Made by a program: the position numbers and the translations under genes. Shown piece after piece: positions 1 to 48,004 of a stretch of 48,004 bases of DNA; positions within the stretch are counted from its first letter, which is position 1, and every line of letters begins with the position of its first letter. Source of the DNA: Fimbriimonadaceae bacterium (lineage in GTDB: Bacteria; Armatimonadota; Fimbriimonadia; Fimbriimonadales; Fimbriimonadaceae); assembly GCA_023957775.1 (NCBI GenBank), contig JAMLGR010000021.1, positions 1 through 48,004 of the forward strand, given 5' to 3'. Below the pieces are notes generated by a model. The model did no database searches and was not told where the DNA came from. It saw only the letters and a program-made list of their open reading frames with translations.

Positions 1-111
1 TTCGCGCAGCTCATGGCCGCGGCCACGATCTTCACCCTCCCGATCATCGTGCTGTTCTTCTTCGCCCAGAAGACGTTCATTCAAGGGATTGCCACGACGG
101 GCGGAAAGTAG
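1..111 (+). CDS. Sugar ABC transporter permease, C-terminal fragment
   Basis: Only the last 36 codons are inside the window; the gene begins upstream. The visible end has a hydrophobic helix (MAAATIFTLPIIVLFFFAQK) followed by TFIQGIATTGGK and a TAG stop. This tail, a last membrane segment then a [FY]-x-x-G-[IL] turn and a short Gly/Lys end, is what carbohydrate-uptake permeases of the MalG/UgpE type (binding-protein-dependent CUT1 importers) look like. It would sit in the inner membrane and move an oligosaccharide with a partner permease, a binding protein and an ATPase, none of which is in the window. A perfect hairpin with a T-run follows 53 bases later. The family call rests on a short tail. 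Confidence 0.7.
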   Translation, partial: FAQLMAAATIFTLPIIVLFFFAQKTFIQGIATTGGK

Positions 112-117
112 GGGAGA

Positions 118-147
118 CGGGAATCGGGAGCCGGGAGTCGGGAATCG
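118..147. repeat. Low-complexity GGGAATCGGGAG intergenic repeat
   Basis: Degenerate repeats of a GGGA(A/G)TCGG-like unit lie between the permease stop and the terminator hairpin. It resembles other short heteropolymeric intergenic repeats in this window (near 12416, 17895, 35363 and 41098). No function is visible. Confidence 0.5.
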
Positions 148-164
148 GTGCTGGGGAGTAGCTT

Positions 165-186
165 GCGCGGATTCATCCGCGCTTTT
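165..186 (+). terminator. Rho-independent terminator after the ABC permease
   Basis: GCGCGGAT and ATCCGCGC form a perfect 8-base inverted repeat separated by TC, followed at once by TTTT. Position and strand fit termination of the sugar permease operon. Confidence 0.7.
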
Positions 187-226
187 GGTTCCGGCGAAGC
201 CAGCCTTGGTGCTTTTGGGATCGTCG

Positions 227-232
227 TAGAAT
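227..232 (+). promoter_or_regulatory. Candidate -10 box (TAGAAT) of a leaderless promoter
   Basis: TAGAAT ends 6 bases before the ATG at 239, so transcription would start at or next to the start codon. No Shine-Dalgarno sequence precedes the ATG. A TTGGTG at 206-211 could be a weak -35. The same geometry recurs at many genes here. Confidence 0.45.
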
Positions 233-238
233 CCCCTC

Positions 239-901
239 ATGCAGGAACTCATGGTCGGTTGGACGTTCCTCACCGGCGTGGAGCACGCCCTCCGTGACGA
301 CACGCTCTCGGACCGAGAGGCTCGTGAACTGCTGCGCGACTGCGCCGCGCTCGGCCAGCAGGGGTGGGCATTGGCGCACGCAGTGATCGACACGCTGCGC
401 CTCGAAGCCGGCCAGAGGGTGGACCGTGAGCTTTCCCAACTTGAGATGGGCCCGTGGCTCGAAGGCATTGTGGATCAGATGGGGCGCTCGACGAGTCGCC
501 ACACTTTCGAAACGGTCCTCCACGATTCGTCGCGTGCGGTGGAAATGGATGCGACGCGTGTTGCGGCGGTCCTAATCATCCTCATGACGAACGCGCTCAA
601 GTTCTCACCCTCGGGCCGAATTGGCATCGAAGTTCGGGGACGGGATGGGTGGAAGGAGTTCGAGGTGAGTGACGAGGGTCCCGGGATTCCGCCCGACGAG
701 GCGGACAAGATATTCGACAAGGGCTTTCGAGGAGCGGCATGCTCAGATCTCTATGGGTCGGGGATGGGGCTGTACGTCGCCTCGCGGGTCACGAAGGAAG
801 TGCTCGGCGGCGAACTCCGGCTGATGGATTCGCCAACCGGCGCGCGATTTGGTCTGCGAGTGCCGGTTTCGGTGACGCTGGAGGGAGGACGCGGAGCATG
901 A
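239..901 (+). CDS. Histidine-kinase-like ATPase lacking the phospho-acceptor helix
   Basis: Residues 100-212 form a GHKL/HATPase_c domain: N-box LMTNALKFSP with Asn118, G1 box DEGPGIP at 145-151, F-box IFDKGF at 159-164 and G2 box GSGMGL at 173-178. Residues 20-60, ending DTLRLEAGQ, look like the second helix of a HisKA dimerisation domain, but the first helix with the H-box histidine is absent. There is no sensor or membrane segment. An in-frame TAG at 227-229 blocks any longer reading frame, so the short form is real in this sequence. It could be an ATP-binding subunit working with another kinase, a phosphatase or anti-sigma-like protein, or a truncated kinase gene. Its stop codon overlaps a possible ATG of the next reading frame. 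Confidence 0.7.
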   Translation: MQELMVGWTFLTGVEHALRDDTLSDREARELLRDCAALGQQGWALAHAVIDTLRLEAGQRVDRELSQLEMGPWLEGIVDQMGRSTSRHTFETVLHDSSRAVEMDATRVAAVLIILMTNALKFSPSGRIGIEVRGRDGWKEFEVSDEGPGIPPDEADKIFDKGFRGAACSDLYGSGMGLYVASRVTKEVLGGELRLMDSPTGARFGLRVPVSVTLEGGRGA

Positions 902-1101
902 AATGGATGATCCATCTGATCCTGATGACGCCATTTGCCGGGCTTTGTGCCGTTTGCCGCGCCGCAGTCGGGAAACTCACGGGACATCAGGTTCAACCCG
1001 CGGCGTCATCAAGACCAGATCCCTCTACGTCGCAGGGGATGACGGAAGCGGTAACCCTGTTCTGGCGGTGGGCGTACTCATGGGTGAACGGAGGAACCCC
1101 C

Positions 1102-3627
1102 ATGTTCGCTTGGTCTGTGCTGTGTTTGATGGCCTTGGGGCAGCAACCGCCGCCCCCGCCCTACGTGCGCGTCGGCACTTACTCCCTCGGGGAGTTCACT
1201 CGGGCTTCGCTGGTCGGGGACGGCGTGCTCTACTACGTTCAGGGCGAGGTCTTGCGCGCCTTGGACCTCGCGACGGGGAAGCCGATCTGGCATCAAGCCC
1301 TCGTCGGGTCCGTGAAGCTCGCGACGGACGGCCACACGCTGTTCGCCTGCAGCGGAAGCTGGAACAACGATCCCGCATGGGTGTTCGCCCTCGATCCGAA
1401 CACGGGCTCGATCCTGTGGAAGCTCCCGCGGAAGGGTCCTGCATCGCCGATGGCCGTTTCGGGTGACCGGCTGTTCCTCTCCATGGCGCAGGGAACCCTC
1501 TCGGCCTTGGACCTGAAGACGCGGCAAGCCGTGTGGCGGATCGACCTCCCTAGGCCGCCCAGACAGGCCTCAGACTCCAAAGAAGAGATCGCTATCACGG
1601 CACCGGGCCCGGTGAACGCGGTCACGGCCGAAAATGGGCGCGTGGTCGCGAACAGCGGATCGATCACCTCGTGTTTCGACGCGCGCACCGGCGCCTCGCT
1701 TTGGCAGGAGGGCGAATCGGCCTATTACGACGAACCGATCGTGACCGCGCGTGGTGTCGTGCTTGTCAAGGGTGGCAAAGCGTGCGTCGGCCGCGATCTA
1801 GCGTCGGGCAAGGTCCTCTGGCGGGTGGACCAGATGCTCGGCACTACAGTGAGTTCGCTCGAGGGGGCGTTCGCGATGCTCAGCCAGGGCAACTTGATCG
1901 GACTGGACCCGTCTTCGGGCAAGACGCTTTGGTCGCACGGACTGGGCTCTGGCCCGTTCACCGTGGGGCGACGATCCGACACGGTCCTTGGAGGCGTGCT
2001 GTTCGCGCGTGGTTGGGAGCGGATGATCGCCGTGGACGGTTTGGGAAAGGAGCTTTGGTCGTGCCCCGAGGATCAAGCTCTCGCGTCTCCGATCTGGACC
2101 GACGGCCGGCAGGTTGTTTGCTTCGACGGCCAGCGGTTGTTCCGCTACGTCCCGGGCACGCGGCCGGCGCTGCCCACCCAGCCGACCGCCCGAACGGAAG
2201 TTGCTGGGCGCCTCATTGCAAAGTTCGAGGACCTGGACGCCGAGGACTTGGCGCGGCTTGCGAGCCTCGGCGACGACGCCTTCGAACCGTTGCTCCGCGC
2301 ATTCCTCGGGGCCGCCAAGGCTCAAGACTCCAGAGGTGCGTCCAGCGAGTCCTCGCGCTACGAATCGTTGGCTTCGGTGCTGAAGGCCACCGCCTCCAAT
2401 CGGCGCGGCGACGATCTGCTCGCCGCGCTCGCCGCCTCCGGTCGGGGGAGTTCCGCCAAGCCGACATTGATCAGATTGCTCGCCCAGTTCGGCGACCCAG
2501 ACAAGTACATCCCGTACCTTCTCAAGGAACTGGAGGTCCCCACTCCTGGATTCGAGTTCTACGACTCAAGCACCTATGTCTCGCGCATGATCGTGGCTCA
2601 TTCGAACCATCCGTTGGCGGTTCGTTACATGATCGGGCAGCTCAAGGACCCAAAAGGCGACACCCAGCAGCGGTTCGATGCTTACGTGAACCTGGCGGCG
2701 TCGGGAAACGAGGAGGCCGTCGCGGCCGTGCTTGCGGAACGCTCCGAGCGAACTCTGCTCGCTCCGCTCGAAGAGCGCCTCGACCTGGCTCACGTCGGAG
2801 GGAGCACGAGGGATCAGGCGACATCGATCCTGCGCGCACAGAAGACCGATGCCAACGGGGTCACCTGGGGGCTGCTCAGCGTGGCCGTGCTTGGCAGCGA
2901 CGGCGACCTCTGGCTCGTTCGCAAGGAGGGCGACGCCTGGACCCACCCTCGGTTCGCGGGAGTGAGTAGAGAGGCCCCGAGCAGTTGGGCGAATCCTCCG
3001 CCTCCGGTGCCGACATTCGCGGGCAAGACCGGAAAGGAGTTAGCGGACGGGGCCTGGTTCGACGCGCTCGTTGGCAATCCCGCGCTGGATTCGGACGCCG
3101 ACGGCGACGGGTTGACCGACCTCGTGGAGGCGCGCCTGGGAACCGATCCCAAACGCGCGGACACCGACGGTGACGGAGACCCGGATGGGGTGGACCCTTG
3201 GCCCAATGCCCAGCGACGGCCCGAGTCCGATGCCGAGAAGGTGCTCGCGGCGGTCTTCGAGGCTCGTTACCACTTCTTCGGAGGGGACCAAGCGGGGATC
3301 TTCTTTGCACCTGCGGACATGGAGCCGTTCGAGATGGTCGGGTGGCGCGGACCAGTGATCTGGAAGGCGGATGCCCACGACTGGTCCACCCCGCTCGAGC
3401 AGTGCTACGAGCAGGGGGTCGCCTTTATCCGCTTCACGGGCGGCCGGGGCGGGGAGGACAAGCCATGGGAGGAGCAAATGATCACCTGGAACAAGGACCG
3501 CACCGAGGCCAGTACGCTGATCTCGACCTACTTCGGTGGCCTAAGCGGGACGGGCTACTCGGCGATCGTGCGCAAGATCGGTGATCGGTGGGTAGTCGTC
3601 TCGATGCGGATGGCCTACGTCTCCTAA
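1102..3627 (+). CDS. Secreted PQQ-type beta-propeller protein with calcium-binding repeats
   Basis: The 841-residue protein starts with a short signal-like segment (MFAWSVLCLMALG) then a proline run. Residues about 15-350 hold repeated blades of the PQQ/quinoprotein type (for example LRALDLATGKPIWH), each ending in a W after an A-L-D-x-x-[TS]-G-K signature. The middle is helical and HEAT-like. Residues about 664-695 carry thrombospondin type-3-like calcium loops (DSDADGDGLTD, DTDGDGDPDG). This suggests an extracellular structural or binding protein; no enzyme site is seen. I chose ATG 1102 because GGAGG lies 8 bases upstream and it gives the signal segment. The frame is open further upstream, and an ATG at 898 that overlaps the kinase stop (ATGA), also with a GGAGG, is a real alternative. 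Confidence 0.75.
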   Translation: MFAWSVLCLMALGQQPPPPPYVRVGTYSLGEFTRASLVGDGVLYYVQGEVLRALDLATGKPIWHQALVGSVKLATDGHTLFACSGSWNNDPAWVFALDPNTGSILWKLPRKGPASPMAVSGDRLFLSMAQGTLSALDLKTRQAVWRIDLPRPPRQASDSKEEIAITAPGPVNAVTAENGRVVANSGSITSCFDARTGASLWQEGESAYYDEPIVTARGVVLVKGGKACVGRDLASGKVLWRVDQMLGTTVSSLEGAFAMLSQGNLIGLDPSSGKTLWSHGLGSGPFTVGRRSDTVLGGVLFARGWERMIAVDGLGKELWSCPEDQALASPIWTDGRQVVCFDGQRLFRYVPGTRPALPTQPTARTEVAGRLIAKFEDLDAEDLARLASLGDDAFEPLLRAFLGAAKAQDSRGASSESSRYESLASVLKATASNRRGDDLLAALAASGRGSSAKPTLIRLLAQFGDPDKYIPYLLKELEVPTPGFEFYDSSTYVSRMIVAHSNHPLAVRYMIGQLKDPKGDTQQRFDAYVNLAASGNEEAVAAVLAERSERTLLAPLEERLDLAHVGGSTRDQATSILRAQKTDANGVTWGLLSVAVLGSDGDLWLVRKEGDAWTHPRFAGVSREAPSSWANPPPPVPTFAGKTGKELADGAWFDALVGNPALDSDADGDGLTDLVEARLGTDPKRADTDGDGDPDGVDPWPNAQRRPESDAEKVLAAVFEARYHFFGGDQAGIFFAPADMEPFEMVGWRGPVIWKADAHDWSTPLEQCYEQGVAFIRFTGGRGGEDKPWEEQMITWNKDRTEASTLISTYFGGLSGTGYSAIVRKIGDRWVVVSMRMAYVS

Positions 3628-3668
3628 GTCAACGGTGAACGAGCGTGGTCCGCGTTCAAGGCAGCCCG

Positions 3669-3818
3669 ATGGATCATGTCGTGACGGTTGCAACGAACCG
3701 CAGATCCAAGAAGATCGAAGACCACGGCGGCAGCGGACCTGACGAGCTTTGGGCGGTTCAGACGATGATCGACGGATTGGTCCAAACCGCGACCGACTGG
3801 GAGAAAGTCAAGGGCTGA
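3669..3818 (+). CDS. Short hypothetical ORF, possible C-terminal gene remnant
   Basis: A 49-codon frame lies between the convergent ends of the beta-propeller gene and the GH127-like gene. The translation is mixed and soluble (ends MIDGLVQTATDWEKVKG). The open frame begins just after a TGA at 3636-3638 and has no good ribosome-binding site. It could be the leftover end of a degraded gene or chance. I do not recognise it. Confidence 0.2.
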   Translation: MDHVVTVATNRRSKKIEDHGGSGPDELWAVQTMIDGLVQTATDWEKVKG

Positions 3819-3838
3819 GGACGTGCCTGGGCGCGGCA

Positions 3839-6361
3839 CTACCAGAAAGTCACCTCGAAGCCGGCGACGTTGATGAACCGATCCTTCGACTCGGGGGTTT
3901 TGTCCGGCAACACAGTCACGCGAATCGTGTGCAGGCCCGGGGGCAGGTCCCTGACGCTCCAATCGAACGGGGCTCCCCGTGTTGGCGCGTACTGGTCGAC
4001 GACCGTAACCACCTTGCCGTCGATGCGCACCTCCGCGCGCCCGGCGTCGTCGTATTTCCACCCGAGCCAGCGCACCCCGGTGCCGTCGAACTTCGCCTCG
4101 CAACTGGCCCCAACCTCGTTGGAGAACCAAAACTGGCCGCCGTCGTTCCAACGGCCTGCCGTTTCCAGCCTGCGGAATCCGATGCGCTTGGGTAGCGAGG
4201 GGTCGAGGTAGAGAAAGTAATCCTCGCCCTCCTTGTAGGCGTAATACGGCCGTGCCAGCGTGCCCGGCTGAGACCGGAGCCTGAAGGAAAGCGCCTCCCC
4301 AGGCATCTTCTCGAAGTTCGCTGCAAGCTTGTCGAACTCGATGGCCCCTCCCGGATTGAACTCGGAACGGAACGCCATGGCGACCGGGCCGTAGGTAATC
4401 GCCGTTGGAAAGGTCTTCTTCGGGTCGATGGGCACCGATCGGAACTCCATGGGCAGCTCAAGTTCGAGGACTTCTCCCTTGCGCCAGCGCCGACTCACGC
4501 GCATCCAGTTCTTGCCGGCGTCGACAAGCGCCAACGGCTTGCCGTTCAACTTCGCCGTCATGGGTCCAGAAAGCCACCCCGGGCGCCGGAAGCTCAGAGC
4601 CATGGCCTCGCCGGGGGCCTCCTCGAAGGTCAGCGTGGTGCTCGGCGCCTCGGGAAAGCGCGTCGATTGCCGAAGCCGCACCGCACCGCCGTACGAATTG
4701 AACGTCAGGGTCGAGGGCACGAACAGGTTCACGCGCACACCGCCCCCCCTTTCTCGGAAATAGATGAGTTCCGGAAGGACCGCCACCGCCATGGGGCGCG
4801 TGCCTGTACAGCAGGTCCATTGGCCGTCGTTCACCTTCTGCCCCCCGAACGGGTTGTAGTCGGAGTTGTACATCACGCCCCCCGACGCACTCATCGGGAT
4901 CGTCGCCGCGATTCCGTTGATGGCCAACCTCTCGACCCAATCGCCGTAGCGCGCGTCGCCGGTGATCAGGATCAAGAGCCGACACAGCTTGAAGGCGGCC
5001 CAAGAGCCGCACTGAGTCTCAAACGTGGGCGTGGTCGTCTCAAGGCGGTGGACCACCTCGTCGCGGAGCGCCAGCCGCTCGTCCGGCCCGTAGCCTCCGG
5101 TGGCAAAACACTGCTGGGTCTGCAGGAAGTCGTAGCCGCGGGTCACGGTGTCGAGATAGTGCTTCTCGCCGGTGGCCAGGTAGGCGCGCGCCGCCCCCGC
5201 AAGAGTGTTGACGTGGCTGTAGGCATGGTACGCCGTCGGCAGCGACTCCGTGCCAGGTCCTTGTCCTTTGAAGAGGGGGGCGCCCTTGGCGAGCCGATCC
5301 CAGAACGCCGTGTACTCCCAAACCTTGGCGAAGTCGCCGTATTTGTGCTCGCGGGTCAGGAAGTAGGCGCGGTAGAGGTTCTCGCTGAGCGTGTACCACT
5401 CCGTCGATCCTTGCCACACGTTGAGCGCATACGCGTTTGTGCGATCGAGGTTTTTGATCGCCCAGTCCGTGATGCGCGAAAGGTGCGCCTCGACGCCCTC
5501 GCTCTCGCAATAGACCGCCATGTCCACAAGCGCGCCCACCATCTTGTCGAACGTGTAGTGCGGCGCGTTGGGCTTGGTCGAGTAGTAGAAGAACCCGTCG
5601 GGCGCGATGCACTTGGCCCAGTTCGCCTCGAGCACCTCCGCCTTGGCCTTGCACGCGGGATCGCGGGTGGTCGCGTACATGCGCGCAAGCCCAGAGAGAA
5701 TCTGGCCGAACGCGTTGAAGGCGTCGTCCGAATACCAACCTCCCAACTCGCGCCCCGGTGCGGGCAGCCCGGCCCTCCGCCTGAAGCCGAGCAGCAGATC
5801 GTCGTTGGGGATCCGCAGGTAGAACTCCTTGGCCTCGTCGAGCTGCGTCCTGAGCATTCCGGATTCGAGCGTGATGTCCTCGGGCTCGAACTCCCTAAGG
5901 CGTGGGTTGGGACCCATCGGCTCGAGGATCGAGATGCTGGTCCAACCTTGCGCAGGCTGTCCGACGGCAACCAAGTCCGACGCGAAGAGAACGTCCGGCC
6001 TGCTCTGGCCTTCGGCGACCTCGATCGTCCAGCCGTGGAAGGGGAGGTTGTCTCGGCCGCTCCACCAGTGGAGCGACGTCGGACCAAACCAGGACTTGTC
6101 TTCTCCAGCCGTCCAGTACCTGCCATCCAAGGTCGCTCGCACAGCCTCGACGGTCGCGCGGAAGTCAGCCTTGGCGGAATAGCAGCGTTGTCGACGCGGG
6201 GGCCCGCCGCCCAAGTTGTCGACGACGACTTCGGGCACCTCAAGCCGCTGGAATCCCTTGAGGAAGCTCTCGTCCAACGCGGGACGCTGGGCTCGAGACG
6301 GAACGGCGATCAGCGACAGGAGCAACGCCAAGGGGAGACCGAGAGCCCGTGTTGCAGGCAT
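3839..6361 (-). CDS. Secreted GH127-like glycoside hydrolase (DUF1680 family)
   Basis: 840 residues with a signal peptide (LALLLSLIAVPSRAQ). After an N-terminal region of about 160 residues rich in Trp, the central part follows the (alpha/alpha)6 barrel of GH127/DUF1680, a family of beta-L-arabinofuranosidases. Cys517-Cys518 in WTCCTGT correspond to the family's Cys pair (nucleophile and zinc ligand). Glu448 and Cys451 (FETQCGSWAAF) lie where the remaining zinc ligands are expected, but one residue further apart than the E-x-C spacing I know. The C-terminal 70 residues look like a beta-sandwich ligand-binding domain. Likely role: extracytoplasmic removal of arabinose-type sugars from plant polymers. 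The exact substrate cannot be read. It is followed by a convergent gene, and upstream lies the BSP-type peptidase on the same strand. Confidence 0.8.
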   Translation of the reverse strand: MPATRALGLPLALLLSLIAVPSRAQRPALDESFLKGFQRLEVPEVVVDNLGGGPPRRQRCYSAKADFRATVEAVRATLDGRYWTAGEDKSWFGPTSLHWWSGRDNLPFHGWTIEVAEGQSRPDVLFASDLVAVGQPAQGWTSISILEPMGPNPRLREFEPEDITLESGMLRTQLDEAKEFYLRIPNDDLLLGFRRRAGLPAPGRELGGWYSDDAFNAFGQILSGLARMYATTRDPACKAKAEVLEANWAKCIAPDGFFYYSTKPNAPHYTFDKMVGALVDMAVYCESEGVEAHLSRITDWAIKNLDRTNAYALNVWQGSTEWYTLSENLYRAYFLTREHKYGDFAKVWEYTAFWDRLAKGAPLFKGQGPGTESLPTAYHAYSHVNTLAGAARAYLATGEKHYLDTVTRGYDFLQTQQCFATGGYGPDERLALRDEVVHRLETTTPTFETQCGSWAAFKLCRLLILITGDARYGDWVERLAINGIAATIPMSASGGVMYNSDYNPFGGQKVNDGQWTCCTGTRPMAVAVLPELIYFRERGGGVRVNLFVPSTLTFNSYGGAVRLRQSTRFPEAPSTTLTFEEAPGEAMALSFRRPGWLSGPMTAKLNGKPLALVDAGKNWMRVSRRWRKGEVLELELPMEFRSVPIDPKKTFPTAITYGPVAMAFRSEFNPGGAIEFDKLAANFEKMPGEALSFRLRSQPGTLARPYYAYKEGEDYFLYLDPSLPKRIGFRRLETAGRWNDGGQFWFSNEVGASCEAKFDGTGVRWLGWKYDDAGRAEVRIDGKVVTVVDQYAPTRGAPFDWSVRDLPPGLHTIRVTVLPDKTPESKDRFINVAGFEVTFW

Positions 6362-6448
6362 GGCTCACTTCAGTTCGCCGCGGAGGGCGTCTTTCCCTTT
6401 TCAACTCTCCGCAGGGCGATTATGCCCGAGGGCAACGGCGTGCGCCAA

Positions 6449-7180
6449 TCACGGAAAATCCGACGGCACCGCGCCGACGCTCGCGACGAACTCGTCCCAG
6501 AGCGCCTGGGCGTCCTTGCCCGTGAGCTTATGGAACAACGGCATTGGGTCGTCGCCATGGCGGAGTGCCCGGTCCAACGCCGGCCCCAGACCCATGTCGT
6601 ACTGGCGCGACACCCAGGCGAGCCAGTAGGCGGTGGTTCGGTAGCTGTCGGTGTACTTGTTGCGGGTTGCATCGATGCGCGGCCGTTTAGCCTCCGGCTC
6701 GTAGCGCCACCAGCGCACGTAGTCGGCGATGCCCTCGACGAGCCAGCCGGGCTTGGGGCCCCTTCCCGGGTAGGACTGCACGACGTGCGTCAACTCGTGG
6801 ACGACCATCCCGAGATCGTCCGGATGGGCGGTGATCCACTCGCCGTTGATGGTGATCGTATTGCCCGACGTGTAAGCCGGCGCCGAGATCTTCTTCTTGA
6901 TGACAAGCCGTATCTGCGACGGGGCCTTGTAATCCTCGGTGGCGAGCAGGGAGCACACCGTCGGGAACCACGACTCGACGAGCCCCTTGGCCGCCTCGCC
7001 CCACGCCTGACCCTCGGGGAAGTCGGACGCATCGACCGACACGGGAGGGCACTCCAGCCGCGGCGCCAAGGGATAGATGTGCTTTTGGAGCGGCTGTTGT
7101 GCCCCTAGGAGAGCCGCGCTCAAGAGGAGTGCGATGCATGCTGTCTGTTTCATCCAACCGTTGCTCGTTTCGCGAGTCAT
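6449..7180 (-). CDS. Secreted basic-secretory-protein-type metallopeptidase
   Basis: 243 residues. The N-terminus (MKQTACIALLLSAALLGAQQ after nine leading residues) is a signal peptide. The core contains VVHELTHVVQSY, an HExxH zinc site, followed by GWLVEGIADYVRWW, whose Glu can be the third ligand; this H-E-x-x-H...E-G-[IL]-A-D-Y pattern is typical of the BSP family (PF04450) of putative peptidases. I used ATG 7180, preceded by GAGGTG at good spacing, rather than the internal ATG at 7153. A longer open frame upstream is the shadow of the sugar-kinase gene. Peptide substrates are unknown. Confidence 0.8.
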   Translation of the reverse strand: MTRETSNGWMKQTACIALLLSAALLGAQQPLQKHIYPLAPRLECPPVSVDASDFPEGQAWGEAAKGLVESWFPTVCSLLATEDYKAPSQIRLVIKKKISAPAYTSGNTITINGEWITAHPDDLGMVVHELTHVVQSYPGRGPKPGWLVEGIADYVRWWRYEPEAKRPRIDATRNKYTDSYRTTAYWLAWVSRQYDMGLGPALDRALRHGDDPMPLFHKLTGKDAQALWDEFVASVGAVPSDFP

Positions 7181-7196
7181 TTGTTCACCTCGTCCT

Positions 7197-7260
7197 TTGG
7201 CACGCCCGACAAGCGGGCGTGGCACCCGGTATCCACCCGGTATCCACCCGGTACCGGTCC
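7197..7260. repeat. Palindromic repeat with 11-bp tandem tail (copy A)
   Basis: CACGCCCG-ACAA-GCGGGCGTG forms a near-perfect hairpin (7202-7221), followed by a tail of repeated ATCCACCCGGT units (about 7230-7255). The same palindrome occurs at 14661-14688 and 14711-14738, and a comparable 11-bp tail occurs at 16617-16655. It lies between the PfkB and peptidase genes, so it could also stabilise or end the kinase transcript. Confidence 0.7.
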
Positions 7261-7296
7261 GACCCATCGCCATTCTGATCGCAATCTGGCCTGGCC

Positions 7297-8316
7297 TCAA
7301 TTCCATCCCCCATCGATTCGTGCCCGGGTCTCCGCCCAAGGCCGCACGCCGCTTGCCGCATCGCGCGATTCCACCGAGCACGCCCCGACGGCGCACCCGG
7401 CCTCCAAACATGCCTCGAGACCAAACCCGCGCACCCAACCCATCAGGAAGCCGGCGATGGTGGCGTCCCCCGCGCCCGTGGTCCCCACGGCCTCCACCGA
7501 GAAGCACGGGTGCTCTGCGGTCCGGTTCGCCCAGGAGGCCGCGTTCGAAAGTCCGGGAATCGTCGAGAGCCGGTCCTCGCCGGCGGTCCAGGCGGCCAGG
7601 CCTCGGGTCCCCCGCTTCACCACGACGATGCCCGCGCCCATCTCGAGGCACCGCTCGGCGCACTCCTCGGCGGGTCGCCCGAGCATGAACGCCAACTCCC
7701 CGTCGCTGGGGAAGAAGAGGTCCACAAGGGGCAGCACGCGTTCGAGGATCCGCCCCCAGGGCGCCTTCCCAGAAGGGGAGGCCGGATCGGGCAGGCTCAT
7801 GTCCAGCGAGACCGCCGCCCCCGCGCGCCGAGCCTTGGCAAGCAGCGACTCCAACTCCCCGCCCTCGTCGGCGTACATCCGGGCCATGAGCGGCGGGTAG
7901 CCGAAGTGCAGCACCTTCGCCCCCTCCAAATGGGCGTCATCGAGGTCGCTCGCCGAAAACGTGTCGTTCTCGCCCGGCATGTGCAAGAACGTGCGGTCCC
8001 GGCCGGGCGGGCTGATCACGATCGAGTAGGAGGTCACACCGCCGGCGGTGGCCGCCAAGCCGCGTGTCAAAGAAGGCGACTCGGCGGCCAGCAGCTCGGC
8101 GACCACCCTTCCAAACGGGTCGTCGCCGATCTTCCCGACTAGGTCGACCGACACCCCGAGTCGGTGAAGGGCCCGGCCCACGTTCGGCACGCAACCGCCG
8201 GTGGCCAGGTCGGCGGCCCCGACCTCGATCAGGGCGCCGGGCCGCAGCTCGGCGTCCCTGAGGAAGTGCGGAATCACGTCGAGACAGATGTGGCCGGCGA
8301 CGACGATCTCCGCCAT
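7297..8316 (-). CDS. PfkB-family sugar kinase
   Basis: 339 residues. The N-terminus (MAEIVVAGHICLDVIP) and a GG(C/A)-x-x-N-V-[GA]-R-A-L block (TGGCVPNVGRALHRLG) match the first PfkB signature. GTTGAGDATIAGFLMG near the C-terminus matches the second, with the catalytic-base Asp in GAGDAT. It phosphorylates a sugar or sugar-derived alcohol with ATP in the cytoplasm; the substrate is not predictable. The ATG at 8316 shares one base with the stop of the upstream dehydrogenase (TGATG), so the two are translationally coupled in the aldolase-dehydrogenase-kinase operon. Confidence 0.9.
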   Translation of the reverse strand: MAEIVVAGHICLDVIPHFLRDAELRPGALIEVGAADLATGGCVPNVGRALHRLGVSVDLVGKIGDDPFGRVVAELLAAESPSLTRGLAATAGGVTSYSIVISPPGRDRTFLHMPGENDTFSASDLDDAHLEGAKVLHFGYPPLMARMYADEGGELESLLAKARRAGAAVSLDMSLPDPASPSGKAPWGRILERVLPLVDLFFPSDGELAFMLGRPAEECAERCLEMGAGIVVVKRGTRGLAAWTAGEDRLSTIPGLSNAASWANRTAEHPCFSVEAVGTTGAGDATIAGFLMGWVRGFGLEACLEAGCAVGACSVESRDAASGVRPWAETRARIDGGWN

Positions 8317-9437
8317 CACCCGACCTCGACCGTCCGCCCGGTGCGCTGCGACTCCAAGGCCGCGGTGAAGAGTCGGTGGCTCGCCAGCGCCTCCTCCGGA
8401 GTCGCGCAGGGAAACGCGGGGCGGTTCCCAGCCAGCTCCTCGAGGTACGCGGCCCACATCTGCAGGATCGCATCGGTGAACCCGAACTCGAAGATGCTGC
8501 CCGTGATCGTCTGGGTCGCTCCCGCATAGCCCAGATCCTCCTCGCGCCACGCCTGCGGACCGCCGGGCTCGTAGGGCATCGTGCGGAGCGTCTTGGGATG
8601 GCGCGTGGAGAACTCGGCGCTGTTCTTCGTCCCGAGAATGCGCAGACTCCAGGTGTTGGTGTCGCCCGGTGAGATGCGTTTGGTTTCGAAGATCATCGGG
8701 AATCCCTCGGTGCTTTCGCACGCAAGGATCGCGTTGTCCCACGTCTCGCACGGTGCCGTGCCACCGTGCCCGTCGGGACGGGTCTCCACCACGTTGCTCA
8801 GCAGCGCGCGCACGTTCTTGGCGCGGAATCCCAACCGCAACGGAAGGTGGAGCACGTGCAATCCGAGGTCGCCCATGCAGCCGTACTCGCCGTTGGTCGC
8901 GATGCGGCGTTTCCAATTGATCGCCTTGTTCGGGTCGAGGTCGCTGCTGTGGCAGAACCCCGCCCGCACCTCGAGGATGCGGCCGAATGCGCCCTCTGAC
9001 GCCATCTTCGCGATGCGCTGCGCACCGGGGAAGTAGGGAAACTCGCTCGAACAGCGCACCAGCAACTCGGGCTTGGCGTCCACGGCCGCGGAGATGCGCT
9101 CGGCCGCGGGAAGGTCGATGCCGAAAGGCTTCTCGGCGAACAGGTGCTTTCCCGCCGCGAGGGTGGCCGTGTAAAGCTCCTCGTGCCGGTGGTGGGGCAC
9201 GGCGCAGTACACCGCCTCCACCGCGGGGTCGGCCAGAAGCTCGGAGTATCGGGTGGTTTGGAGGGGGACCTCGAAATGCGCACCGAACCACTCCATGGCT
9301 GCGGGGTCCGCATCGCAGACGGCCACGATTTCGGGCTTGGCGGAAACGCCCTCGAGATGGCACCACCGCGCCGCGGCGCTGGCGAACTCCCGACCCATCA
9401 GCCCACACCCGACAACCCCGAAACGGACGGTTCTCAT
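8316..9437 (-). CDS. Gfo/Idh/MocA-family NAD(P)-dependent dehydrogenase
   Basis: 373 residues. The Rossmann nucleotide-binding motif GVVGCGLMG is at the N-terminus and the family's EKP motif (FAEKPFGIDLP) is near residue 105, followed by the alpha/beta substrate domain. Such enzymes oxidise a hydroxyl of sugars, inositols or their derivatives. It is the middle gene of a tightly packed minus-strand operon: its ATG overlaps the stop of the aldolase by four bases (ATGA), and its stop overlaps the kinase start. The likely substrate is therefore an intermediate of the same sugar pathway. Confidence 0.9.
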   Translation of the reverse strand: MRTVRFGVVGCGLMGREFASAAARWCHLEGVSAKPEIVAVCDADPAAMEWFGAHFEVPLQTTRYSELLADPAVEAVYCAVPHHRHEELYTATLAAGKHLFAEKPFGIDLPAAERISAAVDAKPELLVRCSSEFPYFPGAQRIAKMASEGAFGRILEVRAGFCHSSDLDPNKAINWKRRIATNGEYGCMGDLGLHVLHLPLRLGFRAKNVRALLSNVVETRPDGHGGTAPCETWDNAILACESTEGFPMIFETKRISPGDTNTWSLRILGTKNSAEFSTRHPKTLRTMPYEPGGPQAWREEDLGYAGATQTITGSIFEFGFTDAILQMWAAYLEELAGNRPAFPCATPEEALASHRLFTAALESQRTGRTVEVG

Positions 9438-10267
9438 GGCGTGAGGAGGGCGTGGGCGGCTTCGGGCGTGGCCCCTTCGTGGACGATGGCCATGAGCGCC
9501 CGGGTCATGCGCGCGGGACTCTCGTGCTGAATCACGTTGCGGCCGTAGACGATGCCCCTTGCGCCCTGCTGCATGAGATCGTACGTGCGCTCAAGGATCG
9601 TTGCGTCGGGCGCCCGTCCGCCGCCGCGCACGAGCACCGGAATCTCTCCCGCGATTTGGACGACGCGGTGGTACTCGGCCACGTCGTCGGTCGGGTCGGC
9701 CTTGATGACGTCGGCGCCCAGCTCAACGGCTTGGCGCACGAGCGGCAGGATCTTGTCGATGTTCCCATCGACCATGTAGCCACCGGAAGCCGTGTTGTCC
9801 CGCATCACCAGCGGCTCGACCATCAGCGGCATGCCCCACCGCTCGCACGCGGGTTTGAGGCGGCATACATTGGCCACGCACTGCTCGTGCAGTCCCGGTT
9901 GGTCCGGCAGGCGCAGAAGATTCACCACGACGCACACGGCGTCGAGCCGCAGGGCTTGCTCAACCGCATCGTCGATCAGGCGGCTGAAGAGGCGGGAGGG
10001 GAGGGCGTTCCCGTAGACGTTCGCCACGTCGGTCCGCAAGACCAGTGCGGGCTTGCGGGGGCCGGCGATCGACTGGAGCACGGGGGCGGTTCCGGGCGGA
10101 AGTTGGATCGCGTCGGGCCCGGCTTGGACGACCGTTCCGACGGCCAATCGGATGTCCTCGATGCCCCCCAGGAAGGAGCGCTCGTTGAAGAACCCGTGGT
10201 CGATCGCCACGTCGAAGCAGTGGCCGTCGGCGGCAAAGAGTCGGTTCAAGCGAGCGGTCGTGGACAC
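9434..10267 (-). CDS. Class I (LacD/FbaB/DeoC-type) aldolase
   Basis: About 277 residues of a TIM-barrel aldolase. CFDVAIDHGFF near the N-terminus and VIKADPTDDVAEY, whose Lys would form the Schiff base, then GARGIVYGRNVIQH match class I fructose-bisphosphate-aldolase-like and LsrF-like enzymes. Reaction inferred: reversible cleavage of a phosphorylated keto-sugar. The gene heads an operon with a dehydrogenase and a PfkB kinase. I chose the GTG at 10267: the upstream terminator of the PfpI gene ends at about 10304, homologous proteins begin just before the ARLNRLF segment, and TAAGTT lies 8 bases upstream. A longer frame to 10378 runs through the terminator and is unlikely. Confidence 0.8.
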   Translation of the reverse strand: MSTTARLNRLFAADGHCFDVAIDHGFFNERSFLGGIEDIRLAVGTVVQAGPDAIQLPPGTAPVLQSIAGPRKPALVLRTDVANVYGNALPSRLFSRLIDDAVEQALRLDAVCVVVNLLRLPDQPGLHEQCVANVCRLKPACERWGMPLMVEPLVMRDNTASGGYMVDGNIDKILPLVRQAVELGADVIKADPTDDVAEYHRVVQIAGEIPVLVRGGGRAPDATILERTYDLMQQGARGIVYGRNVIQHESPARMTRALMAIVHEGATPEAAHALLTP

Positions 10268-10275
10268 CTTGGCCG

Positions 10276-10281
10276 AACTTA
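10276..10281 (-). promoter_or_regulatory. Candidate -10 box (TAAGTT) of the aldolase operon
   Basis: On the minus strand TAAGTT ends 8 bases before the GTG start, with no Shine-Dalgarno sequence. This is a weak match on its own, but the geometry repeats at other genes. Confidence 0.3.
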
Positions 10282-10302
10282 CCCGTTTGCCGTGCGGCGC
10301 CC

Positions 10303-10336
10303 ATGAAAAAAAGGGTGGACGCCATGGTCCACCCTT
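10303..10336 (-). terminator. Rho-independent terminator of the PfpI/DJ-1 gene
   Basis: On the minus strand AAAGGGTGGACC and GTCCACCCTTT pair around a 5-base loop, and the hairpin runs into seven Ts. It lies 55 bases after the PfpI stop and just before the aldolase operon. Confidence 0.85.
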
Positions 10337-10390
10337 TCCAATTCGTTCAGGGCAGGGCCCGACCCGAGGGCCGGGCACCTGCGTGCGTCC

Positions 10391-10972
10391 CTACCGACCA
10401 AAACTTGCGCCTGCGGGAGAACGCGTGTGGCGTCCCTCGCCGACCTCCTCGATCAACTTGTCCGCAAATGCGGGGATGTCGTCGGGCTTCCGGCTTGTGA
10501 CGATGCCGCGGTCGGTGACCACCGCCTCGTCTTTCCAGTGGGCGCCGGCATTCTTCAAATCGGTCTTGATCGAGGCGTAGCTCGTCACGTTGCGGCCCTG
10601 GAGCGCGTCGGCTTCGGCCAGCATCCACGGTCCGTGGCAGATGGCGCCGATCGGCCGACCGGACTCCACGAAGCCCTTGACGAACCGCACTGCCTTGTCG
10701 CTCATACGGAGCCGGTCGGGGTTCGCCACGCCGCCGGGAATCATCAGCGCGTCGAAATCTTCGGCGCGGCACTGATCCACGGTCTTGTCGACGTGCGCCT
10801 GTTTGCCCCAGCCGTCGCCCTTCCAACTCTTGATGTCGCCGGTCTCCAAAGACACGATGGTCGTGGTCGCACCCGCGTCCTCGAGCCTCTTCTTCGTGTC
10901 GAAAAGCTCCGATTCCTCAAACCCGTTGGTCGCGAGAATGGCGATCTTCTTTCCTTCAATCTTCTTGTTCAT
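10391..10972 (-). CDS. PfpI/DJ-1 family protein (type 1 glutamine amidotransferase fold)
   Basis: 193 residues. The nucleophile elbow AICHGPWML puts Cys112 next to His113, and Glu19 in TNGFEESEL is the conserved acid of the DJ-1/PfpI/YhbO group. Members act as glyoxalase/deglycase-like stress proteins or peptidases; the exact activity is not settled by sequence. The ATG at 10972 has an excellent ribosome-binding site (AAGGGAGG, 6 bases upstream), so the in-frame codons further upstream are not used. It is transcribed alone and ends at a strong terminator. Confidence 0.9.
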   Translation of the reverse strand: MNKKIEGKKIAILATNGFEESELFDTKKRLEDAGATTTIVSLETGDIKSWKGDGWGKQAHVDKTVDQCRAEDFDALMIPGGVANPDRLRMSDKAVRFVKGFVESGRPIGAICHGPWMLAEADALQGRNVTSYASIKTDLKNAGAHWKDEAVVTDRGIVTSRKPDDIPAFADKLIEEVGEGRHTRSPAGASFGR

Positions 10973-11122
10973 TGGTACCTCCCTTGGATGATTGGAACTA
11001 GCGTTGCAACTCAAGCTCTCTTAACTCCTTCTACGTCAAAGGTACTGGAGGTTCTTCGATTCTTGTGGAATCATTACGGTGCGTCCTTCCGCAACCCCCG
11101 CGCGCGAGAACGCCTTCGGTCG

Positions 11123-11128
11123 CATAAT
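11123..11128 (+). promoter_or_regulatory. Candidate -10 box (CATAAT), leaderless
   Basis: CATAAT ends 7 bases before the ATG at 11136. It supports that ATG over the in-frame ATG at 11127, which lies within the box, and over the GTG at 11079. Confidence 0.45.
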
Positions 11129-11135
11129 GCAATTG

Positions 11136-11519
11136 ATGCGGACACGTCTCACGGTCCTGGGCGCGTTAGCCACGCTGCTGGCCGCGCTGATCGCTTTGGC
11201 TTCGCTCGTCTTCGGCGTTGCGGGCGCATTGGGCAAAGGGGGTGAGGTCAATCACACGACCGCGATTCCCAACCTGCTCACTGGTATCGTGTGCGCGCTG
11301 GCGGTGGCCGCGTTCCTGAGACGGCGCCGAGAGTGGTTTGGACTCGCGCTTGCGGGGGCGGTCGGCCACTTCGCGGGTCATGCGATGCTGCTTTCCCGCC
11401 TGGGAGATCGGGGCGGAGTGAATGCCGGGCGCCTCGCGGGGCTGTTCGCCGTGCCGATCCTGTGGCTGGTCGCGGTTCTCATCATGCGCCAGTCCCGGGA
11501 GGCCGTGAGCCAACCATGA
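11136..11519 (+). CDS. Small four-helix membrane protein
   Basis: 127 residues with four likely membrane helices: [58 protein letters not shown] and [19 protein letters not shown] short arginine-rich loop (LRRRREW) separates helices 2 and 3. I do not recognise the family. The stop overlaps the PPK2 start by four bases (ATGA), so the pair is cotranscribed and the protein might act with polyphosphate metabolism, but that is only context. Start choice is uncertain: ATG 11127 and GTG 11079 are in frame. Confidence 0.65.
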
Positions 11520-12391
11520 AGATCCAAACCAAGCCGTTCCGCATCGGCGAAGGTGAGTCCGTGGATTTGGGGAAGTGCCCGACCCGCGTCAAGCCGTTCT
11601 ACAAGTCGAAGGGCGACTACAAGGACCTCCTCGAGAAGCACATCGAGAAGCTGAGCGCGCTGCAGAACCTTCAATACGCCCACAACCAGTACGCCCTCCT
11701 GGTGATCTTCCAAGCGATGGATGCCGCAGGGAAGGACGGCGCGATCAAGCACGTGATGTCCGGCGTGAACCCCCAGGGTTGCCAGGTCTTCAGCTTCAAG
11801 CATCCGAGCGCCCAGGAGCTCGACCACGACTTCCTTTGGAGGACGACCCGGTGCCTTCCAGAACGCGGCCGCATCGGGATCTTCAACCGCTCGTACTACG
11901 AGGAGGTGCTCGTGGTGCGCGTCCATCCGGAGATTCTCCAAGGGCAGGGGTTGCCGAAGGAGGATCTCGAAGACCCCGAGATCTGGGACCATCGGATGCG
12001 ATCGATGGTGGACCTCGAGAAGCACTTGAACCGCAACGGCACCAAGGTGGTGAAGTTTTTCCTCCACGTTTCGAAGGAGGAGCAGCGCAGGCGCTTCCTC
12101 GCGCGCATCGAAGATCCTGAGAAGAACTGGAAGTTCAGCCCAGGCGACCTGGCCGAGCGCGCCCACTGGAACGAGTACATGGCCGCCTACGAGGCGTGCC
12201 TCGGCGCGACGAGCACGAACCACGCCCCCTGGTACGCGGTTCCCGCCGACGACAAGTACAACGCCCGCCTCATCGTGTCCCAGGTGATTGTGGAGACGCT
12301 GGAGGGTCTGAAGATGACCTATCCCGAAGCCGAAGCGCACGGAGACGAGTTGGCCGCGTGCCGCCAACAACTGGAAGCGGAAGCAAAATAG
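11516..12391 (+). CDS. ppk2: Polyphosphate kinase 2 (PPK2, class III-like)
   Basis: 291 residues. Walker [12 protein letters not shown] (66-76) and Walker B/lid region [11 protein letters not shown] (120-130) are those of PPK2. The sequence follows single-domain class III enzymes of the Meiothermus/Deinococcus type throughout ([48 protein letters not shown]). It transfers phosphate between polyphosphate and AMP/ADP, regenerating nucleotides in the cytoplasm; class III members can phosphorylate both AMP and ADP. The ATG overlaps the preceding membrane-protein stop. A hairpin repeat of Thr/Val-like GTCGTTTGTCG sequence follows. Confidence 0.93.
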
Positions 12392-12410
12392 CCGTTCGTC
12401 TATCGTCCTT

Positions 12411-12468
12411 CGTTGGTCGTTTGTCGTCCCCTCTCCCCGACAAACGACAAACGATCAACGACCAACGA
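12411..12468. repeat. Low-complexity inverted repeat (GTCGTTTGTCG type)
   Basis: GTCGTTTGTCG at 12416-12426 pairs perfectly with CGACAAACGAC at 12438-12448, then further CAACGACCAACG repeats. It sits between the convergent ends of PPK2 and the pseudopilin gene and may act as a two-way terminator. Confidence 0.6.
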
Positions 12469-13224
12469 TCACTCCGTCCGCGCGTCCTTCAGGAACTTGG
12501 CGTGCCAGTCGAGGAACAGCCGGTTCCGGCCGCCGAAATGGACGGATTTGCCCTTCAAGTCGGCTGGCACCGACGGGATGGTGCGGGGGAAGTAGGCGTC
12601 CACGGCCATCTCGACGTCCGAGACGCCTTGGGGCGAGCCCACCTGGGGATTGCCCGCGAGCTGGAGATCGCGAACGGCCTGCTCCTCCGACTTGCCCCAG
12701 AGATTGTCGAGGGGCACGGGGTCGTCGGGTCGGTCGAAGCGCCACATCCAGAAGTTGCTCTTCCAACGGCGGCCGGCGACGTCGAACTCCTGCACGACTT
12801 GGGGCACGCGGCCGAGCGCGGAGGCTTCGGTTCCTGGACAAACGAGGATCTCGAAGTTCTTCAGGTAGATGCCCACTGTGGGCCCAAGCCAACCCGTGCG
12901 CGGATCGGAGGGAGGCCACGTAGTCCATGGTTTGTACCCGCCGGGCAGCGAGGATTTGAGGTCTCGGCGATCGGGGAGACGGTCGTCCCAGTCGCCCATG
13001 TACATCATCATCGCCGCCCCGAGCTGGCGGAAGTTGCTGATGCACGCGATCTGCTTGGCCTTGGCCTTCGCCTGCGAGAAGACGGGGAAGAGGATGGCCG
13101 CGAGGATGGCGATGATCGCGATCACCACCAAGAGCTCGATCAGGGTAAACCCCGCGGGCACAGGCGTCTCGCCTGCCTTTCGCGAGCTTGCCGTGGGGCT
13201 TGAGGGCCTTGGGGAAGTACTCAC
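12469..13224 (-). CDS. Type IV pilin-like (pseudopilin) secreted protein
   Basis: 251 residues. After a long leader of about 25 residues comes [20 protein letters not shown], the prepilin peptidase site (cleavage after Gly, methylated Phe+1, Glu+5) and hydrophobic helix, then [13 protein letters not shown]. The C-terminal part has the HFGG...LDWHAKFL ending common in the large 'prepilin-type' families of Armatimonadota and Planctomycetota. Role: surface or secretion-related pseudopilin, substrate unknown. GTG 13224 is chosen because it overlaps the GH32 stop (GTGA). The leader includes AGETPVPAG, encoded by a palindromic AGGCG-TCT-CGCCT sequence, which looks like a repeat recruited into the gene. 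Confidence 0.8.
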
Positions 13225-14591
13225 CTCGCGCCCCCGTGGGCAGGCCACGCGCTGTTCAACGGATAGACCTTGACTTCGCCGGTCCATGCGCCTGTTCGCT
13301 CCACCCGCAACCCGCGGGGGCCGTCGACCGGCAGCGCGAAGATCGGCATCGACACCGCTCCTTCTTGCGCGAAGATCTCGAGCGAGGCGCGGTCCACCAG
13401 CACCCGCAGCCGCAAGCGCCCTTCGACAGGTGCGACCCGCACGGACCTGTCGAGGCACTTCAAATCGTGCGATGGGGCATCGTAGGTGATGCGCTGGCCG
13501 TTGGCGACGAGGGCGAGCGTTCCCGTGGGCGGGACCTCCAGTGAGACCGTCGCGTCGATCAGGCCGCTCTCGACCGGAAACCAACCGGACCCCTGCTCCT
13601 TCACCAGGGGGCCATGCAGCCGTGCGAGCTCGGAAACCGGGTGGATGCGCAGCCTCGGGCCGTCTGGCGTGGACACCAGCGTCAACTCGGTGGGAATCCC
13701 CAATTCCTGGTTCCATGCGGTCCCCGGGAAGTTCGCATTGTTGTGCCACGCGATCTGCACGCGTCGGCCATTGGGGTCGTTGAAGTAGGTCTGCGCCGCG
13801 TAGCCCGTGTTGCCGAAGTTCGTGGGAATCGACTCGGTCTCGGGAGTAAAGGTCGTCCCGTCGAACGAGCCGACCCGGTAGCGGCCGCTGCCGCCCCAAA
13901 AAACCCACTTCATGCGCCCGCGATCACCGACGACCGGCAGTTCGAAGAAGTCGGGGCATTCGCTCGCCCCCGGCATCTCCACCGTCGAAAGGCGGGTCCA
14001 CGCGCGAAGGTCTTTGGATCCGAGGAGCGCGTAGCGGTTGCCGTCGAGGAATAGCGCCATGACCCACTTGCCCGTGGGCTCGTGCCAGAGCACCTTGGGG
14101 TCGCGGTTCTCCGCCTCGAGGTGGCCGAGCACGGGGTTGTCCGGGAGTTTCGCAAAGATGCGCCCATCGGTCGAACTGGCGAGGCACTGCGTGAACGGCT
14201 GGCCCTTCGAGGCCTCGTTGGTGCCGCCCGCGGCCGTGTAGATGCACACCAGGGCCGGTTTGCCGACGGTGCCGAGCCCGCTTGTGTTGGCGACATCCAC
14301 GACCGCCGATCCGGAGAAGATCGTGCCGAGGCGGTCGGGTTCAATCGCGTGGTCGATCTGCCTCCAGTGCACGAGGTCGGGGCTCACCGCATGGCCCCAC
14401 GTCATGTTCCCCCACTGCGTGCCGAACGGGTTGTGCTGGAAGAACAGGTGGTACTCGCCGCCGAAGAACACGAGCCCGTTCGGGTCGTTCAGCCATCCCG
14501 CCTTGGCCGTGAAGTGGAACTGCGGCCGAAGCGGCTCTTCGTAAGGCGTGCTCTGAATCATGAGCGGAAGCGCAAGCGCAGCCAGGAGCAT
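13221..14591 (-). CDS. Secreted GH32 fructan hydrolase (levanase/inulinase/invertase type)
   Basis: 456 residues with a short hydrophobic N-terminus ([13 protein letters not shown]). All three GH32 landmarks are present: WLNDPNG (nucleophile Asp), a RDP motif (NRDPKVLW, transition-state stabiliser) and ECPDFFEL (acid/base Glu). The five-blade propeller is followed by the family's C-terminal beta-sandwich. It releases fructose from levan, inulin or sucrose outside the cytoplasm. It is coupled to the pseudopilin gene by a GTGA overlap, an odd pairing. TATCCT 8 bases before ATG 14591 may be its -10 box. The group II intron lies in its upstream region but in the divergent direction. Confidence 0.9.
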
Positions 14592-14660
14592 TGATCAGAA
14601 GGATAGCAGTCTGGGACTGCGCGGATACAAAGCTATCGCAAGGGGCCGTGGGTGCCAGAC

Positions 14661-14688
14661 GGGTGCCACGCCCGCTTGGCGGGCGTGC
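14661..14688. repeat. Palindromic repeat (copy B)
   Basis: GTGCCACGCCCGCTTGGCGG followed by GCGTG: a GC-rich inverted repeat, the reverse complement of copy A at 7202. It lies 51 bases before the intron start. Confidence 0.65.
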
Positions 14689-14710
14689 GGAGGCCGGCAG
14701 CTCCACCTGG

Positions 14711-14738
14711 AACTCACGCCCGTCCAGCGGGCGTGGCA
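14711..14738. repeat. Palindromic repeat (copy C), 5' exon of the group II intron
   Basis: CACGCCCG-TCCA-GCGGGCGTGG followed by CA; the intron begins with the next base. Joined to the sequence after the intron (16614 onward) it rebuilds a repeat with an 11-bp tandem tail like copy A. Confidence 0.7.
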
Positions 14739-15196
14739 GTGCGCGCGAGAGCGCGCGCAACCAGCGAGGTGGAAGTCCTCGTCCGCTCTGCGCAACGGAG
14801 CGGTAGTTGAACATAACTGCGTCGCCGCGAGGCGGGGTGGAGAGCAATGGGAAACGAACGACCAGTCCGTAGGATGACGAACTCGATTCGGCATGGCGAA
14901 ACCGGCGAGCCTGCTGCCAAGAGGCGAAGCCCGAACTCCCCGCTGTCGGGGATGGCTTCCGGCGTTGAGGTTGCGTGTCAAAGCGTCCGGAAGGGATCGC
15001 GGTGTGGTTGGAGACGGAACGGTCGGAAGGTCGCGCGCGTGAATCGTGGAGATCTGGAGAGGCGTCGGGGCGTAGGCCCGCCGCCGCAAGGCAAATGGGT
15101 AATGATCGCTCCCTCTCCAGAAGTCAGAGCGCCCATAGTAGCGTCGAAGCCCGGCAACGCGGGCGGAGCAAAGGGGCGCAGGAAGGTGGATGCGTG

Positions 15197-16525
15197 ATGG
15201 AGGAACCGACGGAACGCCAGCCGGCGTCAGTGTCCGCGAGGACTAAGCAAGCCGGCGAGGTCCGAAGCCGCTGGGCGTGGACCGAGCCGACGGTTTGGAC
15301 GGACCGCATGTTGGAAGCCCTGGAAGACGGGGTGAAAGGCGGCAGGTGGTACAGCCTGCACGACAAGGCGTTCAGCGTCCGCGCTCTGGAGGCGGCCTTT
15401 GCCAAGGTGAAAGCCAACAAGGGCGCTCCCGGCGTGGACAACTGGACGATCTCGCGTTTCGAGGCGAACCTGGCAGCGGAGATATCCCGCCTGTCGAAGG
15501 CCCTGTTGGACGGGTCCTACCGTCCGCAGGCCGTGAAACGGGTGTGGATCGCCAAACCGGGGTCTTCGGAGAAGCGTCCGCTGGGGATACCGACGGTGCG
15601 CGACCGGGTGGTGCAAACCGCTCTTCGCAACGCGTTGGAGCCGATCTTTGAAAGAGAGTTCGAAGACGGGAGCTACGGCTTTCGTCCCGGACGCTCGTGC
15701 CACCAGGCCCTGAAAAGGGTGTGGGGGAATCTCAAGAACGGCTCGGTCTACGTGGCGGACGCGGACCTGAAGAACTTCTTCGACACGATTCCCCACGAGC
15801 TGATGCTCACGGGTCTAAAGGAGAAGGTCTCGGACGGGAAGATACTGGCGCTGGTGAAGCTGTATCTGGCGCAGGGTGTGATGGGAGAAGATCTGGAACC
15901 GGGCGAGGAGGGAACTCCCCAAGGTTCGGTCATCAGTCCTCTTCTTGCCAACATCGCCCTGCACGGGCTGGACTTCATGGCGCGCGCGCGCGGCATCGAG
16001 CTCGTTCGCTACGCGGACGACTTCGTGGCCCTTTGCGGCACTCGGGAGGGGGCGGCGTCGGCTCTGGCGGCGGTGGAGGACTGGACCAGTCGGAACGGTC
16101 TGAAGCTGCACCCGGAGAAGACGCGCCTCGTGGATTACGGCTCGGGGGAGAGTTTCGAGTTTCTAGGCTACAAGTTCAAGAAGGGCAGGGCCTTTCCGCG
16201 ACAGAAGAGCCTTAAGAAGCTGCGGGACAACATCCGCGCCCGGACTCCGCGCAATTCGGGACGCAGCCTTGAGGCGACCGTCTCCGATCTCAACCGGGTG
16301 CTTCAGGGCTGGTACCGCTATTTCCGGCACAGCTACCCGACGGCGTTCCCAGCCGTGGACCAGTTCGTGCGCCAGCGCCTCAGAGCGATTCTGAAAAAGC
16401 GCAAAGGGCGCGGACGGGTTCCACGCGGCAACGACTTCCAACGCTGGCCGAACGCCTACTTTCACGGTTTGGGTCTGTTCTCGACGGTGCAGGCCCACGC
16501 CGCCGACCAATCCTCTCGCAGGTGA
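15197..16525 (+). CDS. ltrA: Group II intron reverse transcriptase/maturase
   Basis: 442 residues. Reverse transcriptase blocks are complete: GVDNWTI (RT-0/1 region), PLGIPTVRDRVVQTAL, YGFRPGRSCHQAL, ADLKNFFDTIPH, EGTPQGSVISPLLANI and the catalytic VRYADDFVALC with YADD at 272-275. A maturase X domain follows (ATVSDLNRVLQGWYRYF). No HNH endonuclease domain is visible at the C-terminus. ATG 15197 is preceded by GGAAGGTGG; the open frame extends upstream to 14975, but that is ribozyme sequence. The protein helps the intron splice and reverse-transcribes it for movement. Confidence 0.92.
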   Translation: MEEPTERQPASVSARTKQAGEVRSRWAWTEPTVWTDRMLEALEDGVKGGRWYSLHDKAFSVRALEAAFAKVKANKGAPGVDNWTISRFEANLAAEISRLSKALLDGSYRPQAVKRVWIAKPGSSEKRPLGIPTVRDRVVQTALRNALEPIFEREFEDGSYGFRPGRSCHQALKRVWGNLKNGSVYVADADLKNFFDTIPHELMLTGLKEKVSDGKILALVKLYLAQGVMGEDLEPGEEGTPQGSVISPLLANIALHGLDFMARARGIELVRYADDFVALCGTREGAASALAAVEDWTSRNGLKLHPEKTRLVDYGSGESFEFLGYKFKKGRAFPRQKSLKKLRDNIRARTPRNSGRSLEATVSDLNRVLQGWYRYFRHSYPTAFPAVDQFVRQRLRAILKKRKGRGRVPRGNDFQRWPNAYFHGLGLFSTVQAHAADQSSRR

Positions 16526-16538
16526 ACCACCAACCGGA

Positions 16539-16572
<34 letters not shown>

Positions 16573-16613
16573 GAGGGAGGGGGGGAGTGTAACGGCTCTC
16601 TCCCTACCCCTAT

Positions 16614-16656
16614 CCTGATGGGCACCCGATGGGCACCCGATGGGCACCCGGGTACC
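16614..16656. repeat. 11-bp tandem repeat (GATGGGCACCC x3), 3' exon of the intron
   Basis: Three direct GATGGGCACCC copies followed by GGGTACC. It matches the layout of the tail at 7230-7258 (CACCCGGT units then GGTACC), so it is the right half of the repeat interrupted by the intron. Confidence 0.7.
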
Positions 16657-16711
16657 AGGAGCCCTGTACCGCAGATTTGGAACGGTTTCCCAATCCGCTC
16701 AATCCCATGGG

Positions 16712-17254
16712 TTACCTGCGGCTGGCCGTTTGGATCCTGTCCCCGATCTGGATCGCATCCAAGACCTCCATGCCCTGCGTGACCTTCCCCAGCACGGCGT
16801 AGGAGTGCCACAGGTACAGCCGGTCCTGCTTGATCACGAAGAGCTGCGAGTCGCCTCCTACCTGAAGGCCCGTCGAGGCGATGCCGACGACGCCGCGATG
16901 AAAGTCCACGTCGCTCGCTTCGAACGGAAGCTGCTTGCCCGACTCCCCGTCCCCCAACTTGGGGTTCAAGACCATTTTGCCGTCCTCCCCCTTGATTAGA
17001 AAGGGCTCGAGCGTCTTCGAGCCCGGGTCGCCCCACTGCGTGACCCAGTACTCCACGCGGTGGATGCGCTGGCGGTCGTAGAACCCGCGCTTCGCCAAAT
17101 CGAGGATGTGGGCCACGGTTTTCGGGGAGTGCGCGGGGTCCGTGGTGACCACGAACGACTTGCCGGACGCCATCGTGAACTCGATGCGCGGGCCGGACGG
17201 CTGATACCCGCCTTGGATCCCGACAACGAGCGCGGCCAACAACGTTTGCAACAT
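16712..17254 (-). CDS. Exported cyclophilin-type peptidyl-prolyl isomerase
   Basis: 180 residues with an N-terminal hydrophobic segment (LLAALVVGIQGG). The cyclophilin fold is seen from EFTMASGKSFVV through SPKTVAHILDLAKRGFYD, RIHRVEYWVTQWGDP (the catalytic Arg follows I/F-H), GVVGIAST, DSQLFVI and YAVLGKVTQGMEVLDAI. Substitutions such as SQLFV for SQFFI and the missing QGGD make it a divergent member. It would speed up proline isomerisation during folding of exported proteins. It is divergent from the heme-oxygenase-fold gene and downstream of the intron. Confidence 0.85.
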   Translation of the reverse strand: MLQTLLAALVVGIQGGYQPSGPRIEFTMASGKSFVVTTDPAHSPKTVAHILDLAKRGFYDRQRIHRVEYWVTQWGDPGSKTLEPFLIKGEDGKMVLNPKLGDGESGKQLPFEASDVDFHRGVVGIASTGLQVGGDSQLFVIKQDRLYLWHSYAVLGKVTQGMEVLDAIQIGDRIQTASRR

Positions 17255-17309
17255 GGCTACGGGTTCTTCGCGCGCGTCCGGTATCCTTCCGTCTTTGGGG
17301 GTTGAACCG

Positions 17310-17891
17310 ATGTCACGAATTCAAGAACTCGACGCCATCGTGGCTCGCCACGATTTGAACACGCACCCGTTCTACCAGGAGTGGGTCATGGGCACGCTTC
17401 CCATGGAGAAGCTGCAGGACTACGCCGCCGAATACGGCCGGTTCGTGGGAACCATCGCCAAGGGGTGGGACACGATCGGCGAGGCAGGCTACGCGGAAGA
17501 GGAGCGCGTGCACGAGCGGCTGTGGGACGACTTCAAAGGCGCGATCGGCGCCGGCGCGCCCTCGGGACGCGGCCACACCGAAGCGCTGGTGACCGCCGCG
17601 GACAGCCTCTTCTCGTACCGACCCGAGGCTGTGGGGGCCCTGTACGCCTTTGAAGCCCAGCAGCCCATCACCTCGAGGAGCAAACTCGACGGCCTGAACG
17701 CCCATTACGAGGTCTCCGAGGCTGGCAAGGAGTACTTCGTGGTCCACGCCGACGACGTGCACGAGGTGGAGAACCTGAAGCGCCGCGTCGAAGCCATGAG
17801 CGACGAGGAGTTCGCCCGCGCGAAATCCGCGTGCTCCGTGGTGTGCGCCGCCATGTGGTCCGCGCTGGACGGCGTCTACCACCGCGCCTAG
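17310..17891 (+). CDS. Heme-oxygenase-fold protein (TenA/PqqC/CADD-like)
   Basis: 193 residues, all alpha. The opening LDAIVARHDLNTHPFYQEWV and the HPFY-x-x-W motif are typical of TenA/PqqC/CADD-type proteins. Candidate metal ligands are Glu64/His68, Glu115 (YAFEAQQP), His146 and Asp149/His151 (VVHADDVHE), but the spacing does not match the H-x3-D-x2-H pattern of well-studied diiron members, so I do not claim a diiron site. It may be an oxidase or a cofactor-handling protein. ATG 17310 follows GGGGG by 7 bases. It ends at an 18-bp perfect inverted repeat. Confidence 0.65.
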   Translation: MSRIQELDAIVARHDLNTHPFYQEWVMGTLPMEKLQDYAAEYGRFVGTIAKGWDTIGEAGYAEEERVHERLWDDFKGAIGAGAPSGRGHTEALVTAADSLFSYRPEAVGALYAFEAQQPITSRSKLDGLNAHYEVSEAGKEYFVVHADDVHEVENLKRRVEAMSDEEFARAKSACSVVCAAMWSALDGVYHRA

Positions 17892-17894
17892 ACT

Positions 17895-17947
17895 GGTTTG
17901 TGGTTTGTGGTTGGTGGGCGAGGGGGACAAACCACAAACCACAAACC
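17895..17947. repeat. 18-bp perfect inverted repeat (GGTTTGTGG type)
   Basis: GGTTTGTGGTTTGTGGTT (17895-17912) and its exact reverse complement (17930-17947) around a 17-base loop. Made of GTTTGTG units, like the sequence at 41098-41130. It immediately follows a stop codon, so it may end transcription, although no T-run follows. Confidence 0.7.
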
Positions 17948-17969
17948 CTACGCAGTTGTACGGGGATTC

Positions 17970-18060
17970 CGGGGTTTTTTGGCGAACGTGGAAAAACCCC
18001 GTTGAGTATCCGGGAGGCGAACACCGAAGATTCTCTTGTCTGGCGCGGAAGGATCCGCGC
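17970..18060. other. Structured leader region upstream of pilC
   Basis: Two hairpins precede the pilC ribosome-binding site: GGGGTTTTT...AAAAACCCC at about 17971-18000, and GCGCGG-AAGGAT-CCGCGC at 18043-18060. I could not match them to a known riboswitch. Confidence 0.4.
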
Positions 18061-18081
18061 GTCTGAGACAGGAGGTTTCGA

Positions 18082-19287
18082 ATGCCGGTCTTTGCCTACA
18101 CTGCCATCGATTCAAGCGGCCGCACGGTTCGCTCCGTGACGGAGGCTGACGACGAGCAGTTGGTCTTGGCGAAGCTTCGCGACCAAGGGCTCCACTGCAC
18201 GGAGATCAAGCGCTCCGGCAGCTCGATGAAGAAGAGCTCCTTCGGCAAGAAGAAGCTGAAGGTCAAAAGCCTCGTCGTGTTCTCGCGCCAGTTCGCGACC
18301 ATGATCGACGCGGGCATCCCGATCCTCCGGTGTCTCGACATCCTCGTCGGGCAGATGAAGGACCCGGTGATGCGCGAAACGGTCGGCGCCGTCGCCGTCG
18401 ATGTGAAGGGCGGCCTGTCGCTCAACGAAGCGCTGGGCAAGCACCCGCACGTCTTCAACAAGCTCTATGTGAACATGATCCGCGCCGCCGAACTCGGCGG
18501 CATCCTCGACCAGATCCTCGACCGGCTCGCCGGGTTCCTCGAGTACGAGGCCGAGATTCGCGGAAAGATCAAGGGCGCGATGATGTACCCCGTCATGGTG
18601 CTCTGCTTCTCGGTGCTGATGCTCTTCGTGCTGTTCAGCTTCGTGCTTCCCAAGTTCAAGGAGATCTTCACCGGCATGAACGTGGAGATGCCGCCGATGA
18701 CGGCCGCCCTCTTCTCGTTCGGCGACTTCATGCAGAAGTCGTGGTGGGTCGTGATCCTGCTCGCTGTCGGAAGCTTCTTCGGGCTCAAGATGTGGGGCAA
18801 GACGCCTCAGGGCCGGTATCAGCTCGACTTCCTGAAACTGCGGCTGCCGATCGTGGGCGAGCTGGCGCTCAAGATGAGCGTCGCCCGGTTCACCCGTACG
18901 TTCGGCACGCTCATCAGCAGCGGCGTCCCCATGCTGCGCAGCCTGGAGATCGTGGGAGAGACCTTGGGCAACGTCGTGTTGACCAAGGCGATCGACGACA
19001 CGCGCACCAGCATCCGCGAAGGGCAGAAGCTCTCCGCGCCGCTGGCCGCCTCCGGCCTGTTCCCCAACATGGTCACGACCATGATCGACGTCGGCGAGGA
19101 ATCCGGACGCCTCTCGGAGATGCTGGTCAAGATCGGCGACTTCTACGACCAGGAAGTCGAGTCGACGGTCAAGGGCCTCACGTCGATGATCGAGCCCATG
19201 CTGATCATCTTTATGGGTGTGATCGTCGGCTTTATCGCCATCTCGGTCATGACGCCGATCTTCAAACTCGTGAACAGCGTCTCGTAA
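18082..19287 (+). CDS. pilC: PilC/GspF type IV pilus-type inner-membrane platform protein
   Basis: 401 residues. The N-terminus MPVFAYTAIDSSGRTV and the two T2SSF domains (FSRQFATMIDAGIPILRCLD near 75-95; FTRTFGTLISSGVPMLRSLE near 275-295) define the PilC/GspF family. Three membrane segments are visible (MMYPVMVLCFSVLMLFVLFS, WVVILLAVGSFFGLK and the C-terminal LIIFMGVIVGFIAISV). It anchors the pilus or pseudopilus assembly motor in the inner membrane. AGGAGG lies 7 bases before the ATG. The other pilus genes are not in the window apart from the pseudopilin at 12469. It ends at a strong terminator. Confidence 0.93.
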   Translation: MPVFAYTAIDSSGRTVRSVTEADDEQLVLAKLRDQGLHCTEIKRSGSSMKKSSFGKKKLKVKSLVVFSRQFATMIDAGIPILRCLDILVGQMKDPVMRETVGAVAVDVKGGLSLNEALGKHPHVFNKLYVNMIRAAELGGILDQILDRLAGFLEYEAEIRGKIKGAMMYPVMVLCFSVLMLFVLFSFVLPKFKEIFTGMNVEMPPMTAALFSFGDFMQKSWWVVILLAVGSFFGLKMWGKTPQGRYQLDFLKLRLPIVGELALKMSVARFTRTFGTLISSGVPMLRSLEIVGETLGNVVLTKAIDDTRTSIREGQKLSAPLAASGLFPNMVTTMIDVGEESGRLSEMLVKIGDFYDQEVESTVKGLTSMIEPMLIIFMGVIVGFIAISVMTPIFKLVNSVS

Positions 19288-19297
19288 CAACTTGGTT

Positions 19298-19328
19298 CCG
19301 GGCGAGTGGATGCTCGCCCGGGTTTCTT
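19298..19328 (+). terminator. Rho-independent terminator after pilC
   Basis: CCGGGCGAG pairs with CTCGCCCGG around TGGATG, then GTTTCTTC. It sits 10 bases after the pilC stop. Confidence 0.8.
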
Positions 19329-19425
19329 CAATGTCCCACTTGGGACCGCGGTTACGGGAAGGGCCAGGAAGGCGCTTTCCGGAGCCGGCTAGGATGGCCG
19401 GCTGGAATGGTCAACGGAGTGTTGT

Positions 19426-20685
19426 ATGTCTGAATCGATTCGTACGCATCAGGACCCGGAAGGGCTGGTTCTTCGCTACCTCAAGAAGCCTACGCCGGAC
19501 ATCAAAGACCTGATCATGGTGCAGTACGCGGGGCTTGTCGAGCGGATCGCTCGCCGCTTCAGTGGGCTGGAGCCGTTCGAAGACCTGTGCCAGGTGGGTT
19601 TCATCGGTCTGCTGAACGCGCTCGGGAAGTTCGACCCCGAGGCCGGAGTGCGGTTCAACACCTATGCGACGTACCTGGTGGCGGGAGAGATCAAGCACTA
19701 CCTGCGCGACCGGACGCAGACGATCCGTCACCCCGCGTGGCTGCAGGAGCTGCGCCACAAGGTGAACCGGGCGGCAGGCGTTCTGCAGCAGACTCATGGC
19801 CGGACCCCCACCGAGCGGGAGATCGCCGACGCCCTTGGCGTGAGCGAGACCGCGGTGAGGGAGGTGTTCGTCACCCAGGAGATGCTTCGGGTGTCGTCCC
19901 TCGACGCGCCGGCCCCGGGTGATGAGGACGGATCGGGAGAGACCGAGAACCTCGACGCCGCGGCGTTCTGCCCGGAGCAACTCAGCGTCGAGGACCGCAT
20001 GATGCTCGAGAACGCGATGAAGCAGCTCCGCACGCTCGAGCGGGACGTGCTCATGCATTTCCACTTCGACATGATGAACCAGACGGAGATCGCCTCCAAG
20101 CTTGGGATTTCCTGCAACTACGTGTCCCACATCCTTCGGCAGTCCCTCGCGAAACTGCGCAAGATCCTCGCCGGCGAAGAGGAGAAGGACCGCGTGCTGC
20201 GCCGCCAGGCCTCCGAGATCGACTACGAGGTGGTGGACGCCGAGACCGGTGCCTATACCGAAGCCTATTTCCACACGCGTCTGGCCGAAGAGGTTCACCG
20301 CGCTTCCGCCGCCGAGGGGTCCGTGGGCTTGGTGTGCGTGAACTTCAAAGGGCTCGAGACCTTGCGCTCGTTCTACGGCGACGCGAGCGTCACCGACTTC
20401 ATGGCCGACGCTGCCGAGTTCCTGCGCGAGAACGTGCGCCGTATCGACATCGTTGCCCGGATGGGGGTGAGTGGCTTTGGTGTGATCCTGCCCGTGAACG
20501 GTCCCAACGTCGTGCTGGTTCGCGAGCGTCTCGTCCGCAAGATTCAGGATTGGATGAGCGGGCGCCTTGCGCAAAACGGTCCGATCGAGGTGGAACTGGG
20601 CCAGGCCCTTTACCCGCAGGATGGGAAGACCGCGAAGACGCTCCTGAAGAAGTCGGCGCTCAAGCCGCTGAGCGAAGCGGCGTAG
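19426..20685 (+). CDS. SigB/SigF-type sigma factor fused to a degenerate GGDEF domain
   Basis: 419 residues. Residues 1-250 are a group 3 sigma-70 factor: region 2 (LVERIARRFSGLEPFEDLCQ, GVRFNTYATYLVAGEIKHYL), region 3 (WLQELRHKVNRAAGVLQQ, TPTEREIADALGVS) and region 4 (MNQTEIASKLGISCNYVSH). Residues 262-415 follow the diguanylate cyclase fold: DAETGAYTEAYFHTRL, FKGLETLRSFYGDA, RRIDIVARM and ALYPQDGKTAKTLLKKS. The signature GGDEF is replaced by GVSGF (347-351) and the metal-binding Asp before FK is Asn306, so it cannot be an active cyclase. The I-site RxxD (R338-R-I-D341) is kept five residues before the signature, so c-di-GMP binding is plausible. GGAG lies 9 bases upstream of the ATG. Confidence 0.88.
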   Translation: MSESIRTHQDPEGLVLRYLKKPTPDIKDLIMVQYAGLVERIARRFSGLEPFEDLCQVGFIGLLNALGKFDPEAGVRFNTYATYLVAGEIKHYLRDRTQTIRHPAWLQELRHKVNRAAGVLQQTHGRTPTEREIADALGVSETAVREVFVTQEMLRVSSLDAPAPGDEDGSGETENLDAAAFCPEQLSVEDRMMLENAMKQLRTLERDVLMHFHFDMMNQTEIASKLGISCNYVSHILRQSLAKLRKILAGEEEKDRVLRRQASEIDYEVVDAETGAYTEAYFHTRLAEEVHRASAAEGSVGLVCVNFKGLETLRSFYGDASVTDFMADAAEFLRENVRRIDIVARMGVSGFGVILPVNGPNVVLVRERLVRKIQDWMSGRLAQNGPIEVELGQALYPQDGKTAKTLLKKSALKPLSEAA

Positions 20686-20710
20686 CCAACGACCAACGAC
20701 CCCTGGGTGC

Positions 20711-20716
20711 CACAAT
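20711..20716 (+). promoter_or_regulatory. Candidate -10 box (CACAAT), leaderless
   Basis: CACAAT ends 6 bases before ATG 20723, which has no Shine-Dalgarno sequence. Confidence 0.35.
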
Positions 20717-20722
20717 CGAAGC

Positions 20723-22009
20723 ATGCCCAGCGCGATCCCAGTGGCCCACGACTTCAACTGTCCGTGGTGCTGGATCGGGCTGTTCCATGCGCGGAGGCTT
20801 CAACAGGAGTTCGGGGTCGCCATCGATTGGAGGCCCTACGAACTCTATCCCGACACCCGCCCCTGGCCCGAGCCGATCGCGGTCCCGCCGGTCAGCGGGA
20901 CGCGCCCGCCCACTCCGGGCCGACTGACCCTCGCGTACGCCGCCGAGGGCATGGCCGCTCCCGCCGTGGCGCGACCCAAGAGGATGCGGACGCACGCGGC
21001 CCATGAAGCCGTGGAGTATGCGAAGACCGAAGGCGTCGCCGACGCCCTCGTCGAGCGGTTCTACCGCGGGTATTGGGAGCGCGGACTGGACCTTGCCCAG
21101 CCGTCGGTGCTGGCCAACCTGGCCCAAGGCACGGTGAAGGATGTCGGGAAGATGCTCGACGCCGTCCGAGACCGGTCGTTCGCCCCAAACATCGTCGGAT
21201 TCGACGACGACGCCTATGCGAGCGGCGTGTTCCACGTGCCGACGTTCTGGATCGGCGAAAGGCGCCTTGCCGAGCAGCCGTACGTCGCCATTCGATCCGC
21301 GATGGAGGAGGCGGGTTACAGTCCTCGGGCGACGGGGGCACCCTACGCAGTCGTGCACTTCGACAAGGCACCCTCCGACCGGCCCCGCGTCGTGATGATG
21401 ATGGTCGCGACGATCGACGGCAAGACGACGACCGGCACGCGCGACGAGCCGGTGATGGACCTCGGGTCCGAGGTCGACCACGCGGCGATGAGACAGGTCG
21501 AGAGTGCCGTGGACGCCGTGATGATCGGCGCGAACACGCTCCGGAGCACTCCAAAGCTCTGGTACGACGCCCGGCTCCAGCGCATCGTCGTGACGCGCTC
21601 GGGGCGGGTGGACTTCGCGGCTCGGTTCTTCACCGACGCTCCCTCCCGGGCGGTGATTGCGACGCCCGTGTCGGCAGCGCTCCTGGCTCCGGCGGACGTG
21701 GGTCTTTGGCGCGGAGGGGACGAAGGGGTCGACTTCGAGGCCCTCCTTCGCTGGCTGCATGTCGAGCGGGGGGTGAACACGCTCTTGGTCGAGGGAGGGA
21801 GCGACCTCAACGCCGCGCTCTTGACGCTCGACCTTGTGGACGAGCTCTTCCTGACGATCGCACCCAAGATCAAATTGGGGGCCGAAACCCCGACGATCGC
21901 CGACGGCGCGCCTCTTGCGCGGGACCAGGTGCGCCGGTTCGAGTTGGCGGAGCACCACCGGGTCGGAGACGAGCTCTTCGTTCGGTATCGCCGGGTGAAG
22001 GGAAGCTGA
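20723..22009 (+). CDS. Fusion of a DsbA/FrnE-like thioredoxin-fold domain and a RibD-C reductase
   Basis: 428 residues in one uninterrupted frame. Residues 1-200 are DsbA/FrnE-like: the active site FNCPWCWIG has Cys13 and Cys16, and GVFHVPTFWIGERRL carries the cis-proline (VPTF). Residues about 225-425 are a RibD C-terminal/dihydrofolate-reductase-like domain: VVMMMVATIDGKTTTG, VDAVMIGANTLRSTP, LLVEGGSDLNAALL and DELFLTIAPKIKLG. The first half would do disulfide or glutathione-type redox chemistry, the second NADPH-dependent reduction of a pteridine- or pyrimidine-like substrate. No signal peptide, so cytoplasmic. Combining them in one chain suggests coupled redox steps, but the substrate is unknown. 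It is followed at once by the ABC exporter genes. Confidence 0.85.
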   Translation: MPSAIPVAHDFNCPWCWIGLFHARRLQQEFGVAIDWRPYELYPDTRPWPEPIAVPPVSGTRPPTPGRLTLAYAAEGMAAPAVARPKRMRTHAAHEAVEYAKTEGVADALVERFYRGYWERGLDLAQPSVLANLAQGTVKDVGKMLDAVRDRSFAPNIVGFDDDAYASGVFHVPTFWIGERRLAEQPYVAIRSAMEEAGYSPRATGAPYAVVHFDKAPSDRPRVVMMMVATIDGKTTTGTRDEPVMDLGSEVDHAAMRQVESAVDAVMIGANTLRSTPKLWYDARLQRIVVTRSGRVDFAARFFTDAPSRAVIATPVSAALLAPADVGLWRGGDEGVDFEALLRWLHVERGVNTLLVEGGSDLNAALLTLDLVDELFLTIAPKIKLGAETPTIADGAPLARDQVRRFELAEHHRVGDELFVRYRRVKGS

Positions 22010-22010
22010 C

Positions 22011-23195
22011 ATGCCACGGTCCTCGACAAGTCCCCGCAAGGCGCGCCGATCCGTTCGCCGGCCGCTTGCCCCGGCCACCTACCTTCTACGAAACGCACGT
22101 CGGACGCTACCGCTGACCGGGGTGATCCTTTTGGCGGTGCTGTTGATCTCGGGCATCGTGTCGATGATCGACTCGATTCCGCTCTCGATCCGCACGATCT
22201 ACCGCTACTCGGAGCACTCGCTCGGCGTCACGCCGCGAGGCGATCCGTCGCTGACGGAGTCGATTCGTCAGGAGATCTTGGCGGAGTCGCCCGTTCCGAT
22301 CGAACGCATCGTCGTTTGCCGGGCGGCGGGTTCGCAGGTCCAGAGCATCGTGGGGAAGTGGCCCTTCGTCGTACTCGGCTTGAAGCCCGACGATCTCAAG
22401 TTCATGCTGAAGGAGCTGGGCTCAACCCGGGTGGAGGGACGTCTGCCCGAGGTGGGTGCGCCGGAGGTCGTGATCAGCGAGCCGGTGGCGCGGAACCTGA
22501 GCCTCAAGATCGGCTCGACCCTGCTCGGCCCCAACCTCCCCGAGAGTTACTCGCCCTACGACGTGAAGGTGGTCGGAATCGCGCAGACGGATTTGTGGTT
22601 GATGTTCGCCGATTACGACTACGAAGCGGCCAACCACTTTCCGCCGCTCGACAATCTGATGGTGATCGCACCGACGCTCGCACAGCAGGAACAACTGGAC
22701 CGGTGGGCCGTGGCGCGCTTCAAGGGCCGTCGCGCGCAGATTTTCGCCTTCCACCGGCTCGAGGAGGAGACGAACGAGATGTTTCGCATCCTCTACCGCA
22801 TCCTCGACGTCGTGATCGGAACGCTCGTCGCCGTGATCACTCTGATGATGGGGATGCTGATCAACATCTACCAATCGCAGCGGATCGTGGAGTTCGGGCT
22901 GTTGCAGGCGCTCGGCTACACGAAGCGGCAACTGCTGCGGCGGACGATGGTCGAGACCATCGCCGTGTTGGTCGCGGGTTGGCTGATCGGCATCGCGGCG
23001 GCGTATGGGCTGCTGAACGTGGCCAAAGCCGTGCTCATGGATCCCCAGGCCTTCGCCCTCGACCCGCTGGACCCCGCGGCCTACCGCTACACGCTCCCCG
23101 TTCCGTTCGCGATCCTCGCCGTCGCCGCGTTGACCGTGTGGTTGAGGTTTCGGAAGTTCGATCCGGTGGGGGTCGTGGAAAGGAGGCTGGTTTGA
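22011..23195 (+). CDS. FtsX/MacB-type ABC transporter permease
   Basis: 394 residues. After a basic N-terminus, a first membrane helix (LTGVILLAVLLISGIVSMI, about 35-55) is followed by a periplasmic domain of about 200 residues and three C-terminal helices (VVIGTLVAVITLMMGMLINI, IAVLVAGWLIGIAAAYGLL, PFAILAVAALTVWLRF), the FtsX-like layout. QRIVEFGLLQALGYTKRQLL is the conserved cytoplasmic coupling segment. It works with the ATPase that follows, overlapping by four bases, in lipid, lipoprotein or peptide export or in membrane signalling. It starts one base after the fusion gene's stop. Confidence 0.88.
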   Translation: MPRSSTSPRKARRSVRRPLAPATYLLRNARRTLPLTGVILLAVLLISGIVSMIDSIPLSIRTIYRYSEHSLGVTPRGDPSLTESIRQEILAESPVPIERIVVCRAAGSQVQSIVGKWPFVVLGLKPDDLKFMLKELGSTRVEGRLPEVGAPEVVISEPVARNLSLKIGSTLLGPNLPESYSPYDVKVVGIAQTDLWLMFADYDYEAANHFPPLDNLMVIAPTLAQQEQLDRWAVARFKGRRAQIFAFHRLEEETNEMFRILYRILDVVIGTLVAVITLMMGMLINIYQSQRIVEFGLLQALGYTKRQLLRRTMVETIAVLVAGWLIGIAAAYGLLNVAKAVLMDPQAFALDPLDPAAYRYTLPVPFAILAVAALTVWLRFRKFDPVGVVERRLV

Positions 23196-23836
23196 TCCGC
23201 GGATCCCAGGTCTCGCTCGTCTACAACGACCATGGCCGCCCGGTGCATGCGTGCCGCGATCTCGACCTCGACATCGGGGCCGGCGAGTTCGTCGGGATCC
23301 TGGGACCGTCGGGGTCGGGCAAATCCTCGTTGCTCTATCTCCTCAGCGGCCTCAAGGTTCCCACGTCGGGAACGGTGCACTACGAGGGGCGCGACTTGGC
23401 GTCGATGAACGACGAGGAGCGGAGCGGCCTGCGGCTCCGCGCGTTCGGCTTCCTGTTCCAGCAATCGTTTCTTCTGGGGTATCTCACCGCGCTCGAGAAC
23501 GTGCTGATCGCGGCTCCGGAGGGCGACCTGGAGGAGCGCGCCTCGGCGTTGCTCGACCGATTGGGACTTGCCGGCAGGACGCACCGCATGCCTCATGAGC
23601 TGAGCGGAGGCGAGCGCCAACGGGTGTGCGTCGCGCGGGCGTTGCTCGGGGAACCACGCGTCATCTTTGCGGACGAACCGACCGCGGCGCTGGACCATCG
23701 GAACGGGCTCGAGGTGGTCCGCCTCCTCGACGGGCATCGCGGCGACGGCGCGCTGGTGATGGTGACGCACGACCCCTCGATGCTGGAGAACGCCGACCGG
23801 ATTCTGCATCTCAACGATGGGAAGTTGGAGGAGTAG
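23192..23836 (+). CDS. LolD/MacB-type ABC transporter ATPase
   Basis: 214 residues. Walker A GPSGSGKS (38-45), Q-loop FLFQQSFLL, signature LSGGERQR (137-144), Walker B VIFADEP with Asp161-Glu162 and H-loop MVTHDP are all intact. It powers the FtsX-type permease just upstream. The start is TTG 23192: it overlaps the permease stop (TTGA) and has a perfect AGGAGG 5 bases upstream; no ATG fits. Confidence 0.92.
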   Translation: MIRGSQVSLVYNDHGRPVHACRDLDLDIGAGEFVGILGPSGSGKSSLLYLLSGLKVPTSGTVHYEGRDLASMNDEERSGLRLRAFGFLFQQSFLLGYLTALENVLIAAPEGDLEERASALLDRLGLAGRTHRMPHELSGGERQRVCVARALLGEPRVIFADEPTAALDHRNGLEVVRLLDGHRGDGALVMVTHDPSMLENADRILHLNDGKLEE

Positions 23837-24247
23837 GTGTCGCGACAAGAGTTCCTGCCTGACGAAGCCGCCACCCGTGCTTTGGGCGCGCGGTTGGCCG
23901 CCAGGTGGAGAGCCGGGGACGTCGTGCTTCTGGAGGGCCCTCTCGGGGCTGGCAAGACGACCCTGGTCCGAGGGGTCCTGGAGGCGTTGGGCCACGCGGA
24001 TTCCGTGCGCTCGCCCACCTTCAATCTCCTTCAGACCTTCGCCACCGCACCGCCGGTGATGCACGCCGATCTGTATCGGGTGTCCACCTGGCAGGGCATC
24101 GGCCTCGAGGAGTATCTCGACACGCACCTGTGCCTCATCGAGTGGCCGGACCGGGCGGAGGGGCTCCTGCCGAAAGAAGCGTGTTGGCGGGTGCGGCTGG
24201 ACTTCGCGGGCGAGGGCAGAAGCGCCAAGGTACGGGAGCCCGGGTAA
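23837..24247 (+). CDS. tsaE: tRNA t6A biosynthesis ATPase TsaE
   Basis: 136 residues. GPLGAGKTTLVRG is the Walker A of TsaE, followed by the family marks SPTFNLLQTF, HADLYRV and LIEWPDRAEGLLP. TsaE drives the TsaBD complex that makes N6-threonylcarbamoyladenosine at position 37 of ANN-decoding tRNAs. The GTG start directly abuts the TAG of the ABC ATPase gene. The partners tsaB and tsaD are not in the window. It is followed by the tandem 133-bp repeat. Confidence 0.92.
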   Translation: MSRQEFLPDEAATRALGARLAARWRAGDVVLLEGPLGAGKTTLVRGVLEALGHADSVRSPTFNLLQTFATAPPVMHADLYRVSTWQGIGLEEYLDTHLCLIEWPDRAEGLLPKEACWRVRLDFAGEGRSAKVREPG

Positions 24248-24253
24248 CCACCA

Positions 24254-24716
24254 TTTGGGAGTGCGCGACCTTGGTCGCGCCTTCCACCCGAGCGGCTTGC
24301 CGCGAGTCCGGCGGGGAGCCGGACAAGTCCGGCGGGGGACAAGGCGACGCGCAAGCGCGCGCACTCCCAGGCGGGGGGCAGGCGGGATTTGGGAGTGCGC
24401 GACCTTGGTCGCGCCCTCGACGCGAGCGGCTTGCCGCGAGTCGGGCGGGGAGCCGGACAAGTCCGGCGGGGACAAGGCGACGCGCAAGCGCGCGCACTCC
24501 CAGGCGGGGGGCAGGCGGGATTTGGGAGTGCGCGACCTTGGTCGCGCCTTCCACGCGAGCGGCTTGCCGCGAGTCGGGCGGGGAGCCGGACAAGTCCGGC
24601 GGGGGACAAGGCGACGCGCAAGCGCGCGCACTCCCAGGCGGGGGGCAAGCGACGCGCAAGCGCGCGCACTCCCAGAGCCAAGGCGACGCGTGGGCGCGCG
24701 CACTACCAGGGGGGCG
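24254..24716. repeat. Three tandem copies of a 133-bp palindromic element
   Basis: Units begin at 24257, 24391 and 24524 (spacing 134 and 133), each opening GGGAGTGCGCGACCTTGGTC and closing CAAGCGCGCGCACTCCCAG. The ends are inverted repeats of each other (GGGAGTGCGCG / CGCGCACTCCC). In the middle GCCGGAC-AA-GTCCGGC makes another hairpin. After copy three, the right end is repeated twice more (to 24711). The copies differ at a few bases only (CACCCGAGC, GACGCGAGC, CACGCGAGC). A shortened relative lies at 41719. No gene is inside: the open frames on both strands follow from the repeat's GC-rich composition. Confidence 0.9.
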
Positions 24717-24962
24717 CTAGGGGCGAGGGGCGCGGGCCACGCCCTCTGTCCGCACGTGGATCAGCCGCTCGCGGTGGTCGTTGAACATGCACAGCGCCCG
24801 CACGCCGAACTGGCGGGAGACGCTGACGGCGGTCTCCCAATCGAGGGGATTGACCTTGCCGTCCTTGCATCGCTCGGCTTCCAAATCGAATCGGGGGCAG
24901 TCTCGGCAGTACACTTGAATGTCCGGACGCCCCAAGAGGGGCGGAGGGTGCAGGACCATCAT
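24717..24962 (-). CDS. Small four-cysteine protein, family not recognised
   Basis: About 81 residues. The core YCRDCPRFDLEAERC then, 25 residues later, RALCMFNDHRE gives C-x2-C-x9-C...C, which suggests a small metal- or iron-sulfur-binding protein. The rest is soluble and basic at the end. The ATG at 24962 (or 24959) overlaps the start codon of the divergent secreted protein at 24961, so its promoter would lie inside that gene; a later GTG just before YCRDC is an alternative start. The sequence looks constrained (regular spacing, codon use like neighbours), but I cannot name a function. Confidence 0.55.
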   Translation of the reverse strand: MMVLHPPPLLGRPDIQVYCRDCPRFDLEAERCKDGKVNPLDWETAVSVSRQFGVRALCMFNDHRERLIHVRTEGVARAPRP

Positions 24963-25980
24963 GACACGTCTCGCTTTGATCGTCGCAGCGACGCTGCTCC
25001 ATGGATCGGGGCCTTCGATTCGGCTCGAGGGCCAGTCGTTCGTTCTCGAGCAGGAGGGCCGAACGGTCAGCGTGCCCCTGTCCCGCAAACCTGCCGCGGA
25101 GCCGAAAGCCGTCGCGTACCGCGAAGGCGATGCGTTCGCCGTGTGGGACGTCGATCGGGGTCTCTCGATTCGGAAGGGGAAGGCGTTGGTCAGCTCCTGG
25201 CTGCCTGAGCTGCCGCGCTCCAAGCGGTTGTTCAGCGAGGAGGAGCTCGCCAAGAACAAGAAGCGGCTCGCAGCCAAGGAGATCGAGGCCGGTGCATCCG
25301 CGCTCGCAGGCTCGGTGCGGATCGGCAGCGTGGCCTACTTCCTGGTCCAGTGGCGGGACAAGAACGACGAGCCTTGGCTCGAGGCCCTCGTGAAGGTGGA
25401 TCTCAAGGACAAGAAGCCGATCGCCGAGCTAGCCGGGCGCTTCGACGGCTTCTCGGTTGCCCGCGGTAGGATCGGAGACGAGCTGGTCGGCTTCGAGGAG
25501 CGGCTGATGGTCGTCGCGGAGCAGGGCGAAGCGTGGGGCATCGCCCGTTTCGACCCCGCCAGCCACCTCTTCTCGTTCGACATCGTCGGCTCCAGGCTCG
25601 CCAAGTCCGAGCCCATCGGTTCGCGCACGGTGGTGGTTCAGGAGAAGACCTCCTACGGAACGGTGCTCCTCGCAAGGGTCTATCTCCCCAACGGCACCCG
25701 GCGCAACCTCGCGGAAGGCCGGGGCTCGTTCGCGTTGATCGACGACCAGGAACCCCTGATCGCCAAGGTGCGCGATGCCCGCGGGGTCGCGCTGCGCAAT
25801 CTCGATTCGGGGGCGGAGCTTAGACTCCCGGGCTCCAGCCGCATCGATCGGTCGGAGTTGGGCGTGATCGTCTCGTCGCCGCCCCAGAGCCCGACCGCGG
25901 CGCTCCTCTACGATCCCGTTCGGTGGGATCGCCTGGCCCTTTGGACCGCCGGACCCCAGGTTTCCGGCGGAGGCGGCTAG
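24961..25980 (+). CDS. Secreted protein of unknown function
   Basis: 339 residues with an N-terminal hydrophobic segment (MTRLALIVAATLLHGSG). The remainder is mostly beta strands with regularly spaced aromatic-aspartate turns (for example FAVWDVDRG, ALLYDPVRWDR), resembling a beta-propeller of low repeat conservation. No catalytic motif is seen. GGAGGG lies 10 bases upstream of ATG 24961; the open frame begins earlier at 24919. It converges on the lipoprotein gene, with a small GGCGC-AC-GCGCC hairpin between them. Confidence 0.65.
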   Translation: MTRLALIVAATLLHGSGPSIRLEGQSFVLEQEGRTVSVPLSRKPAAEPKAVAYREGDAFAVWDVDRGLSIRKGKALVSSWLPELPRSKRLFSEEELAKNKKRLAAKEIEAGASALAGSVRIGSVAYFLVQWRDKNDEPWLEALVKVDLKDKKPIAELAGRFDGFSVARGRIGDELVGFEERLMVVAEQGEAWGIARFDPASHLFSFDIVGSRLAKSEPIGSRTVVVQEKTSYGTVLLARVYLPNGTRRNLAEGRGSFALIDDQEPLIAKVRDARGVALRNLDSGAELRLPGSSRIDRSELGVIVSSPPQSPTAALLYDPVRWDRLALWTAGPQVSGGGG

Positions 25981-26022
25981 CAGGGTTCTGAAGATGGCGC
26001 ACGCGCCGATTTCAGCACCCCG

Positions 26023-26709
26023 CTAGTTGTTGCGTACTTCGATGGACCAGTCCACGATGTCGAGGTCCGGATCGGGATTGTCGCCCGACGGCTCGAGGTC
26101 GAAAAACCTCGTGTTGTCGTAAACCCCCGCGTTCTGCAGCGGAATCGACACGTAGCTGTTGATCTCCGAAGGGAGGGCCCCATTGCCAAGCGCGTCCCAC
26201 GATTTGCTGCCGCCGGACCCCTGAGGCACGCGGTCCATCGTGAGGAAGTTCACCTGAATCGACTTGTAAAGCAAGGCGTCGGCCGGAGTGGGGGCGATCT
26301 GCGTGAGGTCGACTTCGAACTGCAGCGTGCGGCCGTTGACCGGCACATCCACGAAGTTCACAGGCGCGCCGAGCAGGAACCACTCATTCAGCTGCGCGTC
26401 GCGGAAGGCGAAGAGGTTGTACTGGGGCGATTGGAGCGCGTCCCACTGAACGAAGTAAGTCGCGTTCCCGGCGACGAAGCCGTTCCCCCACGGAGGAGCG
26501 ATCACGGGAATGGGCCCCTGGGTCGTGGGGTTCAGATCGACCGATGGGCGCAGCGCCACGATGTAGACGTAGCCCGGACGCAGCGTGCCCGCCACCGTCA
26601 TCTTGAAGACCAGGCGCTTCGTCTTCGGACCGCCGCCGGTGCTCGGGAACTTGGCGCAGCCCCCCGCAAGAACCAGGGCCAAGACCGCTGCAAGCGCCGC
26701 CGCTCTCAT
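26023..26709 (-). CDS. Putative lipoprotein of unknown function
   Basis: 228 residues. The N-terminus AALAAVLALVLAGGC is a lipoprotein signal peptide with the lipobox ending at Cys19. The mature part is beta-rich (LRPGYVYIVALRPSVDLNP, YNLFAFRDAQLNEWFLLG) and has an acidic C-terminal stretch. I do not recognise a family. The ATG overlaps the stop of the upstream zinc-ribbon gene by four bases (ATGA), so the two are in one operon. Confidence 0.7.
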   Translation of the reverse strand: MRAAALAAVLALVLAGGCAKFPSTGGGPKTKRLVFKMTVAGTLRPGYVYIVALRPSVDLNPTTQGPIPVIAPPWGNGFVAGNATYFVQWDALQSPQYNLFAFRDAQLNEWFLLGAPVNFVDVPVNGRTLQFEVDLTQIAPTPADALLYKSIQVNFLTMDRVPQGSGGSKSWDALGNGALPSEINSYVSIPLQNAGVYDNTRFFDLEPSGDNPDPDLDIVDWSIEVRNN

Positions 26710-27428
26710 AGCACGCTCTCGTTCCAGTAGAGGAACCGGTGGCACGACTCGCACTCGACGAGCCGCCCCTCCTTGGCACCCTCGATGAGGCGCTCGGGGA
26801 GCAGAGTGCCGCACATCTCGCACGAAGAGGGGCGTCCCGTGATCCGAGTCATCGCAATGCCTCCGTGCTTCTCGCGCGAACGCTCGTAGCGCTCCAGCAT
26901 CACCTTGGGGATGCCCTCCAGGGCGCGAGGACGTTCCCCGGTCCGCACCTTGAAGTCGGCCTCCAACGTCTCCTTGAGCTTCACGACCTTCTGACGGTGC
27001 GCGACCAGCTCGGCCTTCTTCGCCTCGAGCCTTTCCTTTACCGCCTCGGCCTTCTGCTTCGCGGGGGGGACGAGCTCCCACAACTCCATCAGGCGCCCAT
27101 CGAGATCCCCCCGATGTCGCTTGAGCATCTCGATCTCCTTCTGCAGGTTCTCGATCTCGCGCGGGCTCTTCAGGCTCCCGCCGAACAGCTCCTTCTCGAA
27201 CCGCCGAATCTTGTCCTCCATGCCCTTTTGCTGAAGTTCGATGTCGTGCTGTTCGCCCGCCAAGGCCTTCGCGGCTTCGTCGAGCTTGGCGTGTTGCTCG
27301 GAGAGGGCGTTGATCTCCGCCTGGATCTCGCGTCCCGGATCGAGCGCTGCGGCGCGCTTTCGAATCTCGACGATCGCGAGATCGACTTTGTGGAGCTTCC
27401 ATAAACGGTGCAGGTCGTCCGTGGGCAT
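26706..27428 (-). CDS. Coiled-coil zinc-ribbon protein (PF02591/CdsZ-like)
   Basis: 240 residues. Residues 5-175 form a long antiparallel coiled coil, then a C4 zinc ribbon, CEMC ... CESCHRFLYW, ends the protein. This is the architecture of the PF02591 'C4-type zinc ribbon' family, which includes the chlamydial secretion regulator CdsZ; most members have no proven function. CATAAT ends 5 bases before ATG 27428 and there is no Shine-Dalgarno sequence, so the transcript may be leaderless. It is coupled to the lipoprotein gene downstream. Confidence 0.88.
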   Translation of the reverse strand: MPTDDLHRLWKLHKVDLAIVEIRKRAAALDPGREIQAEINALSEQHAKLDEAAKALAGEQHDIELQQKGMEDKIRRFEKELFGGSLKSPREIENLQKEIEMLKRHRGDLDGRLMELWELVPPAKQKAEAVKERLEAKKAELVAHRQKVVKLKETLEADFKVRTGERPRALEGIPKVMLERYERSREKHGGIAMTRITGRPSSCEMCGTLLPERLIEGAKEGRLVECESCHRFLYWNESVL

Positions 27429-27433
27429 GGCTC

Positions 27434-27439
27434 ATTATG
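27434..27439 (-). promoter_or_regulatory. Candidate -10 box (CATAAT), leaderless
   Basis: On the minus strand CATAAT ends 5 bases before the zinc-ribbon gene's ATG. Confidence 0.4.
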
Positions 27440-27505
27440 GGTTCGCACGACCAACGAGATGGGGAAGGAATCGGCCCAAAGATCGCGAAATGGGGCATCG
27501 AAGCC

Positions 27506-27892
27506 ATGCCCAGCATGTTCTCGCACCTGATTCTCGACGTCAGGGACCTTGAACGGTCGCTGTCCTTCTACCACGATTTGTTGGACCTTCCGATCATGCG
27601 CGAGGACGCCTGGGACGGGCACCGCCTGGCCTACCTGAGCACGGGAAAAACCCAGATTCTCCTGCTTCAACAACCTGCGGACGAGCAGAACCCTCTGCTG
27701 GACCGAAGCGGGGGGCTCGTGATCAACTTCCAGGTCAAGAACCTGCCCGAGATGGCGAAGAGCCTTGAACGCAAGAACGTGAAGGTGCTGCGCGGACTCG
27801 AAGTCGCGATCTGGGGCGACCGCACGTTCCTCGTCGCCGATCCGGACGGTTACGCCGTACTCCTTTCCGAATCGGCCGAGACGCTCCATTGA
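27506..27892 (+). CDS. VOC-fold (glyoxalase/dioxygenase superfamily) protein
   Basis: 128 residues. The paired beta-alpha-beta-beta-beta modules of the VOC fold are clear: MFSHLILDVRDLERSLSFYH, LPIMREDAWDGHRLAYLS and, in the second half, FLVADPDGYAVLLSE, which is the usual ending with a metal-binding Glu. The His at HLILDV is the likely first ligand. Substrate unknown. The start is uncertain: ATG 27506, ATG 27515 and ATG 27437 are in frame; 27506 or 27515 fits the fold. Confidence 0.85.
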   Translation: MPSMFSHLILDVRDLERSLSFYHDLLDLPIMREDAWDGHRLAYLSTGKTQILLLQQPADEQNPLLDRSGGLVINFQVKNLPEMAKSLERKNVKVLRGLEVAIWGDRTFLVADPDGYAVLLSESAETLH

Positions 27893-27913
27893 GCGACGTG
27901 CCAAACTGAGCCC

Positions 27914-28900
27914 ATGGCGGTCCGGGTCGGATTCTTGAGTGTGGCGCACATGCACGCTTGGGGCTATGCGAAAGCCCTGCAGCACGAGCCGCGCGCGGTC
28001 CTCGGTCCCGTGTGGGACGAGAACTCCGAGCGGGCGGCCGCGTTCGCGCTGGCCCACGGGATCGAGGCCGCGGAGACGATCGAGCAGGCGCTCGACGCGT
28101 GCGACGCCGTGGTGGTGACGAGCGACAACCGTTCGCACGCCGAACTGTGCGAGCGGGCGGCGCGGGCCGGCCGGCACATTCTTTGCGAGAAGCCGCTCGT
28201 CACGAGCGAGGAGGAGGGGGCGCGGCTGATCGCGGCCGTCGACCAGGCGGGCGTGAAGCTGATGACCGCCTTTCCGTGCCGCTACTCGCCGGCCTTCCAA
28301 CGGCTCGTCGAGCGTGTCCGCGCCGGTGACATCGGCCCGATCCGAGCCGTGTGCGCCACGAATCGCGGACGGTGTCCTTTCGACTGGTTCGTCGATCCCG
28401 AACGGTCGGGCGGAGGGGCGATGATCGATCACGTGGTCCACGTCGCCGACCTGCTGCGGGTGCTGATCGGGGAAGATGTGGTCCGGGTCCAGGCGATGGT
28501 CGGCAACAACATGTACGGGGAGGAGTGGGAGGACACCGCCATGCTCACGCTCGAGTTTCCCGGAGGCGTGTTCGCGACGCTCGACTCCAGTTGGTCGCGG
28601 ACCAAGAGCTACAAGACGTGGGGCGATGTGGCGATGAACGTCGTGGGCGATGGCGGGGTCATCGAGCTGAACCTGTTCGGCCAGGCCCTCGACGTCTTCG
28701 ACGACGCGGCGATGGCGCACCGGCTGCACGGCTACGGTTCCGATTTGGACTCGGGCCTGGTCGCCGATTTCGTGCGGTGCGTGGAAGAGGACTCGCCGCC
28801 GCCGATCACCGCCCACGACGGGCTGCAAGCCGCGCGCGTCGCGCTGGCCGGGTACGCGAGCATGGGCGCCTCGGAGCCGGCCGTGCCCGTCTCGGCATAA
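27914..28900 (+). CDS. Gfo/Idh/MocA-family dehydrogenase
   Basis: 328 residues. The N-terminal Rossmann part has a changed nucleotide motif (VGFLSVAHMHAWGYAKAL in place of G-x-G-x-x-G), followed by the family's CEKPLVTSEEEG motif near residue 95 and GGGAMIDHVVHVADLL, whose H is often catalytic. It probably oxidises or reduces a sugar derivative, but the unusual first loop may change cofactor binding. CAAACT ends 6 bases before the ATG. It is followed ten bases later by a glycosyltransferase gene, so it may work on a sugar used for a surface glycan. Confidence 0.85.
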   Translation: MAVRVGFLSVAHMHAWGYAKALQHEPRAVLGPVWDENSERAAAFALAHGIEAAETIEQALDACDAVVVTSDNRSHAELCERAARAGRHILCEKPLVTSEEEGARLIAAVDQAGVKLMTAFPCRYSPAFQRLVERVRAGDIGPIRAVCATNRGRCPFDWFVDPERSGGGAMIDHVVHVADLLRVLIGEDVVRVQAMVGNNMYGEEWEDTAMLTLEFPGGVFATLDSSWSRTKSYKTWGDVAMNVVGDGGVIELNLFGQALDVFDDAAMAHRLHGYGSDLDSGLVADFVRCVEEDSPPPITAHDGLQAARVALAGYASMGASEPAVPVSA

Positions 28901-28901
28901 T
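28896..28901 (+). promoter_or_regulatory. Candidate -10 box (CATAAT), leaderless
   Basis: CATAAT overlaps the stop of the dehydrogenase and ends 8 bases before the glycosyltransferase ATG. Confidence 0.35.
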
Positions 28902-28909
28902 CTCGGTCG

Positions 28910-29827
28910 ATGCCCCGCATCTCGATCCTGCTCACGTGTTACAACCACCTGGCGTACCTCCCTGCGTGCGCGGAGGGGGTCCGGGCCCAAACCTTCCAGG
29001 ACTTCGAGGTGATCGCACTCGACGACGGGTCGACCGACGGGACGCGCGATTGGCTGGCCGAGCACGCGGCCGACTGGAGCCTGGTCTTCAACGAGCGGAA
29101 TCTCGGCACCTACGGAACGCTCAACGTCGGGCTGGCAAAGGCGACCGGGGAGTTCGTTGCGGTCCTGAACGACGATGATCTTTGGGCGCCGGGAAAGCTC
29201 GCCGCGCAGTTGGCGTTGATGGACGCCCATCCCGAAGTCGGGCTGGTGCATACGGACGGCGGGTTCATCAACAGAGAGGGCAAGCCCCTGGCGGGTTCCC
29301 CCTTGGGATTTGCGTTCCCTCGGACCGAGACGGGCAACGTGCTGGCGGACCTGCTGTACCAGAACAAGATCATCGCCAGCGCCGTGCTGGCGCGGCGCGC
29401 CTGTTTCGAGGCTTTGGGTGGGTTCAACGAGGCGTACTTCGGGTCGGGCGACTGGGAGATGTGGCTGAGGATCGCCGAACGGTGGGACGTGGGATTCGTC
29501 GACGAACCCCTGACGTTCTACCGTGTGCACGGCGAGAACGCGAGCCACAAGCTGGACCGCATTTGGAGGGACGACGAGCGGCTCCGCGACTGGATCGAGA
29601 CGCGCGCCGAGGTCTACGCCCGGAGGGTCTCGGATGCTCCTCGGCTTCGGAAGGCGATGGCGCACAACGCGGCCTGCCTGGGGACGGTCCGGACGCTGAA
29701 CGGCGACCCAGCGGGCGGCCGCCGCGCGTACGCGCTGTCGATCCGGCGGGAACCCGCGCGTTTCAAGAGCTGGCTCCGGTGGATCGCGACGTTCCTGCCG
29801 CGGGCCGCCTTCAGGAGGTTCCTCTAG
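28910..29827 (+). CDS. Family 2 glycosyltransferase
   Basis: 305 residues. GT-A fold of GT2: ISILLTCYNHLAYLPAC, VIALDDGSTDGTRDWL with the DDGS motif, FVAVLNDDDLWAPGK with the DxD-like metal site, and GSGDWEMWLRIAERW for the acceptor-side D-W motif. It transfers a sugar from an NDP donor to a surface polymer or lipid acceptor. No membrane helix is visible except a weak C-terminal hydrophobic patch. Followed two bases later by the cysteine desulfurase. Confidence 0.92.
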   Translation: MPRISILLTCYNHLAYLPACAEGVRAQTFQDFEVIALDDGSTDGTRDWLAEHAADWSLVFNERNLGTYGTLNVGLAKATGEFVAVLNDDDLWAPGKLAAQLALMDAHPEVGLVHTDGGFINREGKPLAGSPLGFAFPRTETGNVLADLLYQNKIIASAVLARRACFEALGGFNEAYFGSGDWEMWLRIAERWDVGFVDEPLTFYRVHGENASHKLDRIWRDDERLRDWIETRAEVYARRVSDAPRLRKAMAHNAACLGTVRTLNGDPAGGRRAYALSIRREPARFKSWLRWIATFLPRAAFRRFL

Positions 29828-29829
29828 CC

Positions 29830-30957
29830 GTGACTCCCATCTACCTCGACCACGCCGCCACGTCGCCCCTTCGCCCGGAGTCGCGTGCGGCGATGCACGC
29901 CGTGGAGGGCGAGGTGGGGAACCCGAGCAGTCTCCACGGGTACGGGCGGCGCGTGTTGCGCTTTGTGGACGAGGCGCGCGAAGCCGTGGCGCGGGCGTTC
30001 GGGGGAGCGTTCGCCGAAATCGTGTTCACGTCGGGTGGAACCGAGGCGGCCAACCTCGCGGTGGTCGGCACCGCCCTTGCGCACCAGGGTACGCGGCGGC
30101 GCGTTCTGGCCTCCGCGGGAGAGCATCCTTGCGTGTTGCAGACCGCGCCCCTCTTGGAGCGCCTCGGCTTCCGACTCGAGACGGTCCCGATCGACCGCGT
30201 GGGCCGGCTGGACCTCGATGCGCTGCGGGACGCGCTCGGAGACGACGTGCTTCTGGTGGCTTTGATGCACGCGAACAACGAACTGGGAACCCGACAGCCG
30301 GTGGCGGATGCGGCGCGCCTGGCGCACCACGCGGGGGCCCTCCTGTTCACCGACGCGGTGCAGACGTTCGGTGCGGAAACGGGGTCCGTGGAGGATCTGG
30401 GAGCCGACCTCGCCTCGATGGCGGCGCACAAGTTCGGGGGCCCGCTGGGAGTAGGGGCGCTGTGGGTTCGGGGCGGAGTGGAGGTGGAGCCGCTTCTGCG
30501 GGGAGGTGCGCAGGAGCGGGAGCGGCGCGGGGGAACGGAGAACTGGCTGGCCTTGGCGGGGGTCCCGGCAGCCCTGTCGGCCGTCGACCCCGTCGCCGAA
30601 GCCGCTGGCAAGGCCGCCTGCCGGGCTGCGTTCCTCGGCGCGTTGGAGGGAGCGCCGGTGCGGTCGGTCCCCGAGGAGGAGGGCGTCCTTCCCGGGCACC
30701 TGCACGTGCGGTTTCCCGGAGTTTCCGCGGAATCGCTGCTGATCGCGCTTGATCGGCTCGGGGTCGCCGCAGGAAGCGGATCGGCATGCAGCTCGGGCGC
30801 CGTGGAGCCCAGCCACGTCCTGCGAGCGGCGGGATACGACGAGCGGGAGCAGCGCGAGGGGGTGCGCTTCACGTTCGGGTGGTCCTCCACCGTCGAAGAG
30901 TCTCGGGAGGCCGCCCGACGCGTGTCCGAGGCGGTCCGACGCATTCTCGGCCGCTGA
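29830..30957 (+). CDS. Cysteine desulfurase (NifS/IscS family)
   Basis: 375 residues. [14 protein letters not shown] is the class V aminotransferase N-terminus. Lys201 in [10 protein letters not shown] binds PLP and Cys320 in GSGSACSSG is the persulfide-carrying residue of the short, rigid-loop (NifS/IscS, group I) type. It supplies sulfur for Fe-S clusters or thiolated tRNA. No iscU-like scaffold or thiouridylase gene is adjacent. GTG start 29830 is used because no ATG fits the conserved N-terminus. Confidence 0.93.
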
Positions 30958-30983
30958 TCGCGGCCCGATCCCCTGGTACATTC

Positions 30984-32453
30984 ATGCGACGCATGAGCCT
31001 TCCCATCGAGGATCTCACCCCCCGACAGATCGTCGCGGAGCTGGACAAGTACATCGTCGGCCAGTCCGCCGCCAAGCGCGCCGTGGCCGTCGCCCTGCGC
31101 AACCGCTTCCGGCGCCAGCAACTCCCGGCCTCGGATCGCGCGGACATCCTGCCCAAGAACATCCTGATGATCGGCCCCACGGGCGTCGGCAAGACCGAAA
31201 TCGCGAGACGCCTGGCCCAACTGGCGCGCGCGCCCTTCATCAAGGTGGAGGCCACCAAGTTCACCGAAGTGGGCTACGTCGGTCGCGATGTCGAGTCGAT
31301 GGTGCGCGACCTGGTCGGCGTGGCTCTGCGGCTGGTCGAAAACGAGCGGATCGAGGCGGTGCGCCCGCTCGCCCAGGAGCGCGTGGTCGAGCGACTGGCG
31401 GATCTGCTCGAGCAAGACGAGCAGCCCGAGCGCCCGCAGCGCAGGCGGGTAAGCCCCTACGACAACCCCATCGTGCGGCAGGCGTTCGAGATTTTCGGGC
31501 AGAAGATGGACGACGACTATCCCGAAGAGGTCGAAGTCGAGGTCGAGGTCGAGACGGACCCGGAAGAGGAAGCCAAGAAGCGCGCGAAGCGACGCAAACA
31601 GCTGATCCGAAAGATCAAGGCGGGGAAGCTCGACGACGCGTTGGTGGAGATCGAGACAGAGGAGTCCAGCAACCCGTTTGTTCAGGTCTTCTCCCCGCAG
31701 GGGCTGGAGGAGATGGGGCTCGACATGTCCCAACTCGGCAGCCCGTTTCCTTCAAAACGAACCGAGCGCACGGTCACCGTGGCGGAGGCGCGGGAGATCC
31801 TCTTTGGGGAGGAGGCCCGCAAGATGATCGACCGCCAGGGCGTCCAGCGCGAGGCGATCCACCGCACCGAACAGACCGGCATCATCTTCCTCGACGAGCT
31901 GGACAAAGTGGCGGGGAAGCAAGGCGGCTCGGGCCCCGACGTGTCCCGCGAGGGAGTCCAACGCGACCTGCTGCCGATCATCGAAGGCTCGACGGTGGCG
32001 ACGAAGTTCGGACCCGTGACGACCGACCACATCCTGTTCATCGCGGCCGGCGCGTTCCACATGGCCAAGCCCAGCGACTTGATCCCGGAGCTGCAGGGCC
32101 GCCTGCCCATCCGCGTGGAGTTGGAAAACCTGACCGAAGAGGATTTTCGACGCATCCTGCGCGAGCCCCAGAACGCGCTCACGAAGCAGTACGTCAAGCT
32201 GCTGGCCACCGAATCCGTGGAGTTGGCGTTCACAGACGATGCCCTCGATGCCATCGCCGCCTTGGCGGCGGAGGTGAACTCCAAGACCGAGAACATCGGG
32301 GCGCGCCGGCTGCACACCGTCATGGAGAAACTGTTGGAGGAGTTGCTCTTCGATGCGCCCGAGGCCAAGTCCACGACGTTCGACGGCAAGAAGGTGCGCG
32401 CCAAATTGGCCGAACTGGTCAAAGACGAGGATCTGAGCCGGTACATCCTCTGA
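30984..32453 (+). CDS. hslU: ATP-dependent protease/unfoldase subunit HslU
   Basis: 489 residues. AAA+ motifs: [17 protein letters not shown], Walker A GPTGVGKT (64-71), [20 protein letters not shown], Walker B FLDELDK (Asp304-Glu305) and sensor-like [16 protein letters not shown]. An inserted I-domain rich in charged residues ([20 protein letters not shown]) lies between. C-terminus ends LSRYIL, the tail that activates HslV in the family. It unfolds substrates and feeds the HslV peptidase. hslV is not next to it. ATG 30993 (MSLPIEDL) is an alternative start. Confidence 0.95.
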
Positions 32454-32561
32454 CGGGTCGTGCCCGCGGTCGAAACCTTGTAGAATGGCGGACAACGGTT
32501 TGTCTCTATTCCGCAAATCGTGCTTGGGCCATGGACGGCCCGGAGGGGAACAGAGTTGAGG

Positions 32562-33959
32562 ATGTTCGATGGATGGAAGGTCGCGCTCGGCGCGGCCATG
32601 GTCGTGGGGCTCGTGGGCGTGGCTCGTGCCGGCATGTTCTCGGACGAGGAGCGCGCCGACGTGGTCCGCTACTGGTCGGAGCCGGGCCGCTACACCGTCT
32701 CCACGCCCAAAGAAGCGGCCAAGCTGGGCGAGTGGCAGGTTCGGCTGACGCCGGACGGTTCGCAATGGCTGTGGAAATACAACCAAGCGCGCGGCCTGGG
32801 CAAGACCCCGCCCGCGCAAACGCCGCCGCCCAAACCGGACCAGGTCGTCTGGGACCAGTGGATCGACGCGCGGGTCGCGTGGGATCGATTCGAGGCGTGG
32901 AACGAAGCGGTGTCCAAGAACCTCGCCCAGGGATATGCCCTGGGCTCCTATCCCGACCTGCTCCCGGAGAAGCCGGGCGACGCCCCAGCCGGGTTGCTCG
33001 ACCTGGTGGGCGCGCCGCCCAAGTTTGCGTCGGCGGTTCGCCCGCTTTGGCACGAGATCCGTTTCGACGACGGGCAGGTGGTGGGTTACAGCGACAACCC
33101 GAACATGCGCGCCCGCTACGCGTACTACCGCTTTCCTGACGGCGTGATGTCGGCCGGAACACCTGTCAGAACGCTCCCCCAGGAGGAGCTGGACGACCTT
33201 TTCGAAGCCGCCCATGTCACCGATCAGGAGCAACGGGTGATGAAGGCCGTGTCGTTGCTCGAAGGCGGGTTCGACTCCGTGAACACCTACGACACGGGGT
33301 TTGTTTCGGTCGGTTTCATCCAGTTCGCGTGCTTGAGGGAGGGGGGCGGTTCGCTGGGGGGCGTGCTCCTGCGCCTGAAGAGCGAGAACCCGGAGGCGTT
33401 CCAGACCACGTTTCGGCGGTTTGGGATCGACGTCACACCCGAAGGACTGCTGGCCGCGGTCGACCCGCAGACCGGCGACGAGGCCGAAGGGCCCGCCGCC
33501 GCCGCCAAGATCATCGCCAAGAAGCCGCTTATCGCCGTCTTCCAACGCGCCGGGCAGAAGAGCCGCCCGTTCCGGGTCGCCCAGATCGAGGTGGCGCGCG
33601 ATCGGTATCTTCCGACCCACGATCCCGTCGTGTTCACGGTCGGGGACCGGCAGATCGCCTGCACGGTCGCCGACATCGTGAAGTCGGACGCGGGCCTCGC
33701 GACGCTGATGGATCGCAAGGTCAACACCGGCAAGCTCGATCCTCTGGCCGAGGTGGTCGCCGACATCTTTGCGACCAACAAGCTCAGCAAGCCGGAGGAG
33801 TTGGCCAAATACGAGCGGGACCTGGTCGCGGCGATCCGGTTTCGGAAGGACTACCTGGCGGACGCGTCGCTGGTCCAACCCGGTCCTGCGGCAGACCCGC
33901 AACGGAACTACAACCCGGCCTCGCGCCGGGGATCGCGCGGCGGTCAGCCCCGGCCCTAG
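32562..33959 (+). CDS. Secreted lysozyme-like or peptidoglycan-active protein (tentative)
   Basis: 465 residues with a signal peptide (KVALGAAMVVGLVGVARA). A conserved-looking core around residues 225-275 reads SLLEGGFDSVNTYDTGFVSV then GFIQFA, a Glu-Gly-x-Phe-Asp/Tyr-Asp pattern like that of lysozyme-fold hydrolases and their phage relatives, where Glu is the acid. The N-terminal 180 residues and the C-terminal region (ending in a Arg/Gly/Pro tail) are unassigned. The hydrolase call is an inference from this motif. TAGAAT near 32480 could be its -10 box. Confidence 0.5.
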   Translation: MFDGWKVALGAAMVVGLVGVARAGMFSDEERADVVRYWSEPGRYTVSTPKEAAKLGEWQVRLTPDGSQWLWKYNQARGLGKTPPAQTPPPKPDQVVWDQWIDARVAWDRFEAWNEAVSKNLAQGYALGSYPDLLPEKPGDAPAGLLDLVGAPPKFASAVRPLWHEIRFDDGQVVGYSDNPNMRARYAYYRFPDGVMSAGTPVRTLPQEELDDLFEAAHVTDQEQRVMKAVSLLEGGFDSVNTYDTGFVSVGFIQFACLREGGGSLGGVLLRLKSENPEAFQTTFRRFGIDVTPEGLLAAVDPQTGDEAEGPAAAAKIIAKKPLIAVFQRAGQKSRPFRVAQIEVARDRYLPTHDPVVFTVGDRQIACTVADIVKSDAGLATLMDRKVNTGKLDPLAEVVADIFATNKLSKPEELAKYERDLVAAIRFRKDYLADASLVQPGPAADPQRNYNPASRRGSRGGQPRP

Positions 33960-34024
33960 ATCGGTCGCACTTTGGGGCGGATTGCAGGAGATCGCCTGAA
34001 GAGGGCGAATCCGAAGCGCTACCT

Positions 34025-35359
34025 ATGGCGAACAACGGTCTGACCAAAATCATCGCCGCGTCCTCCGCCGGCACGCTCATCGAGTGGTACGACTTCTACA
34101 TCTTCGGCAGCCTTGCCAAGCTGCTGTCCGAGAAGTTCTTCCCTCAGGGGAATCCCACGGTGGCCCTGCTGGCGACCTTGGCGACCTTTGCAACGGGGTT
34201 TGTGGTTCGGCCCTTCGGGGCGCTGGTGTTTGGCCGCATGGGCGATGTCGTCGGACGCAAGCACACGTTCCTGCTGACCCTGTTGCTGATGGGCGGGTCC
34301 ACGGCGCTGATCGGTTTGCTTCCCACCTACGGGCAGATCGGCGTGCTGGCGCCCGTGGTGTTGGTGGTGCTTCGGCTGGTCCAGGGTTTGGCGCTCGGAG
34401 GGGAGTACGGAGGGGCCGCCACCTATGTGGCCGAACATGCTCCTGATGGCCGCCGCGGCTACTACACGAGCTTTATTCAAACGACCGCGACGCTCGGGCT
34501 CCTCGTTTCGCTGGCCGTGATCGTCGGGATGCAGGAGGGGATCGGCAAGTCCGCGTTCGAGGCGTGGGGATGGCGCGTGCCGTTCCTGGGTTCGATCGTG
34601 CTCGTCGTGTTCTCCTATCTGATTCGGCGCAGTCTGGAGGAGAGTCCGATGTTCGCGGAGATGAAGGCGACCGGGGCGACGTCGGAAAGCCCCCTTCGGG
34701 AGAGTTTCCTCAAGCCCGCGAACCGGCGATTGGTGCTGCTCGCACTCTTCGGCGCGACGGCGGGGCAGGGGGTTGTGTGGTACACGGGTCAGTTCTACGC
34801 CCTCTACTTCCTGCAGACCGTGTTGAAGTTCGATCTGGTACGTTCGAGCCTGATCATCGGCGCGGCGCTGGTGCTGGCGACGCCGCTGTTCGTCGTGTTT
34901 GGAGCGCTCTCCGATCGGATTGGCCGCAAGAACATCATGATGGCGGGCTTCCTGCTGGCCATCGCGACGTATCTCCCCATCTACCGCGCGATGGTCGCGG
35001 CGTCGGGCTTCGACCCGGTCGCGGGTGTGGTGGTGGGCGAGCCGCAGACGCTGGTGCTGGTCGGGCTGGTGTTCATCCAGGTGGCGTACGTCGCGATGGT
35101 GTACGGTCCGATCGCCGCGTTCTTGGTCGAGCTGTTCCCGACGCGCATCCGGTACACGTCGATGTCGCTGCCCTATCACCTCGGCAACGGCGTGTTCGGA
35201 GGCCTGGTTCCTCTGATCGGAACGGCCGCCGTCGCCGCGACGGGCAACATCTACGCGGGCCTGTTCTATCCGATGGCGATCGCGGGGATGACCCTAGCCG
35301 TCGGCACGCTCGGAATCCAAGAGGTCGGCGAGGTCGCTCTGGCAGGCGCCAAAGACTAA
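34025..35359 (+). CDS. MHS-family MFS transporter (metabolite:H+ symporter)
   Basis: 444 residues with about 12 membrane helices. Opening ASSAGTLIEWYDFYIFG and RPFGALVFGRMGDVVGRKHT, then RLVQGLALGGEYGGAATYVAEHAP, are diagnostic of the MHS group (ProP/ShiA/KgtP). The second half has GALSDRIGRKNIMM. It would import a carboxylate, betaine or aromatic acid with protons. It converges on the dioxygenase gene; an aromatic-acid substrate would fit, but convergence is weak evidence. Confidence 0.92.
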   Translation: MANNGLTKIIAASSAGTLIEWYDFYIFGSLAKLLSEKFFPQGNPTVALLATLATFATGFVVRPFGALVFGRMGDVVGRKHTFLLTLLLMGGSTALIGLLPTYGQIGVLAPVVLVVLRLVQGLALGGEYGGAATYVAEHAPDGRRGYYTSFIQTTATLGLLVSLAVIVGMQEGIGKSAFEAWGWRVPFLGSIVLVVFSYLIRRSLEESPMFAEMKATGATSESPLRESFLKPANRRLVLLALFGATAGQGVVWYTGQFYALYFLQTVLKFDLVRSSLIIGAALVLATPLFVVFGALSDRIGRKNIMMAGFLLAIATYLPIYRAMVAASGFDPVAGVVVGEPQTLVLVGLVFIQVAYVAMVYGPIAAFLVELFPTRIRYTSMSLPYHLGNGVFGGLVPLIGTAAVAATGNIYAGLFYPMAIAGMTLAVGTLGIQEVGEVALAGAKD

Positions 35360-35362
35360 CCC

Positions 35363-35390
35363 CCAAGGCCCAAGGCCTAAGGCCCAACCT
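35363..35390. repeat. Short AAGGCCC-type repeat between convergent genes
   Basis: CCCAAGGCCCAAGGCCTAAG and so on, a run of AAGGCC(C/T) units between the stops of the transporter and dioxygenase genes; partly self-complementary. Confidence 0.5.
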
Positions 35391-36537
35391 TCCAGCTCTT
35401 CCAGTAGCTCTCGTCCTCGAGCTCCAAGGCGTGCTGCGTGAGCTTGAGCGGGTGGAACGTGTCGAGCATGACGGCCAGCTCCTCGGTCCGCGTGGCGCCG
35501 ATCGCCTTTTCGACGACGCCGGGCTGCGGTCCGTGGGGAATCCCAAGCGGGTGCAGGGTGATGGAACCGGTCTCGATCCCTTTGCGCGAGCCGAACTTGT
35601 CGTTGCAGTAGTAGAGCAGCTCGTCCGAGTCCACGTTGCTGTGCACGTAGGGCACGACGACCGCATCGGGATGGTAGTCGAGCATGCGCGGGCAGAACGA
35701 GCAGATCACGAAGTTGTGGCCTTCGAAGGTCTGGTGGATGGGGGGCGGCATGTGCAGCTTGCCCGTGATGGGGGAGAAGTCGTGGATCGAGAACGCGTAG
35801 GGATACACGTAGCCGTCCCAACCCACGATGTCGAACGGGTGGTACGGGTAGTTGTAAAGCGTGTAGCGGCCCCTCGCCTTGATCAGCACGGGAAACGACC
35901 CGCGCTGGTCCACGGTGGCCAGCTCGGAGGGTGGCCGGAAATCCCGCTCCTGGAAGGGGGCGTGCTCCAAGAGCTGCCCGTACTCGTTCCGGTACCGTCG
36001 CGGCGTCTCGATGGGACCGTGGCTCTCGATCGCGAGCATGTGCGTCGGCAGGCTGTCGAACTGCAGGCGGTAGATCGTTCCCCTTGGGATGACGAGGTAG
36101 TCGCCCGCCTGGAAGGGGACCGTGCCGAACATCGACTGAAGCTCGCCCGATCCGTCGCGCACGAACAGGCACTCGTCCCACTCGGCGTTCTTGTAGAACG
36201 TGTCCATCTGCTCGGCGACGTGGGCGTTCGACCAGAGCACGTCCTGGTTGCCCAGCAGGAGGCGGCGCCCGGAGATCGCATCGCCCGCGGGGGGCATCGG
36301 CTCGGTCTTGAGGTGCCGATGGCGCAACGGCTCGTCCTCGAGGAACGGCGTGGTCGCCGGGCCGCGGTCCTCCCACTCCGCCACTTCGGTGGGGAGGTGG
36401 TGGTGGTACATGAGCGACATCGGCCCCGAGAATCCGCGCGTGCTGAACAGCTGTTCGGTGAACAGGGTGCCGTCGGGCTTGCGGTACAACGTGTGGCGGG
36501 TCCGGGGCACTTTGCCGAGGCAAACGTATCTGGGCAT
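35377..36537 (-). CDS. hmgA: Homogentisate 1,2-dioxygenase-type enzyme
   Basis: 386 residues, somewhat shorter than proteobacterial HmgA. Two cupin halves are seen, with iron ligands in YVHSNVDSDELLYYCNDKF (His and Glu) and TLHPLGIPHGPQPG (His). YPYHPFDIVGWDGYVYPYAF and FEGHNFVICSFCPR are family blocks. It opens the ring of homogentisate in tyrosine and phenylalanine breakdown. Downstream enzymes (maleylacetoacetate isomerase, fumarylacetoacetase) are not in the window. TACAAT ends 9 bases before the ATG. Confidence 0.88.
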   Translation of the reverse strand: MPRYVCLGKVPRTRHTLYRKPDGTLFTEQLFSTRGFSGPMSLMYHHHLPTEVAEWEDRGPATTPFLEDEPLRHRHLKTEPMPPAGDAISGRRLLLGNQDVLWSNAHVAEQMDTFYKNAEWDECLFVRDGSGELQSMFGTVPFQAGDYLVIPRGTIYRLQFDSLPTHMLAIESHGPIETPRRYRNEYGQLLEHAPFQERDFRPPSELATVDQRGSFPVLIKARGRYTLYNYPYHPFDIVGWDGYVYPYAFSIHDFSPITGKLHMPPPIHQTFEGHNFVICSFCPRMLDYHPDAVVVPYVHSNVDSDELLYYCNDKFGSRKGIETGSITLHPLGIPHGPQPGVVEKAIGATRTEELAVMLDTFHPLKLTQHALELEDESYWKSWKVGP

Positions 36538-36689
36538 CGTGGCCTCATTGTACTGAGTGGTCCCGCAATCTCGCCGGTGGCAACTTTGCGGGAAATCGGA
36601 GGAAAAACACGCAATGTTGCCTGGGGACCCTAAAGAACCTGAGGGAATCGACCGTTCTTATCAATGAAGGCGGAGAACGCCTGTGGCAG

Positions 36690-36769
36690 AAAAAGGCACG
36701 GTCGGGGCGACCCGAACCACGCAAAGCCTAGGATCTCGCAATTGAGCGAGACAGCCGGGATGCCTGTCT
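36690..36769 (+). ncRNA. GEMM riboswitch (cyclic di-GMP-I type) controlling flgM
   Basis: The hallmark segments are present in order: AGGCA (P1 start, 36694-36698), a GGGGCGACCC hairpin with a GCGA (GNRA) tetraloop, ACGCAAAGCC (36719-36728), a second hairpin TCTCGC-AATTGA-GCGAGA, and ACAGCCGGGATGCCT closing P1 (TGCCT, 36761-36765). This matches the c-di-GMP-I/GEMM consensus including the tetraloop-capped P2. The flgM ribosome-binding site (GGAAAGAG) begins 5 bases after P1 and the ATG is at 36783, so control is probably at translation initiation. Ligand could instead be a cGAMP-type dinucleotide in GEMM-Ib variants. Confidence 0.87.
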
Positions 36770-36782
36770 GGAAAGAGCCGAT

Positions 36783-37052
36783 ATGCGAATTTCAGACACC
36801 GAAGTGAAGAAGATCCTCTCGGGGAGCGATCCCCTCGTCCAGGAGATCGAAGAGATCTCCCTCGATGGCGCGCGCAACGGGCGCGACAAGGAGCTCATCG
36901 ACCAGGTCGTCGCCAACGTCGCGGCGATGCCGGATCGGGATGAGGTCGTCGCCGAACTCAAGGCGCGCATCGAGGCGGGCCAGTACAACCCCACTGGGGA
37001 CGAGATCGCCGACGCGATGATCCGCCGGGCCATCGCGGACCGAGTCCGCTAG
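36783..37052 (+). CDS. flgM: Anti-sigma-28 factor FlgM
   Basis: 89 residues. The C-terminal half MPDRDEVVAELKARIEAGQY then NPTGDEIADAMIRRA matches the FlgM sigma-28-binding helices (R-x-x-x-[VI]-x-x-[LI]-[KR]-x-x-I-x-x-G-x-Y). It holds back FliA-type sigma until the flagellar hook is complete, so its level times late flagellar gene expression. A GEMM riboswitch sits right before its ribosome-binding site. The mot genes lie close by on the opposite strand, with no fliA in the window. Confidence 0.87.
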   Translation: MRISDTEVKKILSGSDPLVQEIEEISLDGARNGRDKELIDQVVANVAAMPDRDEVVAELKARIEAGQYNPTGDEIADAMIRRAIADRVR

Positions 37053-37345
37053 GAGCTCGCGACGCCGAACAGCGGATCGTTCGCCAGCGACGCCTGCACG
37101 ACGCCCACGTACCACTCGCCCGCCTCGTTGGCGGGCCGTTCGTGCCAGTCGTAAAGGTAGTCGGTTCCCAGGTCGACGTCGGGCAGGCGCTTGGGGAGTC
37201 CATGCCGGGGCATCCAGAGCTCTCTCACCACCGGGTAGTACTCGGGGGGCAGGGGCGTCTGCATGAGCACGTAGTCGTCGGTCACATCCACGACCAACAC
37301 CTTGACCAAGTTGTATTCCCAGAGATTGCCTTCGAGTTGGGCCAC
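37049..37345 (-). CDS. Conserved-looking small protein of unknown function
   Basis: About 98 residues, acidic and aromatic-rich (DVTDDYVLMQTPLPPEYYPV, YDWHERPANEAGEW). I do not recognise the family. It ends 4 bases inside the flgM stop in convergent orientation and lies just upstream of motB on the same strand, but with its own ribosome-binding site (AGGAGG 11 bases before GTG 37345). GTG 37345 is preferred to the ATG at 37390, which would place AGGAGG inside the gene. Confidence 0.55.
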   Translation of the reverse strand: MAQLEGNLWEYNLVKVLVVDVTDDYVLMQTPLPPEYYPVVRELWMPRHGLPKRLPDVDLGTDYLYDWHERPANEAGEWYVGVVQASLANDPLFGVASS

Positions 37346-37410
37346 GTCCGTGTTGCCTCCTTCGCTGGATAGGACGGAGCACGCCCGCAAATGGGAGCGC
37401 GGCCCGGGGC

Positions 37411-38286
37411 TTACTCGCGAATCTTCGGCGGGTCGGGCGCCACTTCGATCGGCTTGCGGAACGCCCCTTCGATCTGGGTCTTGATCACGTCGGCAGGGAG
37501 GTCGACCGTGGAGTCGGCGACGACGTGGAACGGGATGAGGACCGTGACGCGGCGGTTGGAAAAGTCGAGCGGCTTGTCGGGCTTGCGCAGCTTGTTGGCG
37601 GCGTAACCCCGCACCTGCGAGATCTGCTTGAGGGTGACCCCGCCGCTTTGCAGCGCGCGCTTCATCGCAAGGGCGCGGTCCGTGCTGAGGTTGAGGTTGT
37701 CGTAGTTCGCGCCGGCATAGGGCATCGCGTCGGTGTGGCCCTCGACGACCATCGTTCGACCCGACTGGGCCAGCAGCGGAGCGACTTTGGCGATCAGCCT
37801 CTTGGCGTCCGGGCGGATGACGGCCTTCCCGGTTTCGAAGAACACGGACCCGCTGGCCTCCATGAACTCGATCCGCAGCCCCTCCTCGGTGATCGACATC
37901 TCCATGTTCTTGAACAGGTTGCGCAGACTCGCGTCGGAGCCGATCGCCTCTTCAAGCTTGGTCTCGATCTTCTTGATCTCTTCTTTGTCCGATTTCTCCG
38001 CCATGTTCATCGTGTCCCCGCCCTGGCCTTGGCGGGGCGAGGGAGAGCCGGGAATGGCGAACGGGGTGCGCGACTTCGGTGGGTTCTTGATGAAGCCGTT
38101 CGGGTCGTTGAAGTAGCCGGCGACCATCGAGCGCGTCTCGTCCGACATGCCCATGATCCACATAACCATGAAGAACGCCATCATCGCCGTCACGAAGTCC
38201 GCGTAGGCCACCTTCCACGAGCCGCCGTGGTGCCCATGGCCCTGGACCTTCTTCTTCTTGATGATGATGGGGGTGCCGTCGTTCAT
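37411..38286 (-). CDS. motB: Flagellar motor stator protein MotB
   Basis: 291 residues. The single membrane helix AYADFVTAMMAFFMVMWIMG carries the proton-channel Asp (Asp30). The periplasmic OmpA-like domain (RTMVVEGHTDAMPY, NLSTDRALAMKRAL, RGYAANKLRKPD, FSNRRVTVLI) binds peptidoglycan. It anchors the stator and turns proton flow into rotation with MotA. The ATG shares one base with the motA stop (TGATG). Confidence 0.95.
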   Translation of the reverse strand: MNDGTPIIIKKKKVQGHGHHGGSWKVAYADFVTAMMAFFMVMWIMGMSDETRSMVAGYFNDPNGFIKNPPKSRTPFAIPGSPSPRQGQGGDTMNMAEKSDKEEIKKIETKLEEAIGSDASLRNLFKNMEMSITEEGLRIEFMEASGSVFFETGKAVIRPDAKRLIAKVAPLLAQSGRTMVVEGHTDAMPYAGANYDNLNLSTDRALAMKRALQSGGVTLKQISQVRGYAANKLRKPDKPLDFSNRRVTVLIPFHVVADSTVDLPADVIKTQIEGAFRKPIEVAPDPPKIRE

Positions 38287-39146
38287 CAGGCCGCCTTCTG
38301 CTCCTTCACGGAGGTCTCCATCTCGGCGAAGCCCGGCCGCACGCTCGGTTCGATGTTGCGACGCGCGAACTCGACGCAGGTGATCGGGGACTCGCCGCGG
38401 GCGAAGCTGAAGAGCGCGAAGCGGATGCAGTTCATGTACGACGACTCTGCCGAGAGGCGAAGCTCGATCGCGCGCGAGATCGGTGCGAACACGCCGTACG
38501 CGAGGAGGATGCCGAGGAACGTGCCGACGAGCGCCGCGGCGACCGACTCGCCGATCGCGGCCGCGTCGCCGCCGATCTTGCCCATCGTGATGATGACGCC
38601 GAGCACCGCCGCGACGATGCCGAAACCGGGCATCGCATCGCCGACCGTCTGGATCGCCTCCGCGGGGACCCGAGCCTCGTGGTGGGCGGTCTCGAGGTCG
38701 ATCTCCATCATCTCCGAGAGATCGTGCGGGCCGACCGCACCGGTGAGGATCACCTTCATCGTGTCGCAGAAGAACGCGACCGCGTGGTGGTTGGCCAGGA
38801 ACGTCGGGAACTCGCTGATGATCGCGCTCTCCTCTGGATTCTCGACGTGCTGCTCAAGCCCCAACAGACCCTCTTTGCGGGCGACGTTGAAGAGCTGGTA
38901 CATCATTTTGAGGATCTCGAGGTACGCCTCTTTGGTGAACGGGTCGGGCTTGAGGAGCCCTGTGAACGCCTTGATCGCGCTCGAGAGGTTCTTCATGCCG
39001 TTCGCGCCGAGGAACGAGCCGAAGCCGCATCCGCCGAGGATGATGAACTCGTTGATCTGAATGAGCACGGCGATGTTGCCGTGATGCATGACGTATCCGA
39101 CCATCGTCGCCGCCAGCACCAACACGATTCCAATGATCGTAAACAT
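38286..39146 (-). CDS. motA: Flagellar motor stator protein MotA
   Basis: 286 residues with four membrane segments (FTIIGIVLVLAATMVGYVMH, VLIQINEFIILGGCGFGSFL, GFGIVAAVLGVIITMG, AAALVGTFLGILLAYGVFA). The cytoplasmic loop has the MotA-type charged residues that contact FliG, including the REARVP-like ETAHHEARVPAEA stretch. It forms the proton channel with MotB. It is first in the motAB pair and preceded by the divergent mutL region. Confidence 0.95.
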   Translation of the reverse strand: MFTIIGIVLVLAATMVGYVMHHGNIAVLIQINEFIILGGCGFGSFLGANGMKNLSSAIKAFTGLLKPDPFTKEAYLEILKMMYQLFNVARKEGLLGLEQHVENPEESAIISEFPTFLANHHAVAFFCDTMKVILTGAVGPHDLSEMMEIDLETAHHEARVPAEAIQTVGDAMPGFGIVAAVLGVIITMGKIGGDAAAIGESVAAALVGTFLGILLAYGVFAPISRAIELRLSAESSYMNCIRFALFSFARGESPITCVEFARRNIEPSVRPGFAEMETSVKEQKAA

Positions 39147-39299
39147 TAGCCGCCCATCGCTCCCCGCCTGACCCTCATGGCACCCAAGGGTTCTATTCCA
39201 CACTGCCCCCGCATTTTTGAGGTGCCCCGGGCGAAATTCTCCGACCGCGGGCCAGGCAGATACAATGGGAAGTATCGGCACGCTGCGCCGAACATCGTG

Positions 39300-41093
39300 A
39301 TGCCTTCCTCCACCCGACGCGTCCACCTCCTCGACCCCCACACCGTGAACCAGATCGCCGCGGGCGAAGTGGTCGAGCGGCCCGCGTCCGTGGTGAAGGA
39401 GCTGGTGGAGAATGCGCTGGATGCCGGCGCGACCCGCATCGAGGTCGAACTGGCGGACAGCGGGCGCTCGCTGATCCGGGTCGCGGACGACGGCCTCGGC
39501 ATGGACCTGGAGGATGCCCAGGCGGCTCTTCAACGGCACGCGACGTCGAAGATCTCTTCGGCCGACGACCTGCTCGAGGTGCGGAGTCTCGGATTTCGGG
39601 GGGAGGCGTTGCCCTCGATCGCCTCAGTTTCGCGCATGACCCTCTCGTCCGGCGTCGAAGACGGGCTGCGGCACGTGCTGGTCGTGGAGGGCGGACGCTT
39701 GGACGAGCCCCGTCGCGCGTCGGGCCCGCGGGGCACCGAGGTGCGCGTGGAGGACCTCTTCTTCAACACCCCGGCGCGGCTCAAGTTCTTGAAGTCCGAC
39801 ACCACGGAGTTGGGGCAGTGCCTGGAGGTGGTGTCGCGCCACGCGATCGGGCACCCTTCCGTGTCCTTCACCGTCAGCCACAACGGCCAAGAGGTGTTGC
39901 GCACCTCCGGCTCGGGCGAGCTCTTGGAGGCCATCGCGGGCGTGTGGGGAAGGGACGTCGCCCGCTCCCTCGCGGAGGTGGACAGCGCCACGGCTGGCAT
40001 GCGGGTGCAGGGGTTTGTGAGCCCTCCCCACGTCACCCGCCCCACGCGGGCGTACCAGTTCGTCTTCGTGAACGGCAGGCCGGTGCGCTCCCGCACGCTG
40101 ATCGCCGCGCTGGACCAGGCGTTTCGGGACTTGACTCCCGAGCGCCGGTACCCGGTGTTGGCGTTGTCGATCGACATCGACCCTGCGCGGGTCGACGTCA
40201 ACGTGGCGCCGACCAAGAGCGAGGTGAAGTTCCAGCACGAGGGTCAGGCGTTCGACGCGTTGCGCTACGCGATCCGCTCGGCTCTGATGGAGCATGGAAT
40301 GATGCCCGCCGCGACCGGCGTCGGTGCGGCGAACGAGGCGCTGTCGGCGCTGCGGGGGGACGGAGGCGGCTTCGCGGGGTTTTGGGCCCCGAGTTCCGGG
40401 GGCAGCGCGGCGTCGCTCGATGCGCAGCGGCCTCTGGAGATGCCGCTCTCGGACGTCGCCGCGGTGCAAGCGTCGCAGCCGCTGCAAACGGAGCGTTACC
40501 CGTTCGCCGAGCTTCTGGACGGCCTGCGCGTGCTGGGCCAGGTGATGAACACGTTCATCGTCGCCGACACGCGCCGCGGCATCGTGATCGTGGACCAGCA
40601 CGTGGCGCACGAACGCATCCTCTACGAGTATCTGTGCGGGCTCAAAGGCCCCACGGCCATCGAGCGGCAGACGATGCTCGCGCCGGAGACGCTTCATCTG
40701 GACCGTCGCGCGGCGGTGATCCTGCGCGAGCGGCTCGAAGAGGTGGTGAACGTCGGTTTCGACATCGAGCCGTTCGGAGGCGAGAGCTTCCTGGTGCGCG
40801 CGGCGCCCGCCGCGCTGCGGGGCAAGGACCCGCTGAAGGTGTTGCGAGACCTGGCGGACGAGTTGGTGGATTCCGTGGTGTCGCGCAAGCTCGCCCCCAC
40901 GCGCGAGCAGATCTGGATCACGAGTTCTTGCAAGATGGCGGTGAAGGCGGGCGACCCCCTCGGGATCGCGGAGATGGAGAAACTCATCGTGGACCTCGCC
41001 AGCACCGAAAACCCCTACATGTGCCCCCACGGCCGCCCCATCACCCTCACGTTGACGTCCGAGGAGCTGTTGCGGCGCTTCAAGAGGACTTGA
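39300..41093 (+). CDS. mutL: DNA mismatch repair protein MutL (endonuclease type)
   Basis: 597 residues. The N-terminal GHKL ATPase has NQIAAGEVVERPASVVKELV, ENALDAGAT, DDGLGM and the FRGEALPSIASVS block. The C-terminal domain has the nicking-endonuclease motif as DQHVAHERILYE (about 432-443), plus SCKMAVKAGD and MCPHGRPITL, the zinc-site motifs. It therefore nicks DNA itself, as in species without MutH. TACAAT at 39261-39266 may be its -10 box with a short leader; a GTG at 39297 adjoins the chosen ATG. mutS is not in the window. Followed by a repeat-rich spacer before ruvC. Confidence 0.95.
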   Translation: MPSSTRRVHLLDPHTVNQIAAGEVVERPASVVKELVENALDAGATRIEVELADSGRSLIRVADDGLGMDLEDAQAALQRHATSKISSADDLLEVRSLGFRGEALPSIASVSRMTLSSGVEDGLRHVLVVEGGRLDEPRRASGPRGTEVRVEDLFFNTPARLKFLKSDTTELGQCLEVVSRHAIGHPSVSFTVSHNGQEVLRTSGSGELLEAIAGVWGRDVARSLAEVDSATAGMRVQGFVSPPHVTRPTRAYQFVFVNGRPVRSRTLIAALDQAFRDLTPERRYPVLALSIDIDPARVDVNVAPTKSEVKFQHEGQAFDALRYAIRSALMEHGMMPAATGVGAANEALSALRGDGGGFAGFWAPSSGGSAASLDAQRPLEMPLSDVAAVQASQPLQTERYPFAELLDGLRVLGQVMNTFIVADTRRGIVIVDQHVAHERILYEYLCGLKGPTAIERQTMLAPETLHLDRRAAVILRERLEEVVNVGFDIEPFGGESFLVRAAPAALRGKDPLKVLRDLADELVDSVVSRKLAPTREQIWITSSCKMAVKAGDPLGIAEMEKLIVDLASTENPYMCPHGRPITLTLTSEELLRRFKRT

Positions 41094-41237
41094 TTCCTGG
41101 TTTGTGGTTGGTGGTTTGTGGTTTGTGGGGGTGAGGGGCAGGGGTGAGGGAGAAAGGGCCAGAACCCCCTCGCCCCTCTGGGGGAGAGGGGGCAGGGGGT
41201 GAGGGGCTGTGAGCGAAGCGAACTGCCGTAGCGAATT
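41094..41237. repeat. Repeat-rich spacer between mutL and ruvC
   Basis: It holds GGTTTGTGGTTGGTGGTTTG-type units at 41099-41128, which match one arm of the repeat at 17895, then a GC-rich palindrome built of CCCCTC/GAGGGG units (41163-41208). No gene or T-run terminator is seen. Confidence 0.6.
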
Positions 41238-41717
41238 GTGAGGATTTTAGGGATCGACCCGGGTTTAGAGCGGATCGGATGGGCCCTCGTTCTGCGCGAG
41301 GGGTCGCGTCTCACGGCGATCGAGTACGGGTTGATCCAAACCCCGCGCGTCGAGTTGCCGGAGCGGCTGCGCATGGTTCACGAGCAGGCGTGCGAGCTGT
41401 TCGACCGCACGGCGCCCGATGCGCTCGCCACCGAGCGGCAACTGTTCGCCGCGAACAAGACCACGGCGCTTCTGGTCGCCCACGCCCTGGGGGTCGTGCT
41501 TCTGGCCGCTTCGGAGCGCGGGTTGGAGTGGGCGGAGTACGCGCCCCCGGAGATCAAGCAGGCGGTCGTGGGGAACGGCTCTGCGGACAAGAAGCAGGTG
41601 CAGTTCATGGTCCAGCGTCTCCTTTCGCTCAAGGAGACACCCAAGCCCGACGACGTGGCCGACGCCCTTGCGATCGCGATCTGCCACGCCATGCGAAGCC
41701 GTGTTTCAGGTCTTTAG
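41238..41717 (+). CDS. ruvC: Crossover junction endodeoxyribonuclease RuvC
   Basis: 159 residues. The RNase H-fold catalytic acids are in place: Asp7 (GIDPG), Glu66 (ATERQ), and Asp139 with Asp142 in PDDVADALAIA. It cuts Holliday junctions after branch migration by RuvAB, whose genes are not in the window. GTG 41238 is the only start giving the conserved RILGIDPG N-terminus. A fragment of the 133-bp repeat family starts right after the stop. Confidence 0.95.
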   Translation: MRILGIDPGLERIGWALVLREGSRLTAIEYGLIQTPRVELPERLRMVHEQACELFDRTAPDALATERQLFAANKTTALLVAHALGVVLLAASERGLEWAEYAPPEIKQAVVGNGSADKKQVQFMVQRLLSLKETPKPDDVADALAIAICHAMRSRVSGL

Positions 41718-41718
41718 T

Positions 41719-41790
41719 CTGGGAGTGCGCGAGCTTGCTCGCCGCCCTTCAAGGCGGCGACTTGTCGCCGGTCCGCAACGAGAACGAGGC
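41719..41790. repeat. Solo fragment of the 133-bp element family
   Basis: GGGAGTGCGCGAGCTTGCTC then GCCGCCCTTCAAGGCGGCGACTTGTCGCC. The left end matches the tandem units at 24257 with paired changes (ACC-GGT to AGC-GCT), so the hairpin is kept. It begins 2 bases after the ruvC stop. Confidence 0.75.
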
Positions 41791-41865
41791 GCCACGTAAG
41801 TGCGCTTTGGTTCCCCTCCTGAGCGAGGATAGAAGCACCAGGCGCGGTGGACCCGTCCCATCCAT

Positions 41866-42525
41866 ATGCTCCGTCCCACTCCGTACCGGCCTGCCCGCAT
41901 GGCCCCCGAGGAAAGCGTACGCCTGCTTCGAGAGCAGTACGAAGTTGCAGACGCCCGCCGTTCGGTGCGCATGTTCTCCTCGGACCCTGTTCCTCGCGAG
42001 GCGATCGAGTGGGCGATCCGCATTGCGGGAACGGCGCCAAGCGGGGCGCACAAGCAGCCTTGGCACTTCGTGGCCATCGGCGACCCCGAACTGAAACGGC
42101 GGTTGCGCGAGGCGGCGGAGGAGGAGGAGCGGAAGTTCTACGACGAGAAGGCCCCGCCCGAGTGGCTTGAGGCGTTGGCTCCACTTGGAACCGACTTCAA
42201 GAAGGAGCATCTCACCGAGGCCCCGTGGGTGATCATTGTCTTTCGACGCGACTACGACGTGCGGGAGGATGGGACGCGCGCGAAGAATTACTACATGACG
42301 GAGTCCGTGGGGATCGCCGTGGGATTTTTGATTCAAGCGCTGCATCGTGCCGGACTCGCGACATTGACCCACACCCCGTCGCCGATGACGTTCTTGCGGG
42401 ACCTGTGCGGTCGCCCGCTGAACGAGAAGCCGTTCGTCGTGCTCCCGGTTGGTTACCCCGCTGCGGACTGCGTGGTGCCCGGACTCGAACGAAAGCCGCT
42501 GGAGGGGATTGCGGAGTTTCGGTAG
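41866..42525 (+). CDS. Nitroreductase-family flavoprotein, iodotyrosine dehalogenase-like
   Basis: 219 residues. The FMN-binding blocks RRSVRMFSSDPVPREAIEWA, APSGAHKQPWHFVAIGDP, KNYYMTESVGIAVGFLIQAL and THTPSPMTFL follow the iodotyrosine deiodinase (IYD) subgroup closely. It likely uses FMN for reductive dehalogenation of halotyrosines or a related reduction. The tyrosine link with the HmgA-type gene in this window is suggestive only. ATG 41899 (MAPEE) is an alternative start. Confidence 0.87.
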   Translation: MLRPTPYRPARMAPEESVRLLREQYEVADARRSVRMFSSDPVPREAIEWAIRIAGTAPSGAHKQPWHFVAIGDPELKRRLREAAEEEERKFYDEKAPPEWLEALAPLGTDFKKEHLTEAPWVIIVFRRDYDVREDGTRAKNYYMTESVGIAVGFLIQALHRAGLATLTHTPSPMTFLRDLCGRPLNEKPFVVLPVGYPAADCVVPGLERKPLEGIAEFR

Positions 42526-42538
42526 GGCCGCCCCCCGG

Positions 42539-42544
42539 TACACT
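42539..42544 (+). promoter_or_regulatory. Candidate -10 box (TACACT), leaderless
   Basis: TACACT ends 6 bases before ATG 42551; no Shine-Dalgarno sequence. Confidence 0.4.
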
Positions 42545-42550
42545 CCCCCT

Positions 42551-42721
42551 ATGATCATCCGGTACGCCATCGGGCTCTTGGCAGGGGCGGGGGCGGGGTT
42601 TGGCTACCACCTGCTGATGAAGGCGATCGGGTCGCAGTGAATCAACTGCCATCAACCGGCGGTGCCGGTGATCGGAGGGGCGCTCGTTGGACTGTTCATC
42701 GTCCTGACCAGCTCCCGCTAG
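42551..42721 (+). CDS. Tiny membrane protein with an in-frame TGA, candidate selenoprotein
   Basis: The frame reads a Gly-rich membrane helix (YAIGLLAGAGAGFGYHLLMK), then GSQ-TGA-INCHQPAVP, then a second helix (VIGGALVGLFIVL) and TAG at 42719-42721, 56 residues if TGA is read. With TGA as selenocysteine this gives a U-x-x-C redox motif. A hairpin follows: ATCAACCGGC and GCCGGTGAT (42651-42672) around a GGT loop, 20 bases after the TGA, in the place expected of a bacterial SECIS. If TGA is a true stop, the product is 29 residues and ends at 42640. hemW begins 4 bases after TAG. Alternatives: chance open frame, or a Cys-to-stop pseudogene. No sel genes are in the window. Confidence 0.45.
42641..42672 (+). 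promoter_or_regulatory. Candidate bacterial SECIS hairpin
   Basis: Stem ATCA-(A)-CCGGC / GCCGG-TGAT with one bulged A, loop GGT. The loop begins with G and lies about 20 bases after the TGA at 42638-42640. Confidence 0.35.
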
Positions 42722-42725
42722 ACCT

Positions 42726-43823
42726 ATGAACGCGCCGCTCGCGGTGTACGTGCACACGCCATTTTGTCCGTCGAAGTGCGGCTATTGCGACTTCAACTCG
42801 TACGCGATGGACGGACCGATCGTCGAACGGACGATTGTGGCGATCGAGCGGGAGATTCGGTCCAGCCCCTGGGCGGGGCGTCCCGCCAAGACGGTGTTCT
42901 TCGGCGGCGGGACCCCGACATTTCTGACGGAACACCAACTCGTCGGGCTCTTGAACGCCGTGTTGGAGGTCCACCCCCCGGTCGAGGGCGCGGAGATCAC
43001 GAGCGAGGCGAACCCGGGAACGGTGGACAGGCCCAAGTTCGCCGCGATGCGCGCGGCGGGCTTCAACCGCATTTCCCTGGGGGCGCAGAGCTTCTTGGAA
43101 GACGACCTGGTGCTACTTGGCCGTGTGCATCGTGTCGGCGAGATCGAGCGCGCGGTGCTCGCGGCGCGGGATGCGGGGTTCGACAACGTCAACCTCGATC
43201 TCATGTTCGCCCTGCCCGGCCAGACCCTGCGGGCGTGGGGCGCCAACCTCGATCGCGCGATCGCGCTGACACCCGAGCATCTCAGCCTGTACTGCCTCAC
43301 GCTCGAACCGAACACTCCCTTCTACAAGGAGCACTTGCGCGGGACGCTCGTGCAGCCGGGCGAGGAGCCTCAGGTCGCGATGTACGAAGAGGCCGTGGAC
43401 CGGGCGGGCGCCGCGGGCTACGCGTGCTACGAGATCAGCAACTTCGCCAAGCAGGGAAGAGAGTGCGCCCACAACCTGTGCTACTGGCGAGGTGAGGAGT
43501 ACGCGGCCTATGGGCCGGGTGCCGTGGGCCGAGTGGGTCCGACGCGCCGGACGAACCTGAAACACCCCGAGCGTTACAGCGCCGCCGTCGAGGCCGGAGC
43601 CGATCCCGCCTTCGAAGAGGAGGCGCTCGACGCAGAGACGCTGCGGACGGAACGCCTGATGCTGGGCCTGAGACTCGCCGAAGGGGTGCGCGCCGAAGGC
43701 GTCGCTCCCGAAGCGGTACGCCGGCTCGTCGACCGCGGCTGGCTCGAAGCCCCGAACGGCACCCTGCGCCTCACCCGCGAGGGCCGCCATTTCTGCACCG
43801 AAGCCACGTTGGAACTGATGTAG
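42726..43823 (+). CDS. hemW: HemW-like radical SAM protein
   Basis: 365 residues. The radical SAM cluster motif is CPSKCGYCDF (Cys14, Cys18, Cys21), preceded by YVHTPF as in HemW. FFGGGTPTFL, EANPGTVD, ISLGAQSF and NLDLMFALPGQT are the family's blocks; a HemW-type C-terminal winged region follows. HemW binds heme and is thought to deliver it to heme proteins; it lacks the extra Cys typical of true HemN. It starts right after the tiny membrane protein. Confidence 0.92.
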   Translation: MNAPLAVYVHTPFCPSKCGYCDFNSYAMDGPIVERTIVAIEREIRSSPWAGRPAKTVFFGGGTPTFLTEHQLVGLLNAVLEVHPPVEGAEITSEANPGTVDRPKFAAMRAAGFNRISLGAQSFLEDDLVLLGRVHRVGEIERAVLAARDAGFDNVNLDLMFALPGQTLRAWGANLDRAIALTPEHLSLYCLTLEPNTPFYKEHLRGTLVQPGEEPQVAMYEEAVDRAGAAGYACYEISNFAKQGRECAHNLCYWRGEEYAAYGPGAVGRVGPTRRTNLKHPERYSAAVEAGADPAFEEEALDAETLRTERLMLGLRLAEGVRAEGVAPEAVRRLVDRGWLEAPNGTLRLTREGRHFCTEATLELM

Positions 43824-43839
43824 GAGGGTTCGCCCCGAC

Positions 43840-43905
43840 GTTCGAGCGCCTCTCGTCAGGGCGGTCGCCACACCGCGGGATGACGAGAGACGCGAGATGA
43901 CCATG
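43840..43905. other. Inverted repeat between hemW and the GH20 gene
   Basis: CTCTCGTCA and TGACGAGAG flank an inner GC-rich stem, followed by GACGCGAG. It may end hemW transcription, although no T-run follows. Confidence 0.45.
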
Positions 43906-43915
43906 CACCGCGGGA

Positions 43916-43921
43916 TAGACT
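43916..43921 (+). promoter_or_regulatory. Candidate -10 box (TAGACT), leaderless
   Basis: TAGACT ends 7 bases before ATG 43929; no Shine-Dalgarno sequence. Confidence 0.4.
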
Positions 43922-43928
43922 CCCAGGC

Positions 43929-45464
43929 ATGCAGCTTCGCATGTGGATGTTCGACCTCGCTCGCGAGCAGGCGCCGACCCTGGACCACCTGCGCACGTGG
44001 TGCGCCCTGACGCGCGACTCGGGATTCAACGCGCTGGGGCTCTACCTTGAGCATCGGTTCGCCTACCCTTCGGCGCCTTGGGCCGCGGGCGTGGGCGCGG
44101 TGACGCCCGAGATGGTGCGATCGCTGCATCGCGAGTTTCCCGAAATCCAGATCGTCCCCTTCGTGAACCTGCTCGGGCACTTCGAGGGGGTGCTTTACAC
44201 CGAAGAGGGGAAGCGGTACCGCGAAGAGCTGTTCAAGGGCATGCAGGCGTGCCCCTCCAAGCCTGAGTTTGTGGCGTTCGCCGAGCGGCTGCTGGACGAC
44301 GTCATGGACGCGTTCGACAGCGACCTCATTCACATCGGTGGGGACGAAACGTGGCAGTTGGGTCTATGTCCCGAGTGCAAGGCGAGGGTCGAGGCCTCCG
44401 AAGGTGACGGTAAGGCGGCGATCTACGGCGAGCATTTCGGCTCCATGGCCCAGCGGGTGCTCGACCGAGGCAAACGGCCCGCGGTGTGGGGCGACATGTT
44501 CCTCGACCATACGACGGCACTGCAGTCCATGCCCAAAGAGACCCTGATCTTCGATTGGCAGTACTTCAAATCGTGCGAGCCGAGCAGTCGCACGTTCCTC
44601 GACGCGGGCCACGAGGTCGTGTGCTGCCCCGCCCTCCACACGTACAACGCCACGTGGATGCACGTGCCGCAGAGCGAGGAGAACGTGCGCACGCTCGCCG
44701 CCGATGCGACCCGTCTGGGCGCCCACGGAGTCTGCGTCACCACCTGGGAGAACGCCCTGATGGGCGCCTACGACACCCTCGCGCCAGCCATCCGCGCGTG
44801 CGGACAAATCCTCATGACCTCGCCGCTCGACGGCGCGGGTGGCGGCGAGTTCCTCCGCGGGTATCTCTCAGAGTCGGAACGCCACGAAGAGTGGGCCCGC
44901 CTCATGGGGGTGGAGCTTCAAGAGGCGGGCGGAACGTTCGCGTTCGGAGGCATCCGCAGTTCTCTCAAGGTGCGTCTGCTGCTCAACGCCAATCCGTTCC
45001 TGGCGTGGATGCACCATGCGGACGAACTGTGCGGCGAGGTGGGGGACAAGGCGCTCGGCGTGTTCGAGCGCGCGCTGGCGGTAGCGCCGACCGAAGCGAT
45101 GAAGGGCCCCCCGCAGTTCGGCCGCGGTGCCGTCGAGTTTGTGCGCCTGGCCGAAGCCGCACGCCGCGCGTATGCGGAGGGAAATGTCGAGGCGGCCATC
45201 GGCAAGCTCGCGCCGACCCGCATGCTGTTCGATCAGCTCGAAACCGTGGCCAAGCGCACGCACGAGCGCTGCGGGGGCTCGCTTGCGGACATCGAGCGCT
45301 GCCGGATCGCCAAAGCGCACGTCGAGCGGGTGATCCAACGCATTCGGCGCTACGGCGATAGGTCGCTGGGGTACCTGCCCGCGTTCGAACACCTATGCCA
45401 CCCCAAGTTCATGCCACACGACCAGGCCGCATGGTGGCTGATCAACCGCTGGGCCAACGAGTAG
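43929..45464 (+). CDS. GH20-type beta-hexosaminidase, cytoplasmic
   Basis: 511 residues without a signal peptide. The N-terminal half is a TIM barrel with the GH20 catalytic pair in LIHIGGDETWQLG (Asp139-Glu140). IVPFVNLLGHFEGVL is the preceding strand-and-loop. The C-terminal 200 residues are helical. The usual N-terminal beta domain of GH20 is absent. It would remove terminal N-acetylhexosamine units, probably from imported chito- or muropeptide-type oligosaccharides. Confidence 0.85.
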   Translation: MQLRMWMFDLAREQAPTLDHLRTWCALTRDSGFNALGLYLEHRFAYPSAPWAAGVGAVTPEMVRSLHREFPEIQIVPFVNLLGHFEGVLYTEEGKRYREELFKGMQACPSKPEFVAFAERLLDDVMDAFDSDLIHIGGDETWQLGLCPECKARVEASEGDGKAAIYGEHFGSMAQRVLDRGKRPAVWGDMFLDHTTALQSMPKETLIFDWQYFKSCEPSSRTFLDAGHEVVCCPALHTYNATWMHVPQSEENVRTLAADATRLGAHGVCVTTWENALMGAYDTLAPAIRACGQILMTSPLDGAGGGEFLRGYLSESERHEEWARLMGVELQEAGGTFAFGGIRSSLKVRLLLNANPFLAWMHHADELCGEVGDKALGVFERALAVAPTEAMKGPPQFGRGAVEFVRLAEAARRAYAEGNVEAAIGKLAPTRMLFDQLETVAKRTHERCGGSLADIERCRIAKAHVERVIQRIRRYGDRSLGYLPAFEHLCHPKFMPHDQAAWWLINRWANE

Positions 45465-45474
45465 CTCCCAGGGC

Positions 45475-47904
45475 TTACATCCGTTCCGGGGCGGAGATTC
45501 CCAGCAGGTCGAAGGTGGCGCGCAGGCCGGTGCGCGCAGCCTCGCAAAGCGCCAGCCTCGCGGCGGACCGCTCGGGCTGCTCGGGCTGGATCACGCGGCA
45601 CGCGTCGTAGAAGTGGTGGTACGTGCGGGCGAGTTCCACCGCGTAGGTCGTGAGCCGGTGGACGCCGTAGTCTTCGGCGCAGCGTCGTACTTCATGCGGC
45701 AGATCCAGAATCTTTTTGATCAGCGCGCCCTCCTTGGAGTGGACCAACAGCTTGCCCAACGAGGAGTCCGCGCGCAGTCCCGCCTCTTCGGCCTTGGCAA
45801 TGACCGAGCAAATGCGCGCGTGCGCGTATTGGACGTAGAACACCGGGTTCTCGTCGCTCTGCTTGGTCGCCAAGTCGATGTCGAAGTCCATGTGCGTGTC
45901 GTGCGAGCGCATCAGATAGAAGAAGCGCGCGACGTCCTTGCCTATCTCTGTGATTACGTGTGGAATTACACTCTCCTTGATCGAGTCCCAAATGCCTGCC
46001 CGACGTTTGCTCTGCACGAAGTCTCTTTCGCCCGATCGACGGAAGACATAGTCGTCGATCCTTCGGATCAAGATCTCTCCCTTTGTCGACGCCTCGCCAA
46101 GCTGAAAAAGAAGATCCTTGAGTTCAAAGATGGACCCGTCGCGCTTCCGCATCGGTACGGCCCGTCCACCCTTGACGAATCGGACAATCTGAAAAATGAT
46201 GATCTTCAGGCGCTCTGGTCGATCCGAGACCATTGGATAGCCAAGTGCTTGGTACATCGCGTTCATTCGTCCGATGTATCCATGATGGTCAGGGCCCAGC
46301 AGGATCAGGGCCTGATCAAATCCCTTTTGGTTATCAACGACACGATCGGTCAGTTTGTCGCGAAGGTAGGCAATATCTGACGCAATGTATGTAGATCTGC
46401 CGTCCGACCGGACCAAGACCCTGTCTTTGTCATCACCGAATGCGGTTGAATGAAGCCAAAGGGCTTTGCCCTGCGAACCGTTCCAATCGCGAGAACCCAC
46501 TTGCGCCTGTGGTGCGGCGCCGACCTCCGGAGTTTCCGAGCTAAGATATGCATGGCCCTCTTTTTGGAGCCGCTCCAAAACTGTCTGGACCCGTCCGCTC
46601 TCGATCAAGCTCTGCTCCCTGAACCATGAATCGAACTGGATGCCAAAGGCCCTAAGTGCTTCCTCTTGATCCTCGATCATTGTCTCTTGGGCGTGCAACC
46701 TGAAACTTTTCGAGTCCAGCAGTCCACTTTGCTTTGCTCGTTCAACTATTCGCTTGACTGCGTGGTAGGCCCCAGACTCCGACTCTTCCGGTCTCGCTTT
46801 CTTTAGGTAGTAACTGAAGGTTCTCTGGACTAGGTCCGGCAGGAAGTCTTTGCACAGGTCCTTCAACTTTTGGGAATCTGTTGCAGCGTCCTGAATGTCA
46901 GATGGATCGACGTAGTGGTCCGCTTCGCGACAGTAGAGAAACACCACTGACGCGCGCTGGAACAGACGTTCAGCCTCTTGAGACCATGCATGTAGCTCCG
47001 ATTCCTTCAGGAGGTCCGATATAAGGCACGCAATCCAGAGAGATGCGTCCTCCAGTTTGTAGCCTTCGGTGTTTGACGGCAACTTAGATCCCATTTCGAT
47101 ACTTGCATAGGGGTCCTCCTCGCTGATCTGGTTTAGGTGGTGCAACGCCTTGTCATAACCGTCAGTGATGCAGAGTAGATGTAGAGCAGTCTTCACACTA
47201 CTCAGGAGAGTGCTTGGTTCAAGTTCGAAGTGGCGCAAAACAACGTCGAATACTTGTTCGATTCCAGGTGCGATCTTTGACGAGACTCGCTGTACGTAGG
47301 ATCCTCGATAACTCATCCTATTAGGCAGGCGCGATCTCGCCCCAACGAGTTTCAGCCAGTAAGCCTCTACAGCCTTGCCGAACAGCCGCATTTGCTCTGA
47401 ATTCACGCCGTCGTTCACGTAAAACTCGCGGTGGACATGGTTACCGACGGCCTCTAGCACCCGGCATAGCGTGTCCCCGAACGCCGCCCCTCGTCCTGAA
47501 CCCACCGTTATCGGACCATTGGGGTTTACCGAGACGAATTCAACGTTAAGGTTCAGAGAATTGGAACTGGTGGATCGCTCGAATCCTTCGACAACTTCCG
47601 CGGCTTTCCACCCAAGCCATGAGGGATCGAGACGAAAGTTGAGAAACCCGGGCCCGGCGATTTCGATGCTCTCGATGGCATCGTGTTCAAGCAAGCGTGA
47701 GGCCAAGGCTTCCGCGATCGATCGCGGGTGTACGCCAGATCTTTTGGCCGCGGTTAGTGCGAACGCGGAAGCGAAGTCGCCATGTTCGGGCTTCTTCGGC
47801 TCGGCGACCTCGGGCATCCCATAGTCGCTGTCCGGAAGCTCGCCCGACGCGATCAGGTCGTTCACGGCATCCGCCAAGAGGTGATTGAGAGTGCTTCGAA
47901 TCAA
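45475..47904 (-). CDS. argS: Arginyl-tRNA synthetase with a large insertion and low-GC interior
   Basis: 809 residues against about 550-600 for usual ArgS. The N-terminal tRNA D-loop domain (EPKKPEHGDFASAFAL), the Rossmann start (NVEFVSVNPNGPITVGSGRG), AFGDDKDRVLVRSDGRSTYI, ALILLGPDHHGYIGRM, the KMSKS-like VPMRKRDGS and the DALR anticodon domain are all in order. About 170-200 extra residues lie between the WLKLVG and EALRAFGIQFD segments. The HIGH motif reads TVGS. Bases from about 45940 to 47900 are near 50% GC while the C-terminal part and flanks are near 70%. Start TTG 47904 follows TAAACT by 6 bases. Function: charging tRNA-Arg. Confidence 0.88.
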   Translation of the reverse strand: MIRSTLNHLLADAVNDLIASGELPDSDYGMPEVAEPKKPEHGDFASAFALTAAKRSGVHPRSIAEALASRLLEHDAIESIEIAGPGFLNFRLDPSWLGWKAAEVVEGFERSTSSNSLNLNVEFVSVNPNGPITVGSGRGAAFGDTLCRVLEAVGNHVHREFYVNDGVNSEQMRLFGKAVEAYWLKLVGARSRLPNRMSYRGSYVQRVSSKIAPGIEQVFDVVLRHFELEPSTLLSSVKTALHLLCITDGYDKALHHLNQISEEDPYASIEMGSKLPSNTEGYKLEDASLWIACLISDLLKESELHAWSQEAERLFQRASVVFLYCREADHYVDPSDIQDAATDSQKLKDLCKDFLPDLVQRTFSYYLKKARPEESESGAYHAVKRIVERAKQSGLLDSKSFRLHAQETMIEDQEEALRAFGIQFDSWFREQSLIESGRVQTVLERLQKEGHAYLSSETPEVGAAPQAQVGSRDWNGSQGKALWLHSTAFGDDKDRVLVRSDGRSTYIASDIAYLRDKLTDRVVDNQKGFDQALILLGPDHHGYIGRMNAMYQALGYPMVSDRPERLKIIIFQIVRFVKGGRAVPMRKRDGSIFELKDLLFQLGEASTKGEILIRRIDDYVFRRSGERDFVQSKRRAGIWDSIKESVIPHVITEIGKDVARFFYLMRSHDTHMDFDIDLATKQSDENPVFYVQYAHARICSVIAKAEEAGLRADSSLGKLLVHSKEGALIKKILDLPHEVRRCAEDYGVHRLTTYAVELARTYHHFYDACRVIQPEQPERSAARLALCEAARTGLRATFDLLGISAPERM

Positions 47905-47910
47905 GAATCG

Positions 47911-47916
47911 AGTTTA
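47911..47916 (-). promoter_or_regulatory. Candidate -10 box (TAAACT) of argS, leaderless
   Basis: On the minus strand TAAACT ends 6 bases before the TTG start of argS. Confidence 0.4.
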
Positions 47917-47935
47917 CCGGCAGGCGTGCAATCCC

Positions 47936-48004
47936 TCACAAGAACGCGGACGCGCGTCCCGCGCGAACCGACCGGCACCGAATTCGCGTCGTGAAGGTGA
48001 ACCC
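47936..48004 (-). CDS. C-terminal fragment of an upstream gene (frame uncertain)
   Basis: On the minus strand an open frame enters from beyond the window and ends at TGA 47938-47936; its third codon positions are mostly G or C, like other genes here. A second frame, ending at TGA 47903-47901 and overlapping the argS start as TTGA, is also possible. The fragment is too short to name. Confidence 0.3.
   Translation of the reverse strand, partial: GFTFTTRIRCRSVRAGRASAFL

Follow-up and report, generated by a model that had tools for sequence, protein, structure and literature searches.

In the bacterial phylum Armatimonadota, one kind of sigma factor is likely to carry a receptor for c-di-GMP at the C-terminal end of its own chain, derived from a diguanylate cyclase that kept its product-inhibition site (I-site). 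The receptor would be a GGDEF domain; that this domain binds c-di-GMP can be expected with some confidence, and, given such binding, control of the sigma factor in cis would follow very probably. On balance, a wider reading is also favoured, in which these proteins form a phylum-wide sigma class: c-di-GMP would gate them directly and in cis, so that the subunit that selects promoters for RNA polymerase would itself receive the second messenger, and the class, linked to type IV pili and restrained by CsrA, would act as a core lifestyle switch of the phylum.

The protein was found in a window of 48,004 nucleotides (contig JAMLGR010000021.1), the whole stretch of DNA that was analysed, from a metagenome-assembled genome (MAG) of the Fimbriimonadales (G000; 3.5 Mb, 97% complete). 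The first-pass annotation had described a single frame that joins sigma regions 2, 3 and 4 to a GGDEF domain, and the uninterrupted translation and the Pfam matches bear this out (Table 1). These matches comprise Sigma70_r2 (residues 33–97, 57 bits), Sigma70_r3 (108–172, 51 bits), Sigma70_r4 (197–246, 45 bits) and GGDEF (270–409, 51.1 bits against a cut-off of 23.8, E 1.6e-13). All four domains are matched in each of the 95 proteins of an independent alignment (A1); the fusion is therefore no assembly artefact.

Table 1. Features of the fusion locus and their positions in the window.
Feature	Position	Strand	Basis or remark
pilC	18082..19287	+	T2SSF, 216 bits; directly upstream of the fusion gene
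Leader hairpin GCCAGGAAGGC	19363..19373	+	3-bp stem, weaker; about 60 nt before the start
Leader hairpin AGCCGGCUAGGAUGGCCGGCU	19383..19403	+	GGA in loop; about 34 nt before the start
Leader hairpin CAACGGAGUGUUG	19412..19424	+	GGA loop at the Shine–Dalgarno sequence; predicted site of CsrA/RsmA type
Sigma factor–GGDEF fusion gene	19426..20685	+	419 aa; ATG at 19426, stop at 20683–20685; uninterrupted frame
Sigma-70 regions 2, 3, 4 (residues 33–247)	19522..20166	+	Pfam, TIGR02980, Foldseek
Continuous predicted helix (residues 230–262)	20113..20211	+	AlphaFold2; region 4.2 recognition helix into GGDEF stalk
GGDEF domain, A-site degenerate (residues 270–409)	20233..20652	+	Pfam and predicted-structure alignment
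Helix R285-x-x-E288-E289-x-x-R292	20278..20301	+	Conserved in 106–107 of 108 fusion proteins
I-site R338-R-I-D341 (PleD R359-x-x-D362)	20437..20448	+	108/108 aligned, 117/118 overall
Degenerate A-site G347-V-S-G-F351	20464..20478	+	Translation and alignment
R368	20527..20529	+	103/108

By its sequence, the fusion protein is a group-3-like (SigB/F/FliA-type) sigma factor. The earlier assignment to the SigB/SigF type stands in so far as TIGR02980 (SigB/F/G) is the best sigma model and regions 2–4 are present; the score (182.6 bits) lies under the curated cut-off of that family (234.35). In a Foldseek search with the predicted model, the sigma part matches sigma factors in holoenzymes, including the SigB–RNAP structure from S. 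aureus (8x6g). Region 4.2 of the fused sigmas contains an ISxNYVS-type motif. A tree built from the sigma part places all fused proteins in one clade (support 0.93), and sigmas of about 250–275 aa with the motif ISQMHVSR, common in outer families, form a separate one. The fused-sigma clade also holds two other proteins. One of these (L227, G061 C14; 263 aa) is without a GGDEF tail, apparently through secondary loss of the domain; the other (L229, G003 C20, family f6; 438 aa) has a tail that is not recognisable from the match. A SigB/F-type promoter motif (GTTT-N-GGG[AT]A) was sought upstream of the sigma gene and found in 0/105 and 4/105 cases, no more often than in shuffled sequences, and there is thus no evidence of SigB-like autoregulation.

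The fusion, which the first-pass annotation had allowed might be confined to one assembly, is present in about 140 Armatimonadota genomes from some 30 families, usually as one copy per genome. A GTDB scan with the single window protein, which reaches close relatives only, gave 35 full-length homologues, all in MAGs or genomes of Armatimonadota. When 291 Armatimonadota genomes were searched, whole-length matches were obtained in most families of the phylum; families f24, f25, f39–f43 and f45 gave sigma-length matches only, or none.

Judged from its residues, the GGDEF domain of the fusion is catalytically dead. Conservation was assessed on 108 non-identical fusion proteins, which are 35–74% identical to the window protein; ten further, more distant members were read besides. 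In the window protein, the annotated replacement of GGDEF by GVSGF and of the metal-binding aspartate by N306 was read correctly, and further A-site positions are occupied by R314 and T323. A canonical GG[DE]EF motif is found in none of the 108 proteins, with 88 different pentamers at its position, and column entropy amounts to 3.1 bits at residue 306, 3.5 at 314, 3.0 at 323 and 3.2 at 349. The combination of D306, [DE]349 and E350 is likewise found in 0/108, with no catalytic set anywhere in the alignment, which upholds the earlier exclusion of c-di-GMP synthesis; in 51 of the proteins, none of the five A-site residues is kept. Two outer members (L123 and L200) still read YGGGTF and have D-x-D in place, which fits descent from a true cyclase.

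While the A-site has drifted, the I-site has been retained. Between the RxxD motif R338-R-I-D341 and the GGDEF position there are exactly five residues, as annotated. Of all residues in the GGDEF half, R338 and D341 alone are invariant in the 108 proteins. They are followed by E288, E289 and R292 (107/108 each), R285 and P356 (106/108 each) and R368. Alignment A1 gives the same picture: 21 of 419 columns are invariant, and only two of them, R338 and D341, lie in the GGDEF half. Nearby residues 339, 340 and 348–350 are variable (entropy 1.7–3.6 bits). Since all six arginine triplets are used at R338 and both aspartate triplets at D341, it is selection, not recent common descent, that keeps these two residues in place. 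Among the ten more distant members, nine keep RxxD; the exception (L204, from a 69% complete MAG) reads RPAN. The alignment check that had been proposed, with RxxD kept and GGDEF variable, thus comes out clearly in favour of ligand sensing (RxxD in 117 of 118 homologues, the catalytic set in 0/108), and random loss of RxxD among homologues is not what is seen. In PleD numbering, we take R338 and D341 to correspond to R359 and D362, R368 to R390 (a primary I-site arginine) and R292 to R313 of the neighbouring domain (the secondary I-site arginine); together, these four residues make up the complete set of c-di-GMP contacts in product-inhibited PleD.

How much weight this conservation can bear depends on what other GGDEF domains do. 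As a first control, the 67 canonical cyclase domains with the best scores in the phylum were compared. Of these, 65 have R338, 61 have D341, 39 each have R292 and R285, 17 have E288 and 42 have E289. RxxD as a whole is kept in 61/67; being near-universal in canonical cyclases, it is therefore ancestral and was retained in the fusion, not gained. RxxD conservation alone as proof of sensing was dropped for this reason, in line with the caution already voiced in the first-pass annotation; conservation of the motif could be due in part to fold or ancestry. What speaks for sensing is the retention of RxxD after catalysis had been lost. A stronger signal comes from the extra I-site arginines and from the helix R-L-x-E-E-x-x-R, which is specific to the fusion and reached fixation there alone (p 1e-11 to 1e-27, kinship ignored). 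The second control set (n = 27), not chosen for high score, combined domains from the source genome with domains that were, for the most part, the lowest scorers of five genomes; L240, likewise a low scorer, was excluded as it appears to be the fusion of genome G008 itself. In these non-fused domains RxxD is kept in 15/27 (Fisher p 2e-9 against the fusion), and its absence from the other 12 implies that GGDEF domains can readily lose it.

The presence of c-di-GMP signalling in the source genome follows from its other matches, of which seven are to GGDEF, one is to EAL and three are to PilZ. Genus g6 allows a closer comparison, as eleven of its genomes have the fusion and nine are without it. 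The fusion-bearing genomes have 7–18 GGDEF matches each. Four genomes (G081, G082, G089 and G099) are devoid of any GGDEF protein, and all four lack the fusion; three of them are 98–99% complete. Here, c-di-GMP synthesis has apparently been lost together with the fused sigma factor. The other five fusion-less genomes still have GGDEF proteins, and the fusion is therefore dispensable. A stand-alone RsbW-type anti-sigma factor was not evident in 19 of 21 relatives screened, the source genome included; in these 19, HATPase_c_2 matches occur only in long kinase-like frames, and the remaining two have short HATPase_c_2 frames.

These observations bear on a different account, in which the GGDEF domain does no more than dimerise or dock onto a protein, perhaps a partner in the pilus machinery, and R338, D341 and the EE..R helix form a protein interface that contacts no nucleotide. 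Some degenerate GGDEF proteins do work via protein contacts (PMC5635695), and the helix R285/E288/E289/R292 is conserved beyond the needs of an I-site. This account is nevertheless unlikely: the residues kept, in four separate places, are exactly the c-di-GMP ligands of PleD (R313, R359, D362 and R390), and genomes of genus g6 that are free of diguanylate cyclases are without the fusion. It is very improbable that the domain is an evolutionary relic, with RxxD as a fold-stabilising turn and the fusion devoid of a sensory role. RxxD is indeed common in GGDEF domains anyway, as the best-scoring cyclases demonstrate, but a relic would not hold R338 in every protein of the alignment across families that are about 37% identical, with the rest of the domain drifting, and cyclase-type domains elsewhere often lose RxxD without loss of fold (12/27). 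Hardly to be expected at all is the sensing of another nucleotide (GTP, ppGpp or another cyclic dinucleotide) via a remodelled A-site: besides c-di-GMP, PleD can bind pppGpp (PDB 9g86), yet the base and metal positions 306, 314, 323, 349 and 350 rank with the most variable of the domain, contrary to what a ligand pocket would show. Another cyclic dinucleotide may conceivably occupy the I-site.

The reading preferred here, a c-di-GMP receptor within the sigma chain, also agrees with the predicted structure. An AlphaFold2 model built with 95 sequences has a mean pLDDT of 84, with residues 271–410 of the GGDEF domain mostly at 90–97; with a pTM of 0.42, the geometry between domains is not predicted. 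Foldseek matches the model to GGDEF structures as well as to sigma factors. In VIA-align, it aligns with PleD–c-di-GMP (2v0n; Z 18.2, rmsd 2.7 Å, 147 residues) and with a Geobacter GGDEF domain (6d9m; Z 18.9, 155 residues, 3.1 Å); Z values of 17–19 to PleD, DgcB and DgcR complexes place the fold with the kind of GGDEF domain seen with bound c-di-GMP. The helix that leads out of region 4.2 aligns with the coiled-coil stalks of GCN4-WspR (3i5c; 178 residues, 3.0 Å) and DgcB–c-di-GMP (6ttr). The model suggests that a change in GGDEF pairing could be passed directly to sigma region 4 via this helix.

In the proposed mechanism, c-di-GMP, probably as an intercalated dimer, would bind to R338, D341 and R368 of one chain and to R292 of a second. 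The bound ligand would cross-link the GGDEF domains of the two chains, in the manner of PleD or WspR under product inhibition. As the last helix of sigma region 4 runs on into the GGDEF stalk, such pairing would change how region 4 docks to the beta-flap and the −35 element, or prevent it from docking. The GGDEF domain would then work as a built-in, c-di-GMP-dependent anti-sigma factor. A sigma factor that is off at high c-di-GMP is slightly preferred over one that is activated, by analogy with WhiG and with the inhibition of PleD.

The regulon of such a sigma factor would likely include type IV pilus or surface-lifestyle genes. In the window, pilC precedes the fusion gene with a gap of 137–138 nt. 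Of the 108 loci, 79 show the same arrangement, with pilC directly upstream on the same strand (gaps from −5 to 388 nt, typically about 100); by tblastn, pilC lies upstream at 81 of the 102 loci that have at least 700 nt of upstream sequence, and it does so at six of the ten more distant loci. The gene order pilB-pilT-pilC-sigma-GGDEF recurs in many Armatimonadota families; the pilC linkage is absent in families f12, f13, f14 and f19. Elsewhere in the window, a group II intron reverse transcriptase/maturase (RVT_1 134 bits, GIIM 55 bits) is encoded at 14975–16525 (+). The frame directly downstream of the fusion gene (20723–22009, +) combines a DSBA-like thioredoxin domain with a RibD_C reductase, itself an unusual fusion. 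At 24250–24720, head-to-tail repeats run through coding-like frames (for example GATKVAHSQIPPAPRLGVRALARRL in translated ORFs); they are probably a minisatellite-like array between genes.

Translation of the fusion mRNA is probably held down by CsrA, as the predicted structure of its leader suggests. The leader (19288–19425, +) folds more stably than shuffled sequences (z −3.3), and an Rfam search with it gave no credible match. Among 52 Fimbriimonadales leaders, a GGA hairpin occurs at the Shine–Dalgarno sequence in 32 (shuffle mean 4.2), at −45 to −26 in 37 (shuffle mean 2.7) and at −72 to −50 in 18 (shuffle mean 3.2). The hairpins at −45 to −26 comprise 34 different stem-loop sequences, i.e. 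they covary. At the same three positions, the counts are 6, 5 and 1 of 47 for pilC leaders and 5, 4 and 2 of 141 for leaders of other neighbouring genes. The trait expected of CsrA-controlled mRNAs, ANGGA in hairpin loops with one of them at the Shine–Dalgarno sequence, is common among the fusion leaders, against 3–13% for other genes at the Shine–Dalgarno and upstream positions. The source genome encodes csrA (C7:18551–18706, 87 bits), and so do 11/11 sampled genomes of the same family. In glgC, which is repressed by CsrA, a GGA-loop hairpin lies just upstream, and a further GGA site lies at the Shine–Dalgarno sequence (PMC7652899). The layout of the fusion leader is alike, including the site at the Shine–Dalgarno sequence; here, however, it is predicted from sequence only, and it stands before a sigma factor gene and in Armatimonadota.

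If the domain does bind c-di-GMP, promoter choice would be set in one protein, with no intervening kinase, anti-sigma factor or transcription factor. The protein would also exemplify a path from enzyme to receptor, in which a cyclase was fused to a sigma factor, catalysis was lost and product inhibition was kept. For a poorly studied phylum, this provides a first regulatory hypothesis that links c-di-GMP, CsrA and type IV pili, and it makes specific point-mutant tests possible.

Each component has counterparts among known systems. The fusion resembles SigB, SigF and SigG in that theirs is the best-matching subfamily, in its complete regions 2–4 and in the structural match to S. aureus SigB. 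It differs in its score under the family cut-off, in ISxNYVS instead of ISQMHVSR and in the GGDEF tail; for most of the 21 relatives screened, moreover, no stand-alone RsbW/SpoIIAB-type partner was found. Sigma factors regulated by a C-terminal extension of the same chain are represented by CorE and ECF41, which belong to the ECF class without region 3; the ligands known for them are metals, and they are not known to have a second-messenger domain.

PopA, SgmT and PelD each have a dead GGDEF domain and act as c-di-GMP effectors (PMC7996900, PMC12564702, PMC10519070), and binding in PopA and SgmT is via the I-site (PMC7996900, PMC12564702). They share with the fusion the GGDEF fold, the dead A-site and a conserved RxxD at PleD spacing; their outputs (protein recruitment, a histidine kinase, a polysaccharide synthase) do not include a sigma factor. 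Dead-GGDEF I-site receptors, c-di-GMP control of sigma factors via RsiG and tail-regulated ECF sigmas are thus already known. A protein that unites them in one chain was not found in the open literature, which gave nothing relevant on a sigma–GGDEF fusion or on c-di-GMP in Armatimonadetes. The closest parallel is RsiG–WhiG of Streptomyces, called the only known sigma–anti-sigma complex targeted by c-di-GMP; RsiG, reported only from Actinobacteria, holds the ligand in helices with the motif E(X)3S(X)2R(X)3Q(X)3D (PMC8325347). In both cases c-di-GMP controls an alternative sigma factor, one that belongs to the FliA/WhiG/SigB/F branch, here as a prediction. In RsiG–WhiG, the ligand lies between two proteins, whereas the presumed receptor in Armatimonadota is a GGDEF domain in the sigma chain itself.
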